Under the pieces are notes generated by a model. The model was not told the origin of the DNA. It did no database searches and saw nothing but the letters and a program-made list of their open reading frames with translations. The position numbers and the translations under genes were made by a program. Of a DNA stretch of 35,841 bases, positions 1-35,841 are shown in pieces. This stretch comes from Leptotrichia sp. oral taxon 879 str. F0557 (GTDB lineage Bacteria > Fusobacteriota > Fusobacteriia > Fusobacteriales > Leptotrichiaceae). The stretch covers positions 1-35,841 of the forward strand of contig NZ_KI271338.1 in the NCBI RefSeq assembly GCF_000469385.1. Reading direction: 5' to 3'. Within the stretch, counting starts at the first letter, position 1. Each line of letters starts with the position of its first letter.

Positions 1-16
1 ATTTAGCTTTTGCCAT
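1..16 (-). CDS. tuf: Elongation factor Tu, first five codons only (partial)
   Basis: On the minus strand a start codon is followed by codons for Met-Ala-Lys-Ala-Lys before the window ends, which is the usual EF-Tu beginning. A GGAGG Shine-Dalgarno lies a few bases upstream, at about 22-31 on the plus strand. The position directly after fusA matches the standard str operon order rpsL-rpsG-fusA-tuf, with a 72-nt gap to fusA. Only five residues are visible, so the call rests mostly on gene order. Confidence 0.8.
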
Positions 17-88
17 TTTAATTTTTCCTCCATTATTTCTTTAGTTTTTAAATTTTTTTAAGATTTTTATTGTTATTTTAAATTTTTA

Positions 89-2173
89 TTATTTTCCTTG
101 TCTTTCATCAATTACTTGTTGAGCAATGTTTTTTGGAACTTCTACATATTTTTCAAATTCCATTGAGTAAGATGCTCTTCCTTGTGTTTTCGATCTCAAG
201 TCAGTTGCATAACCGAACATTTGTGATAAAGGTACCTCTGCATTAATAATTTTTGCATTATTTCTGTCAGTCATTCCTGAAACTTGTCCACGTCTTGAGT
301 TCAAATCTCCAATTACGTCTCCCATGTATTCTTCTGGAGTAGTAACTTCTACTTTGAAGATTGGTTCCAATAATACTGGATTAGCGGCTCTAAGTCCTTT
401 TTTAACTGCCATTGAACCTGCTATTTTAAATGCCATTTCTGATGAATCGACTTCATGGTAAGATCCATCATACAATGTAACTTTTATATCTTGAACAGGG
501 TATCCTGCGACAACTCCTGCTTCTAACGCTTCTTGAATTCCTTTATCTACTGCTGGAATATATTCTCTTGGAATAGCTCCTCCAGTAATTTCATTAATAA
601 ATTCGTAACCTTTTCCGTGATTAGCTTCAACTTTCATCTTAACATGTCCATATTGTCCACGTCCTCCAGATTGTTTTGCATATTTTTCTTCAATATCTGC
701 TAATCCATTGATTGTTTCTCTATAAGCAACTTGTGGTTTACCAACATTTGCTTCCACTTTGAATTCACGTTTCATTCTATCTACGATGATTTCCAAGTGT
801 AACTCTCCCATTCCTGCAATAAGTGTTTGTCCAGTTTCTTGGTTAGTTGATACTTTAAATGTTGGATCTTCTTCTGCAAGTTTTGAAAGAGCTGTTCCCA
901 TTTTTTCCTGATCGGCTTTAGTTTTTGGCTCTACCGCAATTTGGATAACTGTATCAGGGAATTCCATTTTTTCAAGGATAATTGGAGCATTTTCAGCACA
1001 CAATGTATCTCCTGTTGTAGTATCTTTTAGTCCAACTGCCGCAGCTATATCTCCAGAGTAAACTACATCAAGTTCTTCTCTTTTGTTAGCGTGCATTTGA
1101 AGCAATCTTCCCATTCTTTCTTTTTTACCTTTTGTTGAGTTTAATACATAAGATCCTTTTTCTAGTACTCCTGAATAAACTCTAAAGAATGATAATCTTC
1201 CAACAAATGGATCTGTAATGATTTTAGACACCAATGCTGAGAATGGAGCATCGTCTCCCATTTCTCTTTCAATAGGTTCTTCAGTTTTAGGATCAGTTCC
1301 TTTAATTTTTCCACCGTTAATGTCTAATGGTGATGGCATGTAGGCAACTACTGCATCAAGTAATGGTTGAATCCCTTTATTTTTGAATGCTGTTCCGCAC
1401 AATACAGGTACAACAGTTCCTTCAATTGTAGCAGCTCTTAATGCTTTTTTGATTTCTTCTTCAGAGATTTCTTCTCCTCCAAAATATTTTTCCATCAATT
1501 CATCATCAGTTTCAACTACAGATTCAATCATGTGTTCTCTTGCTGCTTGAGCATCGTCTAATAACTCTGCCCTAATATCAACAACTTCATAATCTGCTCC
1601 CATAGTTTCATCTTTAAATAGGTATTCTTTCATTGTTACCAAGTCGATAATTCCTTCAAAATTATCTTCTGCACCAATTGGTAATTGGATTGGTACACCA
1701 TTTCCACCTAATTTTTCTTTGATGTCGTTTACACACATGTTAAAGTCTGCTCCGACTCTATCCATTTTGTTAAAGAAAGCCATTCTTGGTACGTTATATT
1801 TGTCAGCTTGTCTCCAAACTGTTTCTGATTGAGGTTGCACTCCGTCAACTGCTGAGAACACTGCAACTGCTCCATCCAATACTCTTAATGATCTTTCTAC
1901 CTCAACTGTAAAGTCAACGTGGCCTGGTGTATCTATTATGTTAATTCTATGTCCATTCCAGAATGCTGTTGTTGCAGCTGATGTAATTGTGATTCCTCTT
2001 TCTTGTTCTTGTTCCATATAATCCATCGTAGCAGCTCCTTCATGAACTTCTCCGATTTTATGGTTTACACCTGTATAAAACAAAATTCTTTCAGTAGTAG
2101 TTGTTTTTCCGGCGTCTATATGTGCCATGATACCAATGTTTCTAGTATCTTTCAAAGCAACTTTTCTTGCCAT
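89..2173 (-). CDS. fusA: Elongation factor G (translocase GTPase)
   Basis: This is EF-G, the cytosolic GTPase that drives tRNA-mRNA translocation and, with ribosome recycling factor, ribosome recycling. It is 694 aa, the normal full length. The GTPase motifs are in order near the N-terminus: [13 protein letters not shown] (G1), [11 protein letters not shown] (G2), DTPGHVDFT (G3), NKMDRVGAD (G4) and GTAFKNKG (G5), followed by the conserved domain II to V sequence. The ATG at 2171-2173 follows a GGAGG Shine-Dalgarno. It is third in the str operon, 156 nt after rpsG and 72 nt before tuf. No resistance-type change is claimed. Confidence 0.98.
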
Positions 2174-2202
2174 TTAAATTTTCCTCCTTATTTTTGTAAG
2201 CT

Positions 2203-2220
2203 ACTTCTTATTTAAGAAGT
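2203..2220 (-). other. Perfect hairpin between rpsG and fusA
   Basis: ACTTCTTA at 2203-2210 and TAAGAAGT at 2213-2220 form a perfect 8-bp inverted repeat with a 2-nt centre. It sits in the 156-nt rpsG-fusA spacer, shortly before the fusA Shine-Dalgarno. No T-run follows on the minus strand, so it is not an intrinsic terminator. It may be an mRNA processing or translation-control element; the role is not known. Confidence 0.4.
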
Positions 2221-2329
2221 ATATTTGAAATTTGAAACAATATTTTTATAAATCCAGTTCTGAAAAAATGAATTTTGTAAAAATATAACCATTTTTGAAT
2301 ACTTAATAATTTTCTTCAGGCAAATAAGA

Positions 2330-2800
<471 letters not shown>

Positions 2801-2832
2801 TTAATTGTCCTCCTTACTTTTTTAAAATTTAA

Positions 2833-3201
2833 TTACCCTTTTTTAGCTCCGTATCTTGATCTACCTTGTTTTCTGTTTACAACTCCTGCTGTATCCAATG
2901 CTCCTCTGATTATTTTATATCTAACCCCCGGCAAATCTTTTGTTCTTCCTCCTCTTAAAAGAACGATACTATGTTCTTGTAAGTTGTGTCCGATTCCTGG
3001 AATATAAGCAGTAACTTCGATTCCATTTACTAATTTAACCCTTGCTACCTTTCTTAAGGCTGAGTTAGGTTTTTTAGGTGTAGTTGTATATACTCTTACA
3101 CAAACCCCTCTTTTTTGTGGATTACCTTTCAATGCAGGTGATTTTTTCTTTTTCTCAGTTGTACTTCTACCAAATCTTACTAATTGATTAATAGTAGGCA
3201 T
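2833..3201 (-). CDS. rpsL: 30S ribosomal protein S12
   Basis: S12 is a decoding-centre protein of the 30S subunit. The protein is 122 aa from [12 protein letters not shown] and carries the conserved [19 protein letters not shown] and [20 protein letters not shown] segments. The lysines that are changed in streptomycin-resistant mutants of other bacteria are wild type. The reading frame extends six codons further to a TTG at 3219, but that codon overlaps the Shine-Dalgarno. The ATG at 3199-3201 has a GGAGG about 7 nt upstream and gives the family N-terminus. It is the first gene of the str operon, behind a long leader. Confidence 0.97.
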
Positions 3202-3472
3202 CTGTTTTCCTCCTCTCAAATTTCTTTGACTTATATATTTATTCTCGCGTTATATTTCAAAACTAAAACTTTTTATAAAGCTCATTTCTTCAATCTACAT
3301 TTGATAAAGCTGCATTTGACAAAGTTTTTAATTTTTTGCTTTTCTTGCAAATCACTTTATCAAACATAACTGCATACTTATTTTAAGTATGTCGATTTAC
3401 TCTAAAATTCACTTCAAAACATATTATTTTACAAATAATATATTTTTTCAAAATTTAGTTATGAGTTCTAAC
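3202..3472 (-). promoter_or_regulatory. Structured rpsL leader region (candidate cis-regulatory RNA)
   Basis: The 350 bases between rpsL and the upstream gene contain no credible gene. From the predicted start near 3472 the rpsL mRNA would have a leader of about 270 nt. It contains four inverted repeats: 3421-3429 with 3433-3441 (9 bp, 3-nt loop), 3373-3380 with 3384-3391 (8 bp, 3-nt loop), 3300-3309 with 3355-3364 (10 bp), and nested in the last, 3335-3339 with 3347-3351 (5 bp). I do not recognise a known riboswitch or ribosomal-protein leader consensus. Autogenous control is an inference. Confidence 0.45.
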
Positions 3473-3478
3473 CTAACT

Positions 3479-3507
3479 ATTTTATACTATAAAAGCCCTT
3501 TTGTCAA
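3479..3507 (-). promoter_or_regulatory. Probable str operon promoter
   Basis: On the minus strand TTGACA (3502-3507) is followed after 17 nt by TAAAAT (3479-3484), a near-consensus sigma-70-type promoter. The -35 box shares bases with the terminator hairpin of the upstream gene (3494-3512). Transcription would start near 3472, far upstream of rpsL. Confidence 0.7.
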
Positions 3508-3512
3508 GGGCT
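3494..3512 (-). terminator. Intrinsic terminator of the AlbA-domain gene
   Basis: AGCCCTT (3494-3500) and AAGGGCT (3506-3512) form a perfect 7-bp stem with a 5-nt loop. On the minus strand it is followed by TTTTATAG, and it lies about 40 nt after the stop codon of the 3552-5015 gene. The hairpin overlaps the -35 box of the str promoter. Confidence 0.75.
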
Positions 3513-3551
3513 ATAAAAGATTTTTTATTCAATAATTTTTCAAAGAAGTTT

Positions 3552-5015
3552 TTATTTTAAAAAATATTTTAAATTTTCTTCCTGAATTTCCCATTTTCCA
3601 TTCTGGCTTGTTCCTTCATACTTTAAAATATTCTTTTGCTTAAATTTTTTCATGTAATATTTTACTTTATTTACTGTCCAGTTTAGATTATCAGCTATCT
3701 GTTTTTGAGACATTTCAGGATTATTTATTATTGTGTTTATTATAGTTTTATCTGTTTCTGTAAGATTTTTTATATCTAATTTTTCTTTTTTGGAAATATC
3801 TTGGGTAGTGTTGATTCTATTTTGGGTACTACCTTGGGTACTTTGGGTAGTATTATAGTTTTTTCTGTAAATATTAACTCTAAAATCATTTTCAAAAATG
3901 ATAAATTCAGGCTCTTGCAATCCATATTCCCTTATTTCATTCATAATTCTAGGAATACCGCTTCCCCATTTCTCAATAATATTTACATAAGCAAAAACTG
4001 AGGCGATTGCACGGTTACGAAGTTTGGAATACCCCTCTTTCATTCTTTTTACATTTACCCCTGAAAGCAGCATTCCTGGTGAAGTAATTTCTAACCTGTT
4101 ATCATAAAGTGCAACTTGAATATCGTTTGGCTCAAGATAGCTTCGATGAATTACAGCATTTGCAATTACCTCTCTTATTGATTTAGGCGGGATTTCATAT
4201 TTATCAACTCTGTAAATTCCAACAATATCTGAACCCAAATTTATTTTTTCAAGCACATATTGGTATGCTTTTTCCAGTTGCATAATAATTGAGCCTTCAA
4301 ATTCTTTCTTATCAACAAATATGCTTCTAGTTTCTCCTTTAAACACACCACATTGTATCTTTCGTGAAACTTCCCAATTTCCCTTACCAGATAATAAAAT
4401 ATAGGCATTTGTCGGAAAAATTCTGCCATTTTTTTCTTCCAGAACTTTCCAGCTTAACAAAGTATTTCTAGTAATTTTTCTTATTTCTGTATCATTTTCA
4501 GAATTTTTCCTTGCCAATTTCTCAAGCCATTCACAAAACTTTTCAATTTCTTCATCGCTAACACTTTCTCCATGGCAAACTTGCTGATCAAAATATTTAT
4601 TTTCCCCTTCTAAAACTAATTCCTTCAAAACATAATCTTCTTCGATAATTCTAGTTGTAGCGCCACTTCTAATATAAGTTCCTTTCTGCATGCCTTTTGA
4701 CTTTAAATAATAGGGTTTTTTCTTACCTCCTTCAATTTCCACAAGGATAACTGTCTTATTTTCAAGCGTATGCAAACTTATATCTGGCATAATCATTGGA
4801 TAGCAGCTATCTGAAATCGCATTAATTATTCCATCCATAACTTCAAACTCATTTTCAACTCCAACAATTTCTTTATTATCTTTTACTCCAAAAACTATTT
4901 TTCCACCATTTCCATTTGCGAATGCTACAACTGTTTTTATATAGGTATTAGTTTTAGCATTTTCCTTAAATTCAGTCTTTTCGCTTTCCCCTTTCAATAT
5001 TTCCTCAATTAACAT
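3552..5015 (-). CDS. AlbA_2 (Schlafen-like) ATPase-fold putative regulator
   Basis: This 487-aa cytosolic protein has the layout of the AlbA_2/HATPase_c_4 group, often labelled putative transcriptional regulators. Residues about 1-125 carry the AlbA_2 domain, with ESEKTEFKENA and AFANGNGGKIVFGVKD. Residues about 278-385 resemble the GHKL-like part, with REVIANAVIHRSY and IEKWGSGIPRI. Residues 415-478 look like a winged helix, with MSQKQIADNLNWTVNKV. A Thr/Gln/Ser linker at about 388-405 is encoded by short repeats. The ATG at 5013-5015 has AAGGAGGG upstream, its own consensus-like promoter and its own terminator, so it is monocistronic. DNA binding is plausible from the winged helix; the target is unknown. 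Confidence 0.8.
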   Translation of the reverse strand: MLIEEILKGESEKTEFKENAKTNTYIKTVVAFANGNGGKIVFGVKDNKEIVGVENEFEVMDGIINAISDSCYPMIMPDISLHTLENKTVILVEIEGGKKKPYYLKSKGMQKGTYIRSGATTRIIEEDYVLKELVLEGENKYFDQQVCHGESVSDEEIEKFCEWLEKLARKNSENDTEIRKITRNTLLSWKVLEEKNGRIFPTNAYILLSGKGNWEVSRKIQCGVFKGETRSIFVDKKEFEGSIIMQLEKAYQYVLEKINLGSDIVGIYRVDKYEIPPKSIREVIANAVIHRSYLEPNDIQVALYDNRLEITSPGMLLSGVNVKRMKEGYSKLRNRAIASVFAYVNIIEKWGSGIPRIMNEIREYGLQEPEFIIFENDFRVNIYRKNYNTTQSTQGSTQNRINTTQDISKKEKLDIKNLTETDKTIINTIINNPEMSQKQIADNLNWTVNKVKYYMKKFKQKNILKYEGTSQNGKWEIQEENLKYFLK

Positions 5016-5050
5016 CTGAAGTCCCTCCTTTAATTTTTTATTTTTGTTCT

Positions 5051-5079
5051 ATTATACAATATAAATTTATCCTTTTCAA
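5051..5079 (-). promoter_or_regulatory. Promoter of the AlbA-domain gene
   Basis: TTGAAA (5074-5079 on the minus strand), a 17-nt spacer and TATAAT (5051-5056) match the sigma-70-type consensus closely. It lies about 35 nt from the start codon, just past the terminator of the amidase gene. Confidence 0.75.
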
Positions 5080-5081
5080 TT

Positions 5082-5127
5082 AAAAAAAATAAAGCACCTA
5101 TCAAAATTTCTTCAAAGCACTTTATTT
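5082..5127 (-). terminator. Probable terminator of the amidase gene
   Basis: AAATAAAG (5087-5094) and CTTTATTT (5120-5127) can pair, with a long loop of 25 nt. On the minus strand the stem runs into eight T residues (the A-run at 5082-5089). The stem is AT-rich, so it is a moderate call. Confidence 0.5.
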
Positions 5128-5138
5128 AAAATTTTAAA

Positions 5139-5879
5139 TTATTTTTCTCTTAAATATTTTTCAATACCATTTACCATTCCCATTACCATTTTTTCCTGAT
5201 ATTCTGGTGTTGACATTTTTCTGTCTTCTTCCGGATTTGACATAAATCCAAATTCAATTAAGGTATTTGTAACTTTTGACCAGTTTGTTCCTGTCAAGTC
5301 ATCTCTATATGAAACTCCACGATTTTTAGCTCCTGTTGCCTTTACATATTCTGATAATATGTCACGTGAGAATTTGTCGCTTGATTTTTGAACACTTTTT
5401 GTGTACGGATTTTTTGATGAAGACGTTAGTACCGAAGCCCCTTGTGTTGAGGAATTATTAATTCCGTCAGCATGAAGTCTTATGTATAATGAGCATCCTG
5501 CGTTATTTGTTTTAATCGCACGTTCTTTATTACTAATGTTGACATCATGTGTCTCTCGTACCATAAACACTTTATACCCTTTATTTTGCAACGCATCTCT
5601 TAATTTTAGTCCAACTTCAAGTGTAAGTTGGTATTCATATTTTTTGGTTGCCACTCCTCTTGTTCCAGATGATACTTTGGGCTTTTTCTTAGTCGAACCA
5701 GGCCCAATTTCTTCAAGTCCTGAGTTTCCCTTAAGCTGATGCCCTGGATCGATACAAATTAGTTCATTATTATTTCTCGATGTACTATTAGTTTCAGCTT
5801 TTACTGGAACAACTACAGCTGAACTTATCGCCAGCATTGATATTACCTTTTTTATTATATTAATCATTCCTTCTACCAT
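5139..5879 (-). CDS. N-acetylmuramoyl-L-alanine amidase, Amidase_3, secreted
   Basis: Amidase_3 enzymes cleave the bond between MurNAc and the stem peptide of peptidoglycan. The 246-aa protein has a signal-like segment (Lys-rich start, hydrophobic residues about 12-26, a VKA-E cleavage-like site near 28). The catalytic domain spans about 40-244. Predicted zinc ligands are His47 in DPGH, Glu82 in YEYQL and His136 in RLHADG; the catalytic glutamate is Glu209 in IEFGFMSNPEED. No separate wall-binding domain is present. The start at 5877-5879 has AGGAGG upstream; a second Met at residue 5 lacks as good a site. A TTGCTA-17-TAGACT promoter may lie in the spacer shared with divergent cstA. A role in cell separation or wall turnover is likely. 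Confidence 0.9.
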   Translation of the reverse strand: MVEGMINIIKKVISMLAISSAVVVPVKAETNSTSRNNNELICIDPGHQLKGNSGLEEIGPGSTKKKPKVSSGTRGVATKKYEYQLTLEVGLKLRDALQNKGYKVFMVRETHDVNISNKERAIKTNNAGCSLYIRLHADGINNSSTQGASVLTSSSKNPYTKSVQKSSDKFSRDILSEYVKATGAKNRGVSYRDDLTGTNWSKVTNTLIEFGFMSNPEEDRKMSTPEYQEKMVMGMVNGIEKYLREK

Positions 5880-6069
5880 ATTTTCCTCCTAAATTTTTTT
5901 TCATTTCAAGTCTATCACATAATTTTATAATTAGCAATTATATTTTAATTAATTTTTTTAAAAATATACTTGTTTTTTTGCAAAATCAGGCTATTATATT
6001 AGTAGAATAATTTTAAAAATTTTTATATGATAAATAAATGAATATTTAAAATTATAGGAGGTTTTTATT

Positions 6070-7545
6070 ATGATTTCTTTTATTTTGGCGATTATCGCAC
6101 TTATTTCAGGTTATGCATTTTACAGCAAGTTTGTAGAAAAAGTTTTCGGAATAGAACCTGACAGAATGCCACCTTCAATCGAATATTACGATGGTGTCGA
6201 CTATGTGGAAGTTAGCACTCCAAAAGCATTTTTGATTCAGTTTCTGAATATTGCTGGAACAGGTCCAATCTTTGGAGCTATTGCAGGAGCTTTATGGGGT
6301 CCAGCCGCATTTTTATGGATTGTCTTTGGATGCATATTTGGAGGAGCTGTTCATGATTTCTTGATTGGTATGCTTTCACTTAGGGATAAGGGAAGCAGTA
6401 TTGGTGAACTTGTGGGACAAAATTTAGGTGTCGTAATGCAGCAGATTATGAGAGTTTTCTCAATTGTTTTACTTCTTTTAGTTGGAGTAGTGTTTATAAA
6501 ATCACCTGCTGATATTCTTCACAATTTGATTCCAGGTGTGAGTGCCATGACTTTTACAATCATTATCATCGCTTACTACATTTTGGCTACAATCCTTCCA
6601 CTTGATAAAATTATTGCCAAAATTTATCCAATATTTGGTTTTGCATTGCTGTTTATGGCGATTGGTATTGGAGGAATGTTAATTTATGGACAATTTACAG
6701 GTGCTTTTGCAATTCCTGAAATTACTGAAATTTTTAAAGGAAATCCACATCCTAAAGGAGTATCAATGTTCCCTTACTTATTTATCTCAATTGCCTGCGG
6801 TGCTGTAAGCGGTTTCCATGCTACTCAGTCTCCAATGGTTGCACGTTGTATAAAAAATGAGACTGAAGGAAGAAAAGTATTTTATGGTGCAATGATTGCA
6901 GAAGGTATTGTTGCATTAGTTTGGGCTGCCGCTGCAATGACAGTATTTGGTGGAATTAAAGAACTTGCTGCCGCTGGAACTCCTGCTGTTGTTGTAAATA
7001 AGGCATCTGTTCAATTGCTTGGTGTATTTGGGGCATTTCTAGCTGTGCTTGGTGTTGTTGCCTGCCCAATTACGTCAGGAGATACTGCCTTTAGAGGCTC
7101 AAGATTAATTATTGCTGATATTTTCAAAATTAAACAAGCTCCAATAAAAAATAGATTTTTAATTGCAATACCTTTATTTATTGTTGGTATTTACTTAACA
7201 ACTATTGATTTTAACATTATCTGGAGATACTTCGCATGGGCAAATCAAACTTTGGCGGCAGTTTCGTTATGGACTGCGACAGTATGGCTTGTTAAAAAGG
7301 AAAAACCTTTCTTATTCGCATTAATTCCTTCAATGTTTATGACAATGGTTGTTACAACTTACATAATAATCGCTCCAGAAGGATTTGTAAGGTTTTTCAA
7401 GAATGTGCCTGTTCACACTATTGAATTTTATGGTATTTTAATTGCAAGCATAGTTACAATCATCTGTACAGCATTGTTATTTAACTATAAACATCATTTG
7501 CATGGAAAATCTCATCACGCTGGACATTTACATGTTGCAAAATAA
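6070..7545 (+). CDS. cstA: CstA-family carbon starvation/peptide or pyruvate transporter
   Basis: This 491-aa polytopic membrane protein matches the CstA family, whose members include pyruvate and peptide importers. Family features are the GIEPDRMPPSIEYYDGVDYV segment after the first membrane helix, NIAGTGPIFGAIAGALWGP at about 59-77, and FGGAVHDFLIGMLSLRDKG. It is much shorter than E. coli CstA (about 700 aa) and belongs to the short form seen in many anaerobes. The last residues are unusually His-rich (HHLHGKSHHAGHLH). AGGAGG at 6056-6061 precedes the ATG. It is divergent from the amidase gene and ends at a good terminator, so it is a single-gene unit. The substrate cannot be decided from sequence. 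Confidence 0.9.
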   Translation: MISFILAIIALISGYAFYSKFVEKVFGIEPDRMPPSIEYYDGVDYVEVSTPKAFLIQFLNIAGTGPIFGAIAGALWGPAAFLWIVFGCIFGGAVHDFLIGMLSLRDKGSSIGELVGQNLGVVMQQIMRVFSIVLLLLVGVVFIKSPADILHNLIPGVSAMTFTIIIIAYYILATILPLDKIIAKIYPIFGFALLFMAIGIGGMLIYGQFTGAFAIPEITEIFKGNPHPKGVSMFPYLFISIACGAVSGFHATQSPMVARCIKNETEGRKVFYGAMIAEGIVALVWAAAAMTVFGGIKELAAAGTPAVVVNKASVQLLGVFGAFLAVLGVVACPITSGDTAFRGSRLIIADIFKIKQAPIKNRFLIAIPLFIVGIYLTTIDFNIIWRYFAWANQTLAAVSLWTATVWLVKKEKPFLFALIPSMFMTMVVTTYIIIAPEGFVRFFKNVPVHTIEFYGILIASIVTIICTALLFNYKHHLHGKSHHAGHLHVAK

Positions 7546-7568
7546 AATAATTAAATAAACAAAAAAAT

Positions 7569-7620
7569 ACAGTCAAACAAGGTTTTATTCAGAATTCTTT
7601 GCTTGACTGTTTTATTTATT
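7569..7620 (+). terminator. Intrinsic terminator after cstA
   Basis: ACAGTCAA (7569-7576) pairs with TTGACTGT (7603-7610); after one mismatch a few more bases can extend the stem. A T-rich run TTTATTTATTTTATTTTTC follows. It lies about 25 nt after the cstA stop. Confidence 0.75.
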
Positions 7621-7691
7621 TTATTTTTCTCTTTATTTTTTAAATTTTTTCATATATAATATCCCTAAAAATAAATTATTTAGGAGAAAAA

Positions 7692-8243
7692 ATGTTAAAC
7701 TTTATACAAAATATTGATATTTTTATTATTAAACAATTTTACAATTTTCAGCACAGCTTAAATTCTAAGCTACTAAGCAGTATACTAATATTTTTTACTA
7801 ACTTAGGAAATCACGGATTAGTATGGATTGCAATAACATTATTTCTGCTTTCTAGCAAAAAATATCGAAAAATCGGATATTTAGCCATAATTTCATTGAT
7901 TATAAATGCAATTATTGTAAATGTCATTTTGAAAAACCTTACACATAGAGCAAGACCCTTTACAGAAATATCTGACATTATTCTTTTAGTCAAAGCCCCA
8001 AAGGATTTTTCTTTTCCTTCAGGACATACCTCAGCATCTTTTACAATGGTATATATTTTTTACAAACATTTAAAAAAATACTTTCCAGCTGTGCTGATAA
8101 CAAGCATTCTTATTGCCTTTTCAAGATTATACTTAACTGTACATTTTCCAAGTGATGTTTTGGCTGGATTGCTTATTGGACTATTTGCAGGATTTTTGGG
8201 GGAGAAAATTTTTAATAAGAAAAATAATTTGATGAAAAGTTAG
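7692..8243 (+). CDS. PAP2-family membrane phosphatase
   Basis: This 183-aa integral membrane protein has the complete PAP2 catalytic signature: C1 KNLTHRARP (81-89), C2 PSGH (109-112) and C3 SR (144-145) with His151 and Asp155 in SRLYLTVHFPSD. The two histidines His112 and His151 are the expected catalytic residues. Bacterial members dephosphorylate undecaprenyl pyrophosphate or phosphatidic acid/phosphatidylglycerol phosphate, so recycling of the wall lipid carrier is plausible but not proven. AGGAG precedes the ATG, and a TATAAT-like -10 lies in the 146-nt spacer after cstA. The stop codon is inside the terminator hairpin. Confidence 0.92.
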   Translation: MLNFIQNIDIFIIKQFYNFQHSLNSKLLSSILIFFTNLGNHGLVWIAITLFLLSSKKYRKIGYLAIISLIINAIIVNVILKNLTHRARPFTEISDIILLVKAPKDFSFPSGHTSASFTMVYIFYKHLKKYFPAVLITSILIAFSRLYLTVHFPSDVLAGLLIGLFAGFLGEKIFNKKNNLMKS

Positions 8244-8261
8244 GATTTCCTAGCTTTTTTT
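8237..8261 (+). terminator. Terminator overlapping the PAP2 stop codon, probably bidirectional
   Basis: Bases 8237-8244 pair with 8249-8256 through a 4-nt loop, with one G-T wobble, and a seven-T run follows. The TAG stop of the PAP2 gene (8241-8243) is in the stem. The minus-strand copy is followed by TTTTC, so the same hairpin can serve the convergent 8285-9940 gene. Confidence 0.7.
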
Positions 8262-8284
8262 GTATAAAAATTTATTTTTCATAA

Positions 8285-9940
8285 TTAATACTCTGAACAT
8301 TTTATAATCAGTTGCAGTATAAAAATTATAATTCCAAATATCATCCAGAAATTTGACTTTTTTCTTTCATAAGTTTCTTCCTTTATATTTCTGCCTTTAG
8401 AATTTTTTTCTATAAAATATATCAAATCGTTATCGTATTCAATTTCATAATTTTTTTCTGAAATTTTATCACCCGTATATTCCCCCATTTCTTCCAGAAA
8501 ATCCTGTGCATTTCTTATTGCTTCTCTCCCAAGTTCAATCAATCCTGTTTCATTTAATACTTTAAATGCCCATTCCTTTGATTTGTTCCCATTTTCCTGT
8601 CTATTATTGTAATATATCATATCACTAATTGCAGGGGCATATTTCATATTAGCGGCTTTTTCATATAGCGTGTGTGTTTCCTCCTCACTTTTTCCAAATT
8701 CCTTACTGCATTCATAAAGTATCCCAAGTTTATAAATAGATTTTACATCTCCCATTTCCTGCCCAATTTTATACCATTTTTCAGCTTCTTTCTCATTTTC
8801 TTCAACTATATCAAAATATTTCCCCAGTTCATAAGCTGCCTCTTCCACTCCTAAAGAATAAGCCTTTTCATACATATCTTTGGCTTTTTCTCCATTGCCT
8901 GCAACATAATATGATTTTGCAAGCGACAAATATCCTCTTTCATTATATTGTGCGGCTTCAAGAAACAATTTTTGAGCATTTCCCTTATCTCTCTTTTCCA
9001 AAAGTTCATTTCCCTGATTAATCAGTTCCACGTATTTTCTATCTTTTTCATTTCCGAGCATAAATTCAATATTCTTGATTATTTTAGAATTCAATCCCAT
9101 AATTTGCTTTTGATTTAACAATTTTTCCTGCCATTCTAGTATTTTTTCTCTTTTATTCTGTTTAAAGTAAATTCTTACAAGATTGTATATTAATTCAGCA
9201 TTTTTTGTATCAGCGATTTTTAAATAAATACTTTCCGCTTCTTCATAATTCTTCTTTTCTTCAGCAATTTTTCCTAGCCTAATTATTGAATTAATTTCCC
9301 CATTTTCCGCACCTGCCACATACCAGCCTTTTGCAATTTCATAATTTCCCGATTCTTCTTCAATCAGACCTATGTAATACATAGCCTCCTTTATTCCTGA
9401 ATTATATGCCAAATTTAATGCGTTTACAGCACTTTGGTTATCTTTCTCGCAATAATAGTAATACTTTCCAAGCTCGTAATTTGCTCTTTGACTAAATTTC
9501 AAGGATTCAGCTATTCTATCCCTTGCTTCTCCAAAAAATCCTGACATTATAAATATATTCGCTGTTCTAATATTTTCTTGGTATTCCTCGCTTTCTTTTT
9601 TATCATATTCTATAAAATCTTTTCCGTAATCTTCTGTAACAATATCATCCAACGAAACTATCTTCACGCCAAATTTATCTATATTCGCTTTTTCTCCATT
9701 TTGCTTAGGCACACTTTCCAAAGAAATTCTATTTTCATCATAAGCACTTTCGCTAAAACTCGCTATTTCTTCAGCTTCATATTTTTCAATTTCACGAACT
9801 TCTCTTTTTCTTTTTTCCCTCTCCTGCATTTCTCTCGAAAAGTCATCAAATTCATCCATTTTTTTACGATTTCTAAAATTCATTATTATCAAAATTACAA
9901 TTCCAATAACTACGATTAATACCGATATTAATATTTCCAT
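8285..9940 (-). CDS. Membrane-anchored Sel1/TPR-repeat protein
   Basis: This 551-aa protein has a hydrophobic N-terminal helix (about 3-20), a highly charged Glu/Lys/Arg segment (about 22-60), helical Sel1/TPR-type repeats over about 130-500, and a second membrane helix near the C-terminus (about 530-547). Recognisable repeat cores include YELGKYYYYCEKDNQSAV, AMYYIGLIEEESGNYEIAK and AAYELGKYFDIVEENEKEAE. Such repeats usually hold protein partners together; no catalytic motif is visible. A TTGATA-17-TAAAAT promoter at 9979-10007 suggests independent transcription, although it also follows the Fic/His-rich genes by 114 nt. The exact function is unknown. Confidence 0.75.
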   Translation of the reverse strand: MEILISVLIVVIGIVILIIMNFRNRKKMDEFDDFSREMQEREKRKREVREIEKYEAEEIASFSESAYDENRISLESVPKQNGEKANIDKFGVKIVSLDDIVTEDYGKDFIEYDKKESEEYQENIRTANIFIMSGFFGEARDRIAESLKFSQRANYELGKYYYYCEKDNQSAVNALNLAYNSGIKEAMYYIGLIEEESGNYEIAKGWYVAGAENGEINSIIRLGKIAEEKKNYEEAESIYLKIADTKNAELIYNLVRIYFKQNKREKILEWQEKLLNQKQIMGLNSKIIKNIEFMLGNEKDRKYVELINQGNELLEKRDKGNAQKLFLEAAQYNERGYLSLAKSYYVAGNGEKAKDMYEKAYSLGVEEAAYELGKYFDIVEENEKEAEKWYKIGQEMGDVKSIYKLGILYECSKEFGKSEEETHTLYEKAANMKYAPAISDMIYYNNRQENGNKSKEWAFKVLNETGLIELGREAIRNAQDFLEEMGEYTGDKISEKNYEIEYDNDLIYFIEKNSKGRNIKEETYERKKSNFWMIFGIIIFILQLIIKCSEY

Positions 9941-9978
9941 ATTTTCTCTTTTCTCCTGTACTCGCTGTTATATTTACG

Positions 9979-10007
9979 ATTTTATCCATTATCTTAAACA
10001 TTATCAA
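9979..10007 (-). promoter_or_regulatory. Candidate promoter of the Sel1/TPR gene
   Basis: TTGATA (10002-10007), a 17-nt spacer and TAAAAT (9979-9984) on the minus strand, about 40 nt upstream of the start codon. Confidence 0.5.
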
Positions 10008-10054
10008 TTCAGAATCTATTTTTATCATTCAATGTAAACGCTCATTATTTTTTA

Positions 10055-10453
10055 TTATTTTCTTCCAAAATCTTTTATTTTCAAAAAAACAAAAACTATG
10101 ACAGCACAAAAAATAAAAAACACCTCAAGATTACCAGCGTTATTATTGCTATCAATACAATCCTGTCTTTCCTTAGCGTCAACAATACTTTCACAACTTC
10201 TCTGATTTGAACTTCCTGAATGAGATCCGTGACTTCTCCAAAAAGATGATGAATTTTCTTGTTCGTCGTCACTTGATTTTTTAGATTTTCCATTTCCTTC
10301 TCCATCTGAATGACCGCTCGAATGCTCTCCGCCACTATGTTCTCCACTGTGATGCCCACCACTATAATGATGGCTTCCTCCACTTCCATGAGAATGGCTA
10401 TGTCCTCCACCGTGAAAATGTCCACCGCCACCTCTTCTTACTAATTTTTCCAT
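10055..10453 (-). CDS. His/Gly/Ser-rich small single-pass membrane protein
   Basis: This 132-aa protein is not a family I can name. Residues 8-50 are nearly all His, Gly, Ser and Glu, with 12 histidines; two more follow at 75 and 78. A Ser/Asp/Glu/Lys linker leads to a two-cysteine segment (Cys87 and Cys99 in CESIVDAKERQDC). One hydrophobic helix (about 110-125) ends with KIKDFGRK. The positive-inside rule would put the His-rich part outside, but there is no cleavable signal. The histidines suggest metal binding (inference only). AAGGAG lies within the end of the Fic gene and the ATG is one base past the Fic stop, so translation is probably coupled to Fic. A 111-aa frame in the same place is a shadow. 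Confidence 0.65.
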   Translation of the reverse strand: MEKLVRRGGGGHFHGGGHSHSHGSGGSHHYSGGHHSGEHSGGEHSSGHSDGEGNGKSKKSSDDEQENSSSFWRSHGSHSGSSNQRSCESIVDAKERQDCIDSNNNAGNLEVFFIFCAVIVFVFLKIKDFGRK

Positions 10454-10454
10454 T

Positions 10455-11123
10455 TTAATCTCCTTTTTTATTCGCTAATTTTCCTAATTCATTTGAAACT
10501 TCCAGTTCCTTCACATCATATTTCTTCATATTTTCATACTCATAAGATTGATTAATTCCATTCATAAATACATCTCTATCCTTAATATCACCTGTCAAAT
10601 TCTCCTTCAAAAGAAATTTCAATTCCAAATCATTAACTACACTTCTTTTCATCGCCGATAAATAATCATTTCTACTGATATTTTGCCAATTCACACACAT
10701 TCCAAGACTTCTTATCAACATCTGATCCAGCCAAATCCTAGTCGTTCTTCCATTTCCCTCATAAAACGGATGCATTATATTCATCTCAACATATTTCTCA
10801 ATTATTTCCTCAAAATTATTTTCAGGCATTTTAGAAACTGTCTTTAAATTATCTTCAAGATACATCGCACGACAAAATACAGTATCGCCTTTCCGAATAT
10901 CATGTTCCCGTATTTTTCCTGCAGTTCCATAACATTCCTGAAACAAATACCGATGTATTTCCTTCAATCCTTCAAAAGTTCCCACTTGAATACTTTTTAA
11001 TATTCCATTATCAAATAACTCTTTTGCCCGTTTTTTACTCAAAAATTCTTCATCATCTTGTGAAACTAGCCTTTTTAAGATTTTGTCACTTTCGTTTTCC
11101 CAGTTGTCTTTATTATTTGCCAT
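10455..11123 (-). CDS. Fic-domain protein (class III-like AMP transferase)
   Basis: Fic enzymes transfer AMP or related groups to target proteins. The 222-aa protein contains GTFEGLKEIHRYLF (48-61), the target-docking flap region near KGDTVFCRAMYLEDNL (78-93) and the full catalytic motif HPFYEGNGR (118-126). A C-terminal SYEYEN (193-198) matches the [ST]xxxE[GN] inhibitory motif, placed after the catalytic core as in class III proteins such as Neisseria NmFic. It is therefore probably active and self-inhibited. AGGA precedes the ATG. The gene is 23 nt after the PH-like membrane gene and abuts the His-rich gene. Targets are unknown; no separate antitoxin is visible, consistent with class III. 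Confidence 0.9.
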   Translation of the reverse strand: MANNKDNWENESDKILKRLVSQDDEEFLSKKRAKELFDNGILKSIQVGTFEGLKEIHRYLFQECYGTAGKIREHDIRKGDTVFCRAMYLEDNLKTVSKMPENNFEEIIEKYVEMNIMHPFYEGNGRTTRIWLDQMLIRSLGMCVNWQNISRNDYLSAMKRSVVNDLELKFLLKENLTGDIKDRDVFMNGINQSYEYENMKKYDVKELEVSNELGKLANKKGD

Positions 11124-11146
11124 TTACTTTTCCTGCTTTCATAAAA

Positions 11147-12055
11147 TTATTTCCATTTTTGAAAAACCATTGAATTATATAATGCCTCAAATAAAGGAAG
11201 TTTTACTACCGCTGTTGCCCTTTCAGAAAAAATTATTTCATCTTCTCTTGTTTTTATTTCTAATATTCCTCCAAAATTTCTAGAAACTTTTATTGACTGT
11301 AGTCTATTCCACGGATAAATTGCACCATCCACAAGTAATCCTTCTTTTTTTATTATCAACTTATTATTTGGATTTTCAAAAACTTTATGAGCTTCATTTT
11401 GAAGTCTGTCAAGAGGCACAACTTTATCTCTCATAGCTCGATAAACTCTATCTCTACGCTTTCCAAGAAAATCTCTTTTACGGTAGTCAGCTTTTATATC
11501 TTCTTCTGAACGTACGCCAAAAACTTCTTCCCCACCTGAATCTATAATTTCTTTGGAAACAGGGATTCTGTCAAGCAGATGATTTTTTAGAAGGCTTTGT
11601 ATAGTTTGTGATGGAAAAGCTATTTCAGATATTGTTCTCCAGTAATTCTTATTATTTCTATAAGCCAGGAAATCCCCTGAATATGTTGTTATTATAAAAT
11701 ATTCCAAAGATTTATAATCTATATCTTCATTTTCAACATTTGTAACAAAAGTATTTTCCTTCAATTCCACAGTTCTTATCCCATTAAACAATATCGTCAT
11801 CAATATCGAAAAACAGCAAAATACCGAAACTATCACACCAAGCATCGCCACTTGAAAAAAAGGCATCAAAATCCCAGAAATTCCACCAATAATAACCCAT
11901 TTTATTAAATTTCTATACGTAACTGTACTAAATTTTATAAACACTTTCTGATTGTCTGAAATATCTACACAGTTTACTATTTTTTCTTCTTTCCTCCCTG
12001 ATTCTGACTGCTCTCTCATTCTTTCCGTTTCTACGTAGCTTTTTTCATTTTGCAT
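11147..12055 (-). CDS. Uncharacterised membrane protein with possible PH/YcxB-like C-terminus
   Basis: I cannot assign a function to this 302-aa protein. A charged N-terminus is followed by two adjacent membrane helices (about 50-70 and 71-92), which form a hairpin, so both ends would be on the same side, probably cytoplasmic. The C-terminal part (about 220-300), with LIIKKEGLLVDGAIYPWNR followed by LQSIKVSRNFGGILEIKTR, has the strand pattern of bacterial PH-like or YcxB-like domains; this is a weak resemblance. AGGAGG precedes the ATG at good spacing. It is 30 nt after the methyltransferase gene and 23 nt before Fic, so it bridges the restriction-modification genes and the Fic gene in one possible transcript. 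Confidence 0.6.
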   Translation of the reverse strand: MQNEKSYVETERMREQSESGRKEEKIVNCVDISDNQKVFIKFSTVTYRNLIKWVIIGGISGILMPFFQVAMLGVIVSVFCCFSILMTILFNGIRTVELKENTFVTNVENEDIDYKSLEYFIITTYSGDFLAYRNNKNYWRTISEIAFPSQTIQSLLKNHLLDRIPVSKEIIDSGGEEVFGVRSEEDIKADYRKRDFLGKRRDRVYRAMRDKVVPLDRLQNEAHKVFENPNNKLIIKKEGLLVDGAIYPWNRLQSIKVSRNFGGILEIKTREDEIIFSERATAVVKLPLFEALYNSMVFQKWK

Positions 12056-12085
12056 AATTTTTATCCTCCTAAGTTTTTTGTATTT

Positions 12086-14110
12086 TTATTTAAAATTCGT
12101 AATCAAAACTTCTCTTGTTATAGTATTTTTATTTTTTACCTGATAATTTGAATTATAATAATTAAAATCAAGATAGTTTACAAAAAAATTGTTTTTTGAG
12201 CACCAGTTCTTTAAAATTTTATTTTCATTCCCTTTATGTTCTATTACATTTGAAAGAGCGAATCTAATTGTTCTTTCATTACAATTTTCTAAAAATTTCA
12301 ATAAATCCTTTTCATCATTTTCAGTCCAGGAATTATTTTCATTATAACTTGCTTGACCCAATAAATACGGTGGATCAAGATAAAAAAAAGTGCTTTTACT
12401 GTCAATTTTATCTAAATTTATATCACGAAAATCCATATTCTTAAATTTTGTTTCAGCTAATTGTAAATTGTAAATAAAATTTTTTAGTTTTTTTCGTAAA
12501 TTAAAATTAAAATCCCTTTTTCCAACAGGTAAATTAAATTCATTTTTCTTATTAAATCTAATCTGATTATTAAAAGAATAAAATATTAACAATAAAAATA
12601 ATATTTCCTTTTTTTTATTATTATAATCTTCTCTTAATCTCAAAAATTTTTCTTTATTGTATTTTCCTAAACCATCATAAGAATTACATCCATAATATTC
12701 ATAGCCATTTTTAAAGGAGTTACTTAAACCATAATACTCTATTTTTTCTTCAATTTTTTTTTCCAGATTTTCGTAATTCTGTTTTTTCAAAAACTTTAGC
12801 AATTTTATTAATTCCTTATTTTTATCAATTCCAATTATCTTTTTTGCATTAAAATTTGCTCCTACATTAAAACCCCCACAAAAAATATCATAAAAAACAT
12901 CAATGTTTTTAGGCATTTTTTCAAAAATCTGTTTCAATAATTTAAATTTTCCACCTGTATAATTAAGTGGTGACTGAACCATATTTTTCTTTATATTTTC
13001 TAATATAAAAAGTTGGTTTTCTTCTGCTACTGTATTCTCTTCTGTTATATTATTTATAATATTTTCTTTACTATTTTTCTTATTTTTTCCAACTTTCTTT
13101 ACCCTACAAAAAAATACTCTTTCTGTATGATTTTTAATATTTGTTTTGCCGACTGTAAATGGACTAAAATCCTTTTCAAAAACTGTAACTTCTCCCTTAG
13201 ATTTTAATATTTCCAAAATTTCATTATCGTTAATTCTTGCATTTGAACGAGAATTTGCCTTTTGTTGAGTATTATTATATGAAAAAAGAATATATTTTGC
13301 TTCAATATTTTTAATCAACTCTTCTAAAGTCTGTTTAGCACTCGATAAACAATATTTACTTTTTATATGAGTTCTATCCATTTTTTTAGCAATTCCAAAA
13401 ACCTCAGGTTTACTATTTGTTGCTATATTTTCTAAAAAATGATAAGCATCACTATACTGCCTTGAATTATATGGCGGATCAATATACACAATATCTGCTT
13501 TAATTTTTTTTACCAATTCATTTGCATCCATACAAAAAATTTTATTGTTTTTATTATTTTCATTTTCAATTTGAGGAAATTTCAAAATCAATTCTTTTTC
13601 CAAATCTCCATTTTTTCTGTATGCATCATAATGTCCCACTGTATTAGCAATTCTATCAACAGCATATATCAAAGATGTTATTAATATTGCCTTCTCTCGT
13701 TTATTTATTTTTTTTTTCTCAAATAAATCATCAATATCATCTCTTATAAATCCAACTTTTTTTAAATTTTTCTCACTTAAATATGTATCTTTAAAATTTT
13801 CAGAATAATAATTGTTATTTTTAACAATCTTTTCATTATATTTTTTCATGATCTCAATCAATTTTTTTTCATCATATTCCAAATTTGAAAAAAAACATTC
13901 ATAAGAAAAATAATTACATCTTAGCAAATCATTCAGTACAACATCATACTTTTTATTAAAATAATCTGCTACAACTCCTGTTCCTGCAAATAAATCTAAA
14001 AATATCTTACAATTTTTTGTATTTTCCTGCACTATTTTTTCAATAAATTCTAATAATTTATATTTGCTTCCTAAGTATCTTCTATTATATATTTTAAATC
14101 TTTTCAACAT
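12086..14110 (-). CDS. Fused double D12-class adenine-N6 DNA methyltransferase (type IIS)
   Basis: This 674-aa protein holds two complete Dam-like (PF02086) modules. Module 1 has RRYLGSKYKLL (10-20, motif X), DLFAGTG (39-45, SAM binding) and DPPY (211-214, catalytic). A Lys/Asn-rich linker spans about 340-378. Module 2 has SPLNYTGGK (380-388), DIFCGGFNVG (408-417), RFNKKNEFNLPVGKR (518-532) and DPPY (579-582). The same architecture occurs in M.FokI, where each half methylates adenine on one strand of an asymmetric site. It protects host DNA from the neighbouring nuclease. The start overlaps the endonuclease end by 17 nt, with AGGAG three bases upstream of the ATG. The recognition sequence cannot be read from the protein. 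Confidence 0.93.
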   Translation of the reverse strand: MLKRFKIYNRRYLGSKYKLLEFIEKIVQENTKNCKIFLDLFAGTGVVADYFNKKYDVVLNDLLRCNYFSYECFFSNLEYDEKKLIEIMKKYNEKIVKNNNYYSENFKDTYLSEKNLKKVGFIRDDIDDLFEKKKINKREKAILITSLIYAVDRIANTVGHYDAYRKNGDLEKELILKFPQIENENNKNNKIFCMDANELVKKIKADIVYIDPPYNSRQYSDAYHFLENIATNSKPEVFGIAKKMDRTHIKSKYCLSSAKQTLEELIKNIEAKYILFSYNNTQQKANSRSNARINDNEILEILKSKGEVTVFEKDFSPFTVGKTNIKNHTERVFFCRVKKVGKNKKNSKENIINNITEENTVAEENQLFILENIKKNMVQSPLNYTGGKFKLLKQIFEKMPKNIDVFYDIFCGGFNVGANFNAKKIIGIDKNKELIKLLKFLKKQNYENLEKKIEEKIEYYGLSNSFKNGYEYYGCNSYDGLGKYNKEKFLRLREDYNNKKKEILFLLLIFYSFNNQIRFNKKNEFNLPVGKRDFNFNLRKKLKNFIYNLQLAETKFKNMDFRDINLDKIDSKSTFFYLDPPYLLGQASYNENNSWTENDEKDLLKFLENCNERTIRFALSNVIEHKGNENKILKNWCSKNNFFVNYLDFNYYNSNYQVKNKNTITREVLITNFK

Positions 14111-16178
14111 TTTCTCCTTTTACAGAGTTATTCCACGTGTCTTCGCACCAATTTCTGCCAATAAATTCTATTTTGCTGTAATTCTCAAAAACTTTATTTA
14201 TAAAATATTTATAATTTATATTATTTTCAAGCAAATAAACTATCTTATCTATTGTCAAAGAATAAATCTTTATTCCATTTGTATATTTTTCTCTTTTTTG
14301 CGTTGATTGAAGTCGAATTTGCGAAGTTGCTCTAAAAATATTAATTACATTCATATCCAATTCATTTGCAACAAAAAAAGTATATGTTTTTTTATTTCCT
14401 TCCATATTTTTTATTGTCAAATTCGTTGTATGGCGTATTACAGGCTCAAGTTCTCCTCTTTTTTGAGTATTTCTATCCATCAATGTCGCCTCAATCATAA
14501 CATCAAAATCTGAATATTCCGCAATTATGTCACCATCACCACCTGGAGCATGTGAAAGTGGAAATCCGTCTCCATCAAGTGACAATTTTAGACTTTTCTT
14601 TAAGTTAAACTCTTTATTAGAAATCCTATGCCAGGCAATTCCCAGCATATACTCAAAAATAGTGGGAATTTTTGCATTATCTGTAACTTCTTTTAAAATT
14701 TTTTCATCATTTTCCCTATTTTTAAACAAATTTAATATGGTACAGACTTTGTCATTTGAAAATCTTTCTTCCAATTTTTTCTCAAAATCTTCACCTATTT
14801 TGTCTGAAAAATGTTCAAAAATTGATATTTCTTTTGGAATATTATTTTCTTTTCTTAGTTTTTCTATAAAACTTTCAATTCTCTCTTCTGATAAATCAAA
14901 AATCTCTGAAAATGAAATATTTTTATGAAAATTATCTTTGACTACTTCATTATTTAACTTTTTCATACCTATAATTTCTGAAAAAATATTTTTACTCAAC
15001 CATTTATACGATAAATTTACCAGTCCATTCTCAAAACTAATTATTCCTGAAAGATTAAATGTTCTAATTGTCATATCATTGTATTCAAAAATCAAATCAT
15101 AGTTTTTAGAATCTCGAAATAATTCATAAAATAATTTATTGAACTCTTCAATATTTTTAGCTTCAAATATCGTTTCTTTATTCTCTTCAAAAAATTCCTT
15201 TAACGTCTTACAAAATTTAAATGGAACTTTATTATATCCGAAAGCCTTTTTTATACTCCCTTTTTTACTTATTTTTTCTAATTTTTTATATGTCTCCAAA
15301 TTTCTATTTTCAAAAAAACTTAAAGATACCTCATAAAATTCAAAATAATCTTCTATTTTGTCTTTACTTTTTCTATTTAAAAAATATTTTTCAAATTTTT
15401 CTTTTGAAATTCTATACTTTTCTTCAAATTTTATTTCTGAAGCTTCTTCCTGTATATATCTTGAAACATATTCACCAAAACTCATATTTTTACTTTTCAC
15501 TAATTTATATTTATCTAATGTTTCTCTATATTCTTCGTCTGTTTTACCAGCTCTGATTAAAGATAAAATTGTACAAAATTCCTTTTGTGGAATATCATCA
15601 AATTTACTAAGTAAATAAATTCCCATTCTAAATGGATAAATGTAATTTTCTCCTTCAGATTCATAAACTCTCAATTTCAATAATTGTCTTAAAAAAATAA
15701 TGTTGTCTGCTGATAAATTAAATAATTTTTCAATATCATCCTGTTTTGTATCTCCGTCTAACAACGCTTCTCCAACTTCTGTTATTTTTCTTTTTTCATC
15801 TACAAGTCCAATTTTTACAAGTGCATTTGTATAAGTTCTTCCTCTTTTTTTCTGTTCCAAAACAAAATATTCCAGCAAACTTCTATAATCTTTAAGTATT
15901 TTATTATTTTCATATCTCTTATCTTTATATTTTTCAAAAATACTTTCTTTAAATTTATCAGATATAAAAGAATAGTAATCCCCATAAAATGTATCATTTA
16001 TCAATCCACTTTTAGCAACATATTGATAAAAAATCATTTGTGAACTATTCTTCGTATCCCATTCTTCCAATTGTTCCGTAATTCCTTGCAACATTACTTT
16101 ATAATCATCTAATAAATTTTTTCTTCTAAAACTTGTATCCCCTAAATTCATTACAGAATCTTTATTCTGTAGCTTCAT
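14094..16178 (-). CDS. AlwI-like type IIS restriction endonuclease
   Basis: The C-terminal part of this 694-aa protein resembles the RE_AlwI family (PF09491). Residues 544-566 read APGGDGDIIAEY followed by FDVMIEATL, a PD-(D/E)xK variant with Asp550 and Glu563 as likely metal ligands, and ELEPVIRH (576-583) follows. The N-terminal two thirds would hold DNA recognition. Type IIS enzymes cut at a fixed distance from an asymmetric site. The frame begins at a TTG at 16199, but the ATG at 16176-16178 has a GGGAG 10 nt upstream and gives a 17-nt overlap with the SIR2 gene; an ATG at 16151 has no such site. Pairing with a double methyltransferase supports the call. No controller protein gene is visible. 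Confidence 0.85.
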   Translation of the reverse strand: MKLQNKDSVMNLGDTSFRRKNLLDDYKVMLQGITEQLEEWDTKNSSQMIFYQYVAKSGLINDTFYGDYYSFISDKFKESIFEKYKDKRYENNKILKDYRSLLEYFVLEQKKRGRTYTNALVKIGLVDEKRKITEVGEALLDGDTKQDDIEKLFNLSADNIIFLRQLLKLRVYESEGENYIYPFRMGIYLLSKFDDIPQKEFCTILSLIRAGKTDEEYRETLDKYKLVKSKNMSFGEYVSRYIQEEASEIKFEEKYRISKEKFEKYFLNRKSKDKIEDYFEFYEVSLSFFENRNLETYKKLEKISKKGSIKKAFGYNKVPFKFCKTLKEFFEENKETIFEAKNIEEFNKLFYELFRDSKNYDLIFEYNDMTIRTFNLSGIISFENGLVNLSYKWLSKNIFSEIIGMKKLNNEVVKDNFHKNISFSEIFDLSEERIESFIEKLRKENNIPKEISIFEHFSDKIGEDFEKKLEERFSNDKVCTILNLFKNRENDEKILKEVTDNAKIPTIFEYMLGIAWHRISNKEFNLKKSLKLSLDGDGFPLSHAPGGDGDIIAEYSDFDVMIEATLMDRNTQKRGELEPVIRHTTNLTIKNMEGNKKTYTFFVANELDMNVINIFRATSQIRLQSTQKREKYTNGIKIYSLTIDKIVYLLENNINYKYFINKVFENYSKIEFIGRNWCEDTWNNSVKGENVEKI

Positions 16179-19062
16179 TTTTTTCACTCTCCCATTCAAA
16201 ATAAGCTTCTACAATACTATTATTTGAAATATTATCATTATTCTTAATTTTAGAAAAAATATATTCTCTCACTAATTTTATTAATTTTTTATTATCTTTT
16301 TCTAAAAGATTTTTTATTCTTATTTTTGAAAATTTCTCTAACTCATTTTCTGTAAATTCAGAATAATCAAAATTTTCTTGATTTAATATGTATTTCCATA
16401 ATATCTCTGACTCATATTGTTCCAACGATTTAAAAAATTCCTTATTTTTATAGTTTTTTAATTTTTCTATAAAAGAAATCGGTAATCTATTATTTAAACC
16501 TGATTCTAATAAAAAATAAAAAATCTTTTCTTTTTCTGATGTATAGCTTATTAAATTATTTATATCTATATCTTTTTTTTGAAAAATTCTATCTAATTCT
16601 TCCAGTATTTTATCTTCTGTTTCTGGAATAAAGTCAATAAATTTTTGATTCAATAAAAAACTATAACTTTCTATATCTAATGTCTCTTTTATTTCTTTTA
16701 GTATTTCATTTTTTAACTCTTCAAAATATGTTTCATCTATTACTCTTAAAAAATAACCTTTTATTTTTAAATTATTTTTATTAATAAAGTTTTCTATTCT
16801 ATCATTTTTTGAAATTTTTGGTATTTCTTTTTCTTCAAAATAATATGTAATATAATCTAATAAATTTTTATCTATTCTATTCCTATCAATTGAAAAAATC
16901 TTTTCTAATACCTTATCAAAAAACTCTTTATTCAAATTTTGAAAATTTTTATAAATTATTATTCTAAAATTATCTACTATCCCTAAAACATAATTATTTT
17001 CAAAAAAGATATTGCTATTTTTATCGTTTAATATTATATCAACTAATTTTTGAAATTGGGATTCCATTAAATCTAATTTTGAAATAATTAGTAAAATACT
17101 TTCCAAAGTATCTATTTTTTGCATAAATTCTTCATCATTTTCTTCTATCCAATCAAATATATTTTTTAGTAATACAATTAACCTGTCCAAAATTTCTTCT
17201 TTGCATTTTAAATCCTTTATCATATATTCATTAAATAACTTTTTCAAATCACTGTAACTTAATTCTAACATCATAAAAAAATCAAAATATTCAAATTCTT
17301 CTAAAAGATTTCTATTTTTAAACATTTGATTTTTAACTTCAACATTCTTATTTGTTGTATACGACATAAGTAAAATTTCAATATATTTTTTCATAAATTC
17401 TGAATAAGGAGAAAACGAATTTCCAAATATTCCATTTAAAGAACAAAAATAGAATAAATCTCTTGACAAAATCATAGCTTTGTATAATGGAGGCGTCCCC
17501 CCCACATATGAAGTTCTTTTTTCTTTTCTTACTTTATCAAATAATCTATTTATTTCCTTATTTATAGCTTCTAAAGTTGAATATTCAAATATTTCATTAA
17601 AAAGTTCCGTTTCATATTTAAAATATTCAAAATACTTATCTTCCAAACTTTCTTCTATACTTTCAAAAGTTTTATTTAAATTTTCTTCTGTATGTGTTAT
17701 TTCGATAAATCCAATAATACTCAATATAAAGTTATCCCAAACTAATTTTTCATTTTTACTATTAAAATTTTCTTTTTCTTCTATCATACTTTTTATTATT
17801 TCTTTTGCTTTATTTATTTTTTTAAAAAATAAATATCCATATACAATTACATATTTGTTAATATTGTTATTTTCTTTGTATTCTTCTACTAAATTCTGAA
17901 AATTTTCGTAATCATAATCAAAAATTATTTTTAAAAATTTTTCTTCTACTTCTATTTTTTCTTCTAAAATATTTTTTTGTTCTTTTCTCTTAGGAGTAAT
18001 TCCTTTTTCAGAAAAAGGAATTAGTATTTCCTTCTCACTTCTATTTATATTTTGGACAACTTTTTTTATCCTTGATTTAAAAAGTATCTCTTCGTATTTT
18101 TCTATATCTTTAAATTCTAATTTTGTATTCAAAATTCTTTTCCAATCTTTATCTATATAAATCTCAGAAAATTTATCAAGTTTTTTCCAATTATGTTTTG
18201 TTAAATAATTTAAATTTTTATATATTTCAAAATTTTTTTCTTGCCTCACATTCTCTTTTTCATTATAAATATTTAATAAAAACTCAGTCAAAGTTTTTTC
18301 ATAATCATAATCAACTCTTCCTTTTTTATCTGCATACAAAATCTCATCATTATTTTTAGTTAAAAGCTTTAATGAAATTCTATTTATTTGCTCACCGTTT
18401 TCTTCTTCTTTATCATCTTTTTCCGTAAATTCAACAAGAAATGCTTTTCTAGTTTCTTCTTTTAAAATCTCTTTTATCCAATTCATAATTTGCTGTACAT
18501 TTGTATCATTGTATGAATAACCTATAAACAGTATTGTATTCGTTGTAAATAATCCTTTTATAAGAGTTGAAATTAATTGAAAATTCTTTTCGTAATTATC
18601 ATAATCACTTTTTTTCAAAACTATATTTTTATTTTTAAAATCGCCATGCATTTTTATAAGCATTTTATTTGAACTAGTATATGGTAAATCTTCATCCTTG
18701 CTTACAACCTGTAAATTTTTTATTTCATCTTCAATCAATGTATCATAATTAGTTGTAATTATATAAGTTAAATCCATTTTTTTTAATATTCTATGAACAG
18801 AATTAGGAACATATTTCCCTAAAAATCTTTTTTCTGCAATTTCATAATATTTTAAACTACCGTATCTTTCAAAAACTTCTTCTGGTATGGTTAAGTATTC
18901 TTTTGATGTAAATTCTTTTATTCCTCTATATTCTGCATAATCTTTTATTAATTCTTTCCAATCTGGCAATCCACTATTTTTAGAAACTCCTGCACCAACA
19001 AAAACTACTAACTTTCCTTTTTCTAATTCTTCAGCTAAAAATCTAATATCTTGTTCTAACAC
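16162..19062 (-). CDS. SIR2-domain NADase, defence-associated sirtuin-like
   Basis: The N-terminal about 280 residues form a SIR2_2 domain: GAGVSKNSGLPDW (23-35), TTNYDTLIE (103-111, Asn105), KMHGDF (137-142, His139) and FIGYSYNDTNV (about 179-189). Related domains in ThsA and DSR1/DSR2 hydrolyse NAD to stop phage-infected cells, and Asn105 and His139 are the expected catalytic pair. The remaining about 690 residues are Lys/Glu/Asn/Ile/Phe-rich, apparently helical, and unrecognised; they could sense phage. The 966-aa size is close to DSR2. The start is chosen as GTG at 19060-19062 (GGGAG five bases upstream, 14 nt after the ABC-F stop) over a GTG at 19116 inside that gene. The sequence is more AT-rich than the ABC-F gene. 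Confidence 0.85.
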   Translation of the reverse strand: MLEQDIRFLAEELEKGKLVVFVGAGVSKNSGLPDWKELIKDYAEYRGIKEFTSKEYLTIPEEVFERYGSLKYYEIAEKRFLGKYVPNSVHRILKKMDLTYIITTNYDTLIEDEIKNLQVVSKDEDLPYTSSNKMLIKMHGDFKNKNIVLKKSDYDNYEKNFQLISTLIKGLFTTNTILFIGYSYNDTNVQQIMNWIKEILKEETRKAFLVEFTEKDDKEEENGEQINRISLKLLTKNNDEILYADKKGRVDYDYEKTLTEFLLNIYNEKENVRQEKNFEIYKNLNYLTKHNWKKLDKFSEIYIDKDWKRILNTKLEFKDIEKYEEILFKSRIKKVVQNINRSEKEILIPFSEKGITPKRKEQKNILEEKIEVEEKFLKIIFDYDYENFQNLVEEYKENNNINKYVIVYGYLFFKKINKAKEIIKSMIEEKENFNSKNEKLVWDNFILSIIGFIEITHTEENLNKTFESIEESLEDKYFEYFKYETELFNEIFEYSTLEAINKEINRLFDKVRKEKRTSYVGGTPPLYKAMILSRDLFYFCSLNGIFGNSFSPYSEFMKKYIEILLMSYTTNKNVEVKNQMFKNRNLLEEFEYFDFFMMLELSYSDLKKLFNEYMIKDLKCKEEILDRLIVLLKNIFDWIEENDEEFMQKIDTLESILLIISKLDLMESQFQKLVDIILNDKNSNIFFENNYVLGIVDNFRIIIYKNFQNLNKEFFDKVLEKIFSIDRNRIDKNLLDYITYYFEEKEIPKISKNDRIENFINKNNLKIKGYFLRVIDETYFEELKNEILKEIKETLDIESYSFLLNQKFIDFIPETEDKILEELDRIFQKKDIDINNLISYTSEKEKIFYFLLESGLNNRLPISFIEKLKNYKNKEFFKSLEQYESEILWKYILNQENFDYSEFTENELEKFSKIRIKNLLEKDNKKLIKLVREYIFSKIKNNDNISNNSIVEAYFEWESEKNEATE

Positions 19063-19076
19063 TTTTTCTCCCTTCT

Positions 19077-21008
19077 CTATTCCAAACTCTCCAACTCCCC
19101 ACTCTTCAAATCCCACTCTTCCATCTTCTCCATCTCTTCTTCTTCCAGCTTGTCCAACTTTTCCTGCACTTCCATCAGTTTTTCCATATTGTTTTCTTTT
19201 CCAGCCTTTTCGTATTCAGTGTTTAAATTTTCTCTCATTTCTGTGATTTTTTCCATTTCCTTTTCCAGTTTTTCAATATCACGTTTCAATTTTGCGATTT
19301 TTCTTGACTGTTCCTTCTGCTCCTGATATGAAAGTTTTTTCTCTTCTTTCGTTTCAATGTCTGTTCCTTGAGAAGCTGTTTTTGCTGTTTTTAGGCTTTC
19401 TTTATAGTCTTCGTAATTTCCTTTGAATTTTGTAAGTCCGTTTTCGTCAAGGCAGTAAATTGTGTTGCAGATTGTATCTAAAAAGTGTCGGTTGTGGGAA
19501 ACGACTAGCATTGTTCCGTCAAAATCCTCCAAAGCATCCTCCAGCACTTCGATGGAATAAACATCCAGATGGTTTGTCGGCTCATCTAAAATCAGAAAGT
19601 TGGCTTTTTCCATATAAAGTTTCAAAAATGCCACACGAACTCTTTCTCCACCACTTAGCATACTGATTTTTTTCTGCACATCATCTCCTGAAAACAAAAA
19701 TCCACCTGCGAGTGTTCGCAAATATTCTTCTGTCAAGTCAAGTGAATTGTTTATTTCCTGTAAAATCGTATTTTCTCGTGAAAATTCATGATGATTCTGA
19801 TCATAATATCCGATTTTTAGCCTTGTTCCAAACTCAATTTCCCCTGTATCCTTCAGCAACTTATCCAAGAGTATTTTTAGAAGTGTAGATTTTCCAATCC
19901 CATTTTTTCCAATAATTCCAACTCTTTCCCCACGGAAAAGTTCAAAATTTATATTATTCAAAACTTTTTTCCCATCAAAGCTTTTAGACAAGTTTCTAAC
20001 TTTCAACACATTTTCCCCGCTCATTTTAGCCGCTTCAAATTTTAGCCTCATTCTTTGCGGATTAAATACAGGATCTTCCATTCTCTCGATTCTATCCAGT
20101 ATTTTTTGTCGTCCTTTCGCCTGCCTTGCCTTTATTCCAGCTCGAAATCTGTCAATGTATTCCTCCATTTTCTTAATTTTTTCCTGCTCCTTCTCATATC
20201 GCTTGATTTCCCCCTTCAAAATCATCTCTTTTTGAAGAATAAACGACGAAAAGTTTCCATCATACTTGTGTAATTTTTTATTTTCCAACTCAAAAATTTT
20301 TGTACAGACATTATCCAAAAATATTCTATCATGAGAAACAAGCAAAAACGCCTTATTATACTTTTTCAAATAATCCTCAAGCCACTCAATCGAAATCAAG
20401 TCCAGATGGTTTGTCGGCTCGTCCAGAATCAGCAAGTCAGGTTCAGACAAAAGAAGTTTTGCAAGCGAAACACGTGTTCTTTCCCCACCGCTCAAATCCT
20501 GCAATAACAAATTCTCATATTCCCCAGTAAGTTCAAGCCCTGTAAGCACCTGCTTAATCTTGTATTCAATCTCATAACCATTTTTTGCCTCATAAATAGA
20601 AGAAAGTTCAGCAGATTTGTTAATCAGCTTTTCCATTTCATCCTCGTTCGCTGTTCCTAAAAGCATATTAACCTTCTGAATCTCATCCCAGATTTTTCTC
20701 TCTTCCTCAAAAATAGTCATCATTTCCTCGTAAATCGTATTTTTTTCATCTGAAAACTCTGTATTCTGCGACAAATACCCAATTTTTGTAGCCCCACTTT
20801 TCACAATTTCCCCAAACTCATTAAGATTATTCTCATTCCCATCAATCCCCTCTTCCCCCAAAAGCATCCTGATAATTGTAGACTTCCCAGCCCCATTTAC
20901 CCCCACAAGCCCAATCTTATCTCTTTCTTCAATCGTAAAATTAACATCTCTCAAAATATATTCCCCCGCAAATTGCTTATATACCTTGTTAAACTGAACT
21001 AAACTCAT
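19077..21008 (-). CDS. ABC-F family ATPase (ribosome-associated type)
   Basis: ABC-F proteins have two ATPase domains without membrane helices and act on the ribosome, as translation factors or antibiotic-protection proteins. In this 643-aa protein domain 1 has GVNGAGKST (36-44), LSGGERTR and LLILDEPTNHLD. A basic helical linker follows, with YIDRFRAGIKARQAKGRQ. Domain 2 has GKNGIGKST, LSGGERVR and LILDEPTNHLD. A Glu/Lys coiled coil fills about 550-640. The C-terminal coiled coil and linker resemble YdiF-type housekeeping members more than resistance types, but this is uncertain. The ATG follows AAAGGAAA, and a strong promoter lies at 21070-21098. It is the first gene of a possible operon with the SIR2 and R-M genes. 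Confidence 0.93.
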   Translation of the reverse strand: MSLVQFNKVYKQFAGEYILRDVNFTIEERDKIGLVGVNGAGKSTIIRMLLGEEGIDGNENNLNEFGEIVKSGATKIGYLSQNTEFSDEKNTIYEEMMTIFEEERKIWDEIQKVNMLLGTANEDEMEKLINKSAELSSIYEAKNGYEIEYKIKQVLTGLELTGEYENLLLQDLSGGERTRVSLAKLLLSEPDLLILDEPTNHLDLISIEWLEDYLKKYNKAFLLVSHDRIFLDNVCTKIFELENKKLHKYDGNFSSFILQKEMILKGEIKRYEKEQEKIKKMEEYIDRFRAGIKARQAKGRQKILDRIERMEDPVFNPQRMRLKFEAAKMSGENVLKVRNLSKSFDGKKVLNNINFELFRGERVGIIGKNGIGKSTLLKILLDKLLKDTGEIEFGTRLKIGYYDQNHHEFSRENTILQEINNSLDLTEEYLRTLAGGFLFSGDDVQKKISMLSGGERVRVAFLKLYMEKANFLILDEPTNHLDVYSIEVLEDALEDFDGTMLVVSHNRHFLDTICNTIYCLDENGLTKFKGNYEDYKESLKTAKTASQGTDIETKEEKKLSYQEQKEQSRKIAKLKRDIEKLEKEMEKITEMRENLNTEYEKAGKENNMEKLMEVQEKLDKLEEEEMEKMEEWDLKSGELESLE

Positions 21009-21069
21009 TAAATTTCCTTTCCTTTTATCCGTTATTTATCAAATTATTTTTATTTAAATTTATTTTTAA

Positions 21070-21098
21070 ATTATATCATTTTTGATATTTGTTTACAA
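21070..21098 (-). promoter_or_regulatory. Promoter of the ABC-F/SIR2/R-M gene string
   Basis: TTGTAA (21093-21098), 17 nt and TATAAT (21070-21075) on the minus strand, with a TG one base before the -10 box (extended -10). No other terminator or strong promoter was found between here and the methyltransferase gene. Confidence 0.7.
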
Positions 21099-21141
21099 TG
21101 TTTGTGAAATTTTTGAAATCATATAAAATACAACAAAAATA

Positions 21142-21179
21142 AAAAAAGACTCCATTCAATAAAGAACAAAGCCTTTTTT
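21142..21179 (-). terminator. Terminator after the 323-aa orphan gene
   Basis: 21170-21179 and 21142-21151 form a 10-bp stem with one G-U wobble and an 18-nt loop on the minus-strand RNA. The descending arm ends in a T-rich run. It starts 9 nt after the stop codon at 21188. Confidence 0.65.
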
Positions 21180-21187
21180 CATAAATT

Positions 21188-22159
21188 TTACTTCTCAATT
21201 CCCAAAACTTTGCAATTTCTCACAAATAAAAACGAAATATACTCAATTATTATCTCAGATTTAGCAACAAAAATTCCAGTCATTTTATCTATTTCTTTTA
21301 AAATTATTTTCTCGTTATCAAATCTTTCAATTATCCCAAATTTTTCAGAATATGATTTCTCATACTCAAAATGCACTAATATTTTATTTTCAAAGCACTT
21401 TTTCAAAACTTCTTCTATTTTCATTTTTACAATATTTGGAAAAATTTCTTCTAAATTTATATCTTTTGTTTCTATTAAATTCATTCTATCATTAATTTCT
21501 TCAATATCGGACATTTTTAATATCGTAAATTTATAATCGCCAAAAAATAAATCCTTTTCATAAATCAAAATATAATTATTATCTTGAAAAATAATATCAC
21601 CTAAAACATCGTCCAAATCATAAACTTTTATCAATTTATTTTTTTTAATTTCGCTATCTTCTACAATAATATCTTTTATAACGTTTTTTCCTGCTCTTAT
21701 AATTTTTACTCCGTATTTTCTTATAATTTCTTCTTCGTTTTCATCTTCTTCATCACAAAAATGAAACCAAAAAAACTCATCTGAATTTTTAATTAAATAG
21801 CCATTGTTATTCCAATCTCTGTCATAAGAAATTTGCAATCTTATTTTATTTTTTACAAAATATTCAAATAAATATTCAAAAAAATTATCTTTTCTTAAAA
21901 TAAGAGTTTTTCCCCCATTAGAAAGTCTCTCTTTTATATTTTCCTTCATTAATTCTAAATACCACTTTTTTCTTCCTAATTTCTTCAATTCTTCATCTTT
22001 TAAAAATTTGTAGCCTTCATACTTTCCATACGGATTAATAGATGTAAAAATATGAAAGTTATTACTGTTTCCAATATAATTCCCAACAGAAAATCTATCT
22101 CCTAAGCGTGAATATTCCAGCAACTCATCTTTCCCAATTTTTTCTAAAATCTTTTTCAT
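21188..22159 (-). CDS. Hypothetical protein, unrecognised family
   Basis: I do not recognise this 323-aa protein. It has no signal peptide or membrane helix and is rich in Lys, Glu, Ile, Asn and Phe. An acidic stretch (CDEEDENEEE) lies near residues 135-144. The C-terminal third alternates hydrophobic and polar residues, as in beta-strand-rich folds. GGGAG precedes the ATG at good spacing. It lies 54 nt after the MFS gene with no terminator between them and ends at a terminator, so it is probably the last gene of a crcB-MFS-orphan unit. No function is proposed. Confidence 0.7.
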   Translation of the reverse strand: MKKILEKIGKDELLEYSRLGDRFSVGNYIGNSNNFHIFTSINPYGKYEGYKFLKDEELKKLGRKKWYLELMKENIKERLSNGGKTLILRKDNFFEYLFEYFVKNKIRLQISYDRDWNNNGYLIKNSDEFFWFHFCDEEDENEEEIIRKYGVKIIRAGKNVIKDIIVEDSEIKKNKLIKVYDLDDVLGDIIFQDNNYILIYEKDLFFGDYKFTILKMSDIEEINDRMNLIETKDINLEEIFPNIVKMKIEEVLKKCFENKILVHFEYEKSYSEKFGIIERFDNEKIILKEIDKMTGIFVAKSEIIIEYISFLFVRNCKVLGIEK

Positions 22160-22213
22160 AAAATTCTCCCATCATCAATCAACAAAGTTTCCAAAATAAA
22201 TATTTCTCTAAAT

Positions 22214-23623
22214 TTATTTCAATTCATCTTTATTTTCATCTGCTTTATCATCAACATTCTTTTCCTTATCCACATTTTGTTCATCAGAATCTTCATTTTT
22301 TCCTTTATCAGAATGAATAACGTATCTTGAGCCTGAAAACATTATTTTTGAAAACATGCTTTTTATTCGGCTGCTTCCTCCAGGATACACAAATGTTTTT
22401 TCAAATGAATAAACTCTCGTTAATTCCAGCAATGAAAATAATCTCAAAATAAATCCTATAACAAAGGCAAATCTTATTGTGTAAAATTGTTCCCCAAAAA
22501 TATAAATTACTCCGTTATTTATGAATTTTCCCAGCATACCACCGAACAATCCTGCTGATATTGCTGAAAGTCCCGAAACCATAGCATAAGCTCCTACATA
22601 AGCATCAGCAGGCTCGCCTGAAACTTCCATCATAAGATTCAGTAAACTTAATGTTATCGCTGTAAATCCTATTGCATCAATTACTGCGGCTGCAAAAAGC
22701 ATTGACATTTTATTGTCTTGAGTCATTGAAAAATAGGTAAGCACGTAATATGTCGTAAAAAATATTCCCATTCTAAGCATTGTCTTGTTTCCGTATTTAT
22801 CAGATAATTTACCGTAAACTAGGTAAAGTACACTTGACAATATCGCTGTTAAAACTCCCATTTGGGAAATAAACATTGTATTTACACCAAGTATTTTTAT
22901 CCTGTAATATTCTGTCATTGGCTTCAGAAATTCCCATGTAAACAGCCATACAGAAGCAAATTTTAAATAAACGACAAAATTTTTATTTTTAAATGCTGTC
23001 TTTATGCTCACTTTTTTCATATCGCTTTCTGAATCAGGCACATAATGAAGACACATAAATATTGCTGAACCTATTGCTGAAAGTGACATTGCCGTTGTCA
23101 AGATAAGCATTGCATTTTTCCTGTCTGGCATTGACAAAACATACCCATAAAACAAAGTATAAACCACAGTAGACAACGATGAAAACAAATTACGTTTCCC
23201 AAAATATTTCCCTCTTTCCCTTTTATCAACAATCTTCGTCATAACAGCTGTCCAAACATTATTTGAAAAAGGTGAAACAAGAGCATAAATAAACATTACC
23301 GCAAAATAGACTTCCTGCCTTCTTATATCAAAAAAAACAGCAAAAGGCATAACACAAATAACCAGCCTTGAAACAGTCGCCGCTATTACCATCGTCCTTT
23401 TCCTGCTCCCAAGCAGAAGATTTACCCGCTTAGTAAATATCTGCAACAAATATCCTGCTGTTGGCAATGATGATACAATTGATATAAAAAAAGAACTCAT
23501 ATTAAAATAAATCGCCAAGCTCAAAAGCACAAAACTCTGCATTCCTACTATATATCCATTAAAGAACATAACCTCCAGTATCGCATATCTTTTCGTATTT
23601 TCTATTGAATGTTCCTTATCCAT
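22214..23623 (-). CDS. Major facilitator superfamily transporter
   Basis: This 469-aa protein has about 12 hydrophobic segments and MFS-type loops, including DKRERGKYFGKRNLFSS after the fourth helix region and GKLSDKYGNKTMLRMG in the second half, which matches the family's motif A. The last about 40 residues are a very charged cytoplasmic tail (Asp, Glu, Lys, Asn). The substrate cannot be told from sequence. AAGGAG lies upstream of the ATG. It follows crcB after 78 nt that contain an AT-only inverted repeat, and precedes the 323-aa orphan gene. Confidence 0.88.
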   Translation of the reverse strand: MDKEHSIENTKRYAILEVMFFNGYIVGMQSFVLLSLAIYFNMSSFFISIVSSLPTAGYLLQIFTKRVNLLLGSRKRTMVIAATVSRLVICVMPFAVFFDIRRQEVYFAVMFIYALVSPFSNNVWTAVMTKIVDKRERGKYFGKRNLFSSLSTVVYTLFYGYVLSMPDRKNAMLILTTAMSLSAIGSAIFMCLHYVPDSESDMKKVSIKTAFKNKNFVVYLKFASVWLFTWEFLKPMTEYYRIKILGVNTMFISQMGVLTAILSSVLYLVYGKLSDKYGNKTMLRMGIFFTTYYVLTYFSMTQDNKMSMLFAAAVIDAIGFTAITLSLLNLMMEVSGEPADAYVGAYAMVSGLSAISAGLFGGMLGKFINNGVIYIFGEQFYTIRFAFVIGFILRLFSLLELTRVYSFEKTFVYPGGSSRIKSMFSKIMFSGSRYVIHSDKGKNEDSDEQNVDKEKNVDDKADENKDELK

Positions 23624-23701
23624 AATAACTCCTTCACTAAATATCCAAGTTTTTATACCAAAATTTAATAAAAATATTAAAATTTTTTTACATTACACTT
23701 T

Positions 23702-24061
23702 TTATGCCGCTCTAACAACTCCCCTTCCAATAAAAACTCCTGCAACTGACAGCACAACACTCAAAATCGCATATCCCAATGCAATCCAAGTATTCCCTTT
23801 CTCAATCAAGTTATATGTTTCCAGCGAAAATGTAGAAAATGTCGTAAATCCTCCACAAATTCCCACTCTCCAGAATAAACTCCAATTCTGTGAAACCTGC
23901 TTCCCAGCCACCATCTCAACAACAACCCCAATCAAAATTGCTCCCAAAATATTCGTAACAAAAGTCTGCACAGGAAAACTCACTTTTAAAGGCACAGCAC
24001 TAATCAAATATCGAAGAATCGCCCCAATTCCCCCACCAATTCCAATCATCAAAAATTTCAT
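23702..24061 (-). CDS. crcB: CrcB/FluC fluoride ion channel
   Basis: CrcB (FluC) exports fluoride as a dual-topology dimer in the cytoplasmic membrane. The 119-aa length is typical for a single-copy homodimer gene, with four hydrophobic helices. Visible signatures are GGGIGAILRY (9-18), the pore asparagine Asn37 in FVTNILG, and GGFTTFSTFSLE (70-81) with the Phe-box residues Phe75 and Phe78. AAGGATGG precedes the ATG. No fluoride-riboswitch consensus is seen in the 116-nt leader, which instead contains a large terminator-like hairpin. Confidence 0.95.
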   Translation of the reverse strand: MKFLMIGIGGGIGAILRYLISAVPLKVSFPVQTFVTNILGAILIGVVVEMVAGKQVSQNWSLFWRVGICGGFTTFSTFSLETYNLIEKGNTWIALGYAILSVVLSVAGVFIGRGVVRAA

Positions 24062-24092
24062 TATTTACCATCCTTAATAATTAAAAATTTAT

Positions 24093-24155
24093 CTAAAAAA
24101 AAATTAGGCTTTTGTGAGATACCTTTAAAAATAAAATAGTCCCTTTGCCTAATTT
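24093..24155 (-). terminator. Terminator or attenuator between the DUF937 gene and crcB
   Basis: AAATTAGGC (24101-24109) and GCCTAATTT (24147-24155) form a perfect 9-bp stem enclosing 37 nt. On the minus strand it is followed at once by about nine T residues. It starts 22 nt after the DUF937 stop, so it is most simply that gene's terminator. I found no clear promoter between it and crcB, so read-through or attenuation is possible. Confidence 0.75.
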
Positions 24156-24177
24156 CATACTTAATTTTTTACACTTT

Positions 24178-24756
24178 CTATTTTTTACCGCCAAAAAATT
24201 TTCCAACTAATCCCATTACATCATCCATTACGTTTCCATCTTTATTTGCATCCAGCATATTTGTAACCATGCTCATAATACCACCTTCGCCTGTAAAGTT
24301 TGCTGCAAGGTTTGAAGTTAAGTTACCAATTCCTTCTGCATCTAGATTATTTTCCTTTTTTTGCTGTCCTAATGCACCTAATACAAGTGGAGCCAACGTT
24401 TGTAAGATTTTCATGCTTCCTTGGTTATCTAGTCCGCTTGACTGTGAAACAGCGTTTGCCACATTTTGTGTATTATTTCCAAACAGATGTCCCAAAATTC
24501 CTGCTCCATCCTTTAAATCAGGATTTTGTAAATAACTTCCAAGGTTATTTAATATTGAACCATCATGCTGATTTAATGCGTTATTCAACCCTTCTGCTTT
24601 TTCACTGTTATTTGCATTTTTATTAACTGCTGCCAATATTGCAGGTAAAGCTGCCGTTACTCCATCTTTTACTTGCGTACTGTTTCCTCCTATCTGTTCT
24701 GTCAATTTTCCTAGATCCTGTCCCTGTAAAAGTCCAAATAATGCTTCTAAATTCAT
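24178..24756 (-). CDS. DUF937 (YidB-like) protein
   Basis: This 192-aa protein matches the DUF937 family: MNLEALFGLLQGQDLGKL at the start, a repeated helical core with ALPAILAAVNKNANNSEKAE and APLVLGALGQQKKENN, and a Gly-rich end. Near the C-terminus DANKDGNVMDD resembles an EF-hand-type calcium loop, as is common in this family. There is no signal peptide or membrane helix. The biochemical role of the family is not established. AGGAGG precedes the ATG closely. It appears monocistronic, ending at the hairpin before crcB. Confidence 0.88.
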   Translation of the reverse strand: MNLEALFGLLQGQDLGKLTEQIGGNSTQVKDGVTAALPAILAAVNKNANNSEKAEGLNNALNQHDGSILNNLGSYLQNPDLKDGAGILGHLFGNNTQNVANAVSQSSGLDNQGSMKILQTLAPLVLGALGQQKKENNLDAEGIGNLTSNLAANFTGEGGIMSMVTNMLDANKDGNVMDDVMGLVGKFFGGKK

Positions 24757-24902
24757 TTTACCTCCTAAATTCTATATTATAATTTATTCTATTTTTTCAT
24801 ATCTAAATCTTTTTCATATCAATAAAATCAAATAATATTAAAAGTTTGAACGAAATAATAATTTTTTATTTACAATCCAAGTTTATTTAGATTAATAAAT
24901 AT

Positions 24903-25562
24903 TTATTTTTTTTCTTTTAGGTTTACTATTTTTTCAGAAGTTCCTTCATTTTTATTATTAAATTTCAGATTTTGAATACTTGTAACTGCATTTTCATTTT
25001 CTGATTCTCTAGCAAAAAATATGAATTCACCTGTAATTGAGTCTATTCTTATTCCATATATTATTCCATTTGTATATGATAATAAGCTTGATAGCTCCTT
25101 TTCTCTCATGCTTGCTAAGATTTTTGTATAAATTGCTCTAGCTTCAGAGTCATTAATTTTCTCATCAGATACCTGTATAAGATTAACCACCATATTTTCA
25201 ATTATTCCCAAGTTAGCTCCATCCACCTTGTTAACCTTCAGAAATATACTTGTTGCACTTATCCCGCTATAATCAAGTGCATAAATAGCATCTCCTCTAG
25301 AATGTATCTTGGCATAATAATAATTTTTGTTCTCATATACCAGTTTTTCAAAATTTCCTATACTTATCTTATTCTCTTTCGATTTTTTTGTAAAAGTTTC
25401 AATTATTTTCTCTATTGAATTATTCGAAAAAACATTTTCTTTTGTGGTTTTATTTTGTACATTATTGTGTTTCTCTTCTTTTTCTTTGCTCTCCTTTTTA
25501 CTACAACCTATTATAAAAATAAATAAAAAAATTAAAAATAACCCCAATTTTTTATTCAACAT
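24903..25562 (-). CDS. Putative lipoprotein of unknown function
   Basis: The first 20 residues form a lipoprotein signal: MLNKK, a hydrophobic stretch and the lipobox FIIGC with Cys20 as the lipidation site. A Lys/Glu-rich linker follows (about 21-45), then about 170 residues of a mixed domain containing YYYAKIHSRGDAIYALDYSG-like strands. I do not recognise a family. The 219-aa protein would be anchored in a membrane facing the periplasm. AGGCGG precedes the ATG. It is flanked by the rpsR terminator and the DUF937 gene, with 146 nt of AT-rich sequence before the latter. Confidence 0.75.
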   Translation of the reverse strand: MLNKKLGLFLIFLFIFIIGCSKKESKEKEEKHNNVQNKTTKENVFSNNSIEKIIETFTKKSKENKISIGNFEKLVYENKNYYYAKIHSRGDAIYALDYSGISATSIFLKVNKVDGANLGIIENMVVNLIQVSDEKINDSEARAIYTKILASMREKELSSLLSYTNGIIYGIRIDSITGEFIFFARESENENAVTSIQNLKFNNKNEGTSEKIVNLKEKK

Positions 25563-25661
25563 TTTTACTACCGCCTAATTTTTATTATATAAAAAAATGT
25601 CTTTTTAAATACATTTGATACATTATACAATATAAATCTTAATTTTTCCATATTTTTTCAC

Positions 25662-25707
25662 AAAAAAAGACTATCTATAACAAGTTAAAACTTATTTTAA
25701 ATAGTCT
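25662..25707 (-). terminator. Terminator of the rpsF-ssb-rpsR operon
   Basis: AGACTAT (25668-25674) and ATAGTCT (25701-25707) form a 7-bp stem. On the minus strand it is followed by seven T residues (A-run 25662-25668). It lies 26 nt after the rpsR stop. Confidence 0.75.
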
Positions 25708-25733
25708 AAATTTATCAAAAAATAAAATTACTA

Positions 25734-25973
25734 TTATTTTTCAATTTTTGTATAAGGCATCAAAGCGATTTGTCTAGATCTTTTAATTGCTTTAGCAATT
25801 TTTCTTTGAACTTTAGCTTCTAATCCTGTTACTCTCGCTGGAGATATTTTACCTTTATCATTCATAAAGTTTTTCAATAATTCAACATTTTTATAATTAA
25901 TATCTTCTACTTTAAATTTAACTTTTGGTCTTCTTTTTCTTCTTTTAAATTCTGTAACTGGTTTAGCTCTCAT
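25734..25973 (-). CDS. rpsR: 30S ribosomal protein S18
   Basis: S18 binds S6 on the 30S platform. The 79-aa length and the basic sequence fit, with FKRRKRRPKVKFK near the N-terminus and the conserved GKISPARVTGLEAKVQRKIA and RSRQIALMPYT segments. Cysteine ligands of the zinc-type S18 are absent. AGGAGG precedes the ATG. It is last in the rpsF-ssb-rpsR operon, 90 nt after ssb, and a terminator follows. Confidence 0.97.
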   Translation of the reverse strand: MRAKPVTEFKRRKRRPKVKFKVEDINYKNVELLKNFMNDKGKISPARVTGLEAKVQRKIAKAIKRSRQIALMPYTKIEK

Positions 25974-26063
25974 TAATTTACACCTCCTAAAAACTTTTAT
26001 AGTAAATTTTATTTTTCAAAAATATTCAAAATATTTTAATTTACAAAATTTACTTAGTTATTA

Positions 26064-26486
26064 TTAAAACGGAAACTCTTCATCGTCATCCATATCATCG
26101 TTATCATTTTCAAATGAATCATTTTGTACTGATTTGCTATTGCTGATGTTATTGTTAAAAGTCTGCTGTTGTTGGTATCCTCCACCATTACCTGAATTTT
26201 CAATAAATTCAAAACTATTTACAACAACTCTTGTCATTCTTCTTTTTTCACCATTTTGTTCATAACTGCTTACATTTAATCTTCCTTGAACAAGAATTTT
26301 ATTTCCTTTTCTAAAATATTCTGCAATAGTTTCTGCTGTTTTTTCCCAAACAGTACAATCAATAAATTCTGCTTCATCTTTTGTTTTTTGTACAGCTAAT
26401 GTAAAATTGGCAAATGCTTTCCCTCCTGAAGTATATTTTAACTCAGGATCTCTTACCATTCTTCCCATCAGTATTACTACGTTCAT
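26064..26486 (-). CDS. ssb: Single-stranded DNA-binding protein
   Basis: SSB coats single-stranded DNA in replication, repair and recombination. The 140-aa protein starts MNVVILMGRMVRDPEL and has the OB-fold segments FANFTLAVQ, FIDCTVWEKTAE and GNKILVQGRL within about 1-105. A Gln/Asn/Ser-rich linker leads to the acidic tail DDDMDDDEEFPF, the standard partner-binding tip. AGGGGG lies upstream of the ATG. Its place between rpsF and rpsR is the common bacterial arrangement. Confidence 0.97.
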   Translation of the reverse strand: MNVVILMGRMVRDPELKYTSGGKAFANFTLAVQKTKDEAEFIDCTVWEKTAETIAEYFRKGNKILVQGRLNVSSYEQNGEKRRMTRVVVNSFEFIENSGNGGGYQQQQTFNNNISNSKSVQNDSFENDNDDMDDDEEFPF

Positions 26487-26580
26487 AAATTTTCCCCCTA
26501 TTTTAATATTTTTAACATTTAAAATAACAAAACCTCAAATTTTTATAAGTTTAACCCTCTTATAATAACGCTATTTTAAA

Positions 26581-26865
26581 TTAGTCATTTTTAACAATCA
26601 TATATTTTAAAATTGATTCGTTAATGTTTAATTTTGATTCGATTTCAGTAAATTTAGTTCCATCTGCTTGGAATGTTGTTAAAACATAGTATCCGTTTTC
26701 TTTTTTCTTAATTGGGTAAGCTAATTTTCTATCTCCCCAAATTTCTGTCTTAACTTCAGTTGCTCCAGCAGCTGTCAATGTTTTTTCTACAAATTCAACT
26801 CCAGCTTGTTTTTCTTCATCTGTCAATTGTGTAGACAAAATAAACATAATTTCGTAATTTCTCAT
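26581..26865 (-). CDS. rpsF: 30S ribosomal protein S6
   Basis: S6 pairs with S18 on the 30S platform. The 94-aa protein begins MRNYEIMFILSTQLTDEEKQ and contains KTEIWGDRKLAYPIKKKENGYY, both typical. AAAGGAG precedes the ATG. It is the first gene of rpsF-ssb-rpsR, behind a strong promoter and a short leader that can fold. In several bacteria the S6-S18 pair represses this operon by binding such a leader. Confidence 0.97.
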   Translation of the reverse strand: MRNYEIMFILSTQLTDEEKQAGVEFVEKTLTAAGATEVKTEIWGDRKLAYPIKKKENGYYVLTTFQADGTKFTEIESKLNINESILKYMIVKND

Positions 26866-26869
26866 TTTC

Positions 26870-26919
26870 TTTCTCCTTTCCTATGGCTTTTTAGCCCTAC
26901 TTCTGTAAATAGAGCAGGT
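26870..26919 (-). promoter_or_regulatory. Foldable rpsF leader, possible S6-S18 binding site
   Basis: Between the predicted transcription start (about 26919) and the rpsF Shine-Dalgarno, minus-strand RNA can pair GCUCUA with UAGGGC (6 bp, one wobble). An outer CCU-AGG helix would leave a one-sided loop containing GCC. GGCU and AGCC give an alternative 4-bp hairpin. The layout recalls S6-S18 leader RNAs, but the CCG trinucleotide expected there is not present, so the call is weak. Confidence 0.3.
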
Positions 26920-26925
26920 CTTTTT

Positions 26926-26954
26926 ATTATATCAAAAAAGCCTAATAAAATCAA
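26926..26954 (-). promoter_or_regulatory. Promoter of rpsF-ssb-rpsR
   Basis: TTGATT (26949-26954), 17 nt and TATAAT (26926-26931) on the minus strand, about 60 nt from the rpsF start codon. Confidence 0.75.
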
Positions 26955-26999
26955 GTTATTTTCAAAAATTATTATTTAGTATTTGAATACTTCTATACA

Positions 27000-27038
27000 C
27001 AAAAATAAAACTATCTAAATTTTATTCAGTAGTTTTAT
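27000..27038 (-). terminator. Terminator after ftsZ
   Basis: ATAAAACTA (27005-27013) and TAGTTTTAT (27030-27038) form a 9-bp stem with a 16-nt loop. On the minus strand TTTTATTTTTG follows. It lies about 60 nt after the ftsZ stop and upstream of the rpsF promoter. Confidence 0.65.
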
Positions 27039-27101
27039 ATTGTATTTAGTTTGTAATAACCTTATTATTAGGCTTTTCTTTTTATTTATTAATAAATATC
27101 T

Positions 27102-28220
27102 TTATTCTTCAAAGAATGGAGGTAATACAAAATCCTCTGCATCTTCTTTATTTTCTTCATAATTTTCATCTTCATTTAGATGAATACTCTCGTTATCATT
27201 TTCTTCATCTTGATTTTCTGTTTCTAACTTATCTTCTTCAGATGGCGCAAATCTAATAGTATCTGAATTATTAATATTTGTTAAAAATTCTTCTTCAAAA
27301 TCTGTTGCTACCAATGATACACTTATTGTACCTTCTAACTCGGGTTCCATAATAAATCCCCATAATAAATTTGCCTTAGCTTGTCCAGCTTGTTTAGAAA
27401 CAGTCTCAGCAACTTCCTGTATTTCCTGCAACCCTATATCTGGTCCTGCTGTAATATTTATTAGTATCTTTCTCGCACCCTCGATTGATTTTTCAAGTAA
27501 TGGACTGTTTAATGCTTGAGCAGTAGCACTCTTAGCTTTTTCATCTCCATTTGCCTCTCCAAATCCTAACATTGCAATACCTGAGTTTTGCATAATAGAT
27601 TTTACATCTGCAAAATCAAGATTTACAGTTCCTTGCTTTATTATTAAATCTGATATTCCTTTTATTCCCATTTTCAGAACTCCATTTGCTTCTTTAAAGG
27701 CATTCATCAACGAAATATTCATCCCTGGTATCTCAAAAAGTTTATCGTTTGGGATTGCTATTAATGTATCTACATTTTCCTTTAAATTATCAATTCCCAT
27801 TGCAGCATTATTTTTCTTTAGCGGCCCTTCAAAACTAAATGGCTTTGTTACAATAGCTACAGTTAGAATTCCCATTGCCTTTGCTACTTCTGCAATAATC
27901 GGAGAAGCTCCAGTTCCTGTTCCACCTCCCATTCCAGCAGTTATAAATAGCATGTCTGTTCCTTCCAGCACTTCTTTTATTTTTTCTTCAGACTCCTTTG
28001 CGGCAATCCTACCTTTTTCAGGATCTGCTCCTGCTCCCATTCCTCTTCCTAAAAGCACCTTTGTTGCCGCCTTTGATCTATCTAAATCCTGCTGATCCGT
28101 ATTTATTGCTATAAAATCAACAGTTGTTATATTGCTTTCAATCATGTCATTTATTGCATTTCCACCGGCTCCACCTACTCCTACTACCTTGAGTTTTGCC
28201 ACATTACTAAAGTTATCCAT
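27102..28220 (-). CDS. ftsZ: Cell division protein FtsZ
   Basis: FtsZ is the tubulin-like GTPase that forms the division ring. In this 372-aa protein the nucleotide-binding part has VVGVGGAGGNAINDM (12-26) and the tubulin signature GGGTGTG (98-104); the T7 catalytic loop is NLDFADVK (200-207). Residues about 318-362 form a short acidic linker. The C-terminus ends DFVLPPFFEE, which keeps a hydrophobic LPPFF core but lacks the basic end of the usual peptide that binds FtsA and other partners. AAAGGG precedes the ATG. It lies 76 nt after ftsQ; ftsA, which often stands here, is absent. GCTACTT/AAGTAGC repeats (28230-28236, 28265-28271) flank the spacer. Confidence 0.98.
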   Translation of the reverse strand: MDNFSNVAKLKVVGVGGAGGNAINDMIESNITTVDFIAINTDQQDLDRSKAATKVLLGRGMGAGADPEKGRIAAKESEEKIKEVLEGTDMLFITAGMGGGTGTGASPIIAEVAKAMGILTVAIVTKPFSFEGPLKKNNAAMGIDNLKENVDTLIAIPNDKLFEIPGMNISLMNAFKEANGVLKMGIKGISDLIIKQGTVNLDFADVKSIMQNSGIAMLGFGEANGDEKAKSATAQALNSPLLEKSIEGARKILINITAGPDIGLQEIQEVAETVSKQAGQAKANLLWGFIMEPELEGTISVSLVATDFEEEFLTNINNSDTIRFAPSEEDKLETENQDEENDNESIHLNEDENYEENKEDAEDFVLPPFFEE

Positions 28221-28296
28221 TTTCCCTTTGCTACTTACAAACGCTGGTATTATAAAATTTATTAAAGTAGCCTCTCCTTTCTCTTATTTACTACAA

Positions 28297-28965
28297 TTAT
28301 TGTTTTACAACAATATCTATGAATCTTAAATCCATAGAAGTTACTGGTCTTTCTTTTTTTATTCTTTCGTATAATTTATATGCATCTTCATATTTTTTAT
28401 CTGTTACTTGTGTATCTGTTATAATTTTTACATTATTAATTAAAAGTATTTCATAATTTTTTTCAGATTGTCTTATTTCAGAAATCATAGCATAAAAATC
28501 TTTATTTTTTATTTTAGAAAGTATTGTTTTTATTGCATTTAAACTTTCATCATTTGTATATTCTATTACAGGAATATTTTTTGAAGGGTCTTCCAAGATA
28601 TCTCCATAAATGACTAAATCCTTATCTGCAAGAAGAGTTTCATTTCCTTTTTTTACATATACATAAGGCTGCTTCTCTTCCAATGTAACTTCAATTTTGC
28701 TTGGAAAAAGTTTTTTTACTGATATCTTTTTTACTCTTACATCTTTTTTTATAAGACTTTCAATCTCATTGGTATTTAAATATACGATATTTTTACCTTT
28801 CATCTGTTCAAGTTGTACTATTATATCCTGTTTTAATAGCTTAGAATCACTATTTACTAGGACTTCCTGAACTTTGAAGTAATCTGTGTCAATAAATCTT
28901 TTACCAAAAAACATCATTCCTGCCAATAAAAATAGTAAAATCAATACATTAATCGACTTTTTCAT
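28297..28965 (-). CDS. ftsQ: Cell division protein FtsQ/DivIB
   Basis: FtsQ is a single-pass membrane protein that links early and late division proteins. The 222-aa protein has a short basic start, one membrane helix (about 5-20), then a POTRA-type region with YFKVQEVLVNSDSKLLKQDI and KKLFPSKIEVTLEEKQPYVYV, and the FtsQ domain. The frame extends to a TTG at 28971, but that is one base from the GGAG (28973-28976). The ATG at 28963-28965 has 7-nt spacing and is chosen. A near-consensus promoter lies just upstream, so ftsQ-ftsZ can be transcribed apart from murB. Confidence 0.9.
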   Translation of the reverse strand: MKKSINVLILLFLLAGMMFFGKRFIDTDYFKVQEVLVNSDSKLLKQDIIVQLEQMKGKNIVYLNTNEIESLIKKDVRVKKISVKKLFPSKIEVTLEEKQPYVYVKKGNETLLADKDLVIYGDILEDPSKNIPVIEYTNDESLNAIKTILSKIKNKDFYAMISEIRQSEKNYEILLINNVKIITDTQVTDKKYEDAYKLYERIKKERPVTSMDLRFIDIVVKQ

Positions 28966-28988
28966 ATTCAAACTCCATTTTTTCTATT

Positions 28989-29017
28989 ATTATACACTTT
29001 TTTTCAATTTTATTCAA
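28989..29017 (-). promoter_or_regulatory. Promoter of ftsQ-ftsZ
   Basis: TTGAAT (29012-29017), 17 nt and TATAAT (28989-28994) on the minus strand, about 25 nt from the ftsQ start codon. Confidence 0.7.
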
Positions 29018-29131
29018 TATATTAAATAAATTTATTTAAATTTAATTGCGAAATTATTTTGAAACTAAACTTAAAAATTATAGATATTATTCTAAAATTC
29101 TTTATCTATACATTTTTTAAATAAATTATTA

Positions 29132-29986
29132 TTAATTTTTTAAAATTATAATTTCTGTTTCCAATTTTATTCCAAATTTTTCAAATACCACTTCTTTTAC
29201 GTGTTCAATAACTGAAATTATGTCATTAAAAGTTGCATTTCCCAAGTTTGTAACAAAATTTGGATGTTTTGGCGAAATTTCCACGTCTCCAACTCTATAT
29301 CCCTTTAAACCAGCATCTGAAATTAATTTTGCTGCAAATGTCCCTTCTGGATTTTTAAATGTGCTTCCTAGATTTGGTAAATCTAATGGATGTTTCACTT
29401 TTCTTTGTTCTCTTTTATCCTCTGAAGCAGCTTTGTCAAACCCAAACCCAAATTTGAAAAGAGCAGAAATTACAATCCATTTATTTTCTTTTATTTCAGT
29501 GGTTCTATATTTAAAGTTCAAGTCTGTTGTCTTAATTTTTACAATTTCTCCATCATTTTTGCAAACTTCCACTTCTTCAATGCAGTCAAAAATCTCTGTT
29601 CCATAAGCACCGCCATTCATATTTACAAGTCCACCAACAGATCCTGGAATACCAGTAATATTTTCTAGCCCTGAATAATTATTTTTTTCCATAAAATCTA
29701 TCAAATCATCCAAGTCCAATCCAGCTTCCACTCTTACCAGATCATAGTCGACTTTTTTTTCTTCAACTATTATATTTTTCAATCTTTTTAATGATAAAAA
29801 ACTTATATCCAAATTTCCATCATTAATAAGAGTATTTGTTCCATTTCCTAAAAGAAAAATATTATTTCTAGTTTGTAAAACTTCCTTTAATTCATTTTTA
29901 TCATCTATGAAAATAAGCTCTTTTGCAGTTCCGCCAACTTTCATATTTGAATATTCCTTCATCTTGGCATTTTTTATTATTTCCAT
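29132..29986 (-). CDS. murB: UDP-N-acetylenolpyruvoylglucosamine reductase
   Basis: MurB is the FAD enzyme that reduces enolpyruvyl-UDP-GlcNAc to UDP-MurNAc. The 284-aa protein is of the shorter type II form. It has NMKVGGTAKELIF and LLGNGTNTLI (FAD site), ITGIPGSVGGLVNMNGGAYG, the YR pair in KYRTTEIK, the catalytic serine in LGSTFKNPEG and the C-terminal glutamate in LETEI. The start ATG at 29984-29986 has only a weak GAG-type site. The spacer upstream holds a TATAAT at 30030-30035 that may be its own -10 box, and a dispersed repeat separates it from murC. Confidence 0.95.
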   Translation of the reverse strand: MEIIKNAKMKEYSNMKVGGTAKELIFIDDKNELKEVLQTRNNIFLLGNGTNTLINDGNLDISFLSLKRLKNIIVEEKKVDYDLVRVEAGLDLDDLIDFMEKNNYSGLENITGIPGSVGGLVNMNGGAYGTEIFDCIEEVEVCKNDGEIVKIKTTDLNFKYRTTEIKENKWIVISALFKFGFGFDKAASEDKREQRKVKHPLDLPNLGSTFKNPEGTFAAKLISDAGLKGYRVGDVEISPKHPNFVTNLGNATFNDIISVIEHVKEVVFEKFGIKLETEIIILKN

Positions 29987-30116
29987 TCTTATTTTATTCT
30001 CACTTTCTACGAATCTTTACATAAGCATTATTATATTAAATATTTTCTTAATTAATAAATATTTTTGATTTTCTCTATTTCAGATTTATTTTAAGCAGGT
30101 AAATCAAGCACCATTT

Positions 30117-30267
30117 CCCTTCACCCCGCTTGACGCAAAACTTTTTTATAAAAGAAAAATAGAACTCGCTTTTGAATAAGAGTTATTTTAATAACAAGTA
30201 AATAAATTCAATTTAAAATATATTTCAAAAGCTCAAACAACTATTTTTTCTAACGAAATTTTGCTTG
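30117..30267 (+). repeat. Dispersed intergenic repeat, copy A
   Basis: The 303-base spacer between murB and murC holds no gene but contains this about 150-bp element. Its plus strand matches, clearly but imperfectly, the minus strand of 35687-35841. Shared blocks include ACGCAAAACTTT, AACTCGCTTTTGAA, AAAAGCTCAAACA and AACGAAATTTTGCTTG, with small indels between them. There is no coding potential or transposase. It is probably a miniature or degenerate mobile element; the family is not identified. Confidence 0.8.
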
Positions 30268-30289
30268 AAAAAACATACTTTATTCTATA

Positions 30290-31651
30290 CTAACTATCAA
30301 TTTCCATCTTTTTCAAATCATTTGCAATCTCATGAGCCACTCTCGACACGCTTCCAGCTCCCATAAACACATATGTATTTCCGTTATTTCTATCATTTTT
30401 TATAAGGCTTTCTATTTCTTCCTGAGTTTGCACTCTGACATTTCCTCCAATTTTTTCTGCGAGCAATTCTGAACTTACGCCGTAAGTATTGTCTTCGCTT
30501 GCCGCATAAATTGGAAGCAGAATCAAGTCGTCAGCATCTTTTAATGAATTTACAAAATCATCAAAGAAAAACTTTGTACGGCTGTATCGGTGAGGCTGAA
30601 AAATTACAGTTACTTTGCCTTTTTCAGTATTATGTGCCGCATTAATTGTTACTTTTACTTCTGTTGGATGATGTGCATAATCATCAATTATTCTCAAATT
30701 ATTGTCATAAATAACTTGGTATCTTCTATTTGCACCTTTAAATTTAAAAATTCTCTCTTTTACTTTTTTCATATTACATTTGAACTCGTGAGCAAAGTAA
30801 ATCACTGGAAGTGAATTTGCAACATTATGATCTCCAGGAATATTCAAACTAAATGTTCCTAAATCCTCACCTTTTTTTATAACTTCAAAACTTGTTATTC
30901 CATCTTCTACTCTTATATTTTTAGCATAAATATCAGCTGTTTCATCTTTTATGCTATACCACACTACATTTTTATTTTTTATATTAAGACCGACTTTTTC
31001 AACTGTATCTTTACAAAGTATGGCTATTTTTTCTGTACTATCAATAAACTGTTCAAATGATTTTTTTATATTTTCAAAAGTTCCATGATGATCCAAGTGA
31101 TCAGCTTCAATATTTGTTACAACAGAATATTTGGGTTTTATGTACAAAAATGAATTGTCACTTTCATCAGCTTCGGCAATAAAATATTCTGAATTACCAA
31201 TCTGGCTGTTACTGCTTATTTCTGGAATAATTCCCCCAACTACTATAAATGGCTCCTTTTCCAAAAGTGCCACGCTCATCATTGAGCTTGTAGTAGTTTT
31301 TCCATGAGTTCCTGCCACAGCAATTCCATCAAATCTATTCATTATTTCAGCAAGTAATTCTCCCCTTTTGACTTTTTTTATATTATTATCTACAATATAT
31401 TTATATTCAGGGTTTGTTTCTTTAATCGCTGTTGAATATACAAACAAATCTATTCCTTTATCTTTCACATTTTCTTCTATTTGTCCGATATAAACTTTTA
31501 TTCCCATATCTTCCATATCTTGTGTTACAGACTTTCTTTCCAAATCTGAACCTGCCACATTAAATCCATCTGCTGCCAAAATTTTTGCAAGTCCACTCAT
31601 TCCAATTCCGTTTATTCCGCTAAAGTATACATTATTCACTTTTGTTAGCAT
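30290..31651 (-). CDS. murC: UDP-N-acetylmuramate-L-alanine ligase
   Basis: MurC adds L-Ala to UDP-MurNAc, the first cytoplasmic stem-peptide step. The 453-aa protein has the N-terminal GINGIGMSGLAKIL, the ATP loop GTHGKTTTSSMM, the NIEADHLDHHG segment and the C-terminal DDYAHHPTEV. The frame reaches a TTG at 31663, but that codon overlaps the GGAGG; the ATG at 31649-31651 has this site five bases upstream and gives the normal N-terminus. It lies 29 nt after murG. The spacer before murB contains the dispersed repeat. Confidence 0.96.
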   Translation of the reverse strand: MLTKVNNVYFSGINGIGMSGLAKILAADGFNVAGSDLERKSVTQDMEDMGIKVYIGQIEENVKDKGIDLFVYSTAIKETNPEYKYIVDNNIKKVKRGELLAEIMNRFDGIAVAGTHGKTTTSSMMSVALLEKEPFIVVGGIIPEISSNSQIGNSEYFIAEADESDNSFLYIKPKYSVVTNIEADHLDHHGTFENIKKSFEQFIDSTEKIAILCKDTVEKVGLNIKNKNVVWYSIKDETADIYAKNIRVEDGITSFEVIKKGEDLGTFSLNIPGDHNVANSLPVIYFAHEFKCNMKKVKERIFKFKGANRRYQVIYDNNLRIIDDYAHHPTEVKVTINAAHNTEKGKVTVIFQPHRYSRTKFFFDDFVNSLKDADDLILLPIYAASEDNTYGVSSELLAEKIGGNVRVQTQEEIESLIKNDRNNGNTYVFMGAGSVSRVAHEIANDLKKMEIDS

Positions 31652-31680
31652 AATTTCCTCCAAATTTTCTTTTCCTTAAT

Positions 31681-32733
31681 TTATTTAATTCCCATTTCAT
31701 TTACTATTATTTCTGCTGAATTACCTTTTTTCAATGTTTTTACATTTTCACTCATAAATTCCAGCATTGAGGCCTGACGCACTATTGATAATGTTTCGTC
31801 TATTGCTTTTTCTACTGTTTCATTTGTAAATATTTTTGCGCCATTTACATATTCCAGTACATCTGCATTTTCTTTTTGTCCAACAAAATCGTATGGAATC
31901 AATACTGACGGTTTTTCAAGCTGAATAAGTTCAGAAATTGTAGAAGCTCCAGCACGGCAGATTACAATATCAGAAGCTGCCATGAGCTCTGGAACATTTT
32001 CAAAATATGGCTCAACTACTGCTGTTCCAAAATCTCTTATTCTATAAGTCGATGCTTCATAATTATCTTTTCCAGTTGCCCAGAACAATCGTATTCTTCC
32101 ATCTTCTGTTATTGTTTTCCATTTTTTCACAATAGCTTCGTTTATATTCTTAGCTCCAAGACTTCCACCTATAACAAGAATAACTCTTTCATCATCTTTT
32201 ATTCCAAGTTTTTGCCTTTCTTCCTGCTTATTTTTCCCATAAAACTCTTCTCTTAACGGATTTCCAGTCACAACAAATTTACTTTTATATTTTTCCTTAA
32301 TACTTTCAAGCGTATTTTCAAAAGCAATAAATACCTTCTTTGCACCTTTATAAAACCATTTGTTAGCCTGCCCCATGGTATGATTCTGCTCTTGCAAATA
32401 ATACGGTATTCGTAACACATTAGCCGCTATTAGCACTGGTATTGTTATATAATTTCCAAATGCTATAATTTTTGTAGGTTTTTCTTTTTTTAACAATTTT
32501 ATTGCACTTATTGTTGCCGTTATCATTTTAATTACTGATTTAACACTTCTTAATGGCAACACATCAAGTCCTATAAATCTAAAATTTTCATTTGGAACAA
32601 TATCTTTTTCCATTCTATGTTTTGTTCCAATAAATAATGTATCTATACCTTTTTCTCTAACTTTTTTTGCGATTGACAAGGCTGGATAGATATGTCCGCC
32701 TGTTCCTCCTGTAGTAAATACTACTTTTTCCAT
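31681..32733 (-). CDS. murG: Lipid II synthase (UDP-GlcNAc transferase)
   Basis: MurG transfers GlcNAc to lipid I on the inner face of the membrane, making lipid II. The 350-aa protein is GT-B fold, with FTTGGTGGHIYPALSIAKKV at the N-terminus and the donor-site segment around CRAGASTISELIQLEKPSVLIPY in the second half. Length is standard. AGAGGA lies about 10-12 nt before the ATG at 32731-32733. It follows ftsW after 49 nt and precedes murC after 29 nt. Confidence 0.97.
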   Translation of the reverse strand: MEKVVFTTGGTGGHIYPALSIAKKVREKGIDTLFIGTKHRMEKDIVPNENFRFIGLDVLPLRSVKSVIKMITATISAIKLLKKEKPTKIIAFGNYITIPVLIAANVLRIPYYLQEQNHTMGQANKWFYKGAKKVFIAFENTLESIKEKYKSKFVVTGNPLREEFYGKNKQEERQKLGIKDDERVILVIGGSLGAKNINEAIVKKWKTITEDGRIRLFWATGKDNYEASTYRIRDFGTAVVEPYFENVPELMAASDIVICRAGASTISELIQLEKPSVLIPYDFVGQKENADVLEYVNGAKIFTNETVEKAIDETLSIVRQASMLEFMSENVKTLKKGNSAEIIVNEMGIK

Positions 32734-32782
32734 TGTTTATTATTCCTCTCATTTTTCAATTTATTTTTAAAGCTTTGCAAAA

Positions 32783-33955
32783 CTACATCAAATAGTCAAC
32801 TTCATTCAGCTCATCCAGACTATCTCCCATTTCCTGCTTGTACAATGCTCTTATTATGTTATATGCTATTCCAAGTGCTGTCATTGCTGTAATTATGGAA
32901 CTTCCACCATAGCTCATTATTGGAAGCGGAATTCCTGTAGAAGGAATTGCTCCACTTACAACTGCTATATTTCCAATTATCTGAGTAGCAAACATTACAA
33001 AAATCCCCACTAAAAGATATTTTGCATAGGCATCCTTTATTTTTTTCAAGGTAACTGCCATTATAACAAGCATAGCCAGGTATAGCCCCATAAGGAACAC
33101 TACTCCTATAAATCCGTTTTCTTCAGCAAATCCTGAAAAAATATAGTCAGTATGTATTTCTGGCAGAAAATTATATTTCTGAAGCCCATTTCCATAAAAT
33201 CTTCCACTTAGCTTTCCATTTGCTATTGCAATTAAAGAATGATGTGTCTGATAAACAATGCTATCCTTTGAACTGTAGGCCGCTAGCCTGCTTGCCCTAT
33301 ATCCAACCTTTGTTATTGAAAGCCAGCCCCCTATACCTATTAAGGATGTATATACCAATATTACAGAATACTTTATTTCTGAAATAAAAAGATATGTCAT
33401 TCCAATTATTATGATTTGAGCTGTGCTGCTAAAAGATTTTTCCAGTATGACAAGACCAGCATATATAAAGACTGGTACCATGATTATAAAACTTGATACC
33501 CACGGGATTTTCTTTATCCAGTTTATTACTTTTTCACCTTTATTTTTTTTCGCATCTTTACTTTTTAGTATATAAATAATTGTAGAAAGCGTGATAATCA
33601 ATATTATTTTTACAAATTCTGAAGGCTGTATGGATATTGGTCCTATGGAAATCCAACGTGTCGCTCCCTTCGTATTTTTACCCACTATAAGCACCAGCAT
33701 TAGAAAAAATATACCTATAGCATAGTAATATTTTGTATATTTTTTGTAGTTTCTATAGTTATAATTTGCTGTAAATACAAATCCTACGCCACCTGCAACT
33801 AGCCATCCTGCCTGAAAAGCCAGATAATGATAGCTATTCCCATATTCACTCTGAGACTTAGGGAAACTCAGACTTGCCATCGTTATAAGGCTAAGTGCTG
33901 AAAGAATTAAAATTATTATTATAAAACTTGTTCCCAATATTTTTTTACTATTCAA
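32783..33955 (-). CDS. ftsW: FtsW-type peptidoglycan polymerase (SEDS family)
   Basis: SEDS proteins polymerise lipid II with a partner class B PBP; FtsW does this at the division site. The 390-aa protein has about ten membrane helices. Family segments include GATRWISIGPISIQPSEFVK, the periplasmic loop with PEIHTDYIFSGFAEENG, and PIMSYGGSS near the end. The first codon is TTG (33953-33955), with AGGAG six bases upstream and no nearby ATG, so the TTG start is supported. The symbol comes from its place between murD and murG; RodA would look similar. Confidence 0.93.
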   Translation of the reverse strand: MNSKKILGTSFIIIILILSALSLITMASLSFPKSQSEYGNSYHYLAFQAGWLVAGGVGFVFTANYNYRNYKKYTKYYYAIGIFFLMLVLIVGKNTKGATRWISIGPISIQPSEFVKIILIITLSTIIYILKSKDAKKNKGEKVINWIKKIPWVSSFIIMVPVFIYAGLVILEKSFSSTAQIIIIGMTYLFISEIKYSVILVYTSLIGIGGWLSITKVGYRASRLAAYSSKDSIVYQTHHSLIAIANGKLSGRFYGNGLQKYNFLPEIHTDYIFSGFAEENGFIGVVFLMGLYLAMLVIMAVTLKKIKDAYAKYLLVGIFVMFATQIIGNIAVVSGAIPSTGIPLPIMSYGGSSIITAMTALGIAYNIIRALYKQEMGDSLDELNEVDYLM

Positions 33956-33995
33956 TTTTTTCTCCTAAATTACATTTTTTCTAAAAAAATAAAAA

Positions 33996-35375
33996 TTATT
34001 TTCCTATAATTTTTTGTGTCAATTCCTTAAAAACTTTTCCTCTATGTTCAAAACTCTTAAATTGACAAAAGCTCGATGTTGCAGGTGAAAACAGTACTGT
34101 CTGATTTTGTGAAAAATCCACATTTTCCTTCAAGTAATTTAGTACATTTTCAACTGTTTCCAAATTTTTATAATTTTTATATCCAACCTTTTCCATATCA
34201 TCAATTAAAATCTGAGCATTATCTCCAATTAAATAGACAAAGTCAACTTTCTCCTTAACTCTTTTAATCAAAGGCATATTGTCAATTTTCTTATCATCTC
34301 CACCAAGAATCATAATAATCGAATTATTAAATGAATCAATTGCTTTTAATGTTGATTCTACATTTGTTCCCTTAGAATCATTAATAAACGTTGTATTTTC
34401 TTTCACAAAAAAGTTTTCAAGCCTATGTTCAAGAGCGTTCGTTGATTTTAAAAATTCAGCTAATTTTTCATTTTTTACATTTAATATTTTTGCTGAACTT
34501 ATCAAAAATAACATATTTTCCAAATTATGTCTACCTTTTAATGACAATTCTTCAGTTTTTAACAAAATTTCTGAAATTTCATCAATTTTTTCACCAAAAT
34601 TCTGAATTTCATCAACCCGTTTACTCAAATCCTTCATTATACGAATATTATTTTCATAAACAAAAACTGTTCCTTTTGTTTCTTTACTCAAATATACTTT
34701 TTGAGCCTTTATTTTCTCCTTTATCTCATTTCTTTCATACAGTTCTGCAAAAACTTCATCATCCAGATTAATCAATGCAAAGTCATCATCTGTCTGCTTA
34801 TCAAAAATCGCAAACTTTGTAATATAATAATCTTCTACCGAATCATATCGTGTCAAATGGTCTGGAGTTAAGTTGATTATTCCAGCGATATTTGAATGAA
34901 TTTGCGGATTATTTTCCAATTGGTAGCTGCTAAGCTCCAGTACAATATAATCAAGCTCTTCTTCATCAGCCACCAGTTTTGCAAATGAAAAACCTGCATT
35001 CCCAGCAAGTTTTGCACGAAACCCAGCAAAATTAAGTAATTCTGCCATTTTAGTAGATGTAGTAGTTTTTCCGTTTGTCCCAGTGAACGAAATAATTTTT
35101 ATATTTTTATCCACATATTTATAAGCCAAATCAATTTCTGAAATAATCTTAACACCTTTTTCCTTGGCAACTTTCAAAAGTTCTGCCTTCCACGGAATCC
35201 CAGGACTTTTTACTATGAATTCAACCTTTTCCTCATTCAAAAGCCTTATTCCTTCTTCCGATGGCATTGCAACCTTATCATCTATCAAATACACTTCATA
35301 TCCATTTTTTTCTAGCAATTCCTTAGCACCAAGCCCACTTAACCCAGCACCAAATACAATTCCCTTTTTATCCAT
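33996..35375 (-). CDS. murD: UDP-N-acetylmuramoylalanine-D-glutamate ligase
   Basis: MurD adds D-Glu to UDP-MurNAc-L-Ala. The 459-aa protein starts MDKKGIVFGAGLSGLGAKE and has the SPGIPW segment, the ATP loop FTGTNGKTTTSTKM, LTPDHLTRYDS and NDSKGTNVESTLKAI. Length is normal. AGAGGA precedes the ATG at 35373-35375. It is the first gene of the mur/fts cluster in this window. A modest promoter (TTAAGA at 35426-35431, 16 nt, TATAAA at 35404-35409) lies upstream; mraY is not adjacent. Confidence 0.96.
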   Translation of the reverse strand: MDKKGIVFGAGLSGLGAKELLEKNGYEVYLIDDKVAMPSEEGIRLLNEEKVEFIVKSPGIPWKAELLKVAKEKGVKIISEIDLAYKYVDKNIKIISFTGTNGKTTTSTKMAELLNFAGFRAKLAGNAGFSFAKLVADEEELDYIVLELSSYQLENNPQIHSNIAGIINLTPDHLTRYDSVEDYYITKFAIFDKQTDDDFALINLDDEVFAELYERNEIKEKIKAQKVYLSKETKGTVFVYENNIRIMKDLSKRVDEIQNFGEKIDEISEILLKTEELSLKGRHNLENMLFLISSAKILNVKNEKLAEFLKSTNALEHRLENFFVKENTTFINDSKGTNVESTLKAIDSFNNSIIMILGGDDKKIDNMPLIKRVKEKVDFVYLIGDNAQILIDDMEKVGYKNYKNLETVENVLNYLKENVDFSQNQTVLFSPATSSFCQFKSFEHRGKVFKELTQKIIGK

Positions 35376-35686
35376 GTGATTCTTTCCTCTTTCTATTATT
35401 TATTTTATATTTCTAAATTCCAAATTCTTAAGTACTCAACTAAATTATTTTTTATAAAAGTAAATTATTGTTAATAAATATTATTTCTTTTATTTTTTAT
35501 GTTATTTTTTATTTCAACGCAAAGGGGAACAGTCGCCATCCCCTTTGCAATCCCCGCTCGTCTAAGTATTTTTTGAAAACAAAATCAAAACTCGCTACGT
35601 GTAACTTCGCTCAAACAATTGATTTTATTTCCAAAAAATCACGACACTTTTAATTTTAATTACGAAAGTTATTTTAATAAATTAAA
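35376..35686. other. Non-coding spacer upstream of murD
   Basis: The 466 bases up to the window end contain no credible gene; the one small frame here is AT-rich and lacks a ribosome site. Near murD there is a possible weak promoter. The rest holds a GC-rich hairpin (35519-35548), nested inverted arms and the second copy of the dispersed repeat (35687-35841). Confidence 0.6.
35519..35548. repeat. GC-rich perfect hairpin beside the dispersed repeat
   Basis: GCAAAGGGG (35519-35527) and CCCCTTTGC (35540-35548) form a perfect 9-bp stem with a 12-nt loop. It is strikingly GC-rich for this sequence. No T-run follows on either strand, so it is not a standard terminator; it may be an end structure of a mobile element. 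Confidence 0.6.
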
Positions 35687-35841
35687 CAAGCAAAATTTCG
35701 TTAAAGAAAAAAGAACTGTTTGAGCTTTTGGAGGTATTTTAAATAAAATTTATTTATTTATATTGAAAATAACCTAAGTTCAAAAGCGAGTTTTCTTTTT
35801 TCTTTATTAAGAAAGTTTTGCGTTAAGCGGGGTTGTAAGGG
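35687..35841 (-). repeat. Dispersed intergenic repeat, copy B (runs to window edge)
   Basis: The minus strand of this segment matches copy A at 30117-30267. It shares ACGCAAAACTTT, AACTCGCTTTTGAA, AAAAGCTCAAACA and AACGAAATTTTGCTTG blocks, in opposite orientation. It may extend beyond the window. Arms at 35785-35794 and 35717-35725 pair with 35587-35596 and 35609-35617, so this copy is part of a larger nested inverted repeat. Confidence 0.8.

Follow-up and report, generated by a model that had tools for sequence, protein, structure and literature searches.

A gene for a SIR2-domain protein is followed by a restriction endonuclease gene and a methyltransferase gene on the minus strand of the window, by which we mean the whole stretch of 35,841 nucleotides analyzed here (Leptotrichia sp. 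oral taxon 879 str. F0557, contig NZ_KI271338.1, positions 1 to 35,841). SIR2 effectors and restriction-modification (R-M) are known as separate phage defenses, which raises the question of whether the three genes act as one system and, if so, what kind of SIR2 protein has been joined to the R-M pair. A first-pass annotation had proposed a fixed unit of SIR2 and type IIS R-M, in which NAD depletion could back up failed restriction. The coordinates of the features discussed below are collected in Table 1.

Table 1. Positions in the window of the cassette genes, their domains and junctions, and the flanking genes
Feature	Coordinates	Strand	Remarks
ABC-F ATPase gene, left flank of the insertion site	19077..21008	(-)	present in 33/33 genomes of the family
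Whole inserted cassette	12089..19076	(-)	missing in related genomes; empty sites L046, L047, L050
SIR2 gene, DSR2-like	16162..19062	(-)	966 aa; GTG start 19062, stop 16162
SIR2 NADase domain, predicted	18253..19062	(-)	residues 1-270
Predicted catalytic N105	18748-18750	(-)	invariant in 12 relatives; aligned with the DSR2 TNYD and KVHGDF motifs
Predicted catalytic H139	18646-18648	(-)	invariant in 12 relatives; aligned with the DSR2 TNYD and KVHGDF motifs
C-terminal alpha-helical domain, predicted phage sensor	16165..18252	(-)	residues 271-966, ~700 aa
SIR2 stop/endonuclease start overlap	16162..16178	(-)	17 nt, atgaagctacagaataa
AlwI-family restriction endonuclease gene	14094..16178	(-)	694 aa; ATG start 16178
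Endonuclease stop/methyltransferase start overlap	14094..14110	(-)	17 nt, atgttgaaaagatttaa
Fused double D12 adenine methyltransferase gene	12086..14110	(-)	674 aa; ATG start 14110
Right flank: 302-aa protein, no Pfam match, then Fic gene	11147..12055	(-)	directly after the ABC-F gene in empty sites

Organization and mobility of the cassette

On the minus strand, the order of genes is ABC-F, SIR2, AlwI-family endonuclease and fused double D12 methyltransferase, and the genes, strands and domains were as first described (SIR2_2/SIR2, a full RE_AlwI profile and two MethyltransfD12 stretches). The GTG start codon of the SIR2 gene lies 14 nt past the ABC-F stop codon and is preceded by the sequence AAGGGAG. 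The endonuclease matched PF09491 (RE_AlwI) over the whole profile with an E value of 1.6e-41 and the PADLOC model REase_II with 7e-109, and its C-terminal part matched the small subunit of R.BspD6I (2p14, 2e-5); it is assigned to the AlwI family and predicted to be a type IIS enzyme. The methyltransferase matched PF02086 (MethyltransfD12) in two stretches (9e-60) and PADLOC MTase_II (5e-192). Its first half spans approximately residues 1 to 350, and its second half, residues 371 to 674, is Dam-like, matching TIGR00571 as well as Dam structures. The features of a type IIS R-M system, namely, the whole RE_AlwI profile and two D12 domains, are therefore present by sequence.

The 17-nt overlap that had been pointed out at both junctions is indeed found in the window, but it did not hold as a conserved signature and was ruled out as such because the endonuclease/methyltransferase junction differs among relatives. 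The overlap between the SIR2 and endonuclease genes is kept at 17 nt in two related genomes (G010 and G013), with no indel, whereas the endonuclease/methyltransferase junction measures 14 nt in G013 and is replaced by an in-frame fusion, a 1337-aa open reading frame, in G010. As an additional observation on the G010 locus (L042, 7852-11932), a 4-nt deletion produces the fused frame and a further deletion of 5 nt is located near the endonuclease start. Along the coding strand of the window, from approximately position 19700 to 12000, no terminator-like sites were seen, and promoter-like matches were no higher than in shuffled sequence; a single transcript across the cassette is therefore plausible.

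The cassette had also been described as more AT-rich than the adjacent ABC-F gene, hinting at transfer, and the analysis confirmed the composition and lent support to transfer. The GC content of the three cassette genes is 19 to 26%, versus 35 to 37% for the ABC-F gene. Clean empty sites exist in genomes of the same genus (L046, L047, and L050), in which a short spacer separates the ABC-F stop codon from TAAATAAAAATACAAAAAACTTAGGAGG, a sequence that in the window corresponds to the end of the methyltransferase gene and what follows it. Because the empty sites carry the same two junctions, the insert consists of the three genes and nothing else. A NmFic-type Fic protein is encoded past the cassette (10455-11123 in the window), and related genomes have it at the corresponding position whether or not they carry the cassette.

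The cassette is located behind the ABC-F gene in the window genome (G000), in G010 and in G013, and in a decayed version in G016, where the SIR2 gene is frameshifted, the methyltransferase is gone and little is left of the endonuclease. The three intact copies exhibit a mosaic of similarity along their length. Between G010 and G013, the SIR2 genes share 98.7% DNA identity, versus just 79.9% for the adjacent ABC-F genes. Overall, these results support a mobile cassette acquired by transfer. Its genes are under purifying selection, including that for SIR2, with dN/dS values of approximately 0.19 for SIR2, 0.12 for the endonuclease and 0.13 for the methyltransferase. A different type II R-M system, with a D12 and an N6_N4 methyltransferase, is harbored at the ABC-F site by another genome of the family (G012; L045, 13149-14957), which indicates that the site behind the ABC-F gene is a hot spot.

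Relationship of the SIR2 protein to DSR2

The SIR2 domain of the first cassette protein was confirmed by Pfam (PF13289, SIR2_2, 1.5e-23; PF02146, SIR2, also matched), and the protein could be assigned more specifically than it had been, as a relative of DSR2. With PADLOC, the models for ThsA, Dsr1 and other SIR2 proteins matched its N-terminal domain only. When a profile built from the 12-member family was compared with the PDB, Bacillus DSR2 was matched over its full length (5.6e-104), and the same profile matched the DSR2 construct 8ygk, which comprises the C-terminal part only, with an E value of 8e-24. An AlphaFold model of the window protein (pLDDT 81, pTM 0.69) also resembled DSR2, both by Foldseek (1.1e-24) and by VIA-align, in which 839 residues were aligned to 8wyb_C with a Z score of 30.7 and an rmsd of 5.6; chains containing only the C-terminal domain of DSR2 gave Z scores of 17 to 18 over approximately 600 residues. 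In a single-sequence search, the window protein reached DSR2 through its SIR2 domain only (2e-37, residues 6 to 212), so that the link between its C-terminal domain and DSR2 rests on intermediates and on the fold. The predicted catalytic residues N105 and H139 align to N133 and H171 of DSR2, both of which are required for NAD+ cleavage (PMC11087589). Judged by profile and predicted fold, the window protein thus appears to be a full-length relative of DSR2 in which both catalytic residues are retained.

Since the protein is related to DSR2, it may itself sense phage and could do so on its own. Among the proteins of the window, Cetobacterium and two Fusobacterium-type relatives, the C-terminal domain shares 32 to 35% identity, versus 49 to 57% for the SIR2 domain. 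When the window C-terminal domain was used as the sole query, no viral relatives were found.

Long-SIR2 genes beside restriction-modification genes

Relatives of the SIR2 protein were collected by SIR2 homology alone, ignoring their neighbors. By manual count, an R-M gene lies within one gene of SIR2 in 14 of approximately 31 informative long-SIR2 loci, and the partners comprise AlwI, FokI, other type II, MmeI, type III, type ISP and type I enzymes. All three further full-length relatives from Fusobacteriota are R-M-adjacent: a Cetobacterium protein adjoins a type III Mod/Res pair (L067), one from Fusobacterium mortiferum adjoins a type ISP enzyme (L068), and a third adjoins an MmeI enzyme (L069). 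Other type II partners are FokI with two D12 methyltransferases (L077), a type II pair (L079), MmeI (L080, and L081 in divergent orientation) and a type II methyltransferase (L086). As for type I partners, HsdR lies near the SIR2 gene in L085, one gene away, and in L150; two further loci are type I operons with a SIR2 relative (L187 and L188), and in L152 the SIR2 gene is located between HsdS and HsdR of a type I operon and encodes a near-orthologue of DSR2 (1331 bits). The junctions are mostly same strand and operon-like, with overlaps or gaps of 3, 12, 17, 30, 37 and 60 nt.

Recurrent linkage of SIR2 and R-M genes in unrelated genomes, which the first-pass annotation had named as the test of its proposal, was thus found, and across many R-M types. 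The proposed fixed unit of SIR2 and type IIS R-M did not survive, given that the SIR2 lineage swaps its type of R-M partner. AlwI-family endonucleases also occur without SIR2, in G003, in G017 and at a second locus of G010, which makes the relation one-sided.

About half of the long-SIR2 loci have no R-M neighbor. These include L059, L076, L082, L083, L088, L114 to L117, L149, L151 and L189, among which L059 and L114 to L117 are stand-alone relatives, as well as the viral contigs L168 to L174. In L078, a C5 methyltransferase lies 3.4 kb from the long-SIR2 gene.

Pairing was also evaluated with an automated test in which an R-M gene had to lie within 700 nt of SIR2, with a reference set that lacked FokI and some HsdS proteins, and in which other genes of the same loci, at least 4 kb from SIR2, served as background. 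R-M genes were adjacent in 10 of 25 long-SIR2 loci, versus 5 of 133 background genes (p = 3e-6). Mapping of R-M adjacency onto the SIR2 tree required 6 changes, versus 13 after shuffling, and none of 500 shuffles gave a number as low, a signal to which near-copies contribute. Among short-SIR2 controls, 2 of 11 had R-M genes beside them, both belonging to one lineage (L160 and L161). The comparison of all long with short SIR2 genes (12/27 versus 2/11) was not significant by itself (p = 0.16), and a comparison of two clades, with a p value of 8e-5, was made post hoc; fairer evaluations are the tree shuffle and the test against local background. Overall, these results suggest that there is a reason for the pairing of SIR2 and R-M genes.

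Several other arrangements of SIR2 genes were observed. In L160 and L161, a short SIR2 protein of 477 aa, from a separate SIR2 lineage, adjoins the type I protein HsdR. An archaeal SIR2 gene, from Methanocalculus, overlaps an HsdM-like gene by a few nucleotides (L090, 5582-7549), and in the Fusobacterium mortiferum locus the SIR2 stop overlaps by 4 nt with the gene for a 1202-aa protein that neither Pfam nor PADLOC matched (L068, 6019-9627). Long-SIR2 genes are carried by the viral contigs L168 and L171 to L174, and integrase-like genes adjoin them in L171 to L174; in another viral contig, the start of a long-SIR2 gene shares 4 nt with the frame for a 240-aa piece of a type ISP enzyme (L175, 7231-10655). 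A search of phages returned just three SIR2-domain matches, and a search of plasmids with the C-terminal domains of two Bacillota relatives returned none.

Possible modes of action and known systems

The reading that we favor, and to which we give about an even chance, is a mobile three-gene cassette with two layers of defense: restriction would act first, and a phage protein would set off DSR2-type NAD depletion as the second. The AlwI-type endonuclease and the double adenine methyltransferase would form a type IIS R-M system, cutting unmodified incoming DNA, and the DSR2-type NADase would be off by default. If a phage survived restriction, the helical C-terminal domain would bind a phage protein (for the only DSR2 that has been studied, this is the tail tube protein), and the SIR2 domain so triggered would degrade NAD+ and halt the cell ahead of phage release. 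The gene overlaps would hold the two layers together, plausibly with co-expression of the cassette. The lack of homology among the partners and the faster divergence of the C-terminal domain relative to the SIR2 domain fit an autonomous phage sensor better than a docking surface shared with R-M enzymes; rapid change in the C-terminal part is compatible with other triggers too. What counts against the layered model is that so many long-SIR2 loci have no R-M neighbor and that the C-terminal link to DSR2 runs through intermediates and fold.

The SIR2 protein might instead guard the R-M system as PrrC does, which we consider possible but doubtful. In such an arrangement, the R-M enzyme would hold SIR2 inactive, or SIR2 would sense the inhibition or the products of R-M, and a phage anti-restriction protein would release NAD depletion. 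There is a precedent in prrC, which lies inside a type IC locus, its product being activated upon inhibition of EcoPrrI (PMC12707154), and a coupling of immunity with suicide has been proposed in general terms (PMC3506569). The near-orthologue of DSR2 between hsdS and hsdR is the strongest case for a guard, and the clustering of R-M adjacency on the SIR2 tree is also in its favor. However, AlwI, FokI, MmeI, type III, ISP and type I partners offer no single shared surface (they could still have a signal from DNA ends or methylation in common), and half of the SIR2 family has no R-M gene beside it.

Also no more than tentative is the idea of a dispersed two-layer class, formed by DSR2-type NADases that dock onto whichever R-M operon is present (types I, IIS, IIL, III and ISP) and answer a common signal of R-M failure, for example, phage DNA or protein that has survived restriction. 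If true, this class would be the NAD-depleting counterpart of PrrC across many R-M types.

It is unlikely, in our judgment, that the genes are chance neighbors that gathered passively in defense islands or hot spots and were later moved as a block. The ABC-F site is such a hot spot, having received another type II R-M system in G012, one short-SIR2 lineage adjoins type I genes too, and some relatives, such as that of Cetobacterium (L067), sit within wider defense islands. Nevertheless, adjacency is well above the local background, the junctions are mostly operon-like and on the same strand, the R-M label is phylogenetically clustered, and the insert contains three genes only. Finally, a purely selfish linkage, in which the two parts do not cooperate functionally and R-M addiction (loss kills via unmethylated sites) stabilizes a costly NADase, or the NADase stabilizes the R-M genes, is very improbable: R-M modules can behave as addiction modules, as reviewed in PMC12707154, and the decaying G016 copy would fit, but such linkage alone leaves unexplained both the purifying selection on SIR2 and the clustering of R-M on the SIR2 tree.

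The loci turn the general idea of 2012, that immunity genes are coupled to suicide genes, into concrete cases that can be tested, namely, DSR2-type NADases in unrelated R-M operons. As DSR2-type activation is structurally understood, they permit a direct test of whether back-up abortive-infection effectors sense phage or the failure of restriction. Annotating a "SIR2 family protein" and an "R-M" system separately may overlook one system.

Among known systems, Thoeris (ThsA/ThsB) was considered and rejected. The neighbors of the SIR2 gene encode the endonuclease, the methyltransferase, ABC-F, the 302-aa protein and Fic, with no TIR-domain ThsB, and the match to ThsA (~480 aa) covers only the SIR2 domain of the 966-aa protein, a wrong architecture. 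The closest likeness is to DSR2 of Bacillus subtilis (PDB 8wyb, 8k98 and 8z18), with which the window protein shares a SIR2 NADase domain with catalytic N and H residues, a helical C-terminal domain of ~700 aa, a total length of ~1000 aa and a full-length fold match. DSR2, however, has been studied as a single gene, whereas its window relative heads an R-M cassette of three genes and has a C-terminal domain too diverged for a single-sequence match. With PrrC in EcoPrrI, the shared trait is an effector gene inside an R-M locus, as seen in the window cassette and in L152; the anticodon nuclease PrrC is linked to type IC, whereas the DSR2-like proteins are predicted NADases found with many R-M types. 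The R-M part of the cassette resembles type IIS AlwI and FokI systems in its AlwI-profile endonuclease and double D12 methyltransferase, as does L077 with its FokI and two D12 methyltransferases, and differs from them in being accompanied by a DSR2-like gene. In Streptococcus thermophilus, SIR2/HerA is likewise located among R-M systems of a defense island (PMC11514479), but it belongs to another SIR2 family and acts with HerA, and Pfam searches of the window genes gave no HerA-like neighbor.

Toxin-like Sir2 genes in type I and type III R-M loci were described by Makarova et al. in 2012, together with the coupling hypothesis (PMC3506569), without the DSR2 family being resolved there. No published DSR2-family genes within R-M operons, type II and ISP included, were found in a literature search that covered mostly open-access papers. 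That Sir2 genes occur in R-M loci of these two types was therefore already known, and what looks new here is the DSR2 identity of the proteins, their pairing with type IIS, IIL (MmeI) and ISP systems, and the count of such loci.
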